Below, one piece after another: positions 1-64,000 of a stretch of DNA of 64,000 nt. This stretch comes from Odiellus spinosus (Eukaryota > Arthropoda > Arachnida > Opiliones > Phalangiidae), in the NCBI GenBank assembly GCA_963920705.1, contig OY987231.1, forward strand, positions 22,855,024 through 22,919,023, written 5' to 3'. How positions within the stretch are numbered: position 1 is the first letter of the stretch; every line of letters starts with the position of its first letter. The translations under genes were made by a program, and so were the position numbers. Below the pieces are notes generated by a model. The model saw nothing but the letters and a program-made list of their open reading frames with translations. It searched no databases and was not told the DNA's origin.

Positions 1-94
1 TGAGCAGATCTTCGCTCCAATTTGGGCGGTTTTCGATGCTAATTAGGGGGAAAAACAGTGGAATTTTTGGGAAACTTAAGTTTTGAAACGAAGG

Positions 95-418
95 CAGGGT
101 TGACACAGGTCAGGGGAAAGTCAGGGAATTTGAAAATGAACCAAAAATGTCAGGGAATTTTAAGATATTTTAAAAATTCAGGGAATTTAAAGATCTTTCA
201 AGAAGCCAGGAAATTGCAATCATTATCCGCGGAAAAGATTCTCAGCTGACGGCGTGTCAGTTGTATAGATTAGAACAAAGATACGCCTGCAACAAAGTTT
301 GGCCAACGCGATTATATAAAAAATTAAAGGTTAAAAATTGAGTAGTATTAGCCGAAATGGTCAGGGAAAAACCTGGAAAAGTCAGGGAATTTGAATCTAA
401 AAAACTGTAGCAACCCTG
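95..418 (+). mobile_element. MITE family A, copy 1
   Basis: A non-autonomous element of 324 bp with terminal inverted repeats: CAGGGTTGACACAGG at the left and the complement of CAGGGTTGCTACAG at the right. Just inside the left end TCAGGGAATTT recurs three times about 30 bp apart, and GTCAGGGAATTTGAA also lies near the right end. Three more copies lie at 10945, 20055 and 56805, all in the same orientation. I see no clear target duplication here. The ends resemble hAT-type termini, but the superfamily is inferred. Confidence 0.8.
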
Positions 419-929
419 GAATAAATTGTTTCCAAAAATAGTCTAGTATTCCTTTAACTTTAGCAATCGCCGTTTTAACTTAGCGGTGTTTAAGACTTGT
501 CCCTTTATGCACCTGGGCTTGAAACGGTTCCTTTTATAATCGTGTTCGCGCATTTTCAACGGTTCAATCGTTTTTTTACAGTCGGTGAAATTCTTCGTGG
601 GAAATTTTAAATGGAATTTCAAATAAAGTTGTAAAACACTTTAATAATAAGCGTGTTGAAGTTCAGTCCCGGATTTTGTTAAATTTCCAATTTCTCTTTG
701 TAAAAATTTTATTAACATTTGCGTATACGTTCGAAGGTCAATCGATATTGCCAATTTATTAGAAATCACGATTTTACTTTTAAAGGCGTTGTACAAATCT
801 TTATTTGTACTATTTGAATAATATTTTGAATCTACGCTCTCTCTCTCTCTCTCTAGATATAGGAGTAAATTTTGCGTTTTTAAAAATGGGCTAAAACAGG
901 TGATAAGTATTGTTATAAAGAATCCTTAT
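419..929. other. Unannotated AT-rich stretch with a (CT)n run
   Basis: No gene or dispersed repeat recognised. The only structured piece is a perfect CT microsatellite of about 18 bp at 837-854. Confidence 0.6.
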
Positions 930-1215
930 CTTGTTATTCATGAACATTATGATCGTGTAGATTTGTTCACGAACATTGAGTTGGTATAGTTATTGTCATT
1001 AATAGTTATCCATGCATGAACACTTTTTGAGTCCGTGATGTGGATATTGCAACGAAGCGTTGAGAACGTGTAAATATGTCATGGAACCTTGTCTATGAAC
1101 GTTGAGATGATCGTGTAAAGAAGACACCATGATTATTTTTCATCTAGCCATGTTCATTGGGTTGGTTCATTTTTTGTAAGAATAGCAATCCATGAACAAA
1201 CTTTGAGATAATACG
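930..1215. repeat. Degenerate tandem array around CATGAAC
   Basis: CATGAAC or a close variant recurs at roughly 50-110 bp spacing (near 938, 970, 1015, 1095, 1191), most copies followed by TTGAG-like words and GATCGTGTA or CGTGT. This looks like an old, decayed tandem repeat. Unit borders cannot be set by eye. Confidence 0.4.
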
Positions 1216-1355
1216 CGGTTGGTAAATAAGATAAATTGTTTATAACAAATATTTTTAACAGTTTTAATTGATGCTAATTAGTACAAATACTCTTATATAT
1301 TGATGGAGTTTTAAATATACTTGTTATATTTAATGATCACGAAGCAATGTAAGCG

Positions 1356-1693
1356 CAGAAGCCGATGAAACCCTCCTTTGAAGTCTATTACTCCCGGGTC
1401 TTGTCTACCCCTCTCTGTATGGGTTATTCTGAATAGGCGCGATTCGTACGCCTCCTAACGGTAGATGTTTTCGGAGCGGGAGTTCGTCGAGCGAATATCT
1501 CTAGCAGCCTCGGAGTTCGTCCAAAAAACGTCGTCGTTTGTGGAGAGAGAGAATTTCCAATTTTCCGTTGACAGGGGGGATGAAGTAGGACCCCTTCGAA
1601 CTCGTAAAATTGGGAATTTTTACCCATACAGAGAGGAGCGCTATATGGAACATTGGAGTAGTAGACTTCAAAGGAGGGTTTCATCGGCTTCTG
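1356..1693 (+). mobile_element. MITE family B, copy 1 (7-bp target duplication)
   Basis: 338-bp element with ~30-bp terminal inverted repeats starting CAGAAGCCGATGAAACCCTC. It is flanked by GTAAGCG at 1349-1355 and 1694-1700, a perfect 7-bp target duplication. All four copies in the window give a 7-bp duplication. The interior is GC-richer than its surroundings and gives short frames on both strands, but the same frames recur in each copy and encode nothing recognisable. A 7-bp duplication does not fit hAT (8) or TTAA elements. P-like or Dada-like elements are candidates from general knowledge; this is not settled. Confidence 0.92.
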
Positions 1694-1713
1694 GTAAGCG
1701 TTATTTGTAAAAT

Positions 1714-2034
1714 CAGAAGCCGATGAAACCCTCCTTTGAAGTCTACTACTACTCTAATGTTCCATATAGCGCGCCTCTCTGTATGGGTAAATTTCCCAAT
1801 TTTACGAGATCGGAGGGGTCCTACTTCACTTGGAAATTCTCTCTTTCCACAAACAACGACGTTTTTTTGACGAACTCCAAGGCTGCTAGAGATATTCGCT
1901 TGACGAACTCCCGCTCCGAAAATATCTACCGTTAGGAGGCGTACGAATCGCGATTTTTGAAACTAACCCATACAGAGAGGGGTAGACAAGACCCGGGAGT
2001 AATAGACTTCAAAGGAAGGTTTCATCGGCTTCTG
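1714..2034 (-). mobile_element. MITE family B, copy 2, inverted
   Basis: 321 bp, opposite orientation to copy 1 and only 20 bp from it. Target duplication GTAAAAT at 1707-1713 and 2035-2041. Part of the interior is shorter than in copies 1, 3 and 4, which accounts for the smaller size. Together the two copies form a head-to-head palindrome of ~680 bp. Confidence 0.9.
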
Positions 2035-2041
2035 GTAAAAT

Positions 2042-4095
2042 TAATCACTCTTTAAAATAATTGAATTTTTATATTTCTTTGAAGATCTTGATTTTGAAGC
2101 TTAAATATTTCTTGCGCTTAAAAATGAAGTTTAAAAACCTTTAAGCCGCGTATCGTGTATCGAAACATCAGGCCTCATTTCATCTCTGACCGAGATTCGT
2201 TGCTTTGAAGAATAAAAAAAAACCCGACCGTGTATCATCTTTCTTCTTCATAAGCGTATTAAGTCCATCCTCCATCTTCGATACAATGGACTAATATTCC
2301 AGGGATCATGGGAGTCTTACGCTTAACGTTTGCCTTTCCCTGAAGCTTTCCTTCTGTTACATTTAATCCCTTGGACGAATCTAAAGAAGCTAGCCCTCTG
2401 AGGGGGAGGGGAGAGAAGGGAAAAATATAAGGTCCGAGAATAAGAAATTCTTGTCATTACGACCGTATAAGAAGTGTCACGTAAGATGGAGCATTTTTGG
2501 TTCTGAAACTCGGGTATCCCGGAGGATTACATTACCGATCCATTTTAAATGTCGAGTTCTATACATTTTGCCGATTAGCTCCTGACATTTTTTTTAACAT
2601 ACTCAAGGAGAAATGATTGCAAATGGAGAACCAGGCGAAATTTTTGGGGGTGAAACCCAATTTTGGATGTTAAAAAACGTATTTTTTTCCCTCCATTGAC
2701 CATTTCACTTTGTCAGAAGTGACTGGGGCAAAATCATTTACATTAACATGTTCTTAAATTATAGGTTTGGAAAGCTAGGCAGGGCATGGTCCTCCCATTG
2801 GTATTATTTTCTCCTTGCCATACTCTTCCCAAGGGCAGTTGTCAATTACTATTTTAATTCCTATGACGTTCAACATAGGTTATCAATCCGCGTCAGCCTT
2901 TCCCATTCTGTCAATTACTTTTAAATAACATAATAAATATATATAGACGCAAAAAAATGCCGAAATGAAAACGTTATCTCTAACCTTAAAACCCCCCGAA
3001 GACCTTGCGCTTTCTTTTGGTATATTGGGCGGGTCCTCGGGATGCTAAGATTGAGCTAGGCCTCGTTCTTAAAGATCAAGTCTTGAGTCTGAGAACTTGA
3101 AAATAAGACCAATTACTTACAAATCGGAATTAAATTTGAGTAACATTATCTGAAAAATCGTTAAAAAACGAGTCAAGTTATAAATTTATCCTAAAATCTT
3201 TTTCAGTGGGCCAACTTGGTTCGATAGGGGATGACATCGGGTTTGAAAATTAAATTATGCTAAAATCATCCAATTTTCGTGAGACTTTTACTTTAAGTTT
3301 CGGGCTCGATGAAATATTTTTTTGTGTTCTTTGAAACTGGTTCCTTCGGTTAATTCGTCTTTCCCTGGGGGTTTTTTTTTGGTCGTACACATGCCGAACT
3401 CGAAACGTTCGTCGAATTAATTTGTGCCTCGCTAACAATACAATTATATCCTCTTCGTGTTCAAGGGGAGTTGGCAACCAATGGCTAATTCAATATGCAA
3501 ATTAACTAATTAACTAGCTATAGATATATGAAATGAAAAATGACTTCGGCCAAAATTGCCCATACCTATGTTTAAATAAATTTTATTTAAAATTTTATTT
3601 TATTTTTTTACCACGATAAAAACCAAGTTTTAAACGTACTAGCCCTTCACTTAAAAGTCATCACCCCTGTCTTGCTCGAATGATTTTGACTCTTCCTCAA
3701 ATATTATCAGTCTGGTGAGAGGGACGGAATTAGGCGGGCCACGCTTGGCTATATTGTCTTAATATTGATATTAATTCAGCCAAGAAAATAAATTAATATT
3801 CATTTCATCTTCCCTTTAATCCGTATACCCCCCTCCTACAAGAACTACGAGATTAATCCATCTCAAACCTTGTCATCCTCATCGGGAAATCTTGATATTT
3901 TCTTTAAAAATTTGGGATGGGAGGAAGAGGCCTAATTTCGAGACCCAAGATCAATTTCAATTTACTACGCGTTTCGAAGCTTTCCTAACTATTATCACTA
4001 CGCTATAACTTGTCTTAGAGTTAATATTAATTCTTACTTTTTATCCACTGCAAACTTAAACTGAAATTACTATAATTCATTCTCGATTAGTTTAG
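2042..4095. other. No recognisable feature (2 kb)
   Basis: AT-rich sequence with short T runs and no open frame above 75 codons. The only familiar element is an isolated right-hand TTAA terminus (TTTCATCTTCCCTTTAA, ending 3819), which I cannot pair. No promoter, tRNA or exon can be supported. Confidence 0.5.
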
Positions 4096-4147
4096 ATCAA
4101 CTTTTTCTTTAATCTATGAGGATTAACATTAAGTATTAATCCGCTTT
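4096..4147 (+). repeat. Dispersed 50-bp motif, instance 1
   Basis: Matches the motif that runs ACTACTTTTA, then CCTACGAGG, then TTTAACATTAGGTATTAAT and CCGCC. Here the core reads GGATTAACATTAAGTATTAA followed by TCCGC. Function unknown. Confidence 0.7.
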
Positions 4148-4639
4148 AGATTAAACTTAATTACCAGACTAATCGTGAACGAATGTATTTTTTACGATGG
4201 TCGCCTCACGCCAGACCAGATTAAGAGGGCCTTTTATAATTTATAAAAAAAAAAAAATAAGAAAAAAAATATTCCAAGGACTTTTATACTTCATTTACAG
4301 TTTTGAAATTAACTTAAATTTCCATAGGAAAACCGGTTTTTTAATGGAATATATCTATATTTCAAGGTTGAAACTGTTAGTGTATGAAATTATAAACCGA
4401 GGGGTACGTTCGAATATTTCTTAATTGAGTTTTATGTTAAGAAAAAATAATAAAATCAAAAAAATATATTTGGTCCTCCACCCAAATTAAATTGTAAATG
4501 AAAGTTACTACGTTTCTGCTGGTTTTTAAAGCTTATTTAATGATTAATTATTCTTAATTCAAACGTATTACTTAATTTTAATATATATCCCATGCTCTAA
4601 TTAACCTGATTAACGATAAGTTTAAAATTAAAGGTCTGT

Positions 4640-4953
4640 GACTTTCTTTAATCCATATTCAGTACTTATACGAGGAAGACTGCGCGAAATGAGCCAATCA
4701 CCTGATGTCTACTGATATATAAAGACGTAATCGATTAAAAATTAAACTTAGTCTTCATTATCCCTTTAATTGCAGTTATTGTACTCAATTGTACAATTAT
4801 AGTAAACTTTCTTTAATCCTTATTGAGTACTTTCACGAGAAAGAGTGCGCGAAACCAACCAATCAACTGATGTCTACTAAGACGTAATCGCAATTAAAAA
4901 TTAGACTTCATTTTCCCTTTAATTGTAGTTATTGTACGCAATTGTACAATTTG
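4640..4953 (+). repeat. Two-copy tandem duplication with GCGCGAAA motif
   Basis: Units 4640-4799 and 4806-4953 share ACTTTCTTTAATCC, a GTACTTTCACGA-like word, GCGCGAAA, CCAATCA, ACTGATGTCTACT, GACGTAATCG, a CCCTTTAATTG word and a palindromic CAATTGTACAATT. Each unit carries one instance of the second dispersed motif (AAGTACTTTCACGA ... GCGCGAAA). Identity looks like about 80%, so the duplication is not recent. Confidence 0.8.
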
Positions 4954-5057
4954 TAGTATTGTACAGAATTCTAAACCGGAATTGGTTTTAATATGGCATG
5001 GTGGTACCCATACGCAAAAGTTAGCCCAATTAACAAAATAATATGATTACTTGTATC

Positions 5058-5110
5058 AACTACTTTTTTCCTTATGATCATTAACATTTTGTATCAATCC
5101 GCCGTAAGTT
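5058..5110 (+). repeat. Dispersed 50-bp motif, instance 2
   Basis: ACTACTTTTTTCC, then CATTAACATTTTGTATCAAT and CCGCC in the same order and spacing as the other instances. Confidence 0.7.
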
Positions 5111-5639
5111 TGGCCATGCTTTGTATAACGACGATCAAATAGACGGATATAAACTTGGCTTAATTGAGTAATTTCTTCATCATACGAATGTTTGAATCAA
5201 CTTCAATCTAAAGCATTTATTTCCTTGGGCCCCTCTTTATATTTCTATAGTAAACAAGATGTAGTTGAGTATAACTTAAGACGTAGTATACACTTAAACT
5301 GATTTCGGGTCCCTATTTTTGTTCGTTCTGAAATTACAGTGTCAGTTAGTTTAAATCATTATTTTTTTTTGTTTCACCGAGGTCCCGGGAACTCTAGAAC
5401 TTCTAATTATTGTATATACTTTAAATTATTCTTAGGATCATTAGAGAATATGGTTCTTTAATGTAAACGCGTTGCATGCCGACCCATAAGTGCTCGTTCA
5501 AGACGTCAACCAAAGATGACAGCTTTGAAAATACATGGGATTAATATATTTAGACTTAGAATCTTTTTAAAGTTACGTTGTCACTATTTTAAAATTATTT
5601 CAAAATCTCGTGGATAAATTTTTAGTTTTTAATTTACTA
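5111..5639. other. No recognisable feature
   Basis: AT-rich; no repeat family or coding frame that I can support. Confidence 0.5.
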
Positions 5640-6036
5640 TTAAAGGGAAAATGAAACGTAATAACAATTGATTTTTAAAAATTATTCGGAAAATAGGCTT
5701 AGCTGAATTTTTTCGCATTGATTAATTAATCAATTAATGGACAATTAATTAATGTGACTAATTAAGTGTGTTAAATGACAGATGACGAACGACTAGCCTG
5801 ATTTTAGTCCTTTATTATCCCATAAAATCTAATTTTGTGTCCTGTATAATCCTATATTTCCTATAAGGAATTGAAATTTATGTCCGGGGTCCCTGATCTG
5901 GTTTAATATTTGTTTGTAAATAATTTTACTAGTGGATTAGTCCTATTTAAATGATAAGAAAATGATAAAAATCACTTCATTCTACATTTAATCTTTTAAT
6001 TCAGTATCACTTTAAAATATGTCACTATCCCTTTAA
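5640..6036. mobile_element. TTAA-flanked MITE (family F-like)
   Basis: TTAA plus AGGGAAAATGAAAC at the left and CACTATCCCT plus TTAA at the right, 397 bp. The interior has TAGGCTTAGCTGA and TTTTCGCATTGA, as in the copy at 12362. TTAA duplications are known for piggyBac and Kolobok elements. The pairing of the two ends is inferred because the inner sequence has decayed. Confidence 0.6.
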
Positions 6037-6499
6037 ATTATTCGTGTACCTTTCTAATTGTATAGAGCTCGGTTTTAAATGTGGCTGTGTGCGGGTGATG
6101 GGAATGGGGATATAATGAGAATATGATAATCTGTCTTTTTGGCTCTTGGAGTCGCGATAGGCAAATAGACAATTGGTATATTACCGTAGAAGAAGCTATA
6201 TGTGAAATAATATCGCCCGTACCTTTTCTTAATGATATTTTTTATAACCGAGGTCTATTAATTGAGTTATTAAAAATATCTTCGCCATTTTAAATCGGCT
6301 AACGGCGTCGAAGCGTGCAACCCAAAGTAAGAAATATTTATCGTTACCTCAAAGGGAATATTAAGCTCTTGATAGCTTGACATGTTTCTTACGACGTAAA
6401 ACAAATGTTCTCTAAAATCAACGCTAACGTAAGCAGACGATTTTTGATTTAGTTCGAAATTTAAAACTACTTGATAATTGTTAACGTTACATTTTCTCT
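6037..6499. other. No recognisable feature
   Basis: No coding signal. ACATTTTCTCTTTAA ending at 6503 reads like the right end of a further TTAA element abutting the next one. Confidence 0.4.
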
Positions 6500-6982
6500 T
6501 TAAACGGAGAATGAAAGGCCAAAACAACCTATTTTTAATCGATTAAGAATGCTAAAATAATGGGAAAAACAATAATATAACTCACCAAAAATATTTCCTT
6601 ATTTTATAATCAATTTCCAAAGTTCCGATGCTAAGCCTTGGCTGCCTAGCTCGGTGAACTAGGCTAGCATGACCTGTATTTTTTTTTTTTTTTTAATATT
6701 CGCGGCTGTTCTTGTCGCCAATCACGAGCGAGTACGCGTATTTTAAAAATACGCGTACTCGCTCGTGATTGGCGACTAGATCAGACGGGAATATTAAAAA
6801 GATTACGCCTCGTGCTCGCTTAGTTCGCCGAGCTAGGCAGCCAAGGCTTAGCATCGGAACTTTGGAAATTGATTATAAAATAAGGAAATATTTTTGGTGA
6901 GTTATATCATTGTTTTTCTCATTATTTTAGCATTCTTAATCGATTAAAAATAACTTATTTCGGCGTTTTATTCTCCCTTTAA
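6500..6982. mobile_element. Foldback TTAA element C, copy 1 (giant palindrome)
   Basis: Flanked by TTAA (6500-6503, 6979-6982). Nearly the whole 483 bp is one inverted repeat. Matching arms include AATCGATTAAGAATGCTAAA, CAAAAATATTTCCTTATTTT, CAAAGTTCCGATGCTAAGCC and a central perfect palindrome around TACGCGTATTTTAAAAATAC near 6744. A T run at 6679-6696 is present in one arm only. A second copy lies at 52183. It carries no coding capacity. Confidence 0.88.
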
Positions 6983-7474
6983 TATAACCTTCTGAGAAAA
7001 ACCGAAAATGACTTGATTGTTTTTCACTTGTCCTCCCTGAATACTTAAAACACACGCGTGGAAATTAACTTAATTATAGCTTTGTTCTTAGGGAAAAACT
7101 TTGTATCTGTCTTCGACACGATAAGATACGCTGTAATACGGAATTTATGTCATTCCTATTTCCTTTAATATTTGCGAAGTGTCGCCTGCATCGCCAGAGT
7201 TTCTGGTAAACACCCATTTTGACCCGTTGCGTTTAAAGGGAGAATGAAACCACGCAATAAATGTTTTTCTATCAATTTCGTTACATTTGCAAGATGCCAA
7301 GGAACATTTATCTTAAGCCTTAAACTTATCTTTTACAAGAAACCTTAAGTTTTTTTTTTATCTTCTGCAAATAATTTAAACTTACACTCTTTGAAGCTTT
7401 TACCTATAGTGTATTTTACCTAAAGATAAAAAATTCAACTCTTATCTACATACTCATCTCTTTGTGATGGCTTA
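6983..7474. other. Unannotated stretch with one unpaired TTAA terminus
   Basis: TTAAAGGGAGAATGAAACC at 7233 is a good left end of the TTAA group, but no convincing right end follows nearby. The nearest is CATATTCCCTTTAA ending 9437, which would imply a 2.2-kb element containing several others. Confidence 0.4.
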
Positions 7475-8078
7475 GGTTCATTTGCTCGACTTCCAATTGA
7501 TCGACAAGGAGTTCGTTTGATCGACTACCGTTTGATCGACTCCCATTTGATCGACAAGCCATTCCAATTGATCGACAGCCCAGTTTTTTAGCGAGTAACG
7601 AGTACAGGTCAAAGTTTTTTTGCAAGAAACTAATAAAGGTTAAATTATGGTATATAAATTAAATTATGGTTAGGTTAGGTTGGTTAATCTATTTATAATC
7701 GTTATTACGAAGTTGACCAATTGGGAAACGATCAAATGCACCCTTTGTCGATCATTTGGGAGTCGATCAAGTGGACCTTTTGTCGATCATTTGGGAGTCT
7801 ATCAATTGTGAGTCGATCATTTGGGTGTCGATCAAGTGGACCTCTTGTCGATCATTTGGGAGTCGATCAAGTGGACCTTTTGTCGATCATTTGGGAGTCT
7901 ATCAATTGTGAGTCGATCATTTGGGTGTCGATCAAGTGGACCTCTTGTCGATCATTTGGGAGTCGATCAAGTGGACCTTTTGTCGATCATTTGGGAGTCT
8001 ATCAATTGTGAGTCGATCATTTGGGTGTCGATCAAGTGGACCTCTTGTCGATCATTTGGGAGTCGATCAAGTGGACCC
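7475..8078. mobile_element. Foldback element K1 built of GATCGA subrepeats
   Basis: The left part (7475-7590) repeats TTTGATCGAC and variants every 17-25 bp. The right part (7727-8078) repeats the inverse, GTCGATCATTTGGGA and GTCGATCAAGTGG. The outer ends match as an inverted pair: GGTTCATTTGCTCGAC at left, and the complement of GGGTCCACTTGATCGAC at right. The spacer carries GGTTAGGTTAGGTTGG. The locus at 43718 has the same design. Open frames across the right arm only translate the repeats. Confidence 0.7.
7761..8077 (+). repeat. 100-bp tandem repeat, three identical units
   Basis: Units starting 7761, 7861 and 7961 are base-for-base identical as read; a fourth starts at 8061 and stops after about 17 bp. 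Each unit is made of five shorter GTCGATCA/GTCTATCA subunits. Identity implies recent expansion or recent copy correction inside the right arm of K1. Confidence 0.93.
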
Positions 8079-8186
8079 AAATCCTTTGATATAAATCTCG
8101 ATACAAACAAACCCTCTCATCAAAATAATTTTTCGATGACGAAATCCGACTAAAAGTTATCTTTATATTTTCTACTAGATGTTGAC

Positions 8187-8240
8187 CATAATTATAATTT
8201 CTTTACGAGGTTTAATATTAAGTATAAATCCGCCTTAAGG
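8187..8240 (+). repeat. Dispersed 50-bp motif, instance 3
   Basis: TTTACGAGGTTTAATATTAA followed by GTATAAATCCGCC, in motif order. Confidence 0.7.
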
Positions 8241-8945
8241 TTTCTAATTATGTCAACTGTAGTTGAAGATAAGTATAAGTACTCTCAAAAACTACTGTCA
8301 TTTTCTTGACAGTTTATACCTGATTATAAATAGAATTTATTTAAAAAAAAAATTGTTTCTAAAAAGATTTATCCATAGTACCAAGTTTGGATGGTTTATT
8401 TACCTCATTCCTTACCATACTAAGTCTAGTAAAAGATGGGAAATTTAGGGTCTCCTCTACTAGTCCTAGATGAGAACATCGCTTTACGAGATGTCTTAAA
8501 AAACACAGATCCAATTAACCAGCGTATACCAGTGTCAAGAATCCCGCAAATGTATACACATTGGAGGCCTTATAGCTACTCAAATATATCTAGACAAAAT
8601 CATACTGAAATTGCAACGTAAAATAACTAAGCCTACTTTGTATATCACTAGGGGAATTTGTATTTTAATTATACTTAACCTTAACGTATCTTTGCTGAAA
8701 TTTCTAACTGATTCTGCACCCTGACTAGAATTAATGAGCTGAAAGTCAGTTTGACTAGCACGTGCAAATTCCACCAGATACCCCTAAAGGGATACTAAAA
8801 CAATTTCAAGAAAACTTAAAATGATGTTTCAAAAAAGGGATAATATAACAATTTCACGAAAATGATTTTTCAAGTTTTGCTCCAATTAAAGTTTGAGTTT
8901 AAGTGAATGTAGAATTGAACCAATTATATCAAAACCAGACCTCCC
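8241..8945. other. Unannotated stretch, degenerate TTAA-type ends
   Basis: CTAAAGGGATACTAAAAC at 8784 and AAGGGATAATATAAC at 8834 resemble left ends of the TTAA group but lack intact TTAA. Short frames at 8263-8621 have no recognisable product. Confidence 0.4.
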
Positions 8946-9105
8946 TTATACCCTTTTCAGACGAGGCATAACTAGCCGGTTTAATCGGATTTAACCATGG
9001 TTTATTCTAAATAAACCGAGGTTTATTGAACTGAAAAGGCTATGTAAACCTCGGTTAAATCTGATTAAACCACGGCTAATTACGCCTCGTCTGAAGAGGG
9101 TATAA
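8946..9105. mobile_element. Foldback MITE family D, copy 1
   Basis: 160 bp, almost wholly palindromic. Ends are TATA plus CCCTTTTCAGACGAGGC, and GCCTCGTCTGAAGAGGG plus TATA. Inner arms GGTTTAATCGGATTTAACC and GGTTAAATCTGATTAAACC pair as well. A diverged copy is at 33907-34033. Confidence 0.82.
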
Positions 9106-9240
9106 CAGCCTTTAATTATACTAATTTTGACGCCACTATTGCCATCTGGCGTAATTTTTTTACAAGATTAATGATTGGTCGAATTTTGTTTTCACTGAAA
9201 TTTAATTTGTATTTCAGATTTATTTTATAATAGGTATAAA

Positions 9241-9290
9241 GTTGAGGCGGATTTATACAAAATGTTAATTATTAAACAAAAAGTAGTCCG
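9241..9290 (-). repeat. Dispersed 50-bp motif, instance 4
   Basis: Complement-strand instance: GGCGGATTTATACAAAATG, then TTAATTATTAAAC and AAAAAGTAGTCC. It faces instance 3 across 1 kb in inverted orientation. Confidence 0.7.
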
Positions 9291-9976
9291 TGTTAATTTA
9301 AATCAAAGTTGGGGGATAATATTAACTAAAAGCTTTAAAATTCAACTTTGTGTTGACGCAAAAACTCGATTTTTGATTGAAAACTTTAGATAAAAAACAA
9401 AATTTTAATTTTGAATATCATTTCATATTCCCTTTAAAATATATTTGGTCTAAAATAAATAATTCCGTAACAACGTACGTAAGAATGTCATCAATTTTAA
9501 AATTATTTTTGGTGGGTCCTAAATTAAACTTAAATGGAAACATGGGACTAAAAAAATGGGTTTGAATTTTATTTTCGGAATCACCTGTTAATCCCAAAAA
9601 TAGTAAAAATTTGTAAAGGGATAATCAACGCTAAGGTAGTTGACTTTCTAAGACCTTGACCATCTGTTGAAGGCCGAAATATTATTCAAACTTAATGAAA
9701 CTTTAAAAATTAATTTTAACACCAAAAACGTGTCTAAAAAATTCAGAAAAATTTTTTTTTTTTTGGCACGCATTTTTAGTCCGAAGTTTCCATTTAAACT
9801 TAATAATTTTTTTATCTCAAGTTAATTGAACTCTCTTTAAAAATAATTTGAAATACTTTTCATCTATAAGTCGTAATTAAGCCTGGAGGTTGATGTATTT
9901 CGTCCAAATCGTTTGGGCTGAGATATGGTATTTAAAAATGATTACTATATATTATATTTTCCATATAGTTTGCGCG
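9291..9976. other. No recognisable feature
   Basis: AT-rich with one isolated TTAA-type right end (TTCATATTCCCTTTAA, ending 9437) and a GTAAAGGGATAATC word at 9614. Confidence 0.45.
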
Positions 9977-10030
9977 AACTATTTTACACCTATTTTAATT
10001 TAACATTAGGTAGTAATACGCCCCAGTTAT
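9977..10030 (+). repeat. Dispersed 50-bp motif, instance 5
   Basis: GAACTATTTTACACC, then ATTTAACATTAGGTAGTAAT and ACGCCCCAGTT; among the best matches to the consensus. Confidence 0.75.
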
Positions 10031-10944
10031 GACTATATTGAAATTTCATTCAAAACGAACAAAGATTAATTTCAATAATTATCGGAAAATATTCGATGAG
10101 ACCCGAGGCTTTTTTTGGAAGTCGATAAAAAATTATATTTTCTACTACTGTTATTACGATTGGGGTTACTAATAGAATACTAAAATAAAAAGTTTATATA
10201 CTAAAACGGCTTAATAATGACTTGATATTCAAGATAGGGTTCTTTCAAAATAATTCGTAAAGTGGCGAACCATACGTTGGCTAACTATTAAAGTTTTAAG
10301 TAAAAGTAAATATTAAAAAAAAATAGATAAAACTTTTACCCAAAAACAGTTGCAGTTTAAATTAATTGGTATTCAACTATGGGTTCTTTAAACGTAAATG
10401 TTATTAATTAATATAGTAATGGACCTAAGGTTGGTTATATCTTTACTATAAAAGCATTTTGCAGTAACGAATTTTAATTCCATTTATTTTTTCTATTTCA
10501 ATAACTAATGGAGTGTTGACATATTTTTGAAATAACCTTCTATTACTAGTTTGATCAAAAATGTCTTACCTACACGTTGTAGGATGTTGAGTTGCGTTAG
10601 ATTCAATGAAAATGTGCTTTTTCTCACTGTCTCGGGGGCCAAATTAAATTTCTGTAATGAAATTAAAATGTTACGGTTAAAAATTTAATTATTTCACGCT
10701 TTATGTAAATTTTTTTAACCATTAATGAAATTACATTTAACCTGGTTTCAAAATCAAGTGAAAAAACATTGCCCAAAGATATATTTCGTCAGAAATTAGT
10801 TTTTAGGGAACAATAAATAATTCTGAACTTAGTGTAACACCTAGTATCAAAAAAAAGGTCAGTGGGGTCAAGGTAGTTAAACGACGACCCCAAGAACTTG
10901 CTCGATAAGTTAAAAACATTATTCGACACGTTTTGTTGTTTGAA
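10031..10944. other. No recognisable feature
   Basis: AT-rich sequence; I see no coding frame or known repeat. Confidence 0.5.
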
Positions 10945-11549
10945 CGGGGTTGCCACAGGTCAGGGAAAACAGAGAATATTCAGGGAATTTGAAAATGAAC
11001 CAAAAAAGTCAGGGAATTTTAAGATATTTTAAAAAGTCAGTGAATTTAAAGATCTTTCAAGAAGCCAGGAAATTGCGGAAAAAAGTCTTAGCTGACGGCG
11101 TGTCAGTTGTATCAAGGAGGATCAGAGAAGGAGAGGAAATGTGGAGCTGCGTTGAGTTAGAGAGAGAAGAGCCAACCTCCCACTCGGGTGGAAAGGGGGG
11201 ATAGGAAATTCTCGAGGTAAACTGTTGTCACGTGGTCGCTAGCTAGCGCGTCTCATAAAGGATTCGTTTTACCCACGCGACAACATTTTACCACGAAACG
11301 TCTCTACCCCCGTTCTCCCAGAGTGGGAGTTTAGGCCGACGCAGTAGGAACCGCGCCGTCCCCACATTTCCTCTCCTTCTCTGATCCTCCTTGGTTGTAT
11401 AGATTAGAACAAAGATACGCCTGCAACAAAATTTGGCGAACGCGATTATATAAAACAATCTGAAACGGTCAGGGAAAATCATTGGAAAAGATCAGGGAAA
11501 AACCTGCTAAAGTTACTGAATTTAATCTGAAAAAACTGTGGCAATCCTG
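10945..11549 (+). mobile_element. MITE family A, copy 2, split by an insertion
   Basis: Left end CGGGGTTGCCACAGG, right end complement of CAGGATTGCCACAG. The sequence follows copies 1 and 3 closely, except that a 281-bp insertion (11113-11393) interrupts it at GTTGTAT. Without the insert the copy would be about 317 bp, matching the other copies (320-324 bp). Confidence 0.88.
11113..11393. mobile_element. Nested MITE with 32-bp inverted repeats and 7-bp duplication
   Basis: 281 bp inserted in family A copy 2. The terminal inverted repeats start CAAGGAGGATCAGAGAAGGA and continue to GAAATGTGG, perfect over about 32 bp. GTTGTAT stands once in uninterrupted copies and twice here (11106-11112, 11394-11400), which proves a 7-bp target duplication. 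The interior is GC-rich and has no recognisable frame. Only one copy is in the window. The 7-bp length equals that of family B, though the ends differ. Confidence 0.93.
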
Positions 11550-12361
11550 TAGCTCTTTCAATTTCGATTATATCGGCATCGGGGGCCAATTAACCAAAGG
11601 TCATCAGGTCAAAGCAGCAGGGGGGTCAAACTCTAGGGGTTAAAAAGATAGTATACCATAATTTTCATCAAATGGTCATCACGTGTTTATTATTATTCTC
11701 ACATGTCTTTTAACTATCTCAAAGAAGCTTTATCCTTTTTTCTTTGTATAATTTAGGTCTTTGAATGTTTCTAATGTCCATTTCCTTTCCTTATCCTCAA
11801 GACCAAGAGTGCAATACCATCTACAGTCGTTAAATTGTCCTTGGTTTATCTCAAAGAGGGAAAAGTTTGGGGACTCCGAATTATGCTTTCGTTTTAGCTT
11901 GAATTATGTCCCTTATAATTTTCGTAATGTCGTGAGACTTTACGAGCCCGCCAAAAAAAAAAAGCCCACGCGTCAGGCATTCAGTTAATAAAGCGGAAAA
12001 TTCTACACACATGCAATTTAACGAGCAATTTTCCACGCTAAAACTCGTAAAAATAAAATGCAAAACGGGCAAAATTTGACTCGCTATATTTTTTTCTGTT
12101 TTTATTTTACTGGAAATAGAGATAGAGGATTAATTTTAATTTGATATAACCTCATGCAATGTTAGTAAATAATTATTGTTTAACTTTCCGAAAGATGAAT
12201 TAACTTTAATTAAAATTTATCGCGCTAATTAATAATTATCGATGAAATCGGGCTTTTTTGTGGCAGGAGCAAATCGTGTATTTTCAAACTTCGTTATTTG
12301 TTTTACGAAGAATTGTCTCGCATCTCAATTAGTCGAAACCAAAAATTTCCAACGCCAGTAT
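11550..12361. other. No recognisable feature
   Basis: Short opposing frames at 11761-12072 overlap each other and look random. Nothing else stands out. Confidence 0.5.
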
Positions 12362-12698
12362 TTAAAGGGAGAATGAAACATTTTTAAATATTCTTAATCC
12401 ACCAGTAAAAAAATTACAAACTAATATTAAACTAGAAATAAATTAAAACATCAAAATAGGCTTAGCTGGAATTTCTTCGCATTGAAGGGTCATCAACCAA
12501 TAATCGAATTCCCATCGTTCAGGCGAGATCTCAATATATAATACTTCCAATAAAATTTGATTGGTTGCTTACCCATCAATGCGACGATATTCAAGATCTC
12601 CATGAATCCAGCTAAGCCTATTTTTAAATTCTAGTTTTTCACTGATGTTTTAGGGCTATTTAAACTATAAGGAATCACTCGTTGCATTCTCCCTTTAA
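12362..12698. mobile_element. TTAA-flanked MITE family F, reference copy
   Basis: TTAA plus AGGGAGAATGAAAC at left; TGCATTCTCCCT plus TTAA at right; 337 bp. Subterminal inverted parts are TAGGCTTAGCTGGAATT on the left and AATCCAGCTAAGCCTA on the right. The middle holds GGCGAGATCTC and an ACCAAT/ATTGGT pair. Related copies lie at 5640, 19521, 49150, 57894 and 60924. Confidence 0.88.
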
Positions 12699-13334
12699 AA
12701 ATAAAATGATACATTATTATTTAAAATCGTTTTAACTTAGACTATTTCTTTAAATATGTAAGAAAATGAGATCAGACAGTCACGTAGGGGCGTTGACAGA
12801 AGTAACTTACAAAAAATAAAATATTTTAAAACTTACGCCTTTATGTATAATTACAAACGGTATAAGTTACGAGAAAAACTCGATTCTTTTGTGTGAAGAA
12901 TTCGTTGAACATTTGAATACACATTTAATCGTAACACGTTTTCGAAGTACACGCGTGTTTCCGGTTTAAGTATTATTTTTAGCAATCTCCTTGAAAAAAA
13001 AAAAAATCAACTTTTAATTGATGGTATAGCGCTTGGTTTTAGAGTAAAATCGTGCTGTTTCAACTAGTGGGAGAGTTTTTTTGGCAATGTTTCCTAAGAG
13101 TTAGGCTTAAATAAACTTAATTCATATTTTGGTTGAAGAGACTTTTGACCTTTTTAGTTTAAATAATTTTTTTGGTTCCCCTTCAATCTACGGTTGATTT
13201 TAACCGGTCATTCGCGTCTATGTTGTTACTAATTGACCTACTATAGTGGACCTTAAAATTAAGGGATATATTTAAATGGGGCTTTAAGAATAAATTAATC
13301 GATAAAAAATATTTATGCTTAAAATTCATGGAAG
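12699..13334. other. No recognisable feature
   Basis: AT-rich; no coding frame or repeat family recognised. Confidence 0.5.
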
Positions 13335-13672
13335 CAGAAGCCGATGAAACCCTCCTTTGAAGTCTTCTACTCCAATGTTCCATATAGCGCTCCTCTCTGT
13401 ATGGGTAAAATTCCCAATTTTAGGAGATCAGAGGGGTCCTACTTCATACCCCCCTGTCTACGGAAAATTTGAAATTCTCTCTCTCCACAAACGACGACGT
13501 TTGGTTGACGAACTCCAAGGCTGCTAGAGATATTCGCTCGACGAGCTCCCGCTCCGAAAACATCTACCGTTAGGAGGCGTACGAATCGCGCTTTTTGAAA
13601 CTAACCCATACAGAGAGGGGTAGACGAGACCCGGGAGTAATAGACTTCAAAGGAGGGTTTCATCGGCTTCTG
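13335..13672 (-). mobile_element. MITE family B, copy 3
   Basis: 338 bp, ends as in copy 1. The target duplication is ATGGAAG (13328-13334) against ATGAAAG (13673-13679), one mismatch in seven. Same orientation as copy 2. Confidence 0.9.
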
Positions 13673-13760
13673 ATGAAAGTGAATTTGGTTTTGATTGTAA
13701 AGTTAAGAGACATGTGGGGAAGTAGTTATCCCTTCTGTAATTGAAGAAACATCGTAGCTA

Positions 13761-13780
13761 ATGTGACGTCACGTCACATG
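13761..13780. promoter_or_regulatory. Nested CRE-like palindrome
   Basis: ATGTGACGTCACGTCACATG contains TGACGTCA, the CREB/ATF full site, overlapped by a second TGACG on the other strand. No gene is nearby, so activity is unproven. Confidence 0.3.
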
Positions 13781-13940
13781 GTTAAGTGGAGTAAAGAAAC
13801 GTTTAAGCCTTTCTGTCGTTGATATCAAGACATAACGTGATGTCATATCTCTTCCCCACTCATATATCTATTTACCCATATCATTTTTATCCATTTTTTA
13901 AACATAGTTAATTTTTTTTCTTATCACAGACAATCATTTG

Positions 13941-14300
13941 CAACGGCGATGCTTGAAATGACAAGTCGATAATTTTAAGGCTGCAACAATTTAAGTTTTC
14001 AACTGATGTGGATTTTAAAAGTGAATTAATACTTAACAACTTCAATGAACTTAATCACACCATGATGCTTTCATCAAGAACTTTTAATTGAACCTTGCAA
14101 TGACATTTCTTCCTACAAATCTCAACGGCTGTGCTCGAGATGACGAGTCGATAATTATGGAACTGCAAGAAATTAAGTTTTCAACTGATGTGGATTTTAA
14201 AAGTGAATTAATTCAACACTTCACAACTTCAATACATCATGATGATTTCATCAAGAACCTCTCAGTGACGTTTCTTCCTACAAACCTCAACAACAAGCCA
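13941..14300 (+). repeat. 182-bp tandem duplication, possibly once coding
   Basis: Units begin at CAACGG (13941 and 14123) and share GTCGATAATT, AAGTTTTCAACTGATGTGGA, TTTTAAAAGTGAATTAAT and TCATCAAGAAC. A third unit starts near 14285 and breaks off. The second unit is open on the + strand for 77 codons (14088-14321) and shows TFLPTNLN twice. The first unit has stops in that frame, so a coding role is doubtful. Confidence 0.75.
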
Positions 14301-14867
14301 GGGACTGACCATCAACTATAGACATCGGGACATCAGGTAGGACATACATTATTTTATCATTCAATCTATTGCTTACGTTAGTTTCAAATGAATTGTTTAT
14401 TACATAATTTTTATTTCGGACATTATATTTAAGTTTAAGCCTGGGCCATTTGCAAGGGGGAAATTATACTATTTTTGAAAATGCTCTATTCAAGGGGCGC
14501 ATTTTACGTGGTTCCTGTTATTCGTAAATTGGTATGGGTGCTGATATATTTCTCTACGCGATGATTAAGATTGCCAAGCACGTCCGATTGTTAGAATCCA
14601 GAAATTAGCCTCTATACCACGGTGTATTTTTACTAGGGTGTTTTTTTTTTCATGGACTGTGATTATAAACCCATACAATCTGGGTTTCAAAATATTATCA
14701 CCGCTAAATTTAACGCTACCATAAGTAAATTAAAACCTAAGTAAGAAAATTGTGCATTTCACAAGGGAGATGGGATATCCCATTTTTTTCCAGGAGTTGA
14801 ACACTTATCATAAACACATACACTCTGCAGACAGATATTTAAAAATCTCTGAACATTATTTAAATGA
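14301..14867. other. No recognisable feature
   Basis: A 92-codon frame starts at 14752 and runs into the next tandem array. Its first half has no recognisable domain and its second half is repeat sequence. Confidence 0.4.
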
Positions 14868-15633
14868 AATTAACTCCTCAGATCACTCCCAAAACAGCTA
14901 TAATTTTGAAGCCTTACCTCAGCAGTTATACCCTAACCTACGAGGTTTAGATGACGTCAGGTCTCTGTACCTTCGACGTCTTGCTTTAAACAAAATTAAG
15001 TCCCAAAATCACTCCCAAAAACAGCTTTGAAATCTCAAAAATCTTTCGAAATCTCATAAATTTCTAAGCCTAACCCGAGTAGTTATACCCTAATCTACGA
15101 GTTTTAGATGACGTCAGGTCTCTGCACCTACCACGTCTTGCTTTATATAAAATCAGAAGCCGATGAAACCCTGCTTTGAAGTCTATTACTCCCTGGTCTT
15201 GTCTACCCCTCTCTGTATGGGTTATTCTCAAAAGGCGCGATTCGTACGCCTCCTAACGGTAGATGTTTTCGGAGCGGGAGTTCGTCGAGCGAATATCTCT
15301 AGCAGCCTCGGAGTTCGTCAAAAAAACGTCGTCGTTTGTGGAGAGAGAGAATTTCCAATTTTCCGTAGACAGGGGGGATGAAGTAGGACCCCTTCTAATT
15401 CGTAAAATTGGGAATTTTACCCATACAGAGAGGAGCGCTATATGGAACATTGGAGTAGTAGACTTCAAAGGAGGGTTTCATCGGCTTCTGATAAAATTAA
15501 GTCCCAAAACCACTCCCATAAAAGCTTAGACATCTCTACTTTATTTCTAAGCCTTATCCGATCAGTTATACCCTGATCTACCAGTTTTAGATGACGTCAT
15601 GTCTCTGCACCTTACACATCTTGACTTCATAGA
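14868..15633 (+). repeat. Three-unit tandem repeat interrupted by a family B element
   Basis: Units lie at about 14868-14993, 14994-15153 and 15491-15633. Each has CACTCCCA, an AGTTATACCCT word, CTACGAG(G/T)TTTAGATGACG or a close form, CAGGTCTCTG-like sequence and ACGTCTTGCTTT or a variant. A family B MITE inserted at the junction of units 2 and 3. The GATGACGTCA word in each unit is a CRE-type site, but conservation may simply reflect the duplication. Confidence 0.85.
15154..15490 (+). mobile_element. MITE family B, copy 4
   Basis: 337 bp with perfect 7-bp target duplication ATAAAAT (15147-15153, 15491-15497). Same orientation as copy 1 and very similar to it. Confidence 0.92.
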
Positions 15634-16181
15634 AATTTAACAATATAACCTATAAAAGAAACATAATTTTGGCCCTCTGAGCCAAGAAAAATATTACTTT
15701 TTATATTATTAATATAAAATAAATTAGGGTTAGATATAAAGGGGAAATAATCTTTCAACATTCAATTTTCTGAACTCGTATAAATTTGGCCGAATAAATT
15801 ATAGGAAATTGTTCGAGCTTTATAAGTTAATAGGTACGAAGTTAAACCGCGTTAAACGGAATAAGGTTTTATCTCCCATTACCCTATATTTATTTCGTTA
15901 CTCGTTTTAATCCGAATGTTAAGATATTGATACGAAGATCTAAGTGAATTTAAAAACCCGGAACAGAGGAATCGTGCAATACCGATTATGCTTGCCTTTT
16001 TTCCGCCCATTATACTCGTATAATTTGAAATTCAATTTCATCCAATTTGATTTCGCTAGTAATTTAGATCCAATTCCGAAAAATCAAAGTCTTAAGCCGA
16101 CTAAACCGGTATCTAATCCGTAATCCATAATATATATATACCCTGAAATATTGTAAGATATTTTGTTGCGAATTCGTAACC
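15634..16181. other. No recognisable feature
   Basis: AT-rich; no family or coding frame recognised. Confidence 0.5.
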
Positions 16182-16564
16182 AAAGCCTCGTTCATACTTG
16201 AGGGCAAAATTGGTTCCAAAACCAGTACAAAGCGTTTTCCGTTTTCCCTGGTTCACACTCTGTCGTTCGCCCCGGTTCGACCTAAGCCAAGGCTTAGCGT
16301 CGTTTTAAAAAATGCCCAGAATTTAAAATTTTCAAATAATTATCTCAAACTAATTAGTAACTCGTTGGTTGATAATTTTTAACAGAAAGTATAATTTTAA
16401 TCGCGTTATTTTAAGATTTATCAGGAAATTTGTCTCCCAGCCTCGTTATTTTCTTGGCTGATTGAAGTTGCTTCCCGAACCAACCCGAACTGATTTCTCA
16501 CGTTGGTTTCATAACCAGTTATAGAAATCGAAGCTCATTTAGGTCTATGTATGAACGAGGCTTT
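16182..16564. mobile_element. MITE family E, copy 1
   Basis: About 383 bp between AAAGCCTCGTTCATAC and its complement. Subterminal words GGTTCCAAAACCAGTAC and GGTTTCATAACCAGT form a looser inverted pair, and AGCCAAGGCTTAGCGTCG sits inside. A half copy in reverse is at 37448-37588. No target duplication is obvious. Confidence 0.75.
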
Positions 16565-16894
16565 AGGCTCGTGATATCTATGCTCAGTTCGTATACCTAT
16601 ATTTCTAGTACCCCCAAAAAAACGCCTTCTTACATAATTTATTTTATTTTATTTTTCCGAACATCGCTACGGGAATTCTATTTGAAAAGGAGATATTTTT
16701 GTGAAATTTTAATTTTAAAGGATTGTTGACACACTAGTTGATTAATTTTTGACCAAGTTTAGTTAGTTTTATTGGGATTTAAACATTAGAAATAGTTTTT
16801 ACTTAAAGTTTAATAATTTAACATAGTTAATTGGATTTTAAAAATTAGCGTAATGAGGTTCACGAAAAGTCTGTTTTTTTAGAAATTTAGCCTA
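16565..16894. other. No recognisable feature
   Basis: AT-rich spacer between element E and the next array. Confidence 0.5.
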
Positions 16895-17330
16895 ATGGTC
16901 AGTAAAAGGTCAAGGAATTTAAAATTAAGCCAAAAGGTCAATTTATTTTAAATTTATTAAAAGGTCACGTACTTTAAAAAATTAGAATTAATATCAGGGA
17001 AAGGTCAGATTTTTGAAAATTGGTATTTAAAGGTCAATGTAAGGTCAATAACTTTGCATATTAATATTTGAAAGTCAATGTAAGGTCAATAACTTTGCAA
17101 ATTAATATTTAAAGGTCAATGTAATATCAGTAACTTTGCAAATTGATATTTAAGGGTCATGTAAGGTCAATAACTTCGAAAATTGATATTTAAAGGTCAA
17201 TGTAATATCAGTAACTTTGCAAATTGATATTTAAAGGTCATATAAGGTCAATAACTTTGAAAATTGATATTTAAAGGTCAATTAAAGGTCAATAACTTTG
17301 AAAATTGGACTTAAATGGTCATTCTAATCT
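16895..17330 (+). repeat. ~43-bp minisatellite rich in AAGGTCA
   Basis: Roughly nine units of the pattern AAAGGTCAATGTAAGGTCA, ATAACTTTGCAAATTGATAT. Units with AATATCAGTAACTTTGC alternate with units with AAGGTCAATAACTTTG, a two-unit higher order. AAGGTCA is the half-site bound by ERR/FTZ-F1-type nuclear receptors (established knowledge), but tandem amplification explains its abundance. The first units (16895-17000) are diverged. Confidence 0.85.
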
Positions 17331-17826
17331 TAAATTTAATTCTACTTAATTAAGATTATCTTCGCAAATATCTAAATCCACAGAATAATACGTTAATTAG
17401 CAATTACTTTATGTTAAAATCGTACTCTTTGTATAACCATCCAACCAAAATAATAATTTTTAGAAACATTTTGACACTTAACAACCTGATAAATTAATAA
17501 ATTGATAAATCTTTCACTATCACTTTAAAAAAATAATTTGAATCAAACGCGCGCGGTCAATACTCTTTAAAAAAAAAAGGTCCAAGTAGATTCTATAACT
17601 TCTATTAGAAATAAAAAATAAAGTTAGTACACTTTTTTATATTTAAGTATTATTGTAAAAATTCTCTGGCCGCGGCTTTGGCATTCGTTCGGGTTTTCAA
17701 TGCTAGTTTTCTATCCCGCGGTGCAACCTTTTTATTATTCTCCGAATCTATTCTACGCTACATTTTCTTTTCTTACTTCGGCTCAATAATTACGCCAAGG
17801 AATAGAAGAGTTCAAATTGAACTGTC
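17331..17826. other. No recognisable feature
   Basis: An 88-codon frame at 17678-17944 spans a dispersed motif and has no recognisable domain. Confidence 0.45.
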
Positions 17827-17880
17827 CAGTCTATTTCTTTTTCCCACGAGGATTAACGTTAGGTATCAATCCGCTTCTAG
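17827..17880 (+). repeat. Dispersed 50-bp motif, instance 6
   Basis: CCCACGAGGATTAACGTTAG followed by GTATCAATCCGC. Confidence 0.72.
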
Positions 17881-19520
17881 CTTTAAACTTCGTAAAGATT
17901 CCCCTTCGAACCGGACGAGAAAGAAAAAAATAACTTCAGAATGAAGTGACTGCTTTGAGATTAATGAACATGTCTTCTAGAAATCTTTTTCATTTCTTTT
18001 CAAGTTCGAATTTAACAGACAAAATCAATTTAGCTTGTCATTTCTTAGATAGTAAAGCTACCTATCAGTCTCTCTAAGATTCGAAACGTAGAGATAATAT
18101 TCAAGTTTAGCTTCGTATTCGATGAAAAGTTAAATTGGATTAAGGTTTAAAGTTCGTTTCATTAGAATTTACAACGCGATTGATGAAGATAGCCTTTTTA
18201 AGTCTAAATAAACTTGTAATTATATCGTAATCTTGGAGATAATCTTGTATTTTTAACAATGATTGGCTGTTTCTAACGTCATTATTGTACCTTAATTAAA
18301 GGGAATGTAATTTACAGAAAATATACTTAATTTTAAACAATATCTAGAAATCATAATAACAAATCAGCAGCACTATAATTAGCAGACTTTTTACCCTAAT
18401 AAAGGAGGAAACAGTGCATCTTCAGAGAGTCCTATCTCAAACTTTAGTGTAATAAACTCTTGATTGGGGAAATTACTTGGGGATTCGCAACTTTATTTGG
18501 TCTACTTCGACGACCTCTGTCTTGTGGTGTTCACAGTTAATTACGAAGTTAGTCACCAGGTTAATTATCAGAATTTTGGCGCTGATAGCTCGTTATAAGT
18601 GCTTATTGAATCAAGGGAGTATGAAATGCAAATAATTTATAAATTTATTATTTACGTGAGAGGGAACGTTTTAATTGGATCGGTGAGCACTAACTCGCCT
18701 AGGCCCTTCCCAAAAATAGATCAATAGGAACTTAAAAGCCCTCTCTGTTGCTATATCACAAAAATTGTAAAAACGACCATAAAAACTATTCTATTAACAT
18801 ACAACGAATTTTAGGATTACGTTATTTAGATAATCTCAACTAAAGACCGTATTATTCTTGATCCGAGATCGACTTTAATCTGAATTAATCGCGATTAAAA
18901 CCATTGATAAATACGCGGCGAAACGTTACATAACATTAAAATTAATTGGAAATTAAAAGTAGTACGAAATTTCTTGATAATCTTGAGTATTTAAACCTTA
19001 ATTATCAACGTAAGCGAAGTTAATTTCACGTGTTAATGTTCATCCAATGTTTATCCACGGTTATATATAAATACACTGCACTTTGATATTGAAATTGAAT
19101 AAAAAAAATTCGGTTTTAAATAAGAAAAAACTCGGCATATCCTTTCGAGCAAAACCTTATTATTGCTTTGTCGACATTTTTCGATTTCGAGAAATTTCTA
19201 TTCATTGGTACATCAAACGAAAATCGGCCGAGTTTTTTTTATTTTTTATTTTTGAGCTTCATAGAATTTAAAGCTAAATTTCGGCACTATAACAGCTTCT
19301 AACGTCAAGACGAGATTAAGGGCTTTTATTCTATAGACCCCTTATTAAAACATCTAATGGTTTTTGAGCTCTTTCTTATATTATTATTATTATTTATATA
19401 TAATAAAAAGCTTGGAATAAAAGAAAAATTTTATGTCTAAACTTAAATTTTTCTTTTCTAATATTAACGTAATTTTATACTCAATGCTACAATTGTATTT
19501 GAAAGAAACTTGATATTTGG
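17881..19520. other. No recognisable feature (1.6 kb)
   Basis: AT-rich, without repeats I can recognise apart from a TTAAAGGGAATGTAA word at 18296. No exon or RNA gene is evident. Confidence 0.5.
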
Positions 19521-19760
19521 TTAAAGGGATAATGTAACCTAAAAACTAATTAAACGGTAAACAAAATTTAAAATTGAATATTAAACTATAAATAAATTTA
19601 AAACTTACCATCAAAATAGGCTTTTATTCTGAACTAACGACCAATGATATTGATCGATCGCTCTTATATGTGGAATGCACGATCTCCATGATCATTGGTC
19701 CTTATACGGAGAGTTTAGAATATATCTCCATGAATCCAGCTAAGCCTTTGATAAGTCTTG
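19521..19760. mobile_element. TTAA element family F, right end lost
   Basis: Left end TTAAAGGGATAATGTAACC, then TAAATTTAAAACTTACCATC, AAAATAGGCTT, a CCAATGAT/ATCATTGG inverted pair and CTCCATGAATCCAGCTAAGC as in the copy at 12362. I find no matching right terminus, so the end given is approximate. Confidence 0.65.
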
Positions 19761-20054
19761 AATTTATTGCTATGCATAGTAGGTATTAAAAATATTTAAA
19801 AGTATACATTATTTTAAATTTCATTCAACAATTGGAAAGTTTCCAATAACTCGATTATAAAATATATACTTTGAAATAAATCTTAACAAGTTTTTATTAA
19901 ATATAATTATATAGAGCTAGATTAAACATAACCAATTAAAATCAAATTTCAGATGAGTAGTGAAAAATCAACCCACCCCAATCAAACTTGTTAAATTGAT
20001 AATGCAACCTTGCCTTTTAAATATCATTCTGAGACTAACCCACCAGATAATGAT

Positions 20055-20374
20055 CAGGGTTGCCATAGGTCAGGGAAAGGTCAGGGAATTTTAAAATGAA
20101 CCAAAAAAGTCGGGGAATTTAAAGATCTTTCAAGAAGCCAGGAAATTACAAGCATTATCTACGGAAAAGATTCTCAGCTGACGGCGTGTCAGTTGTATAG
20201 ATTAGAACAAAGATACGCGTACAACAAAGTTTGGCGAACGCGATTATATAAAACAATAAAAGGTTAAAAATTGGGTAGTATTAACCGAAATGGTCAGGGA
20301 AATCGTTGGAAAAGGTCAGGGAAAAACCTGGATAAGTCGGGGAATTTGAATCTGAAAAATCTGTGCCAACCCTG
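20055..20374 (+). mobile_element. MITE family A, copy 3
   Basis: 320 bp, ends CAGGGTTGCCATAGG and complement of CAGGGTTGGCACAG. ATGAT stands directly on both sides (20050-20054 and 20375-20379), a possible 5-bp target duplication, though other copies do not confirm it. Confidence 0.85.
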
Positions 20375-21592
20375 ATGATTATCCAATTCAGAGCCATATA
20401 ATTTTTAATTTATTCCACCTATATATTTGATGAAAATGATTATTTTTTAGCATTTTAGTACCCCTTTAAATGTAAATTACACTGTGAAACGTATTTGGCG
20501 TTTAACTTCCCACCGTATTTAATCATAAACGTTCTTCTAAAAAAATTTGAAACCGAAAAACGAGTCGTATATCATAAATAAAAGCTAATTTTCCTTTTCA
20601 ATCATCACGCGTAATGTGGTTAGTATTGGAAATTTACCTACGAATTGACGGTCACGGGTTAATCCATTCGAAACGTGTCTTTCCCGAGTCATAAATTGGT
20701 TATCTACACTTTTTTTCCGAAGATTTATTATACTAACTATACTTAAAGGACAGTTCTCATTTCAAAATTAATTTTTTGATTAATTAGATATTCGAGTATG
20801 AAAGTTTCAAAATTAAATTTAACTATCACCCATGTATAGGATTATAATTAACTAATAAAAAAATCAATGAAATTAGCTAGAAATCAATTTTTATATGCCC
20901 CAAAATTAGGCTTAACGAGGATACACTTAGAGTTTTGTATCTCGTCGTAAAAGAGTCTTTAGCCAATTAGCAAAAGCCCTTCTCTTACAGCCTGATTTTT
21001 TGGAAATTATGATCTCATTTTAAAGGCCTCTGCGAATTCTATTTAAAAATAGTGTTAATTAAAATCGTTAATTTAAATTATACCTTTCCTTTAGAAGGAA
21101 AATTCTATAATTTCCTTATTGAAAAAAGGTTTAACTTATTTTTTTCTTTGGCGTCGATTGGGGAGAAACTGGTTTATTTTTCTTAATTACATACTGGCGG
21201 TTTTAATTCGAATGACATCGCGCCCGGCCACCCAATAGGGTTACTCGAGGGTGGTCCCTATTTAACGTATATATCTCCTCATTTAAAAAAAAGGCCAACC
21301 AAAAATGTCGCTTTTAACATATTTTCCAACACCAAATCCGGCCTTTATTTCACCTTATTTTTTTTTACTGCCCACTTTTCTAGTAATTATCATGTTCTAT
21401 AGATTCTAATCACTTCTTATAAATAAGGAAATGACGTCATTTTAAACAAATTTTCATAATATAGCTTGAGGTTAAAGTGGAACTGTTACTGATTTTTCAC
21501 GAACTCCAAATGGTGTTTGATTTAGAATTTTCTGAAAACTTAATGGAGCTAAAAATAAAAAAGCTTTGACACGATTTTGGTGTTTAATATTT
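20375..21592. other. No recognisable feature (1.2 kb)
   Basis: AT-rich. A TTAAAGTGGAAC word at 21472 might be the decayed left end of a TTAA element that contains the next two features and ends at 22126 (ATGTTCCCTTTAA). Confidence 0.4.
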
Positions 21593-21888
21593 TCTATCAT
21601 AAAATAGGAGGAGCTTACTTAGGAAATGTTGCAATCGACGTCATCAGCTACGTCATAGCTTGTAAATCTCGTATCGCTCGTGAGCACCGAGCATTAAGCT
21701 TATTTTTTCTACATCCGTGTCAGCTCTCAAGGTCTGGTCTCTCCCCAATGACTTAGGAGCTATCTGACCCCTAGCGTTTTACGAAAACGGAAATAATTTC
21801 CCTGTATAACCTTAACGCCACGTGATTTCGTGACGTAGTTAGCAACATTCGCACCTACAACCTCTTTTATAACATTTAACTATTTGTG
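21593..21888. repeat. Sequence G, copy 1, with paired CRE sites and E-box
   Basis: About 295 bp shared with 34615-34912 at perhaps 80-85% identity. Conserved parts: CGACGTCATCAGCTACGTCA at 21636-21655, GTGTCAGCTCTCAAGGTCTG, and CCACGTGATTTCGTGACGTA near 21820. Copy 2 sits inside an element with TTAA-type ends, so this is probably the core of a mobile element. No open frame spans it. Confidence 0.75.
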
Positions 21889-21907
21889 AAGCTTGGTAAC
21901 ACATAAA

Positions 21908-22005
21908 TATAAATTCGGACCAATCATATTATTTCAGAGCTTGTAATGTCATAACGTTAAAAGCGCTGTTGGAGGTTGAAGTAATATGATTGGTCCGAAT
22001 TTATA
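21908..22005. mobile_element. Short foldback with 24-bp perfect arms
   Basis: Arms 21908-21931 and 21982-22005 are perfect complements (core ATTCGGACCAATCATATTA) around a 50-bp loop. It lies just after sequence G copy 1 and is absent from copy 2, so it looks like a separate insertion. No target duplication is clear. Confidence 0.75.
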
Positions 22006-22578
22006 TACTTTAGAAGTTTCACCAAACTTTAGAAATTAATTTAAAAACCAAAAACGTGTCTAAAAACTACGAAAAATTCTCCGAAATTATAAAACTGTTC
22101 CATTTTAAGCTCCATGTTCCCTTTAATATAAAAAATAGCCTCGCAAGTAGTGTAATTTCAATGTAAATTGCGCTGTAAGTTCTGTATATATTGTCGATAG
22201 CTATCCATGTAATACGGAGCCTTACTTTTTCTTTAGTTATCTGTATGCCTCCCGAATTTTGCACGCTTTTAGAGTGTAAGGCGAAACGAATTTGGCGCGA
22301 CTTCGGGGTTGCCGGGAAAAGTGAAGTTTGGGCTGCGATTTTTTTGCTCGATCTCTTCCCCGTCGTAGGTAAACTGTTGAGTTTTACGGTATTCGATACA
22401 GTTTAAGAGTTGGGTAAAGCTTATTTTAGGAACATTTCTTATTTGCTTTTACTCGCCTAGTTATAAGAATTGATATGTTAAATTAAACATAGCGCGTTTC
22501 AAATAACTATTTTGTATTGATTTAAAACAAGTTATTTAAAGTGATATCACTGTTTTTTCACGTGTTCCACCTAGGACT
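22006..22578. other. No recognisable feature
   Basis: A 71-codon frame (22191-22406) has no recognisable domain. A TTAA-type right end finishes at 22126. Confidence 0.45.
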
Positions 22579-22945
22579 TAACTATAGGACACTTATCTAC
22601 ATAGATAAACATATATTAACAACACGCGCGTGTGTTCATAAGCGCACTCTAACGGAAAATTGAGGCTTTAAAGATCTTTTAACTACTAGACACTAATCTA
22701 CATAGATAAACGGATAAAAACCGAGGGGTCAGACACTCTTGAATTCGCTGTACACCTGAATTCACTGAGTGCAGCTTTGACAGTGCATTGAATTCGAACT
22801 CCTATGAACTCTGAGTTCAGCTTTGATAGTGCAAAGAGTTCAAACATTTTGTACACCTGAGTTCGCGAGTGTCTGCCCCCTCGATAAAAACAGAACATAA
22901 GCACACTCTAAAGGAAAATTGAAGCTATAAAGTGGCTATTATAGA
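22579..22945 (+). repeat. ~102-bp tandem duplication, second unit carries an insertion
   Basis: Units share ATCTACATAGATAAAC and, further on, ATAAGC(G)CACTCTAA with GGAAAATTGA(G/A)GCT. The second unit (from 22681) is split by a 162-bp MITE. Confidence 0.82.
22722..22883. mobile_element. 162-bp MITE with 8-bp target duplication
   Basis: Ends CGAGGGGTCAGACACTC and its near complement; perfect 8-bp target duplication ATAAAAAC at 22714-22721 and 22884-22891. An 8-bp duplication is typical of hAT elements (established). The interior repeats GAATTC/GAGTTC words and TTTGA(C/T)AGTGCA. Confidence 0.93.
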
Positions 22946-23467
22946 GCCTACAGTTGATTCTCGCTCGTTTTGGCTCAAGTAACAGTACTTGTGAAAGTAC
23001 TTAATCCATTAACTGGTCGTTAATTACGTTTTAGTCTCTCTCTACATCGTAAGTTGAAAAAAAAAAAATTAAATTTATTTTGGCCATCTTTATTTTGTAA
23101 GTTTCTTAGAAACGCGTTCACCTAGAGGTGTGAAATTTTTAATATGGGTTTATAATAGTATGAAGAAACTAAAAATATAATCCAAAAAAATATAATTGTG
23201 ACAATTAAAGGGATAATGAAATGATAAAAGGTAATTTAATATAATTTACAAAAACATCACAGTTACTTATAAGGCTTCGTAACTTTTCAAATGAGGCCCA
23301 AACCGCGTTTCTTTACACTTCGAACTTTGGTTTTTGGGGGATGAGTGGGAACTGTTCCGAGTAACTTAACTCCCACGAAGTTTATGCATGTTTAAAATCC
23401 ATCAAAGATGCATATCCGGGTATTAAAAATCACAATTTGTTCTATAAACGGACGTAGCGAATAATCG
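22946..23467. other. Unannotated stretch with one TTAA-type left end
   Basis: TTAAAGGGATAATGAAATG at 23205 is a good terminus, but its partner is unclear. Confidence 0.45.
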
Positions 23468-23520
23468 GAACTACTTTTATTCCTATTAGCTATGATATTA
23501 TATATTAATCCGCCTAAGTT
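23468..23520 (+). repeat. Dispersed 50-bp motif, instance 7
   Basis: GAACTACTTTTATTCCTA, then TATTAATCCGCCTAAGTT. Confidence 0.72.
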
Positions 23521-23565
23521 GAAACCATTTTACAACAACATTCGCGAACATATTACCGTCATTAC

Positions 23566-24055
23566 TTAAAGGGATAATGAAACAGTAAAGTGTTATTTGA
23601 TATTAATTTGGGTTGTTAGAATATGAATAAAAACGTTAGAAAAGTTAAATTCAAGTTAATTTACAGTTAATTAACAAAGATCTGGTTAAGCCTAACACCG
23701 TTTTCGTATTGATAAAAACATGAATAAAAATTTCAGCCAATAAAATATCGTCTTAAAATATTTCCAGCGCATCAACTGAACTCTAAAGTTGGCGTAATTT
23801 TTGATTAGTCTTAAATTTAAGTTAGTCTTAGTGGGCTAGTATCGTAACTTAGTTAATTACGCGATTACGTAACTGATTACAGCCTTTTTTAACGCTAAAT
23901 AGGTACGTATTAACTGAATTCGAGTCAAAATCTTCGTAATTAACAGCAAATTATCGAAAAATGTTTAGTTAGTTTCAAATTTTTTATCCAATCATTACGT
24001 TCCTTTTGTAATTGTAAGAAAAATAACATATTTATGGTTTTCATTATCCCTTTAA
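23566..24055. mobile_element. TTAA-flanked MITE, 490 bp
   Basis: TTAAAGGGATAATGAAAC at left and TTTTCATTATCCC plus TTTAA at right. The interior is AT-rich and not clearly family F. It lies between two inverted instances of the 50-bp motif (23468, 24471). Confidence 0.78.
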
Positions 24056-24239
24056 AACATAAATGAAGCTGAAATATGGATGGTGTCAAAAATCAAAGTC
24101 AATAAAATCGATGGAATGTGAATAAAAAATATTAAATTACTTCCAATGTTCTGACAGACATCACGTGATATAAAGGAAACTTACGTTATAAGAGGGTCGA
24201 AAGGTTAGTTCCACTAGCTAGCTTTCTGGTTCTACCAGT

Positions 24240-24375
24240 ACTAGTTCTTTAAGGTTTAGCGCGGGACATAAGGAAGCCGATCGAACTTTACACTCGCGCG
24301 TGAATTACGATAGAGACTGAAAACGGCGGGAAATTTACGCGGGAATCTTACGCGGGAAAACTCGGGGCGACTGAA
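24240..24375. promoter_or_regulatory. GC-rich patch with E2F-like sites
   Basis: GGCGGGAAA at 24325, CGCGGGAA at 24339 and CGCGGGAAAA at 24351 match the E2F consensus TTTSSCGC on the complement strand. The patch is markedly GC-richer than its surroundings. No gene start can be shown, so regulatory activity is a guess. Confidence 0.3.
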
Positions 24376-24470
24376 GCTCAGAGGGCGCGTGATCTTCCCG
24401 TTGAATATTCTTTAAACAAGCAAACATTTTGGCTGTAATAAAATTCTACAGTTTTCAAGCTATCTCTTTT

Positions 24471-24520
24471 CCTAGGTGGATTAATATTTAACGTTAAACC
24501 CGATAGGCGTAAAAGTAGTT
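24471..24520 (-). repeat. Dispersed 50-bp motif, instance 8
   Basis: Complement strand: GGATTAATATTTAACG, TTAAACCCGATAGGCG, TAAAAGTAGTT. It pairs in inverted orientation with instance 7, 1 kb away. Confidence 0.72.
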
Positions 24521-25028
24521 ATTTTTATTCGATAACAATTTGACTGTGGCAAAAACCCAAAAATGTCTACAATAAAGAGAGACCCCCACTGGATATAAAT
24601 TGTACGAATAAAAATATAAGATTATAAGATAGGTTATGCGCGTAGGGGAAATTCAAGAAATTTAACGCCTTCCTGTAGCGTTAGTTCACCATTCGTAAAA
24701 AAGTTATGTAAACAGGAACAGTGTATATTTGTATAAACTATATGTACCGCCAAATATATAAATTTTAACTTTTTACGAGATTTTACATCATGGTATATAT
24801 AAAAATTTCCCCTGGATTAGTCAGGATTTTATAGGTCATATGGAAATGTAAAATACGTTTGAAACTATAGTCTAAATATTCTCATAACAAATTATCCTTT
24901 TAATTAATTATAATTTGTATATAAACCTGACCTCCTCTGACATAACTGAGCTATGATCGGACAACAAAATCAACCCGAAATAATTCTCAAAATCGAAAAA
25001 TCACTCCAGAAATAGCGAAATATCTTTG
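24521..25028. other. No recognisable feature
   Basis: AT-rich; nothing recognised. Confidence 0.5.
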
Positions 25029-25164
25029 TTAAAGGCCTAGGATTTCATCTGCCGGAAGTGGGCTCACCTTCCGAGTTTCCCCTTTGGGTAGCGAGACAAG
25101 AGAAAGCCTGGAGGACGAGTTTGTTTCCATGGTGACAAGCAAAAATAATCTTAGGCCTTATTAA
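25029..25164. mobile_element. TTAA MITE family L, copy 1
   Basis: TTAA plus AGGCCTAGGATT at left and AATCTTAGGCCT near TTAA at right. The interior is GC-rich, with CCCTTTGGGTAGCGAGACAA and GAGTTTGTTTCC shared with the copy at 46672. About 136 bp; no coding capacity. Confidence 0.8.
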
Positions 25165-25891
25165 ATGCAAAATTAATCCTTGATTTCAAAATTCCTTACA
25201 CCAAATCTTTGGTTATGTCCGACCCCTCGAGACGTGACTAAATTTGGTTAATCTGAACGGGACTTTACACTCTCATGTTCGCCATAAGGCGTGTACCACG
25301 GCTTTGCGCTATTTAGGAATGCAATTTTTTTTGGCGGGGTCCGCTATGAGTTTTCCAGCTCATCATCTTGGCTGGTATCAGCCGAGTCCTGGCTGGCGCT
25401 TTCGCCGCTTATTTGGACAGCTGGTGACACGCGGGTTCTTGGGTTTTCGCGCCGAAATGTTCCTGTCAACGAATCTATTAGCTTCGAGAGATCGCGCAAC
25501 CCTCGTTGAAGATCGTCCCGCTAGCGCTAAGCCTACTTTTATGTCCATATATCTCGTTGGGGGCCCCATTTCGCTAAAGACTGAGCGTGTCGTGACTTAG
25601 GTCTTTCTAGAGAGAGTTTCTAAAATACCTGTTGACAGAAAAGTTGTCGAGTAATGTTTTTAGTATTACAACCAAATGCTAAACTTCTTATATAGTATCC
25701 AATAAGAAGGAACTGTAAAATATTCGGAAATATCGTTTAAAAACAATTAAAAAATATATACATTATGAATAAATTATTACTTCAACAGTTGAAGAATAAT
25801 ATTTTACAATATTTGAAAGCTTCAGAATTTTTTAAAACAAAATTAAGCACGTATCACTATGCCCCCCTAGGTATTTATAGAGCCATTCTCC
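25165..25891. other. GC-richer block with overlapping frames, no identifiable gene
   Basis: From about 25200 to 25610 the base composition nears balance, and three overlapping frames stay open: 118 and 72 codons on +, 63 on -. I recognise no domain. Similar openness in opposing frames argues for composition rather than coding. A diverged exon or the interior of a transposon remains possible. Confidence 0.3.
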
Positions 25892-25938
25892 CACGTGATA
25901 TGGTTACTTTCGCGCCGTATTTTTCGTGAAAGTACTTT
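25892..25938 (-). repeat. Second dispersed motif (GCGCGAAA), instance 3
   Basis: On the complement strand: AAGTACTTTCACGAAAAA, then GGCGCGAAAGTAACC and ATATCACGTGGG. It matches the motif in the 4640 duplication and at 29461, 33794 and 42500. Confidence 0.72.
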
Positions 25939-26612
25939 AAACCTGAAATTCTTGTGTTTCATTTGAAATTTATTATTTACCAAGGCTTAGCAAAAAATAT
26001 TTGAGATATTAGGTTCTACATAAATATGACGTCACTGCGGACAAATGTGATATTATAAAAACGTACATATTAACCGGATGTTCGTTGAAATTATTTTCTT
26101 TTTAATTATGAATAATTTTCAAGACACCCAATTTATATAATTCGTATGATATTTTAAGTTGATGGTAATTATTCATTTTGTATTGTGTAATCATTCAAAA
26201 TCAAGCCGTTGATAAAAACGGACAGATAGTATATTAAGTGTAATTAAGTAATTAACTCCTATAGTTTCCGGAGACACGAGTGATTCTTAATCACACGCGA
26301 TCACGTGCAAAGCTGTAGAGGCTGTCGTAAATATGTACCGCGCAAGGCGTTTAATGTAAATAAGCTTTTACCTTAACTTATATGTGATGTTGTAAAAATG
26401 GGTCCTAAACCTACTCAACCATCACGAACCGCGTGACGTCTTTTAGCTTATAAAAACTAACGATTAAATATAAAATGGAGATTTGCTCAAATATATCGTG
26501 AAATAATCTATATCGTCTTTAATCTCTTAAAGGAATAGTAGCTTCTTCGATATTATAAAAATTTTAAATTTAAATGTAGCAATTGTTGAATGCGCGCCCT
26601 GAAACGCTAGAT
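25939..26612. other. No recognisable feature
   Basis: AT-rich; a GATCACGTG word at 26300. No coding frame. Confidence 0.5.
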
Positions 26613-27345
26613 TTTCTAGAAGCTTCTGGACTTCTCCACACTTTTCTGGAAGCTTCTGGACTTCTCCACACTTTTCTGGAAGCTTCTGGACTTCTCCACA
26701 CTTTTCTGGAAGCTTTTAGACTTCTCCACACTTTTCTGGAAGCTTTTAGACTTCTCCACACTTTTCTGGAAGCTTCTAGACTTCTCCACACTTTTCTGGA
26801 AGCTTCTAGGACTTCTCCACATTTTTCTGGAAGCTTCTAGGACCTCTCCACGTTTTTCTGGAAGCTTCTAGACTTCTCCACATTTTTCTGGAAGCTTCTA
26901 GACTTCTCCACATTTTTCTGGAAGCTTCTAGACTTCTCCACATTTTTCTGGAAGCTTCTAGACTTCTCCACATTTTTCTGGAAGCTTCTAGACTTCTCCA
27001 CATTTTTCTGGAAGCTTCTAGACTTCTCCACATTTTTCTGGAAGCTTCTAGACTTCTCCACATTTTTCTGGAAGCTTCTAGACTTCTCCACACATTTCTG
27101 GAAGCTTTTAGACTTCTCTCCACACTTTTCTGAAAGCTTCTAGGACTTCTCCAAACTTTTTTGGAAGCTTCTAGGACTTCTCCACACTTTTCTGGAGGCT
27201 TTTAGACTTCTCCACACTTTTCTGGAAGCTTTTAGACTTCTCCAAACTTTTCTGGAAGCTTTTAGACTTCTCCACACTTTTCTAGAAGCTTCTAGGACTT
27301 CTCCACACTTTTCTGGAAGCTTTTAGACTTCTCCACACTCTTCTG
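26613..27345. repeat. Tandem array of 24 heat-shock-element units
   Basis: A 30-bp unit (TTCTGGAAGCTTCTAGAC, then TTCTCCACATTT) recurs 24 times plus a stub. TTCnnGAAnnTTC, the canonical three-pentamer heat-shock element bound by HSF, is perfect in about 15 units by my count (units 1-3, 6-16 and 23), and most of these extend to a fourth partial pentamer. Units 9-16 are essentially identical, and the flanking units carry substitutions (GCTTTTAGA, CTAGGAC). Frames run open on both strands only because the unit is a multiple of three; there is no reason to call protein. HSF binding is inferred from the motif alone. Confidence 0.92.
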
Positions 27346-27346
27346 G

Positions 27347-27364
27347 AAAACGTTACGGACGTAA
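27347..27364. other. Perfect short palindrome at the array's right edge
   Basis: ACGTTACGGACGTAACGT: 8-bp arms around a 2-base centre, directly after the last heat-shock unit. Confidence 0.6.
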
Positions 27365-27641
27365 CGTAAATTAAGTGTTTGACGATAGAAGGTACTATGA
27401 CTTTATGATCAATTGACAAGATGTTAGAAAGCATAAGGCGGAGTAACACTCAATGTAAAACCCAATACAAAACTACTTTTTCTATCCGAAATATTGTTTT
27501 CAGATGCAATAGAGGAAATTGTTTTGAAATTATAGATCATTTTCAAAATACTCGTAGCTTATCAAGCGTATTATTTCAACGAGATATTCGCGTGTATTTT
27601 TAACACCCTCTTATACGCCAATCTTATTATAACTAACGAAA

Positions 27642-27692
27642 TTACAGCGGTGTAATACTTAATGTTAAAACGCCATAAACTTAAAGTAGTAC
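27642..27692 (-). repeat. Dispersed 50-bp motif, instance 9
   Basis: Complement strand: GCGGTGTAATACTTAATG, TTAAAACGCC, TTAAAGTAGT. Confidence 0.68.
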
Positions 27693-27884
27693 GATATAGA
27701 GCGTTATTGGGTAAAAATAAATATTAAATTATTTGAAAGTTGGTTCCTTTTAGGACGTATACTTTTAATATATTCATAACTATTAAAATAAAATCTAACA
27801 ATATAATCTTCATGGTTATAGAATTTCAAAAACCACCGTTAACATCGATTTTATCCAACAGTGATGAATTGCCTAGCTATTGTT

Positions 27885-28883
27885 TTAAAGGGATAGTGAA
27901 ATGGTGTTAGGGATAAATTAGACTCTTCAAGTTACTCGTAGTGTGAAGTTCTCCCGCTGAAATAAATTCAATATCTTGATTTTAGTTCTGGGAATTTCTA
28001 ACTTTTATTATTTGGAATATTTTTACTTTATTTTCCCTTTGTTTAAAAATATACTATTAATCAATTCAGTTAACTTAAACAAGGTGAAATTAAAAATACG
28101 TATATTTTTATCTGGAAATATCCTTAATGGATAAGAAAATTTCAAATTTTCGAATTGTAACTAAATTTGAAATAAATTTTAATTTTCTACAAATTCTAAG
28201 AATATTAATTTTCTTATCCAACGTCGTTATACCTTTTAATTCGAGTAATTTATTAATAGATAAAGCCAGTGTGACCACTTTTCCTATTTTTTCCTATATT
28301 TTCACCTTTTCTCCTATAATTTAATGTCAATTCCTATAATCTCCTATATTTCAACCCAAAATCTCTAGTTAAGGGTAAAGTTCTAAATCATCCTGTCAGC
28401 CGTGGCTGTATAAGATTATTTTAGCTTAACTGTACATTTTCCAGTTAAAATAGTCTGTAAAATTCCATACTATTTAAGCAATTGGATCATATTAATACCA
28501 CGTTTAAACCGGTGGCGAGAGTTGTGACGCGATAATAAACATGGTTCCTACTTTTAATTATATTCCTATTTTATCATATATTTTCCACTTATTTCTTCCT
28601 ATTTTATCCTATATTTTACATAAAATTCTTCCTATATTTTCCTATTTTCGCAATGAAATTTCCTATATAGGATTTTCAAATTTTCAGTGGTCACCCTGTA
28701 AAGCTTCAAACTTATTTATCTTTGGATAATTAAACCCATTATCCATTTAAATTTTATCTGAATTTACCAATTTCATATTTTAAACATAAGCAATCGAAAA
28801 ATAAAATCTGCAAAAATATTCCGAGCACTGAGGTTAAAATGTGTTTTATTTCTTAAATCTGATATTTCATTATCCCTTTTTAA
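27885..28883. mobile_element. TTAA element carrying a nested MITE
   Basis: TTAAAGGGATAGTGAAATGG at left; TTTCATTATCCCT near TTAA at right. The right side has two extra T bases. The span of ~1 kb includes the 432-bp family N element at 28267, leaving ~570 bp. Pairing of the ends is likely but not certain. Confidence 0.65.
28267..28698 (+). mobile_element. MITE family N, copy 1
   Basis: 432 bp; left end CAGTGTGACCACTTTTCCTA, right end complement of CAGGGTGACCACTGAAAA. TAAAGC stands on both sides (28261-28266, 28699-28704), a 6-bp repeat. Repeated TTCCTAT words fill the subterminal parts, and a conserved 180-bp middle is shared with the copy at 40021 at about 90% identity. Confidence 0.88.
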
Positions 28884-29460
28884 AAACTCCCATTAATTTT
28901 GCCGACAGTAGTTTTGTTTATAAATGTTTTTCGAACTATCTACATTTTGATTTTATTTCTAACAATGAAAATCATTGTTCGAAATTTAATAAACATATTG
29001 CTATAAATTTTATCGTTATAAATATATGGACGATTTTACGATGATGATGAGGTGTCAATTTGCGCGGAGATGCCAGTTACTAACTTTGATTATATTAAAT
29101 TCAATTGGAATTTAACATAGGGTGCTGATTTGGGTTTTTTAGAACGCTTATAAAGCTTTCTTTTCGTCGAGTCAGCTACGAATCAAAAAAGCCGCGAGGA
29201 CAAGTTTCTTTTTGAAACATAAACCACGTGGGAAAAAGTCCTGGCTATCGGGGATGGAAATCAGATTCACGACAAATTTTACTGTATTTTTAAAAAGCGT
29301 AGGGTTTTAAATGTCACTCGAGTCTTTTGGGGGGATTAGCGAAAATTAGCGCCTTATATTACAGGTTGACGAAATTTTTAACAAACTTTAAAATTAAACA
29401 GCTAAGAAATATATATTATTATATTTTTTAACGTAATTAACACTAATTTTAAATTGAATT
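28884..29460. other. No recognisable feature
   Basis: AT-rich; no family or coding frame recognised. Confidence 0.5.
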
Positions 29461-29510
29461 AAGTACTTTCACGAAAGGGCCCGCGCGAAAGCATAATCCG
29501 TATCACGTGC
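29461..29510 (+). repeat. Second dispersed motif (GCGCGAAA), instance 4
   Basis: AAGTACTTTCACGAAAGG, CCCGCGCGAAAGC, then TATCACGTGC. Confidence 0.72.
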
Positions 29511-29944
29511 TAGAACGCGAGGTATTCGACTATTGGCTCTAATATCCACGTGATCGTGGTGCGTGGTGACGTAAAATATCGGGAGATTTTGATTGGCGAT
29601 TATAAAATAAATATAAAATAAATATTTTGAAACATTTTTTTAGTAATCTTTCCGAAAATATACTCAAATTGCATTTGATTTTGATGGTTAATCGTAGATA
29701 GCGTCACTTTTAAGCAATTATATATAATTAAATATCAAGTAACATTACAGTCTCGGAATAAACGTTTCCAGTGGAAAAAAGTTGTAGAGAAGTTTAACTT
29801 AATCTAAATATCTATCAAACTTAATTACAAATATTAATCTTTCACGCATGCGTGGTAAAGTTTAAATAATTTGTTAATTATAAGAGGAGACTGCTACTTC
29901 AATAAATTTGTTTATCAAGCCATTGAAGTAGCAGACATGTAAAT
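29511..29944. other. Unannotated; contains a hairpin
   Basis: CTGCTACTTCAAT at 29891 pairs with ATTGAAGTAGCAG ending 29934: 13-bp perfect arms and an 18-base loop. Two CACGTG words lie near 29504 and 29548. Confidence 0.5.
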
Positions 29945-30599
29945 TAACTTAATCTTTAAACTTAACTTAATCTTTAAATTGCTATTTGTCTAATTTTGTC
30001 TCGCATCGCGTTGTACCCTTAATATTTGACTAAACTAGTCTAATTTTGCCCTATACCTCGTTAAATTTAATATACTTACATAGAATGCAAATTCCAATCC
30101 AATCTTCTAGACTTGATGATATCCAATGACAAAAATAGTTCACTATTCAAACGTATATACCGAAACAATTAAATAATTATAGTTAATCACTTAATAATTA
30201 AAGTTAATCTTAAAGTATTTTATATTTCTAATTAATAACCCGTTACCTAATTAAAATTAATCACTTAAAATAGTTAATTTAAAACAACTTAACTTCTTTT
30301 TTGTTTTCACTTCGACACTTAATTTTTAATTATAATTAAATCAGTATCCAGATAGTAGTTAACTTGATCCACGTTGTTCGTATATTTTCACTTCGACACT
30401 TTAATTACTTCACGTAATTAGTTTATAATTAAGGTTAAATTAAATCAAAATCCATGTTTATCCAATTAAAACACTTGAAAACATTCTATTTAAAGTTAGC
30501 GTAAATATTTTATAATTAATCCGAAATAAGTATAGTTAATTAATCACATTAATCACTTGATAATTAACGTAATTAACTTAAATTAAATCAATAATATCC
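29945..30599. repeat. AT-rich degenerate repeats (TTAATCACTTAATAATTA)
   Basis: AATTAATCACTTA-like words recur (30183, 30255, 30540). TTTTCACTTCGACACTT occurs at 30304 and 30387 with similar downstream sequence. TAACTTAATCTTTAAA is repeated twice at 29945-29978. Old, decayed repeats; unit borders unclear. Confidence 0.4.
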
Positions 30600-31030
30600 A
30601 GATGTTAAAATTTCATCGGAGAATTTGTTTAACCCGCTTACTAGCGTTTCTTCGGTCGTACTAGGAAACTTTTTCCGCTCCAGACTTTTCCCTCTAGACG
30701 ATGGCCAAATAATTTTCTCTCTGGCCCAACCTCTTAAGGTTCAGTCAACGCTTGAAGTTAGAATTTTTGATGAAGACATCACGGTATTTCAGGCTTTATG
30801 CCAAAGAATTTTTCTAGTTGGTTTTTTTTTTTTACTCGCGGTTATTGGCCGAACCGTGGCGCTGTTTTTCACCGTCTCGCGCGTGTTCGAACTCGCCAAT
30901 CTTAACGAAATAGCAGTCGACGTTTTGGCGCACGCGCTAGGACCGAGAATACCGACGCTGCTTTTTAGTTGACTCCTTAATGGTGGGTTTGGTTCCTTTT
31001 TCCACACCCCCGAAACTTTCTTATAGCGAG
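30600..31030 (-). pseudogene. Possible decayed coding segment, unidentified
   Basis: A GC-richer block. On the minus strand a single frame reads from about 31040 down to 30600 (over 130 codons) broken only by two in-frame stops, at about 30789 and 30744. The predicted peptide is rich in Ser, Thr, Lys and Arg and includes KNSATVRPITASKKKK and LRGWAREKIIWPSSRGKSLE. I do not recognise a family. The opposite strand is also open for 115 codons (30625-30972), hydrophobic near its middle, which may be the shadow. Splice signals were not established. It could be a broken exon, a transposon remnant or chance. Confidence 0.2.
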
Positions 31031-31384
31031 AGAAGTTAACCCCTCATCAGTCCCCGACTTGGTTTGTATCCTCCAAGGACGGCTTTACAAACCGCACTGT
31101 TTTTAGCACTATCGGATGGCGGGGTGTCCCCTCCCACCCCTCTTATACCCCCTCCCCCCCATAATATTTTTACTTCGAATCTACTATATGAAACTATACC
31201 GTAACACTATGTAAAGATGCATTCACACTTTTGGGGGAATAATTTGACTTCATTTTTATATTTGGTTGTAAGCAACTTGTTTAAAATTTGGTTAAAATTT
31301 TATTCTATGTAGATTTGTTGTTTTAATATTAATTATTAAATTAGGAAGTTCATAAAATAGTTAAGGAAATTTCGCCCAATTAAA
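31031..31384. other. No recognisable feature
   Basis: A C-rich patch near 31127-31160 is unlike its surroundings. Nothing else. Confidence 0.45.
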
Positions 31385-31960
31385 AATGTTTTAAAATTCT
31401 AGGAAAAATCTAGAAATTTGAAACTTTACCAAACAATCAGGGAAAAATCCTGAAATTTCAAAATTAACCCAAATAATTTGGGAAAATCCTGAAATTTTGG
31501 AAATTCATCTAAATAATCAGGGAAAAGTACTGAAATTTCAAAACTCATCTAGATAATTAAGGGAAAAATTCTGAGATTTCAAAATTTACCCAAATAATTT
31601 GGGAAAATCCTGAAATTTTGGAAATTCATCTAAATAATCAGTGAAAAGTACTGAAATTTCAAAACTCATCTAAATAATCAGGGAAAAAAAGTGAAATTTT
31701 AAAATTCACTCAAATAATTTGGGAAAATCCTGAAATATTAAAATTCTTCTAAATAATCAGGGAAAAATACTGAAATTTCAAAATTTATCCAAATAATTTG
31801 GGAAAATCCTGAAATTTTTGAAATTCATCTAAATAATCAGGGAAAAATACTGAAATTGGGAAATTAACTCAAAAAGTTGAGGGTAAATTTAAGAATCTGA
31901 AAATTCATCCAAATATCTGTAAAAATCTGAAACTCCACTCAATTAATCAATGAGAGTCGA
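31385..31960 (+). repeat. ~43-bp minisatellite with AATCAGGGAAAA
   Basis: About 13 units of the type AATCAGGGAAAAATCCTGAA, ATTTCAAAATTNACCCAAAT. Two unit types alternate: AATAATTTGGGAAAATCCTG and AATAATCAGGGAAAAGTACT, giving a ~83-bp higher-order repeat. The right end fades into unique sequence. Confidence 0.87.
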
Positions 31961-32659
31961 GGAAAAATCTGGGAATTTAAAAATTTCGCTATAAATTAAA
32001 AATAATCAACAAAAAATTGTCATAACCATTAAAAATCAAATCAATTTGAATATTGAAGCTAGTACTATATGTTGTGAAAGGTTCTTAAAATATTTAATAT
32101 TTTCTGTATGTTAAAATATTTCTTCCCGCTTTCGTTTCTATTTGGAAAGATGTATTATACAATTTTTGGCTTTTCCACGAACTAGCTAGGGGATGGGATA
32201 TAAATGCTAGCTATAGGGGAAATTGAAAGGTCTCCCCCGTTCACGGGGCAATCAGCCAGCTACGATATTCTACGGAGCATTTATTTTTCGCTCCTCCAGA
32301 GAGAGAAAGAGAGAGAGTGAAAGAGAAGCGTGTAATATCGTGTAAATCCGTAAAACCGACGAGACGTGATCGACATTTTAAATGGAAACTAGTTTCCCCC
32401 CAATTTTATCCCCCATCTCTGAACTATAGCCCATAACTACCCCTTATTATCAGATCAAATTTATTTCTTTTATTTAATTTCAAAATATTCCATGTAAAAG
32501 CTTATCGCGTTTTAGTTTAATCGGATATATTAGAAATAAGTATTATCTGCCCCTGCGCGTTGTTTTCACCCTGAACATCGAAGCTTTACGGTTGGAACAT
32601 TTCTACAGGCGCGCGCTACCAATAAGTGACTCTGATATTCGTAGCGAAAACCAATTAAA
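31961..32659. other. Unannotated; GA-rich patch
   Basis: A GAGAGA-rich stretch lies at 32298-32330. CTAGCTA words flank a duplicated GGGGA at 32180-32220. No gene. Confidence 0.45.
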
Positions 32660-32978
32660 AACTGCGCGTGCAGTTATTCTGTCGTTCACGCGATAAAAGT
32701 TAGGCTTAGCGCTTAGTATGTGCATTATTTAAAACATGTTTTTAATTAGGCTTAACCAATTTAGAACTGCGCGTGCAGTTATTCCGTCGTTCACGTGAAG
32801 ATGAAAGTTAGGCTTAGCGCTTAGTATGTGCATTATTTAAAACATGTTTTTAATTAGGCTTAACCAAGTTAAAACTGCGCGTGCAGTTATTCCGTCGTTC
32901 ACGTGAAGATGAAAGTTAGGCTTAGCGCTTAGTATGTGCATTATTTAAAACGTGTTTTTGGTTAGGCTTAGCAGTTAA
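32660..32978 (+). repeat. Three-unit ~107-bp tandem repeat
   Basis: Units start at AACTGCGCGTGCAGTTATTC (32660, 32765, 32873) and continue through CGTTCACG, TTAGGCTTAGCGCTTAGTAT, GTGCATTATTTAAAAC and TTAGGCTTA. Units 2 and 3 are almost identical. ACTGCGCGTGCAGT is itself a palindrome in each unit. Confidence 0.9.
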
Positions 32979-33275
32979 TATTTGGATCAAGTTGTAACCA
33001 TTTAATGCATTTTTCTACATGGCATATTATTCCGTGAATTACGATTTGGTTTGTTTTTTAGCCTTCATTTTTTAAAACCTTGTTTGTTTTAAATTAGGCT
33101 TAGCTCCTATATACAAGAGTTTGGGTTAGGCTTAGCGTCGAGGTGATGCTCCTATTTAAAAACAAATATATTGTTTTTTAGGCTTAACATATTTGTGATA
33201 AAAATGTAAACAATTAGGGACAAGTTGAAATCAAAAGCTATCCTAAGCGTTAGGTTATATTTAGGCTTAGCTTAT
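32979..33275 (+). repeat. Irregular cluster of TTAGGCTTAGC words
   Basis: TTAGGCTTAGC or TTAGGCTTAAC occurs near 33092, 33124, 33178 and 33259, continuing six more in the tandem repeat just upstream: ten in under 600 bp, all on the same strand. Confidence 0.6.
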
Positions 33276-33793
33276 ATATATATTTAAAATATTCAAGTTT
33301 CTGATTAGCTTAATAGTTTTTTTTTTTTAGTTTTATAAATCAAAATGTACCTTTTTTTTATCTAGCGTTTTGCTATTAGATTGTGTGGTTGGTTTTGGGG
33401 TGAGTTTTTTGTCCATATTCCTATACAAACCACCCTAAATCGCTTTGTAATTTTCGGTTATCTCACGTCGTTCAACTCCATTCCCTTTGATTGGCGAAAC
33501 GTGTTTGAAAATCTTCCTAGTTCATTTCACTTCCAGTTTGCGGTTTCTATATCTAAAGGCTTATATTTTTACCATACAAGCCCCGTAAGACAGTTATTTA
33601 GTGAGAACGGGACCATTTTTTCACTGGTTCCAAATTAAAATTAAGTCGTTAAAATATGTCATAGAAAAATATTAGTTAAAAAAATTATAATCACCGTGAA
33701 AGTTTTAAAAACAAAATTTACCCGCAATTTTACGTCATCACTATGATTGCGTGTGCTTTAATAAGACCATATAGCTATTTATCCCCTATTTAG
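33276..33793. other. No recognisable feature
   Basis: An 85-codon frame at 33381-33638 has no recognisable domain and no supporting context. Confidence 0.4.
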
Positions 33794-33838
33794 TCACGTG
33801 ATTGGGTCAATTTCGCGTAGTCTTTTTCGTGAATGCGC
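33794..33838 (-). repeat. Second dispersed motif (GCGCGAAA), instance 5
   Basis: Complement strand: TTCACGAAAAAGACT, ACGCGAAATTGACC, CAATCACGTGAC. Confidence 0.68.
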
Positions 33839-33906
33839 CTTTCAAAAAATTAAATTGGCATTATGTTAACCCAAAGATTTTTAATAGTAGACTATATTAA
33901 ATAATA

Positions 33907-34033
33907 TTATACCCTCTTCAAATGAGGCTCGCGTGTTTAATTAGATTTAAATAAGATTTACAGTTAAATAAACTTCGGTTAAATGTAATTAAACCTCAAT
34001 TAAATCTGCCTAGTTACGCCTCGTCTGAAAAAA
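33907..34033. mobile_element. Foldback MITE family D, copy 2
   Basis: 127 bp. Left TTATACCCTCTTCAAATGAG, right TTACGCCTCGTCTGA with the outermost bases decayed. Inner TTTAATTAGATTTAA and GGTTAAATGTAATTAAACC match copy 1. Confidence 0.75.
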
Positions 34034-34485
34034 TGAAAGCAATGATGTGAAATAAACGAAGTTTATAATATTTTATCTAAATTAAGATAGATTAATTATT
34101 AAAATTTTTAAACATTAGTTACGTAAGGATGAAATACTTTGATAGTATTGTAAATTTGAACTGGGATCAACTAAAATTTCGTGAGCTTTCTTAATCAGTA
34201 TGCGCGGCTATCATTTCCAAAAAAAATCTATAGAAAAAGTTATTCTTTATAAAGCCGATTATTAAATTTAATTTTTTCAACGCGTTCAACACGAGATTTA
34301 TATTAAATATTTCGGCTGTGTTTTAACCAGTGTTTTAACGCCCGTATTTTGATAAATTATTTTATCTTTTAATATATTTTATTATAGATAGATAATATTG
34401 AAAATAATTTTAAAATTTGATTTCGATGATGTAGTACTTACTTCCAATATCTTGGAAAATGTTTTTAGAATTTTATTTATTCGTC
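34034..34485. other. No recognisable feature
   Basis: AT-rich; no family or coding frame recognised. Confidence 0.5.
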
Positions 34486-35005
34486 TCAAAGGGATAGTAA
34501 AACGTTTCAATTAATAAAAAGGTATCTTTTAACTATAATGATCGAAAGGTTTTATTTGAGGTAATTGTTTGAATTTAATTTTAAAGATCTTTCCGAAAAT
34601 GATACGCGATAGTTGCTATCATAAAAGAGGAGCTAATGTTGCTGTCGACGTCATCAGCTACGTCATAGCTTGTAAATCTCATAGCGCTTGGAGCACCGAG
34701 CATTTCTTAAGCCTATTTTTTCTATATCCGTGTCAGCTCTCAAGGTCTGGTCTCTCCTGATTGACTTCTGAGCCGTTTGACCCCTAATGTTTTTTTAAAA
34801 ATGGAAGAAATAACTGCCCCGTATATCCTTATCACCACGTGATTTCGTGACGTAATCAGCAACATTCAAACAAGATATCGCACCCGCAAGTTCTTTTATA
34901 ATATCAACTATTGAAAGCGCGAAATTCGTGAAAAATCTGTGATATCCTCACGTGTTTAGTCCTTATTTATTTTTGATAATTACCATCGTTTCACTTTCCC
35001 TTTGA
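34486..35005. mobile_element. MITE with TTAA-type ends carrying sequence G, copy 2
   Basis: Left TCAA plus AGGGATAGTAAAAC; right GTTTCACTTTCCCT plus TTGA. The flanking tetramers are one change each from TTAA. The interior (34615-34912) is sequence G: CGACGTCATCAGCTACGTCA, GTGTCAGCTCTCAAGGTCTG, CCACGTGATTTCGTGACGTA. A 63-codon frame (34569-34760) overlaps it but is interrupted in copy 1. Confidence 0.75.
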
Positions 35006-37020
35006 TTTTTAAGTTAGGCTTAGCCTTTCGTTTGTATTATATTGATTAACTTAATAACGGGAAACTTTAGTTACGGTTACGACGAAGTGGTAAGCGGTAA
35101 TTATCATAGGAATACTTAAGCATGGTATCAGCTCGCTATTAAAATGGGCGCCTTTCACCTTTCCTCGTTTTGAAATCTTCGGAAAAAAAATAAAAAAACC
35201 TTCCATAGTCTTGACGCCACGGGTATCGTGCGTTTCCCCCGAGTTCTGAGTGATAAGATGTCCGCCCATTCTTCCAATCTTATCTTATAAGAGTTCTTGG
35301 AGTACCACCTTAAATTGCAACGAATATCGAAACGAACTATTAAGTTACTTTTATTTTTAAAGTCAGAATTAAGTCACCTTTTAAATAACCTTAATCAAAC
35401 TAGTTATAAAATTACGAACAAATACTAAATTATAAATAAATTAACTTAATCTAAAAAGTAGGCTTAGCACGAATCCTGTTAGAGTTTGATATCTAGTCGT
35501 TAAGCCTTGGTCTAGTCGATTAAAGAACAAAAGCGTGCCTCTTAAGCCTAATTTGAAACGTCGTCAATAGAGAATTAATAACGTCACGCTCTTCTATCTC
35601 CAGAAGTCACGTGACGATTCACTGCCTAACTGTTAGCTTCCTATTACTGTCGGAATAAAGGCACGTGATTGGCTAGAGACTATTAAATGAGTGTACATCA
35701 AACTCTCAGCATTTAAGTTTATTTAACTAGCTAATTGGTTTGATACAGAATCAATATTTCGGACTTGATTCTCCCTTTATACAAAACAAAGGTAAAATAG
35801 CTTGAAACTCGTTGTAATCTTGGGGTGGTCTTCTTTATGAAGCTTATAGTATTGTAAAAAGGCGGGAACCTGGATTGGGTTGCTATCCGTATGCCTCTCT
35901 TATCTGGACCCCTCTTACATCTATTTTCTGGCTTCTGCCAATGGTCATCCAAGATCACTCTTAAAATTCAATTCCTTCAAATCTAAAATCTATAGCTTCT
36001 CGCTATATATACCAATGAATTTTACGGGTGGTTTACGACTTCATATTCGATTCCACGCGTAGTTTGCATCGCTGTTAAATCTAGAACAATCTGAACTTGA
36101 ATAAAACCAAGAATTGAGGGTAAAATAGTGGATTAACTTTGATTTTTACCGCAAACTCGAAGCGGTTTTTGATAATAGGGATGGATTTTTTTGAGCCTAT
36201 ACCTTCAACGGGTCAATTATGAGCGGGATGCTTCGGGCCATCACGAGTTTTCGAGCGCGAAAAATAGAATTTTCTCAATTTTTGTTTTTTTTTTTTTTTT
36301 TTTTTATCGAGTTTCAATTCTATCAGAGATTTTTTGGTTTTTTTGGTTCAAGAAAATTCATTCGTGATCACGCCAATATTATTTTATTTCGTCAGTAATT
36401 CGAGCCCCGATCACTCACTACAATCCGACGCTAATAATAGTTACCTAGTAATTATCTTCAGTTACTTTTTTTTATTCGAATAGAAAATTGTCTCACGAGT
36501 AGAAATTAAACCCAAAAATCTAAGAATTGATATAAACTTAAGTGTGGCGAATTTTTTATTTCAAATTGTTCAAGTTTTGATTGGTATCAGAATTTTCATA
36601 AATAAACCTGTTTCATAACGCGAATTTTGTAATTTTTGTTTTGGCCCTGATTCCTCGTAAAATTTAAATCAAAATTTAAGTTTTTCACATAATTTGAGCA
36701 ATTATTTTCTTTAAGAAATAATTTTTAGTCTTAGCTTTTACCAAAAATCTCTCGTCAAAGATACGTAGTATTTTTCTCAACATAAATACGGGGTTTAAAT
36801 TAAGCAATTAAGTTTAAAAATAATATATAAATTTTTTTATCTCGTATTTATATAGTACACGTATATTTGACGAGTTTTAGATAACTGTAATTAAGGACGG
36901 CTCAGATATACGCGAGAGAGAGAGAGAGATCGCCCGGCGTGTGTGGCTGTAGCAACTATATTTTAGAAGATCTTTCAAACAAGGGGTACTTAAACGGATC
37001 TGGATAGTGTGTACAGGGAT
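35006..37020. other. No recognisable feature (2 kb)
   Basis: Contains a lone CTCCCTTTAT right-end-like word near 35770, CACGTGA words at 35607 and 35661, a T run of about 25 near 36282-36306, and a (GA)n run at 36912-36930. Frames of 72-80 codons on the minus strand have no recognisable domains. Confidence 0.45.
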
Positions 37021-37447
37021 CGTACACAATTTGGGGAACCTGGAAAAGTTAGGGAATTCGGAAATTGGACCAAAATTAAGGTCAGGGAATTTGAAACCCT
37101 CGTTTGAAACTTGACACAAAAGGTCAGGGAAAACTCGGGGAATTTTAAAATTGCTCCAAAAGGTCAGGGAACAGTCAGGGAATTTGAAAATGAACCCAAA
37201 TAGTCAGAGAATAGTCAGGGAATTTGAAAATTGCCTCAAAAGGCCATGGAACAGTCAGGGAATTTGAAATTTGCCTCATACGACCAGGGAACAGTCCGGG
37301 AATTTGAAAATGAGCCCAAATAGTCAGAGGATAGTCAGGGAATTTGAAAATGAGCCCAAATAGTCAGAGGATAGTCAGGGAATTTGAAAATGAGCCCATA
37401 TAGTCAGAATTTTCAAATTGGCTCAAAAGGTCAGGGTAAAGTCGGGG
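37021..37447 (+). repeat. ~43-bp minisatellite with GTCAGGGAATTTGAAAAT
   Basis: About nine units of GTCAGGGAATTTGAAAATTG plus CCTCAAAAGG or CCCAAATAGTCAGAG. Units with TAGTCAGAGGATA are duplicated almost exactly at 37320-37400. It shares its core with the subterminal repeats of MITE family A. The right edge runs directly into family E sequence at 37448. Confidence 0.87.
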
Positions 37448-37588
37448 AATTTGAAACGACGCTAAGCCTTGGCTATGGACGAAACGGGACAAACCATCAT
37501 GTCAGCGTGTGAACCAGTTATGAACAAATAGAAAACGTTTGAGTACCGGTTTCGGAACCAATTTTGCCCTCATGTATAAACGAGGCAA
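37448..37588 (-). mobile_element. MITE family E, half copy
   Basis: Reverse complement of the left 140 bp of the element at 16182: ACGCTAAGCCTTGGCT, GTGTGAACCAGTTATG, CGGTTTCGGAACCAATTTTG, ATAAACGAGGC. The other half is missing and the minisatellite takes its place. Confidence 0.75.
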
Positions 37589-38518
37589 ACAAATCCATTA
37601 AAATATCCATCAAATCTTTTTTTTGTAGGAAAATGAATTTTAGTAAATTTCAGCTTAATAAACGAAAAATATCGTGAGCAATTAGGTTTTGATATAAAAT
37701 TCACGCGATATATGAGATGAATTTATCTCATGGCGCGTCTAGATAAAATCTTGTAAATCATAAGTATACATTAATTAAATATAAATACGCCAATTAAAGG
37801 CAGAATGCCTGCCGGGATGCGCAGAGGCACGTTTCAATCTCGTGCGCACTTAAAAGTCTATAAACGAGCCATAACTTGGTTCCATCTTTAAAGTAAACAC
37901 GCAAACTGATTCGATTCGGGCCTTGTCTATATTGATCTCGCGCTAATGTCCATTGTTTATGGTCAACATACCGAGGAGGTTTGTTCTATCTGTTAGTGTA
38001 GTTGATAGCTCATAATGAAATATCGTTTAAATACGCCTTTAAAAAGGGGTGTGTTATCATTTTGTACCGATAGAATATACTCAGCATCAGCCTTTCTCTC
38101 TCCGCGAGCCTAAAAATGACATCAAAAATTTCTAGGCGTTGATATTCCCCGTCAAATCTTCTCCCATGTATATTCGTATATTTTAAGGAACGCCGCTTGA
38201 ATTTTGTATTACCCAAAGCATCCAAAGGATCATGACTTTCCGACGGGCCATGTTTTAAAAAAATATCTCTTCAAGAACTTTTTCGTTTTTGAAAGAAAAA
38301 AAATTTACCCTCCCAGTCTTTGCTTAAAAAAAACAAGAGCGGTTTGAAAAATGTTTCACTTTTAAGCTAACTCCAGGCTACTTGTTACGTAAATACCAAC
38401 CAAAATTTGCGTTGCTCTTACGCTTATTACTTTTATAGGGTTAGAATTAAATCGTAAAATGTAGTTTAAATATCATTTAACTGTTATTAACTTAATTATT
38501 TATCCTACAACTGGTTCC
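37589..38518. other. No recognisable feature
   Basis: A 71-codon minus frame (38010-38225) has no recognisable domain. Confidence 0.45.
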
Positions 38519-38745
38519 ATTTTGGCTTCTATCTTTTCAACTAATTTAAACAACAAAATTGTACTTAAGCCTTGGTCTGCATGCTTATACCAAAATTCTG
38601 ATCCAGGCTACATCTTTGTATCTCAAATTAATGTATGGTTTCATTTTGGCTTTTAATTCTTCGACTAAGATGAAAATAAAATTAGATCAATTTTTAATTA
38701 ACAACGAAATCGTACCTAAGCCTTGGTCTTCATGCTTTATATCCT
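38519..38745 (+). repeat. ~125-bp diverged tandem duplication
   Basis: Both units have TTTTGGCTT, a CTTTTC/TTCTTC-AACTAA word, AACAACNAAAT, TACTTAAGCCTTGGTCTGC or TACCTAAGCCTTGGTCTTC, and ATGCTTTATA. A further TTACTTAAGCCTTGGTC lies alone at 39070. Confidence 0.7.
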
Positions 38746-39435
38746 TTACCAAAGGAAACAAATTCATAATATTCTCCCTATTATCTAAATGAAACTTCGG
38801 ACATGGATGTAATTTTTTTTCTTTCTAAACCACCACTGAAGTCTTTCTACAGACTGGTTTGACCGCGCGATTTTTTTTTTTGGGGGGGGGGGGGGGGCAA
38901 TTCTTCTCTCGGCGTGATAAAAACGTTGCTAGCAGCGAGTTAATCTATCCCGGGCTCGGGACAGAGCCTCTAGTTAGAAGAAGGAGCCAAAAAAAAAAAA
39001 AAAATACATGTTCAGCCCCAAGAAGATGAAAATTACTCTGTTTTTTTTTTTTTTTTAAGATCTTATTTTACTTAAGCCTTGGTCTTTTTTTATATATTTT
39101 AAAATCAAATAGATTTAAATTCATCTCGAGTTTGCAACAGGATTACCTTCTATAATAATTATTTCGTTGCTTAGAGGTGATTGGATTTTATGTATAGTCA
39201 ATTTATATCAAAAAATATAAATTTATATTATAGTCTAGAGGTTGTAATTAAAAATAAATGGCAACGAACGGAGTTTAAAGTTAATTATATGATAGGTTAT
39301 ATTTAATATCCGTAATTAACAATCCTGAAAATAATCTTAAATTTATAACTTAATTATTTCTTAAGAAATTTTGGTGAAAATAAATTAATCGCGGCATTTA
39401 GAAAGCCTGACTATCTGTTATCAAAAGTTTATCAA
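38746..39435. other. Unannotated; homopolymer junctions
   Basis: A run of about 11 T is followed directly by about 16 G at 38871-38897. An A run lies at 38990-39004 and a T run near 39041-39056. Length and content of such tracts are error-prone in sequencing. Confidence 0.6.
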
Positions 39436-39556
39436 TTTATTCCACAAAAGTAAACAACGCCCCGTAGCTTAAAGCAAGTTTTCCACTTTTACTTAAAAAT
39501 AGCCAAAAATACCCGGACCTTTGCTACATGGCGTTGTTTACTTTTTTTGGAATAAA
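39436..39556. mobile_element. 121-bp foldback element
   Basis: Arms TTTATTCCACAAAAGTAAAC with AACGCC (39436-39461) and GGCGTTGTTTACTTTTTTTG with GAATAAA (39530-39556), ~26 bp, enclosing a 68-bp loop. Single copy here, no clear target duplication. Confidence 0.78.
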
Positions 39557-39869
39557 CTTAGACTTTTGCTTCTATAACTTAACTATACCTTTATAATCGT
39601 ATTTCCGTGGATTGTTAAAATTAATTTCAAGTAAATCTTTTGTTTCCAATTCTCGTTGCTTCAAATATTAGCTACGAACGGAAATCATATTCGGGTATAT
39701 AATTGAAAATTGACATTTCCACGATCATTTTTTTTATTATTTTCTTTTAATATTAATGGGTAGATAGGTGCGCATTTTAATTCAACGAGTTAAATATAAT
39801 CCACCCCTTCTAGTTTGGGATTAATTTCTTTTTAGGGGTCTTGCCTTTATAATATTACTGTGGGAGATA
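39557..39869. other. No recognisable feature
   Basis: AT-rich; nothing recognised. Confidence 0.5.
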
Positions 39870-40474
39870 TTAAAGGGAGAATGCAAAACATAATAAATTT
39901 GCATATAATTAGCCTAGAGTTTGAAATGCTGAAATAGAAAACGATTAAGCCTACTTTACAAATAAGTTATTCAGTTGATTTCTAGATTAATATTAATTTA
40001 CTTTTAAATTTTTAGTGTAACAGGGTGACCACTTTTCCTATATTTCATATTTTTTCCTATATTTCACCTCCTTCCTATTTTCTCCTATAATTTAATGTCA
40101 ATTCCTATAATCTCCTATATTTCTACTCAAAATCTCTAGTTAAGGGTAAAGTTCTAAATCATACTGTCAGCTGTGGCTGTATAAGATTATTTTAGCTTAA
40201 CTGTACATTTTCCAGTTAAAATAGTCTGTAAAATTCCATACTATTTAAGCAATTGGATCGTATTAATACCATGTTTAAACCAGTGGCGAGAGTTGTGACG
40301 CAATAATAAACACGCTTCCTACTTTTAATTATTTTCCTATTTTATCCTATATTTTACATAAAATTCTTCCTATATTTTCCTATATTTCGCAAAGAAATTA
40401 CTTATATTTCCTATATAGGATTTTCAAATTTTCAGTGGTCACCCTGAGTTAGGTATGTTTAATTCTCCCTTTAA
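39870..40474. mobile_element. TTAA MITE carrying nested family N
   Basis: TTAAAGGGAGAATGCAAAAC at left and TTTAATTCTCCCT plus TTAA at right. Without the nested 426-bp element it is about 179 bp. The order of insertion is therefore plain: TTAA element first, family N later. Confidence 0.85.
40021..40446 (+). mobile_element. MITE family N, copy 2
   Basis: 426 bp; ends CAGGGTGACCACTTTTCCTA and complement of CAGGGTGACCACTGAAAA. Same orientation as copy 1 and about 90% identical. No target duplication is clear here. Confidence 0.9.
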
Positions 40475-41372
40475 ATGTAAGGAATACATTTGAATTAAAA
40501 TTGTACAATAAAATAAAAGATATATTAAGGGAGAATTTTTATTATTAACTATTTCGATCACGTCTTTGACTATCTTTCTATTTTTCTTTTTCTCTGAATA
40601 GCTAGCGCGCACCTTAACGCTTGAGGGGTGAACTTTTATAATTACTACCTTAAATTGAGTTGTTAAAAAAGTTATCATTATATAAAATCCACCTTTTTTT
40701 TCTAAGATGAAATTTTGTCATATTTCTAATTTAAATAGAGAGTGAAACTAGAATTTTTTTTAATTGATTCTAATAAATTCCTTAAACCCAAAACCATTTG
40801 TCAATAGTTTCCACCAGGGGGGGCTTTACAAACCCCTAATTTTTATCAATTTTAACCACGGGAAAGCGCTGGTTCTTTGATTTTAAGTTCTGATACTCGC
40901 CTTTAAATCAAAATATTAGTTTAATCATTTCATCATTTTCAATTTACAAATTTACAAATTAATGAAGGGAAAATAGTATTTTCACCTTCCCTTTAAAATT
41001 AAGTTTGTAAGCGTACAGGAAGTTATAGAGGCACGCTATTTTTTCATATTTCCAGAAGGGAGAGTGCAGATATGGCAATTAATGCGCATTTTTTCGTCAT
41101 TTTTTAGCTCAAAAAAATCTTTTTCTTGAAAAGAACTCTGGCATTTATTTTTATTTATATTTTCAACGCGTTGCGTTTTCCCACGCTATTCCCTTTTAGT
41201 CTCTATCGTAAAAAAGGGCTTTACTTCGCTGACAAGTAACGTCGTTAACTAGTTAGAACGTCGGCATGGGGAATTTTTTTTCTATAGACATTCAAAAGTG
41301 TACAATTTCCGATTGATTCCCTCGAATGATTTTGAATATATCTTGCCATGAAAATACTTCTCACTCGATCGC
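40475..41372. other. Unannotated; possible decayed TTAA element
   Basis: TTAAGGGAGAATTTT at 40525 and CACCTTCCCTTTAA ending 40996 could be a pair of degraded ends (472 bp). A 79-codon minus frame (40439-40678) has no recognisable domain. Confidence 0.35.
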
Positions 41373-41772
41373 TTAAAGAGATAGTAACACTACCACTAAA
41401 TAACAAAATAGACACTTGAAGGCGCGTTCAGACTAAATCAGTGACTTACCAAGGCAAATTACGAAGGGTGTAAAATTACTCAAAATGGTAATCATTTTTT
41501 CAAACAAAATTAAACAAATTTCCGAAAGAGGGGTCAAAGTTTATCTTCTTATTTAGTGTCGCTAAATTAGTGAAAAGTTTCACAACCAAGATGTAATCAT
41601 CAATTGTATTTGGCGCTTAATTACTATTGATGTAGATAATATACAAAATATCTTTATTTGAATTAACTCCGAACAAACGAACAAAAAAGAAATTTGCATT
41701 TTCTAATCTCAATTTTAATTTTAAAAGTAAATCTGTAAAAATTCAAAAATTTACGCGCTACTGTCTCTTTAA
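41373..41772. mobile_element. TTAA MITE family H
   Basis: TTAA plus AGAGATAGTAACAC at left; GCGCTACTGTCTCT plus TTAA at right; 400 bp. The ends differ from the AGGGAGAATG group by consistent changes, suggesting a sister family. Confidence 0.8.
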
Positions 41773-41787
41773 TTTTAACGTAACTGT

Positions 41788-41840
41788 AACTTAAGCGGAT
41801 TAATACCTAATGTTAAATCTCGTAGAATATAAAAATAGTT
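41788..41840 (-). repeat. Dispersed 50-bp motif, instance 10
   Basis: Complement strand: AAGCGGATTAATACCTAATG, TTAAATCTCGTAGAATA, then AAAAATAGTTTGG. Fits the consensus core exactly; it starts 16 bp outside element H. Confidence 0.78.
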
Positions 41841-42499
41841 TGGATTCCTTACAACTTCGGAGTAGAAGTATTTGTCGGAAATCTTCACGCTGTAATTTGG
41901 CGCTGTTTAAAATTACAAGCTTCTCTGTTATAGATTTTTTTTTTTCTTCTTGGTTGAAAGAGTGTGAGATTCTATTGTAGTTTTCGGGCCACTTTTTGTG
42001 GAGATGTTAGAAAATTGGGAACTGTATTTTTCGATAAGTATATACCTTATTTCTCAATGTTTTTTTATCTTAAAAAAAAATTGTAAATTCTTAGGTATTG
42101 GAGATCTCAACTACAGTCAGGTTTAACTACTAGTATTCCTGTTTGTATTGAAGCTGTTCGTACAAAATTTAAAACCCACCACCCCGATATAGTTCATAAA
42201 AAGTACCATAAAGGGAGGGGCTTATCGCTTCTGTAGCTTTGATTGGTCTAGAAAAATTACCTAAGGGATTAACTCCGTAAAGTCTGGGCATTGATTACAC
42301 GATTACCAAATAGACTTAGCAACAAAGAAGGCCTTAAAACGTCAGAGGCTTCTCTCTCCTCGGTTATGTGACGTAATTTCTTCTCAATAGCTCATGATTT
42401 AACTTATTTTAAGAAACTCCCAAAAAAATTTCCCCCTAGATGGCGTAGAAAGTGGGAAATGATTATCGATAAATTTAAAATTAAATTCAGACTTATTAT
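41841..42499. other. No recognisable feature
   Basis: T-rich runs at 41936-41945; no coding frame. Confidence 0.5.
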
Positions 42500-42540
42500 G
42501 AAGTACTTTCACGATAAAGACCGCGCGAAAGAAACGTGCC
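42500..42540 (+). repeat. Second dispersed motif (GCGCGAAA), instance 6
   Basis: GAAGTACTTTCACGATAAAG, ACCGCGCGAAAG, AACGTGCC. Confidence 0.72.
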
Positions 42541-43717
42541 AGATTGCCGGAAAATCAACTGTTGTTTCTACAATGGTCATATTTGTGTATTGTGGGATCC
42601 CGAAGTTGAAGATTACTCTGGATTTAGTAATCTTTGGATTTGGCCATTAATTTAACGTAATTTCTAGAGTTACCTTCAAGGTACAAAGCAGGGTTAAAGT
42701 TTTATCATTGATTTATCCTCACGTCTTAGTTACCAGTCGTAGAGATAAGTGCTAGTCTATCTTGGTATCCACAATCAAATCAAGATGAAATATACTCTCC
42801 ATATTTCAATATCTCAATCGATGTAAGAAATGAGATTATAATAAATTTATTAGAAAGCGTCCCTCGATCATCTCAGACATTGGGTAGCGAGTTGAGTTCA
42901 CTCAAGGGTGTAAAGAAATGAGTTATTTTCAGTGGCGCCGCCACGGGACAAAACCCCTTCATCCAAAAATAGGGGGCCCCCATTGGAATCTCAGTACTTT
43001 CCTAGTACTTTTTATAAGTGGCAAAAAAAAAAAAAGTTAGAAATTGCGGGAAACGCGATAGTCAAGCGCATGCGCTAGATTCGCGAATCATCAATCAAAG
43101 TCTTCGCTTAATTTCTCGCTTCGAGGTTTCCCGCGTCTTTTCGCTTCGTCCTCGTCAAACCCCTTTAGCGCGAAACTAAGCTAATATTACCCTTCAAAAC
43201 GTATAATAATGTTTTTACCGCTCTCTATATCAAATTCGAGTTAAGCCTACTTCGGGCCTAACGTGTTTATTGAAGCTAGGAGGAAAGAACATTAGTAATG
43301 GGAGAGAAACATTGGGTGCATGATCGGTCTAAGGCGAGCCTAGAAATAGGACATCTCTGATGGAGAACACGATACGAATAGTACAGAGCTTGCTCTGACT
43401 CTGCGAGAGAAAGTGGTTTCCATCTTGGCTACAATATTCTGCAAATCATGGTCCATCTAACTTACCTCTCCAGAAGATTTCGCGAGCAATCTCCTCCAAT
43501 TAAGATGTACTTAAATTATAGGGCTGTCCAATATTGCCTGCTCTTCTTGTTCTTCTTTGAAGAACAAGTAATACTTATGATATTACGTTTCCTAAATGTA
43601 AAATACATTTTTTTAGTCTGAGATATTTATTTTTAACAATAGTTTGCCCAAATTTAGGAAATTTATAATGAATTAAATAAAATAGTAAACTTAAGTTTAC
43701 TAATTTAGACGGTTTAT
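42541..43717. other. Unannotated; lone hAT-like end
   Basis: CAGTGGCGCCGCCACGGG at 42932 looks like a hAT-type terminus (such ends often read CAGnGGCG, from general knowledge), but no inverted partner is seen. GC-rich words at 43040-43180 include TTTAGCGCGAAA and CGCGAAT. No gene. Confidence 0.35.
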
Positions 43718-44263
43718 TTCTATTAGATCGTAAAATGTCTGATCGAATTCGATCAAATTTTGTTTCAAATGATCGAATCGAATTCGATCAAATTTATTTT
43801 ATTCTCGTTTTAACTTTTGTGGCATTAGATCGATGTCCATTGGATCGAATTACAATTGATCGAAGTAGTAGTATTTAAAATACTATTGTAGTAGAACTAA
43901 ATCCTTTAGGGATTATTCTCATTAGATCGAACCTAAAATGATCGAACTAATTAAGTAGGTTTTTTTGTACAAAAAAATACTTAAGCCTAAGCTTGGCTAT
44001 GTTTGGTTGGGTTACGTTGGGTTAGGTTAGGTTAGGTCCAATGGAAGGGAAGCGTAAACGGGCAGGGCTTCAAGTCTTAGAAGTTTCCTCCTAAAATTTA
44101 TTTCGATCAGGAAGCATTCGTACAAATGACACTTCGATCAAATGATATTCGATCAATTGAGACTACCTTTAAAACCAAATAATTTCGATCATATGACCTT
44201 CGATCATTTGAGACAGCGTTCGATCATTTGGGATTCGATCAAATCGACCCCAATCATTTAGAC
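43718..44263. mobile_element. Foldback element K2 built of GATCGA subrepeats
   Basis: Left part (43718-43960): TTAGATCGAAC, AATTGATCGAAG and similar every 20-40 bp. Right part (44100-44263): the inverse, TTCGATCAAATGA, TTCGATCATTTGAG and similar. The spacer carries GGTTGGGTTACGTTGG and GGTTAGGTTAGGTTAGG (44025-44040). Same plan as K1, with C in place of A in some subrepeat edges. No duplication of the target is evident. Confidence 0.65.
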
Positions 44264-46566
44264 TAGGCAATCGAAACTATTATGGTTTTTAACCAAACTT
44301 GTTAGGAATCCATGCCAAAAAATCAAAATCACCAGGAAAAAAAAAAGTTAAAATTACATATTCATGGCGTGCTTGTTGGGTGCCCCACAGATTTCTCTTT
44401 CGACAAAATAGTTATTACATCTTCAAACTCTTTTTTATATCATATACCAAAAATGACTTATTATTCTACAATTAAATTCCAACATCTTTATTTCTTCGTA
44501 ATCCCCTCATATTAACTGCAATTAATTTTTTTTTAATATAAAATAATTATTTTAATAGCGTATATACTATGTATACGTATTCAATTAAAATTTTCGGCGC
44601 CTTTTATTTTTAGTTTCTTAATTACAAGAGATTTAGAAAATTACACCGATTAAACATTAATTTAAACACTTTAAATACGTACGCGATTAAAATGTAATCC
44701 GAGATGTTTAAACAAGTTCAAAATAATAATTAATTTTAATTTTAATGATAGTCTATCAACTTACAACAATAAAACTTTGTCGTAATGTTTGTTTTAAACT
44801 CTACAAACTAGTAATCGAACTGCCTCGCAATTTTAGGCTTAGCGAATATTTAAATTTGTAAACTAAATATTGAAGTTTTAGGCTTAGCGGAGATTTGTTC
44901 AATGTCACGATATACTAATGTACTCGGCATATACTACAAGTAATGTCTCCAGTACTTTTGCGCGGGTTGACAAGTTCACAATGATGAACAGTTGATGATG
45001 GTAAGCCTTGGCCTTCTTAGAGACTGAAGGGTTGATTTGTTACTTTCATATTTAGGGGGTTAGCTTAGACTGTCAGTAACCAACTACTGACCTCCCATGG
45101 ATTTTCTAGAAGGGTCTTGAATCTCCATTCTCCATTCATAACTCTTTCACAGAAGTTTATTCGAATCTTCTCTGGTCGATCTTTGCCAGGATCTTTTTTT
45201 AAAAAAAAAACCTAGTTTCAATCATTCCTCGTATCCGGAGTCCATTGTTGTAGACCTCTTGGGATTGCTAGGTTACCAAGCTGCCGTCAATGAGGGTTTA
45301 TCTCTTAAGAATCGTATACTTAGTGGGTTGGACCACGTTGGTCTTTCGGGAACCATTGTAATATTTCATGCCACTGGTTTAAAACCATTATTACGAAAAG
45401 TCCTTGAAGCTATTATTATTAGTATAATATAAGACCACAACTTAATTCAAAGTAGTAACGTATTGGCAAATTAAACTTTAGTTAAATCTGATGATCTTCT
45501 TAAGCCCTTACCATCAAAGTATCGACGTCATCGCGCGCCAAGGCTTAAGGATCTAAAACAACTTGTCAAACTAGGAATAAAGAAATATTTGTCTGACTTT
45601 AGTGAGTGCGCGATGGAGTACGCGGGTTTTGTTTGTTTCGTCAAAAACGAGTCGTAACCGTGGCAATTTTTCGGCCACTCGCGTCAGCAACGTCGATTCT
45701 AATTTATTTTAACCGTCAACGTGAAATGTATCGTGTGACGTCATTTCCTTTACTTTCCACGCGTTCAAAGCTTGATCTATTTTCTTTTCCAACTCCATGG
45801 CGAGTTAAGGTAAACCTACAGTCTTTATTATCACGCACGGAGGATGAATAGCTCGTATTTCCCGCTGAGTTGCTCGAAATAGATTTTTATCTGGAAATCT
45901 CTCGGTATCATCCCCTTCTCGCTAACCTATAGCTGACAAAATGAAAGGTTTCGGTTTCCGTAGGAGCCAAAAACACCCCCAAAATCTTAAAGGAAAGGGT
46001 CAAAAGGTCACGCCCTGAAGGAAAACCAAAAAATCCCACCATTTCCTTTATATAGGTATTGGTTAAAATTTATGTCCAGAAGAATTTTGGTCTTTCTGTA
46101 ACCAATAAATTTAAACTATTCGTGGCGGGGGGAAGAGGGGTAATATTTAAAGATACTTTTAAAACGTATCCCGCACTCCCCCTGGAGGCGAAACTACGAA
46201 CTATAAACGTTTTTAGATACCCGCTGTATTGTAAGCACTCCAAAATCCCACGAAATGAGTTCTCGAGTACGTTTTGAGTACATTGAGGAAAAAAAGCGGT
46301 CTTCCCAAAAAGCAACAGCAAAGAGAAATTTCGTTTTGACAAGATGATTACCAGAAAAAAAGATTTTTTTTAGGTTTTACGAATTGAAATATATTTTAGC
46401 GCGTGAATTTTTTTAAGACCACTTCTGAGTGTCAAAAAATTTTGATCAAATTTTTTTTTAAATCAAGGTGCGTTTTCATAACTCATTATTATTACCAATA
46501 TGTAAATTGTTTTATTTTTCATACACCTCTAGGTTGTTGTTTTTTTTGATACAATTCCATAGATAC
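44264..46566. other. No recognisable feature (2.3 kb)
   Basis: TTTTAGGCTTAGCG occurs twice (44832, 44878). Frames of 67-90 codons at 44312, 45606 and 46059-46342 have no recognisable domains, and the last pair overlap on opposite strands. Confidence 0.4.
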
Positions 46567-46588
46567 GTCTGTCTGTCTGTCTGTCTGT
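46567..46588. repeat. (TCTG)n microsatellite
   Basis: Five and a half perfect TCTG units. Confidence 0.9.
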
Positions 46589-46671
46589 AGGGAACGATAA
46601 AATGTACTCTCAAAGCTACATTTCATCAAAAATGCGACTCAAACTCGATAAATTAAGAAATCGATAATTAT

Positions 46672-46816
46672 TTAATGGCCTAGGATTTCTTCCGCCTGTT
46701 TCACTGAAAGTGGGCTTCACTTTCTGAGCTTCCCCTTTGGGTAGCGAGGCAAGAGAAAGCCTAGAGGGTGGGTTTGTTTCCAGAGTATCAGACAAGAAGT
46801 AATCATAGGCCTTTAA
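46672..46816. mobile_element. TTAA MITE family L, copy 2
   Basis: 145 bp. TTAATGGCCTAGGATTTC at left; AATCATAGGCCTTTAA at right. Interior CCCTTTGGGTAGCGAGGCAA, GAGAAAGCCTAGAGG and GGTTTGTTTCC shared with 25029-25164. Confidence 0.85.
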
Positions 46817-47609
46817 GAATTATTTTGAATTTTACAAAAATAAGGGACCAATTTTGTTGTAAATGGGAACTAGACCTTTACCTTTTCTAAATTAATTCAT
46901 TCTCTCAAGATTGAGAAATGTTAATAAATATCATCTTGGTGAAAATACGTTGCTGAATATGAAAATTCCGTTTCGTTTTTTTTTGGTGGGTTTCTTGAGG
47001 TTCCCCGTGGTATTATTGGGTTCTTTTGACGTCTAAGGATTCCAGAACTTCCCATTCTAGGTATCTAGGGGTCATTTTGTATCCATCCTCCTATCTTAGA
47101 GCCTCGGGTTCGTATTTTCTTTAAGGGGATTGGTAAATAAGGACCTGACAGGAACGATTTTAGCGTCAATTAAAAAAAAAAAGTGGCCGATATCACGGAT
47201 GGAAGGAATATTTTTTTTTAGTTTTTATCTTATATTCGGGCGGCAAAACGGGCGTAACATTTATTTTCCGTCTTCACGCTATTAAATTATCCGATGAAAC
47301 TCTAACGCGAAACGTCAAGCTAAGGATTTTTATCTACTTTTAAAGTTTCTGTTTATTTATATTACTACCAAGAACTAATTTGTGAAACTCGAGAACTTAC
47401 AAATTAATTCGATTTAGACTTTGATAATGAGTTTAATTTATTTGGGACTGTGGAAAGCGTGAATCATAATTCATCAAAGGTTTTTCGGTAATTTGTTGTT
47501 AATTATCGAGGTGGCGAACTGAATTCGCTAAGCCTAAATTTGTTTTGAAAATTTTACTTTTCTGAAAACGAAATTGCTTATGTCACTGAAATCGAGACAC
47601 TCTTATTTG
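46817..47609. other. No recognisable feature
   Basis: AT-rich with T runs; no coding frame. Confidence 0.5.
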
Positions 47610-47715
47610 GTAGATTATGATAATTACTCTTATTACTAGATTATGATAAGTACTAATTATTAGTAGATTATTATGAGTACTAATTATTAATAGAATATGA
47701 TAATACTCTTGTAGA
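47610..47715 (+). repeat. Short AT tandem repeat (TAGATTATGATAA)
   Basis: Four diverged units of 26-30 bp with TAGATTATGATAA or TAGATTATTATGA followed by TACT and ATTATTA. Confidence 0.6.
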
Positions 47716-48179
47716 TATTAATGTATTTAATATTTTCATTTCATCATCCCTTTAAATCTAAATTACGGGCAATCAGTAAAAAAAAGATTCGATAAAAAAA
47801 AAGCCCCAAAAAAGGCCCGTAACTAAAAGGTCCGTGAAAAGATAGACGGGTCATATAATCGAAGAATGTCTAAATGCTATAGATTTACGATTTTGGCGCG
47901 GTTTTCGTGAAAAATTTCTAAAAATCATGGTTTGGGAATAGCATTACCAAAGCCTAAAGAATCCCTATCTCTCCATACACCCGATACCGAGTAGTAATAT
48001 AACAATGAGTCGTGTATCTTTTTAACAAGACGTCTCAAATAGCTTCTACTTTCTGAATGGTCGCCGCCACGGCCAACACACCTTAAAACTCTGTTTTGAT
48101 TCGCCTAAAACGCAGTAGCAGAAGTTAATAATTGAAGAAGATACTCACTTATGTCAAAATATACATTTTTTTATAGGAC
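47716..48179. other. No recognisable feature
   Basis: TTTCATCATCCCTTTAA ending 47755 is an unpaired TTAA-type right end. Confidence 0.45.
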
Positions 48180-48680
48180 TAATCCACCTTAACATTAATT
48201 ACAGACAAATATTTAACTAGAAATAAATTTAAAACTTACCTTCAGTAGATCGCGATTTCGGATAATTTCGTCCGATATCGACGGCGGAAGTGTGGCGCTT
48301 TATGGAAAATTTGGGCGAAACGAATTTCCCGTTTTAGAAATTGTCGTCTGCACGTTGTGCAGTTTTCCAATTTCAAATGTGACGTTATGCCACACTTCCT
48401 GTCTAACGACAAACTTCGTTACTAGATGGCGCCAATGAACATCGCGAATTCTGTTGACACGTTTTTGTCGGAGTGCAATATCCATGAACGTTAGTTCTTT
48501 ATGCATCCATGGATCACCTGAATTACCTCCGTGTAAGGTCTAGCGATCAATGAACAAAGGCCCGTCGTTCACGCGAGATCTCCACGAGACTTACAATCAC
48601 GTTCGATTGGTTGTTAGACCTTACACGTCAGGAAATCAGCTGATCTCAATGAATCCAGCTAAGCCTATTTTCCTGGTTGT
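48180..48680. mobile_element. Family F-like remnant with a foreign middle
   Basis: The left border AACTAGAAATAAATTTAAAA and right border ATGAATCCAGCTAAGCCTAT match the subterminal parts of family F, but the outer TTAA ends are not seen and the middle is longer than usual. The middle holds an inverted pair GGAAGTGTGGC (48288) and GCCACACTTCC (48389) and a 68-codon minus frame (48300-48506) with no recognisable domain. Confidence 0.5.
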
Positions 48681-49047
48681 TGGGTTGCGTGATATCAGTA
48701 TCCTTTACATATTATTCTCTTCTGTCAATAACAATTTAAGTCAGCAACAACAATAAGGTTGTCTTTAGGCGTCTGGGGGGGGATTGTTTACCATGGCCAA
48801 TTTGAGACGAGCGGTTCGGTAATGGCTGCTGCCCATTTTCGGGTCAAAATAGGAGATAACTCGAAGAGATATATCGTTTTCTTAGAAAAAAAGAATGCTT
48901 TTAAAATTTAGGCATTTCAAAGAGGATGAGGATGGATATTGGCGATCACTGTGATGTAAGGAATATATATATCGTTCCCAGATCGGCCGTTTTATCTGAC
49001 AGATATGCGTGGCTACAGTTTGTTCCACTGTCGCGATGGATCTGGTA
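48681..49047. other. No recognisable feature
   Basis: Nothing recognised. Confidence 0.5.
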
Positions 49048-49100
49048 ACAAAGGCGGATTAACACACAATGTTAAATTTAATAGAGGATAAAAGTAGATC
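49048..49100 (-). repeat. Dispersed 50-bp motif, instance 11
   Basis: Complement strand: AAGGCGGATTAACACACAAT, GTTAAATTTAATAGAGGA, TAAAAGTAG. Confidence 0.72.
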
Positions 49101-49149
49101 GTTGTCACCTTACTTCAAATAAGATATAGCTTCCAATATATTTTAAATT

Positions 49150-49383
49150 TTATAAGGAGAATACAGCCTGATTTCTTATCGTTATAATAAGCCTAAATCC
49201 ATTTGTAAAAGCATTATATTCAAATATTAAGCTATTTAAATAAATTTTTAAGTAGGCTTAACTCACCAACGCGAAGAAATTCAAGATTTTAATGATTCCA
49301 GCTAAGTATATTTTCCTGGTAACTTTTAAATTTAAATAAGGAATAGATAAAAAAATCATTTAAGGGTTTCATTCTCCCTTTAA
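49150..49383. mobile_element. TTAA element family F, shortened
   Basis: Right end GGGTTTCATTCTCCCT plus TTAA is intact. The left end is decayed (TATAAGGAGAATAC at 49151). The interior AAGTAGGCTTAACTC and ATGATTCCAGCTAAG fits family F. Confidence 0.65.
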
Positions 49384-50016
49384 TAAATCGTATTCAATTT
49401 GATTTTGGAACGAAAACCGTGACTGCAACCTTTAAATTTAGGGTGTTAAATAATTATGAAATTATCGCGTATTTGACATTCCTCCCATAACTTAAGTTTC
49501 GCTCTTAAAGCCAAATTAATCTTAACCCCCTCCTATCGAAACCATCCTTAATTATGGATGGAATTAATATTAGCTTAGATATCCCACAGAGTATTATCGC
49601 TATTAAATGACTCAAATTGTACTTGCAAATACGTACTTCAATTTATTTTTAGTGCCATCACGTTTACCATACCGCGCTTTGAATTAATTGGATTTAATAA
49701 ATTTTTTGGGGCGTAAATTAAGACGTCTTAATTTTAATTTAAAAATACTTTCATCTTTAATTCATAATATATTTCATTTATTATTATTGGATGTATCGAA
49801 AACGGGGTGTTAATCTTTGATTGGCTAATATGATTGGCTTGTCAAAAATGTCAAATTTAAGTTCAAATTCTTGTAGGGCCTACTCCAATTTTTTTTCCCA
49901 CGATATCATTTCGAAAACTTCATAATATACTTGTCCGTCAAATATTTATGGTAAAATTAGTTAAGGTACACCATTGACAAAACCTATTGAACCAACTTAG
50001 ACGCGTCATAGACCTT
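49384..50016. other. No recognisable feature
   Basis: AT-rich; nothing recognised. Confidence 0.5.
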
Positions 50017-50167
50017 TTAAAGGGATACTGAAACCGAATAAGGTATTATTTCTAAACCACCTAAATATGTTAATATTTCTTTCACGTTTCTTATTCATTT
50101 ACACACATTTTGACGACAAGTATAAGTTAAGAAAATCATTTTTCATTGAGTTTCATTCTCCCTTTAA
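50017..50167. mobile_element. Short TTAA MITE, 151 bp
   Basis: TTAAAGGGATACTGAAACC at left and GAGTTTCATTCTCCCT plus TTAA at right. Likely an internally deleted relative of the larger elements. Confidence 0.82.
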
Positions 50168-51202
50168 TAAGAAAAGCTTTCAATAATGTAATACCCTTTT
50201 CAATATCACGCGTTTTAAACCCAATTCAAATCTGAATGACGAATAAGTTAAAATATTGTTCATCACAACTTTAACTTCATTCGCGAAAGCTTTCACTTCA
50301 TTCTACATTTAATCATGAACAGGCGAACAGCCAATAATATAATCGATTGAATCCGTATAACCTAGTAACTACCCTTCGAGAAAAAAGTTCAAAATATGTT
50401 GTTACAAATTTTTAGACAGTTCTATCATGCCATGGTCTTACAGGAACTGAAAGTTCTCATGCTGAAAAGGGGTCGAATCGTGTGTGACCATGGACATGGT
50501 GCAAAACAGGGTGAAATAAAGTTATTGAAGAAGCCGTACCTAAATTCCGATAAACTATATTGCCTTGTAAGATTTTTGAAATGAATGGTGTCCATTTGAG
50601 CCATGGGGAGGTGAGTTTCAACATATAGAACTTTTTTTCTCCTGGTATTGTGTGACCCGACCCGCTCAGCTTAGTTTTCTAAAGAATTTGACTCGGGTAA
50701 GGGTATTTTTTTCTTTGAAACGTTGGTTGGCAAGTTTCTATACGGTTTGCCTGGTAGTTTACACCGAGCCACCGCTGTAGTGTTGCGGTGTTAGCGGTAC
50801 ATATCCCTCCTACGTACATCAATCACGTAACTGAAGTAACAGAAGGGAGTGGCTGACAGTACACTCTCTAGGGGGTTTCCTTATTTAAATCTTAACTCGC
50901 TGTGTCGTCCTGGTGAGACGAGTTCTCACGTGTAAAGTTTTAAATCTGATTTTAAATTAAATTTCCACGTATGGGGCCAGGGTTATTGCTATGTAGTTAA
51001 GGATTAAACGCGTCTAATGATGGATATGATCCTATCCAAAGTTGGGTTACGATAAAGCTACGTTAAATGGAGGGACTATAACATTACTAAGGGGCTATGG
51101 GTGTTGACATTGTTGTACGCGAATTTCGCTACCATGGTCACGATCCAAATACCGTTTTGGTACTGAAGTACTGTGAATTTTTTGAAGCTCCTCTTGGTCA
51201 AG
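50168..51202. other. No recognisable feature
   Basis: Somewhat GC-richer from 50580. A 62-codon frame at 50396-50584 has no recognisable domain. CCACCGCTG and GCGGTGTTAGCGGT near 50770-50800 form a weak inverted pair. Confidence 0.4.
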
Positions 51203-51425
51203 TACACGCGGACCCTGGTTCTATCAGGATTAGATCTTTAATCTCTTCAATACAATGCAAATATACTTTAAATTAAGTTTCTCTAATTGCTGTTATTGTC
51301 ATCAAGCGATGGACACGGACATTGGTTCTACCAGGATTAGACAATCTTTTTTTTTTTGACAAACACAATGCGTTGACCTCAAATGGTTAGATATCTCCCA
51401 AGTTATTGTCATCGAGCGAAGTTGA
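51203..51425 (+). repeat. ~108-bp diverged tandem duplication
   Basis: Both units show ACNCGGAC, TGGTTCTA(T/C)CAGGATTAGA, ACACAATGC or ATACAATGC, and TTATTGTCATC(A/G)AGCGA. Confidence 0.7.
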
Positions 51426-51905
51426 CGGACAATGTTGAACTTCAAATATCTTTGTTCCCATGGTTAAGTACATATACACCAGTTCTTGCTAAAGGTCCCG
51501 GACATACTCACAGATACTGGCTGGATCCTAACTTTCCTTTTGTGTTTGTTCTCTCAAAATAAATCCCTTTTTGCTAAAATACTATTTCTCTTCTTCCAAC
51601 GTACTGTATCCAAATGCAAGTGCGAACGTGTCTAGCGGGTACACTTTTAAAATCACGTATTGGAAGGTGATCGGGGTTTGAGGGGTGGTCAGAAGTTTAG
51701 GACACTCCGTGGTTTTTAGGGGTTGCCAAATTTCTAGTTTCAGTTGGCCTTGGAATTCCAAATATATATATATATATATTTGCCAGCCGCAAACAAAGTC
51801 GTGCACGGGCGTATCGTACGCTTCAATATATAGTGTTATGGCTTCTTCGACTTCTAGATATCGTGGTTCTATGAAAAAATAATAATCGGCCCGTCTTCTC
51901 CAAGT
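51426..51905. other. No recognisable feature
   Basis: A (TA)n run at 51762-51778. Two overlapping frames on opposite strands (51582-51882), neither recognisable. Confidence 0.4.
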
Positions 51906-52009
51906 TTAAGGGAAGATGGACGTGGAAAAATTATTATTTTAAATTATTTTCAGTAAGTGAGAACAATCCAATTTAATAATAAAATTTTTCTCGTTTATCT
52001 TCCCTTTAA
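51906..52009. mobile_element. Very short TTAA MITE, 104 bp
   Basis: TTAAGGGAAGATGGACG at left; CGTTTATCTTCCCT plus TTAA at right; the ends are complementary with few mismatches. Confidence 0.65.
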
Positions 52010-52182
52010 ACTTAGAGGTTTGTACCAAATTATTATAAGAATAGTTAAAAAATAGGGGTATACCAAATAACCGTAGTTTTTTCCGCGGTAGCCTCTGGGG
52101 GTTTCTTTGGTCACTACTTTTGAGTATGCACCATCGCGTTCGTTTACTATTTGCTGAGCAGTGTTAGAGAAAATCAAACCGC

Positions 52183-52582
52183 TTAAAGGGAGAATGAAAG
52201 GCCGAAACAACCTATTTTTAATCGATTAAGAATGCTAAAATAATCAGAAAAACAATATTATAACTTACCAAAAATATTTCGTTATTTTATAATCAATTTT
52301 CAAAGTTCCGATGCTGCCTAGCAGGCTAGCACGACCTGTATTTTTTTAATAATCGCGGCTGTTCTTGTCGCCAATCACGAGCGAGTACGCGCATTTTAAA
52401 AATACGCGTACTCGCTCGTGATTGGCGACTAGATCAGACGGGAATATTAAAAAAATACGGCTCGGAAATTGATTATAAAATAAGGAAATATTTTTGGTGA
52501 GTTATATTATTGTTTTTCTCATTATTTTAGCATTCTTAATCGATTAAAAATAGGTTGTTTCGGCCTTTCATTTTCCCTTTAA
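52183..52582. mobile_element. Foldback TTAA element C, copy 2
   Basis: 400 bp, TTAA on both sides (52183-52186, 52579-52582). Arms match C1 (AATCGATTAAGAATGCTAAA; ATTGGCGACTAGATCAGACG), but the GCTAAGCCTTGGCTGCC portion is shortened and the T run is only 7. The central palindrome around TTTTAAAA is intact apart from one C/T. Confidence 0.88.
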
Positions 52583-53110
52583 AACAAATACCATTCGAAG
52601 CAAAACCTTGCAGCCTTTGTAGTCTATTAAGTATATTTTTTCATGAATAATCAAAATCAAAACAACTTGTAATTGTCGTCAAGCAAAAATGATACTGATT
52701 ACGCGATCATGTTATCATGTTCGTCTGCCTTTAAATTGTTTATTTCTTTAAGGGATAGATAGATATATATTTGAATATATTATACCTAAGATTTGTTTAT
52801 GATTGTGGATACGTTAGGTTTATTTTGTCTATTTTCTTATATCAAGGTGACTTGATACTATTATAAAAGTATATGAATATTATCTCAGCCTTTGATTATA
52901 GTTTAAGGTCACGGTGAATTTAAACAAACACGAACAATTCGTGATCTGTCGATTCTATAAGCGTTTAAAAAGTTTATTTTTTTGTTTACTTCTATACCCG
53001 ATCTGTCGTTAATAAATCAACTCGTTCGACGAACTTTTAAATTGCATATTCGAGATATTCTTTTTCGGCTACCATTTATTTGTAGGTATGTTTTCGAGTT
53101 TAACTCGTTT
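52583..53110. other. No recognisable feature
   Basis: AT-rich; nothing recognised. Confidence 0.5.
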
Positions 53111-53474
53111 TTAAAGGGCAACTATGAATTGAAATTGTAAATATTTGATGTCTCTGTAACAGGAACGGAAATAAGAAAATTTTCTTATTGGACAAATGTC
53201 CAGTAACCCCCTTAAAAATTCAAACGTTATCGGACATTTAACAAAATTACCGGACATGCTACATTTCTTGTATTAAAAAATACTTTTTTTTATCGGACAT
53301 TTGTCCAGTGACCCCCTCTTAAAAATAAAAAGTTATCGGACATTTTGGAAAATTTATCGGACAATGACCATAGTGACTTGTGCTTATTTCCGTCCCTGGT
53401 CTCTGATAATGTTTACAAATATGTCCGAAGATTAGATTTAAATTTAACTACTTAAGGTTGCATTTTCCCTTTAA
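53111..53474. mobile_element. TTAA element carrying a nested MITE
   Basis: TTAAAGGGCAACTATG at left and GGTTGCATTTTCCCT plus TTAA at right. Left-end similarity is limited to the first eight bases, so pairing is tentative. Without the nested element it is ~125 bp. Confidence 0.5.
53160..53398. mobile_element. 239-bp MITE with CAGGAACGGAAATAAG ends
   Basis: Ends CAGGAACGGAAATAAG and complement of CAGGGACGGAAATAAG. The inside repeats the words GGACATTTGTCCAGT(A/G)ACCCCC and TTATCGGACATTT twice. GTCTCTG stands near both ends (53150-53156 and 53399-53405) but two or three bases away on the left, so the target duplication is blurred. The ends look hAT-like. Confidence 0.78.
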
Positions 53475-54439
53475 AATATTATTTTATAATTCAAATAATT
53501 AATCAAAATTGTGAAAAATTTATATTAAATTACTTAAATCCAGGGAAAAATTAAACACAATTCCAGATTCTTCATTTCAAGAATTGCTTAAAATATTTTT
53601 ACTATTACGTGAAATAATATTTCATTATCCCTTTAAATAATTTTCGTTAGACAAATTTCAAAAGTACTTATTTAAATTTATAGTTAATGATTCTCTTAGC
53701 TTCCTATTAGATAATTAGCGCTAGTGTTCTTCTACGTGTAGTGTCCCTTATTTCGTAACCCTGGACGCTAATAACGAAAAAACCCACCCAGTAAGAATAG
53801 GCGGTACTTATTATGCAAATATTTTTAAACCAAGACTCGACATTGATGTCATAATTTTTTCTCTTTTAAAGCGCCGTCGTAAATTAAGACATTCCCTTAC
53901 AGTAATAATAATAATAAAAATTATTAGAAAGAAGCCCCCCAACCAACCATTAAAAATTATCATAACACCAGAAACAAAGAATAAGAAAAATGAAAACTTG
54001 TTTTTAAAAATATATACTATGGCGAGATTAAGTTAATTAATGTCTTAATTAGTAGATACTAATTCGTTTATTGGACCCTCTTCATTCTTTCTTAATTATG
54101 GTTCCTAGTTCACCATGCAATGTTTGGTAAACAAACTTTAAAACTAAATGAAGAGTTTTATTGTGATGACAATGTTTTTTAATTTTGTTTGCTTATTATA
54201 TGTTTTTTAGTTTATAATTTCATTGGGTGTATATACTAATTATAATTTAACTATTATAGTTAAATAATTTGGTATTGGGTACTTTAATTAACACAAATAG
54301 TAAACAATGCGATATATGTAGTTTTTAATTGTTATTTTATATTACAAATTATACATTTATATTTTCTTCATTTAATTGGCATTCGAAATTAAACTATTTT
54401 ATATTCATATTAATTAAATTAATTAATGTTAATTAATGG
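53475..54439. other. Unannotated; one unpaired TTAA end
   Basis: TTTCATTATCCCTTTAA ends at 53638 with no clear partner. An (AAT)n run sits near 53902-53915. Confidence 0.45.
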
Positions 54440-55200
54440 TATAAAATATATAAATGCAAATTAATATAAATTAATAAATATAAATAGTATAAAATATATA
54501 AATTCAAATTAATATAAATTAATAGTATAAAAATTTATAAATGCAAATATAAATAATATAAAATTTATAAATGCAAATATAAATAATATAAAATTTATAA
54601 ATGCAAATATAAATAATATAAAATTTATAAATGCAAATATAAATAATATAAAATATATAAATGCAAATATAAATAATATAAAATATATAAATGCAAATAT
54701 AAATAATATAAAATATATAAATGCAAATATAAATAATATAAAATTTATAAATGCAAATATAAATAATATAAAATTTATAAATGCAAATATAATATAAAAT
54801 ATATAAATGCAAATATAAATAATATAAAATATATAAATGCAAATATAAATAATATAAAATATATAAATGCAAATATAAATAATATAAAATATATAAATGC
54901 AAATATAAATAATATAAAATATATAAATGCAAATATAAATATAAAATATATAAATAGTATAAAATATATAAATGCAAATTAATATCAATTAGTAGTATAA
55001 AATCTATAAATGCAAATTAATATAAATAGTATAAAATATATAAATGCAAATTAATATAAATAGTATAAAATATATAAATGCAAATTAATATAAATAGTAT
55101 AAAATATATAAATGCAAATAAATATAAATAGTATAAAATATATAAATGCAAATTAATATAAATTAATATTATAAAATATATAAATTTAAATTAATATAAA
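54440..55200 (+). repeat. 30-bp AT-rich satellite with an octamer in each unit
   Basis: The unit ATAAATGCAAATATAAATAA, TATAAAATTT repeats about ten times without change except T/A at the end (54541-54800), with variants to either side in which AATTAATATAAATAG replaces part of the unit (34-38 bp). I count 21 ATGCAAAT words, the POU-factor octamer (established). The long minus-strand frames (159 and 152 codons, Ile/Tyr/Phe only) are translations of the repeat. Confidence 0.93.
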
Positions 55201-55861
55201 TGAATGATATTTGGGTGCATTCAACTCGATGCAAAGTTGACATTTCAATTCCGATTCGAAAGTTAAGATAAAAGCGTCAAATATGAAGTTAACATTAAAA
55301 TTAATCTCTTTTAGAAATCTGTGTTTTTAAATATATTAAAAAATAAGATGATGGCTCGGCGTGGGGGCAGATATACCTAGTAGCTCCTCTAGTACAGAAA
55401 GAATAAAAAAAATTAAAATGTTCCTTATATATTTATAATAGAATCAAAGTAAGTTTTCAATAGGTGATAACTTCTAAGGCAGAAACTCGGCTATTTTTCA
55501 AAGGCCAAGTCTTACCTGCGAACTCGTTAGAATGACCTTATAAGGATAGACAGTAGACAGACAAGGATCAAATATTTTTAGTCCGAACGTAACCTAGCTG
55601 CCGCAATTTGCAAACCGGATATAGTTCCTATATTTGCTGGCTCAAATTGAACGGAAGCTCTCGCTATTTAGAAGCTTCGTAAATTCCTGAAATTTCGCGA
55701 GAAGCGGTTAGAATAGTCTTCAAGCGGAGTTTGCAATAATACTAGTTTATCAAATCGTCTCAATTTTTCTTAGTTTGCAAACAACTCTTGAATTTGGGGA
55801 AAGGCGGGTGATTATAACCAGCTGCCGTTTATTTACTGATAGAAACGTCTTTGTATTTTAA
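55201..55861. other. No recognisable feature
   Basis: Nothing recognised. Confidence 0.5.
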
Positions 55862-56172
55862 CTCTCTCGGTGCAAAATTTTGAGTATTATATTGAAATAT
55901 CATAGCAACATCATTTAAATTATCCTTAACAATCTTTGATAATTTTTAACTTTCTTATTTGCCGACCGATTTTGACTTAATTTGCCTCATTTTGTAGCTC
56001 TAAGTGAGCTCTATTTATTTATCACCCTCTCGGTGTAAAATTTAGAAAATTATAATGAAATATCATAGCAACATCATTTAAATTCTCCTTAACAATCTTT
56101 GATAATTTTTTACTTTATTTGTCGGCCGATTTTGACTTAATTTGGCCCTTTTTGTAGCTCTAAGTGAGCTCT
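55862..56172 (+). repeat. 163-bp tandem duplication
   Basis: Units 55862-56024 and 56025-56172. Shared parts: CTCTCGGTG, GAAATATCATAGCAACATCA, TTTAAATT, CCTTAACAATCTTTGATAAT, CGATTTTGACTTAATTTG, TTTGTAGCTCTAAGTGAGCT. Identity looks near 90%. AGCTCTAAGTGAGCT in each unit is a small palindrome. Confidence 0.92.
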
Positions 56173-56713
56173 ATAACAATCCTCACTTTCCCATATCGTT
56201 TTATTTTCGCGAGATCTACCCTTTAACGAAACTAAATCTTAACACGGAGGCCCGTGGAATCAAGCTAATATCTTTTTACGTGGTGTAAAATCAAAATGTT
56301 CTTGGCGTTTTTATACGCTTCAAGGTTGTACGAAGTGGCCAACCTCCCCTATCTCTTCATATTCTTAGATGCCTTAATGATACTTATAATGTCTTCATCG
56401 AGATGGTTCTCTATATAACCCTCCCTCCTTAAAAAAACTGGATTTTTCTCAGGCTTCGAAATAAAACGATCGAAATGGCCAGACTCGAAGATATAGCGAA
56501 ATTGAAGGGGAAATTCCTACATCATAACGTTTAATTCGTTTTATTTGAATTTCGTTATTAATGGCGCGTTTGTAGAAATTTAATCACATTCTAATTGAAG
56601 TAAAATTTAAATGTTGATTCCAATTTTGGATTGATTTGAGATACATTATTCGAGCGATAAAATAATTAAATTTTAAAAGAATCAGTAAAATATTTAATAT
56701 TTTAAAATTTAAA
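56173..56713. other. No recognisable feature
   Basis: Nothing recognised. Confidence 0.5.
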
Positions 56714-57139
56714 GTAAAGGGAGAATGAAACGCAAAATTTTAACATTAATACCTTAATCGTTTAAATAAGCGTAATTTACTAGTAAACCATTTTTATAAA
56801 CAATCAGGGTTGTCACAGGTCAGGGAAAAGTTAGAGAATTTTAAAATGAACCAAAAACGTCAGGGAATTTTAAGAAATTTTAAAAAGTTAGGGAAAAGTC
56901 AGGGAATTTAAAGATGGTATAGATTAGAACAAAGATACGCGTGCAAAAAGTTTGGCGAACGCGATTATATAAAAAATATAAGGTTAAAAATTGGGTAGTA
57001 TTAGCCGAAACCGTCAGGGAAAATCGTTGGAAAAGGGCAGGGAAACTTAAAAAGTTAGAGAATTTCAATCTGAAAAAACTGTGGCTTTAAAAATATTAAT
57101 TTTTTGAACGATTTTTCCGTCAATGCATTCTCTCTTTAA
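56714..57139. mobile_element. TTAA-type MITE carrying nested family A
   Basis: Left GTAA plus AGGGAGAATGAAACGC; right GCATTCTCTCT plus TTAA. The family A copy sits inside, leaving ~145 bp of host element. Confidence 0.75.
56805..57085 (+). mobile_element. MITE family A, copy 4, right end truncated
   Basis: Starts CAGGGTTGTCACAGG. It lacks the ~45-bp part around CTCAGCTGACGGCGTGTCAG and stops at AAACTGTGGC, six bases short of the terminal CAACCCTG-type end. Otherwise as copy 1. Confidence 0.82.
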
Positions 57140-57545
57140 TGTAATGTTAAAAACACTTACCAAATACTCTACAAATAAAGCAAAATTATCAAATTTGTTG
57201 TATACCTAGGAACCTTTGGGCGTGACTTCCAAAAACTTGAGATTAAACATAATAATTTACCGCTAGTTTTAGCTCTAATTCATTTATTATGTTTTTTCAC
57301 GCTCTATTCCATCCTTATTATAAGTCACGTGGTACTAGTTGGCTTCCAATCGTTTTAAGTGTCCAATAAATTTAGTCTAATCTTGCAAAAAAATAAAAAC
57401 TATACCCTTATCCGCCTCAGATAAAATTTAGTCGTTAAAATGAATTTGTTGTGACCCTCCAAAAAAATTTTTGAATCGGTCCTTAAATGTGGGTCTTGTT
57501 CGGAAAAACATTCAAAAATATTTCAGAAGGTCAAATAAGATTTGC
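57140..57545. other. No recognisable feature
   Basis: A GTCACGTGG word at 57325. Nothing else. Confidence 0.5.
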
Positions 57546-57600
57546 AGGTACTATTTTTTCCCCTACGAGGTTTAAACGTTATGTATCACTACGCCTTATT
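57546..57600 (+). repeat. Dispersed 50-bp motif, instance 12
   Basis: GGTACTATTTTTTCC, CCTACGAGG, TTTAAACGTTATGTATCACT, ACGCC. Confidence 0.72.
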
Positions 57601-57755
57601 ATTATATTCATTGCCAAAACTAAGTTTGTAAATTTTCAATTATGTTTTTCATTGTTTCAATGAATATTTCTTAACTACTTAATTAATCCAGTGATTAATT
57701 TTTACCTTAACATTATTACCAGAAGCGTTCGTGCGCGACTTTTTTTTGACAGTTT

Positions 57756-58418
57756 TTAAAGGGAGATTGACATGGAAATTATTATTTATTGAAAATGGGT
57801 CTATTTCTGCGTTGTAAACTTTTTGAAAAGATATTTTCATCTTCAGGGGATGAGAAAAACGCGGGAAATGTGTGGTAGCGAGAATACGCGAAAGTAAAGG
57901 GAGAATGTAATCTTAAGTTGGTTTTTTATCGATTACTTCTCGTTTGAATAGGCCCAATCCACTTGCTAAAAAATTAGAAACAAATATTAAACTAGAAATA
58001 AATTTAAAACTTAACTAGAAATTAGGCTTAGCTGGGTTCATGGAGCTGAATTCCTTCATATTGATGGGTATGCAACCAATAAGGAAGGGTCCCTCGTTAA
58101 GGCGAGATCTCCGATAACATTCGATTGGAAACTAAGCCTATTTTCCCGATAAGTTTTAAAATTATTTCTAGTTTAATATTTTGTCAATTTTTTATAGGTC
58201 GATATAAACCTTTATTTCATTATCCCTTTAAATTCAACGAACTATTTTTATAGTTAGAATTTACGTAGATAATAATCAATATATGAAGTGATTTTTATGT
58301 TAATTTAATGAGATTTTGATTTTAAATCGTGTCTGTAGTCATCCTACCGTGCAGTCTATGAATATATAATTTTTTTCCCCTTTCTTTATTTTCTTTGAAA
58401 CGTCTATTATCCCTTTAA
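57756..58418. mobile_element. Possible outer TTAA element enclosing a family F copy
   Basis: TTAAAGGGAGATTGACATGG at 57756 and CTATTATCCCT plus TTAA ending 58418 could be its two ends, with the next feature inserted inside. Supported only by the outer ~10 bases. Confidence 0.4.
57894..58231. mobile_element. TTAA element family F, 338 bp
   Basis: Left GTAA plus AGGGAGAATGTAATC; right TTTCATTATCCCT plus TTAA. Interior: AAACTAGAAATAAATTTAAA, TTAGGCTTAGCTGGGTTCAT, GGCGAGATCTCC, AACTAAGCCTATTTTCC. Length is within one base of the reference copy. Confidence 0.85.
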
Positions 58419-59179
58419 ATTTTAAATTTAGTTAATTAGTACTAACTTATAACCGCGGGCAAAGTTTTGACGCTTAATTGAGACATTGGCAGGTTTTTTT
58501 TTCTTATTTAGTAATTTAAAAAAAAAAAACTGGTTTTGATCTTTGAGAATTTTCTAATTTTTATTTTCTGATTTTAATTTGGGTTTAAATCTGGCTAATC
58601 TTTTTGCTATACTTTATAACACTCGGCAGACACTCACGTGGCTTTTTTAGACCCCTGTTAACATTGTCCATTGAATTTGTTTCTCATTCAATAGATGAAA
58701 TTTCTTTACTTTTTTCAAGTTTATAAAATATCTTTGAAAACTTGTTTTAATTATTGTAGGTATAAAATAACCCCGCCCAGGTTTTTTTTCTTCAATTAAA
58801 TAAGTTTTATCTCTACAAAACCCTCTTTAAATTCTTATCACCTTATTTTGAGTAGAGATAATCAAAGATAATAAAGTTATTTTACCAAACTTTACGAGCA
58901 CACGCGGCGCATGCCTCGCTAGATTTTTTTTTTTTTTTTTTTTTAAGTTATGTCATGTACTGGCAATAAAAATTTAACTTTTAACCGTTTCTTTTGACAT
59001 TCCTTACATAATCGATCCCAATCGGAATTTTCAACGGAGCTCAAAGGTATAGAGTATGATCAAATCAAATATGTAAAGGAAAATTCTTTATCGTTGAACC
59101 AAAAGTTGATAACTTAATTCCAAAAAGTAATTAACCCTTGGCAGTAGCAAACTTATCTGGCGTAAGAGAGAGCATTCAT
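58419..59179. other. No recognisable feature
   Basis: T-rich, including a run of about 19 T near 58926-58944. Confidence 0.5.
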
Positions 59180-59608
59180 TTGATCCATTGAACTTACTCT
59201 AAAAGTAGGCTTAACAACGATCCATTGAACTTACTACGAAAAGTAGGCTTAACAACGATCCATTGAACTTACTACGAAAAGTAGGCTTAACAACGATCCA
59301 TTGAACTTACTACGAAAAGTAGGCTTAACAACGATCCATTGGACTTACTACGAAAAGTAGGCTTAACAACGATCCATTGAACTTACTACGAAAAGTAGGC
59401 TTAACAACGATCCATTGAACTTACTACGAAAAGTAGGCTTAACAACGATCCATTGGACTTACTACGAAAAGTAGGCTTAACAACGATCCATTGAACTTAC
59501 TACGAAAAGTAGGCTTAACAACGATCCATTGAACTTACTCGAAATGTAGGCTTAACAACGATCCATTGAACTTAGTACGAAAAGTAGGCTTAACAACGAT
59601 CCATTGAA
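59180..59608 (+). repeat. 38-bp tandem array, about 11 units
   Basis: Unit: AACAACGATCCATTGAACTT, ACTACGAAAAGTAGGCTT. Eleven full units and a stub. Most are identical; the fifth and eighth read CATTGGACTT. First and last units are diverged, as expected for an array growing from within. Units abut directly, so there are no spacers and it is not CRISPR-like. Confidence 0.95.
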
Positions 59609-60188
59609 GTTAGACCAATCAGGCGCGTATTTGATATTATGAAATCTCTAAGTGAAACTCAAGATTTTATTTCTTTGGCATTTCATTCCCGTGTTACGGT
59701 TTCTGTTAATATTAGGGGCGGGTATATGGTTTTGATCTCCTCGCAAATTCCCTTATGGCTATCTTTAGTTCAAAATTAAGTGCTATATAAGACAAGATTC
59801 GGCTTCTCCAATTTTTGAGATTTTTACGACATAAAAAAAACCACTTTCGATAAATTGAAATTTAGTTATTTTTCTTGGAAACCACGACGTCTCTTATCAA
59901 ATGTTACCATCTTAATGCGATTATTTTCACAGTATTTTTCCCTTCAATGTTTTATGGGTTTCTAGACCGGTCTGATAGTGTTTAATTTAGTTTTTAGGCC
60001 TAGTTTTCACAAAGTTTACGCCTATAATTTAATCTTAAAGTTGTCTTGTTCAATCGATAGGCCTAGGGCTATTAAAAATGGACACTCATCTTAAGAATAA
60101 TAAAAAATTCTGGTTTTCATAGCGTCCTCTAACGGCAAATTAATTTAAGGCCTAAACAATATGATACATCCCATTCATTTTGTATTAA
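59609..60188. other. No recognisable feature
   Basis: Nothing recognised. Confidence 0.5.
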
Positions 60189-60590
60189 ATTCGAATTAGG
60201 CTTAACGTAAATAATTACTGACTTCATTAAACTCGTTTTAGGCTTAGCGTATAAGTTAAGCCCATAGATATATGAAAAATGAACTAGATCCACAATTCTT
60301 TTTAACGTCAATGTACAATATAGCTTTTTTCCCTGCCTTTGACTATACAAATTTCACGCGCCAGAGGAGGACGTCCCCCTTTGGCGCGTGACATTTGTAC
60401 AGTCAAAGGCGAGCATTAGCGCGGGAAATATTTTCTATTCCTGACATTTTTGGCGCGTGAAATTTGTAGAGTCAAAGGCGAGAATTAGCGCGGGAAAATA
60501 TTTTCTATTCCTGACATTTTTGGCGCGTGACTTTGGTATATAGTTCATTTTTCATATATCCACGGTTAAGCCTAATTTAGGCCTAACTGA
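60189..60590. mobile_element. Composite foldback with E2F-like sites
   Basis: Outer inverted pair: GATATATGAAAAATGAAC (60267) and GTTCATTTTTCATATATC (60543), each followed outward by AGGCTTA/TAAGCCT words. Inner pair: CTTTGACTATACAAATTTCA with CGCGCCA (60335-60363) and its complement at 60382-60409. To the right a ~69-bp unit is repeated, giving TTTGGCGCG at 60380, 60450 and 60519 and GCGCGGGAAA at 60421 and 60488; both words fit the E2F consensus. Borders are approximate. Confidence 0.7.
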
Positions 60591-60923
60591 TTTTAATGAA
60601 TACAAAAACATCGTTATATTTACATCTTTGAAATGAAAACTAGAAGCGCAACTTAGATATAATATATTTTAGGTGACGTGTAAAGATATAATGTTTCCAT
60701 TTTTAATCTGCAGTCATTCATCTATAAATTCGGGATAGGGTATATTTAACTTAAAATTAAGTCATTATCTACATTTCCATCCCATTTCCATCGCTTCAAG
60801 CCTAACATAATGATAATGTGCTTTTTTTGTAAATCCTAAAATAATGATAAAAAAAACTTAATAAATTATTTTAGGGTTTTCACCCCATCCAAATACTTCA
60901 ATATGATTTTTCCAATTTTTTCT
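60591..60923. other. No recognisable feature
   Basis: Nothing recognised. Confidence 0.5.
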
Positions 60924-61319
60924 TTAAAGGGAGAATGCAACACGTTAAACAAGTTTTTTACAGTCAGTTTCTGGTTTAAATAAGCCTAATCCACTAATAA
61001 AACAAAATTAAAATGAATATTCTCAAAAAATAGGCTTAAGTGATCAACAGAGAGTTTGAATTCGTCAAAGCTAGCCCTTCTTAAGCCTAAGTGTTTGAAA
61101 CGTACACTGAAAAGCGTACCTTTCTCGCGTGATTCGACGGAGACTCTTTAACGGCGAGGTATTAAACTCTCATTGAATCCCCGTTAAGCCTTTTTTCCAA
61201 ATAAGTTAAAAATTGATTTCTATATCATTATTTGTTTGTAAATTCATTCGATGAAGTGTTAGGCCTATTTAAACGATAAAGGATAGAAAAATACTTGTGG
61301 GGTTTCATTCTCCCTTTAA
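60924..61319. mobile_element. TTAA element family F, 396 bp
   Basis: TTAAAGGGAGAATGCAAC at left; GGGGTTTCATTCTCCCT plus TTAA at right. TAAGCCTAATCCACTAATAA and AAAAATAGGCTTAAGTG inside; a GTTTGAA/TTCGTC centre unlike the other copies. Confidence 0.85.
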
Positions 61320-61685
61320 TCACCTCGAGAATTGTGTAAAGAATAATTTTGTAGGATGCGAAAATTTTAATTTTATCTCCTTGATACGGTTCCTTAGAGA
61401 TGAAGATGAAGATTGGGGGGAGGAGTGGCGCTTTAATTTAGTATTTCGGTAAGCGTAAAGAATTATTTCGCCTTTTTCAATTGGCTTCGCGAGTCTTAGA
61501 TCTGATAGCGTCACGCGTTGGCCACCAAAGCTAGTTTATTCTCGAAGATCTTGGCTTTCGTACGTGTGTCAACCCCTCCAATTCTACGCCAACTTCGATT
61601 AATTCTCTCTTAATCTATGTCTTAATCGCCCCATACGCCATGCTGCTTTTTTTTAATCATTGATATAGATGGAAATGTTTGAAAT
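61320..61685. other. No recognisable feature
   Basis: A 64-codon minus frame (61320-61514) overlaps the element edge and has no recognisable domain. Confidence 0.45.
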
Positions 61686-61985
61686 TTAGTTAAGCCTAAT
61701 TTAAAATTTATTGATTTTTAATGGATAGTCGGGGTTATATGGAGGTTTCCAAGATGTGGTCCTTTTAATTAGTTTTATTATTAAACGGACCACGTCTTGG
61801 GTATATAATTAAATGAATATGCAGTTCGATTTTCTTGATATTGTTTTAGTTAAGCCTAATTTAAAATTTATTAATTTTTAATGGATAGTCGGCGTTATAT
61901 GGAGGTTTCCAAGATGTGGTCCTTTTAATTAGTTTTATTATTAAACGGACCACGTCTTGGGCAACTAATTAAATAAATATGCAAA
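61686..61985 (+). repeat. 160-bp tandem duplication with a hairpin in each unit
   Basis: Units start at TTAGTTAAGCCTAATTTAAA (61686, 61846), nearly identical for 130 bp. Each holds CCAAGATGTGGTCC and GGACCACGTCTTGG, 14-bp arms with one mismatch around a 25-bp AT loop. Confidence 0.93.
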
Positions 61986-62579
61986 TATATTTTGATTTAA
62001 ATGAAATTTTTAAGGGGGATACTTGTTAGGAAATAGACAATTTTAATTTCTGTTAAAGATGTGTTAAATTTTAAAACTCACGAGCTGCGTTCACACTTCA
62101 GACTTTGAATCCATTTTTAACCGTTTTGGAAAGGTCAAATTATAAAATTTTGGGGTCACCCGCGTAGACCTTTGATTAAAAAACAATATTAATGTCTTTA
62201 AAAGTCGATTTTTGAACTGTTGAAAGGTTATCACGACTTTTTAGTCAAAATGATAAAGAAAGAGTTGCCCTTGAACAATTTTAAATTTAATCCCAATCTC
62301 ATTCTCATCACCCCGTGCGAACTCGACTTTGTCGTAAGGAATTCCGAAGACATATTCTAAAGTGTTATTCGGTCTTAAATTTCGAGAGACGTCGAACCTA
62401 AAAGGTACCAGACTCTAAACCTCCATAAAGAATTCCTAACAAATAAAACAGGTTTAAATTTTTTGCCATTTTCCATTTCATTTTGTCTCCTTAGAAAATA
62501 AATTTTAAGATCAACGAAGATTTTCAAATAAGAATGCGCGCTTGCAAATAAATTAGCCAATGAAATAATTCATTCAGAA
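61986..62579. other. No recognisable feature
   Basis: Nothing recognised. Confidence 0.5.
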
Positions 62580-63115
62580 ATTATTGACGAGTTGTTTATT
62601 CGAGCGCAACAACCAATGATATCAATAGATGGTTAAATAGACAAAGAATTCTTAGAAAACACGTCGTCTGCTTATAAAATCTTTTAGCGCCCCTGGTGGT
62701 GGCGAAAGTTTTACCTTATTCCTTATTGTTTAGTCAAAAACAACCAGCCTCCAAAACTAAAGTCCATGGCCTTTGTATACATTATCTTCCATTACTTAGA
62801 CAAAATTTTCTCGTGATTCATCTTGTTTATTCAAATACAACCAATCCTCGAATATATATATATCGAAGAAGGTTTAGTTTACTGCATCAATCCAGGTATA
62901 CATTTACCTTCGTTATCTCTAAATACTTAAACAAAACATTCGCGTGATCCATCCCAAAATTGATAATAAATTTATTTGGTCAAATACAACCAATGAAGGT
63001 TTTTTATGTTTTGAATATGTTTACGAGGCACATGTCCAATCAAGTCAAGTCCTAGTATACCTCCATTATCTTTAATTCATTTAACATAACGTTCGCGTGA
63101 TCAAGTTTGTAGAAA
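62580..63115 (+). repeat. Three or four diverged ~150-bp tandem units
   Basis: Recurring words in the same order: TTGTTTATTCAAATACAACC with AAT (near 62590, 62728, 62824, 62978), GTATACATT or GTATACCTCC, ATTATCTT or GTTATCTC, ACATTCGCGTGATCCAT (near 62810, 62935, 63090). Identity is low; an old array. Confidence 0.65.
62685..62704. promoter_or_regulatory. CTCF-like word
   Basis: TAGCGCCCCTGGTGGTGGCG resembles the CTCF core GCGCCCCCTGGTGG but lacks one C, which changes the spacing. Listed as a weak candidate only. Confidence 0.15.
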
Positions 63116-64000
63116 TTGCTCCGGGGAAAATCTACGAAAAAATTCTTGAAAAAAAATAAAAATTTATTTTTTCATCGTAGCTAGATTTTAAGTTGGAGGA
63201 TGATGTACGTTGCTAAGCTCTTTCTCTCTCGGGTCCTCGATTGTTGGCCCCGAGGCGTCGGGTTCGCGGCATCGTCGTCGATTATAAGCTGTAGGTATTC
63301 CGTGTGCCTCGCGTTTGTTATGGTAATTGAGATTCTGGCTCTCGGGCGAACAAGGCGGGTATAATAATTTCGCCCAACTCTCCCCGATCATAAAGTAGAC
63401 ATCTCAATCAAGCTCCTAGCCGAGGGATAGAAAAATGAAAGAAAAACTACTCGCGGCACGCAGGTGGGAATCTCTATCTCTTCGCCACCCAAGGTCTTTT
63501 ACAGCTGCTAAAAGAAATACCTCGTCTAGCTATAAGGTGGCCCGACGCCGTGTATGTTCTTCTTTGCGCAAAAAGTTTTATAACCTATCATAGAATCAAC
63601 TTAACGAAGCCGCCATTTTAAAACCCGCGCCGTGTGGCCACTATAATAGTGTTTTTAAACCCATCGCCTATCTAGAAGGTTTTTTGGGTTACGCGGTTTG
63701 AAGGTTCTCGGGCGGAATGTCTCGCCAAGTCCCAATCAAAGATCTGTCGCCGACAAACGGCTGGTTGATTGAAGCGCCATCTCTGTGTCACGGGTTTAAT
63801 ACGTGGTTTAGATAGCACCTCCCCCTTTTTTCCACCTCGTCTCGAGACTGGAGGTCACGCGCGTAACACGTGCGTCGATAAACGTATCCCCCCCTTTCCC
63901 CCAACACCTCGAGATTAGAGATCACTTGCAAATTGATATAATTGGCTAAAATATGACGTTTCACGAGCGAATTTGAAAATGGCGCGAATTGGATTTTGGG
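63116..64000. other. GC-richer terminal block, possible approach to a gene
   Basis: From about 63190 the sequence has many more CpG and C/G runs than anywhere upstream. GCCGCCATTTTAAAACCCGC at 63609 resembles a YY1-type GCCGCCATTTT word, and AATGGCGCGAA occurs at 63977. A 67-codon minus frame (63188-63391) is open, but I recognise no domain and no splice sites were established. It may be an exon, a promoter-proximal region or another repeat. Confidence 0.3.

Follow-up and report, generated by a model that had tools for sequence, protein, structure and literature searches.

A 30-bp tandem array of heat-shock elements in Odiellus spinosus, probably the body of an old and truncated Helitron

The tandem array of heat-shock elements (HSEs) described here is probably the body of a non-autonomous Helitron, old and truncated at its 3' end, which carries an HSE-like chain and belongs to a dispersed family, in an arrangement resembling that of Caenorhabditis. 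We rate this reading at about 0.68, lowered from 0.70 owing to a single array (L056, see below). The array resides in the window, i.e. the whole stretch of 64,000 nucleotides analyzed, corresponding to C7:22855024-22919023 in a genome of 286 contigs and 443 Mb (G+C content of the window, 32.8%). Helitrons with HSEs are already known in Caenorhabditis; a family of HSE-array Helitrons in another lineage may be new. No HSE-array Helitrons outside nematodes were recognised among the open-access matches listed, judged by titles and abstract starts, a result which does not prove their absence. Features of the window copy, and the ends matched at all arrays of the family, are collected in Table 1.

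Table 1. Features of the window copy and ends matched at the arrays of the family
Feature	Position or locus	Strand	Basis
Helitron-type 5' terminus (putative), TC at 27382-27381, TCAAACACTTAATTTACGTTACGTCCGTAACGTTT into array	27348..27382	-	pre-array 5' model from 5 other loci, window excluded
Tandem array of 24 thirty-bp units, the probable element body (element orientation)	26612..27348	-	repeat finding, unit cutting, motif counts, 10-bp register common to other arrays
Expected place of 3' hairpin and CTRR, unrecognisable: ...TTCTAGAAAATCTAG then CGTTTCAGGGCGCGC	26590..26611	-	sequence reading
131-aa stop-to-stop frame through array, likely a by-product (30 bp = 10 codons)	26806..27201	-	frame list
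Both ends matched	L035, L042, L069, L071, L072		end models
5' leader only	window, L040 (twice), L070		end models
3' end only	L036, L037		end models
Neither end by model	L041, L056		end models

The array spans 737 bp, with a Helitron-type end on one side, and is reported by Tandem Repeats Finder, run on the window, with period 30, 24.3 copies, 94% matches and a score of 1201. Cutting at AGCTT or GGCTT yields 24 units: 17 have 30 bp, five have 31 bp and one has 32 bp; the last was taken as one with the partial repeat that follows it. Read on the plus strand, the array holds 15 perfect TTCnnGAAnnTTC sites, 12 of which run into a fourth, imperfect pentamer (GAC). Both counts confirm an earlier sequence-only reading of this DNA, which had given 24 units of 30 bp, about 15 of them with a perfect site. 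Its description of the array as a dense target for heat-shock factor (HSF) is borne out at the level of motifs: the window as a whole holds 18 sites, all on the plus strand, where 100 dinucleotide shuffles average 1.51 (sd 1.19) and reach 5 at most. A per-unit estimate of chance is fairer than this window-wide one, because the units are copies of each other, and a three-pentamer site is formed in 186 of 400,000 shuffled circular 30-mers. The homogeneity ascribed to units 9-16 is confirmed, units 9-15 being identical and unit 16 differing in the last base. Each unit is made up of three 10-bp steps in a TTCnnGAAnn-like register, on the minus strand GTCTAGAAGC TTCCAGAAAA GTGTGGAGAA.

The same reading had found no Helitron ends visible. 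A 5' end is recognised by its model on the minus strand at 27382-27348, and relatives with both ends exist; the end was probably missed earlier because it lies on the other strand. With both strands of the 64 kb considered, the pre-array 5' model scores highest at this stretch, with 8.3 bits against 4.5 for the runner-up. The score of the leader alone is weak (E 0.13, window), and rises to 42.8 bits (E 1e-11) when the first array units are included; from position and direction the match appears convincing despite the weak score. At the other side, the three best matches of the 3' model in the window lie elsewhere, with at most 5.2 bits. As hairpin and CTRR end are unrecognisable there, the window copy is most likely old, and 3'-truncated or decayed. 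It is probably also inert for transposition, since it has no 3' end and the frame list offers no transposase, none being found among the window's stop-to-stop frames of at least 110 aa (seven in number). Rfam gives no match in the window at gathering threshold, and none at E 0.01 in 24 other loci. The absence of a nearby gene, noted in the sequence-only reading, was checked against this frame list and Rfam, which fall short of a gene prediction. Six weak microRNA-type Rfam matches in the window, and five in eight array loci, are far below the family cut-offs and were taken as chance.

The fuller elements of the family share a layout, in which a 5' leader starting TCAAACACTATTAATTTACAATG is followed by the array, and this by a hairpin and CTAG before T. 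The sample comprises 77 loci, with 40 genome loci that carry two or more perfect sites within 300 bp, plus L056, an array with no perfect site. Overlaps were merged (L009-L027 and L039, which are the window locus; L028-L034 and L041; L002, L003 and L071; L037 and L038), leaving 12 loci with 13 arrays; a match at C11:14371308 and a cluster at C1:232888 were left out. By the end models, 11 of the 13 arrays match at least one terminus, and five match both. Arrays start about 30-55 bp inside the 5' terminus. The leader reads TCAAACACTATTAATTTACAATGTCTGTACGTCCGTAACTTTTTCTAGAATG... in L040, with close versions in L035, L042, L069 and L072, and partial ones in L070, L071 and the first array of L040. 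The 3' side reads ...TCTAGAAAACTCCCGTGATTTTTCGCGGGTGTATGCTAG before T in L042, and versions of it are found in L035, L036, L069, L071, L072 and L037.

In leave-one-out profiles, the top-scoring stretch of each locus was the end left out, placed at the array edge and correctly oriented, for all five 5' ends tested (E 4e-9 to 0.002) and all six 3' ends tested (E 2e-7 to 0.02); the seeds had first been chosen by eye, and the test shows mutual resemblance, not the total number of ends. Matches outside the seeds score modestly, with 13.3 to 14.8 bits for the first L040 array, for L070 and for the 5' end of L071, 12.1 for L037 and 8.3 for the window. When the window and 52 loci were searched, 31 of these loci, L056 not among them, lacking a pair of perfect sites within 300 bp, E values below 0.001 among the 45 best rows per model were confined to array loci (the models held some array bases). 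Four stretches of contig C1 were chosen solely for TTCnnGAAnnTTC sites at multiples of 10 bp, before the ends were known, leaving out the C1:232888 cluster and some pairs: the 5' leader is matched in all four, partially in L070 and L071, and the 3' end in three.

Published descriptions of Helitrons name as marks a 5'-TC, a hairpin on the 3' side, CTRR and AT flanks (PMC6544945; PMC4344730). The 5' start is TC in L035, the second array of L040, L069, L072 and the window (27382), TG in L042 and L071. The preceding base is A in five of seven copies, G in the window copy and L040, and the base following the 3' end is T in all six copies aligned. Four of the six aligned 3' ends feature an exact CTRR (CTAG or CTAA), the other two ATAG and CTAT. 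A hairpin of the CCCGTGA/TCACGGG type, ranging from intact to decayed, is found in the aligned 3' ends, and folds better than the shuffle mean in the three copies folded (z -3.35, -1.79 and -2.25). A 3' end proposed by eye for L056 (GCTAG before T) reaches 2.3 bits only, and was left uncounted. In L040 two family leaders, the first partial, lie less than 1 kb apart (599-800 and 1502-2410), each followed by an HSE array; neither array has a recognisable 3' end.

The TTCnnGAAnnTTC motif is not special to the window array. Genome-wide it has 9233 occurrences on one strand and 9235 on the other, the reversed pattern 3596 and 3609, a control not matched for dinucleotides, so that the excess serves as a guide only. 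Among the first 100 sites listed, 34 fall in four members of this family of arrays, namely L069, L070, L071 and L072. The unit itself behaves differently. A 27-base core of it matches the genome at 0 or 1 mismatch solely at the window locus, in keeping with the expectation that the 30-mer would not prove common genome-wide, though the 10-bp register recurs. At up to 3 mismatches the core has 33 genome matches: all 19 on the forward strand are at the window locus, 13 of the other 14 in four examined arrays (on C3, C6, C8 and C11), and the remaining one is the C11:14371308 match left out. A DNA search with 25600-28400 retrieved, among the best 40 of 2278 candidates, its own locus, three more array loci at 69-72% identity and a fourth at 67%.

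Related arrays sit on C1, C2, C3, C6, C8, C11 and C13, measure about 0.1-1.1 kb, and are mostly bounded by Helitron-type ends. Steps of 10 bp (TTCTAGAAnn, GTCTGGAAAA and the like) largely make up the arrays of L035, L036, L037, L040 (two arrays), L041, L042, L056 and L069-L072. Several have been amplified as higher-order units, of 20, 30, 40, 50, 90 or 140 bp. The five elements that match both termini contain clustered HSEs: perfect sites are numerous in L035, L042 and L069, and number two in L071 and in L072. L056 keeps the 10-bp register with no perfect TTCnnGAAnnTTC, and is the sole such array among the 13. Five viral contigs of IMG/VR (L073-L077) match a six-pentamer HSE pattern, and each packs 5 to 8 three-pentamer sites into 300 bp; the 3' hairpin has no match among the viral contigs.

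HSE positions are not better conserved than the rest of the unit, contrary to what the sequence-only reading would have led one to expect of a functional target. Within nine arrays, mismatches to the array consensus affect 149 of 2961 HSE core positions (5.0%) and 131 of 2312 spacer positions (5.7%; p = 0.32). Between seven copies, over the 50 bp behind the leader, the figures are 18 of 182 (9.9%) for the core and 15 of 140 (10.7%) for the spacer (p = 0.85). Neither comparison thus lends support to selection on HSE bases; the copies are probably dead insertions, in which selection on an active source lineage need not show. The most variable positions within arrays are the core G and the first T (57 of 578 each), the least variable is A7 (2 of 578). 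The consensus of the seven copies behind the leader, TCCCAGAATG TTCTAGAAGG TTCCAGAAAA GTCTGGAGAG GTCTAGAAAA, is an in-phase pentamer chain. Over the 13 arrays, consensus letters of the core reach.56 (T),.83 (T),.85 (C),.88 (G),.95 (A) and.87 (A), those of the spacers.75,.56,.84 and.59; C3, G6 and A7 set the register, and these columns are circular.

The equal variability of core and spacers, both within arrays and between copies, is what a neutral Helitron minisatellite would display, namely a 10-bp repeat resembling the HSE by chance, grown by slippage and meaningless for HSF. This explanation, doubtful on balance, is the most serious of the alternatives. It would accommodate L056, which keeps the register with no perfect site, and it has parallels in insect Helitrons that carry other internal repeats, as the variable CTGT microsatellite described in Hel-2 (PMC4344730), and in the AGGTCA-type minisatellite of the same window, since motif-like units arise with no known function. 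It does not predict, however, a motif as rare in shuffled units as the three-pentamer HSE (the 186 in 400,000 given above), nor a pentamer chain already in phase next to the leader in seven copies, and the core letters of the 13 arrays exceed most spacer letters (with the circularity of C3, G6 and A7 noted).

Repeats phased at 10 bp, about one per helical turn, might alternatively be iteron-like sites for Rep-helicase or for single-strand binding, HSF being irrelevant. Rolling-circle replicons carry iterons, and both the placement of the arrays close inside the 5' terminus and the persistence of the 10-bp register across differing higher-order periods would suit such a role; yet in L071 and L072, where both ends are matched, the array measures just about 100-150 bp, so a long array is seemingly not required, and we regard the idea as unlikely. 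The suggestion of the sequence-only reading, that the array is an independent satellite or HSF sink with no transposon origin, could draw on the restriction of the unit core to the window locus at 0 or 1 mismatch, and on the missing 3' end of the window copy. Related arrays in the same genome carry both Helitron-type ends, an end of this type adjoins the window array itself, and register and ends recur, 11 of the 13 arrays (window included) matching at least one; independent origin, now very unlikely, was set aside on these grounds. Scarcely credible is a gene for a repeat protein, encoded by the 131-aa frame. The frame is indeed open on the minus strand over the interval of Table 1, but 30-bp units keep any open frame open, the 31- and 32-bp units break it, and a transposon end bounds the array; a gene in the array was set aside on frame grounds.

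In the Helitron reading preferred here, the element would lie on the minus strand, with a 5' TC at 27382, a leader of about 35 bp and a chain of 10-bp steps (nTTCnnGAAn), amplified in the window as a 30-bp higher-order unit; fuller relatives close with the hairpin and CTAG before T. In the ancestral element, heat-shock pentamers may have formed a row close behind the 5' end. Trimers of HSF, activated by heat, would bind there and turn on the transposase promoter of an autonomous partner, and copying would follow stress. Slippage or unequal exchange would have lengthened this row separately at each locus, which would account for higher-order units that differ between loci and for the homogenised middle of the window array (units 9-16). 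Every insertion would leave a dense block of potential HSF sites, and HSF may bind the arrays, as their motifs suggest. That HSF-responsive Helitrons arose or spread outside Caenorhabditis, that heat mobilises the element and seeds HSF-dependent regulation, and that this is a recurring strategy of rolling-circle transposons, is a tentative proposal, with the odds somewhat against it.

In C. elegans, HSF-1 binds HSEs in Helitrons, and heat shock raises the level of their Rep-helicase RNA, an effect that depends on HSF-1 (PMC6927752; PMC6765114). HSE-bearing Helitrons are reported to supply a large share of genomic HSEs in Caenorhabditis, and a 2019 survey of UCSC metazoan genomes describes HSE enrichment in Helitrons only in its three Caenorhabditis, suggesting restriction to the genus (PMC6927752). 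The elements concerned (Helitron1_CE, HelitronY1/Y1A/Y4_CE, Helitron2_CE, Helitron7_CB) are likewise described as dispersed non-autonomous copies with clustered, overlapping tandem HSEs (PMC6927752). The analogy to these elements, drawn in the sequence-only reading, is upheld. Unlike in Caenorhabditis, the chain here fills nearly the whole element, in higher-order units of 20 to 140 bp; the likeness is one of arrangement, the response to HSF being putative. The hosts differ as well, the present genome (443 Mb) having 13 numbered contigs reaching beyond 4 Mb, while Caenorhabditis have six chromosomes and smaller genomes. Human satellite III, the satellite bound by HSF1, is a tandem repeat acting as HSF target, as the arrays putatively are here; satellite III is pericentric, whereas these arrays are dispersed and about 0.1-1.1 kb long. 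Pericentric satellite repeats are named among HSF1 targets in an editorial (PMC11431837).

Insect Hel-2, a non-autonomous element, has by its published description the same 5'-TC, a 3'-CTRR with hairpin, AT flanks and an internal tandem repeat behind the 5' part; this repeat is the CTGT microsatellite, not an HSE chain, and the likeness is drawn from the description (PMC4344730). Wheat Xuan-Feng Helitrons are reported as a family mobilised by heat with reduced methylation, and featuring a temperature-responsive promoter; the host is a plant, a tandem array is not mentioned in the account consulted, and the terms HSE and HSF are absent from the main text (PMC13286980). If the present reading is true, HSE-array Helitrons exist in a second lineage, which would suggest that transposons have exploited heat-shock factor more than once, or have passed the trick between hosts. 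The family would then offer a further natural case in which to study whether transposition under stress reshapes heat-shock regulation. An HSE array can look like an orphan satellite because the ends are short, and in the window copy are on the other strand and half lost.

Further repeats reside in the window. The minisatellite with nuclear-receptor-like AGGTCA half-sites (17012-17322) is made up of 41-bp units, and holds 10 half-sites in 311 bp, two of them as direct repeats spaced by 5. A very homogeneous 38-bp array occupies 59182-59612 (11.4 copies, 96% matches). At 7721-8077 an array with GTCGATCA-like steps has a 100-bp higher-order unit at 98%; L070 likewise contains a TGTCGATCAA array, near 7711-7864. 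A 40-bp register with GGGAAAAATCCTGAAATTTC or TCAGGGAA steps characterises the arrays at 31402-31915 and 37103-37408, which are possibly other internally repeated transposons; shorter TCAGGGAATTT repeats occur elsewhere in the window. The edge of a dispersed repeat lies at 28261-28400, with at least 36 genome matches at 86-93% identity among the best 40 of 2278 candidates; the query ended at 28400, and the repeat probably extends further.
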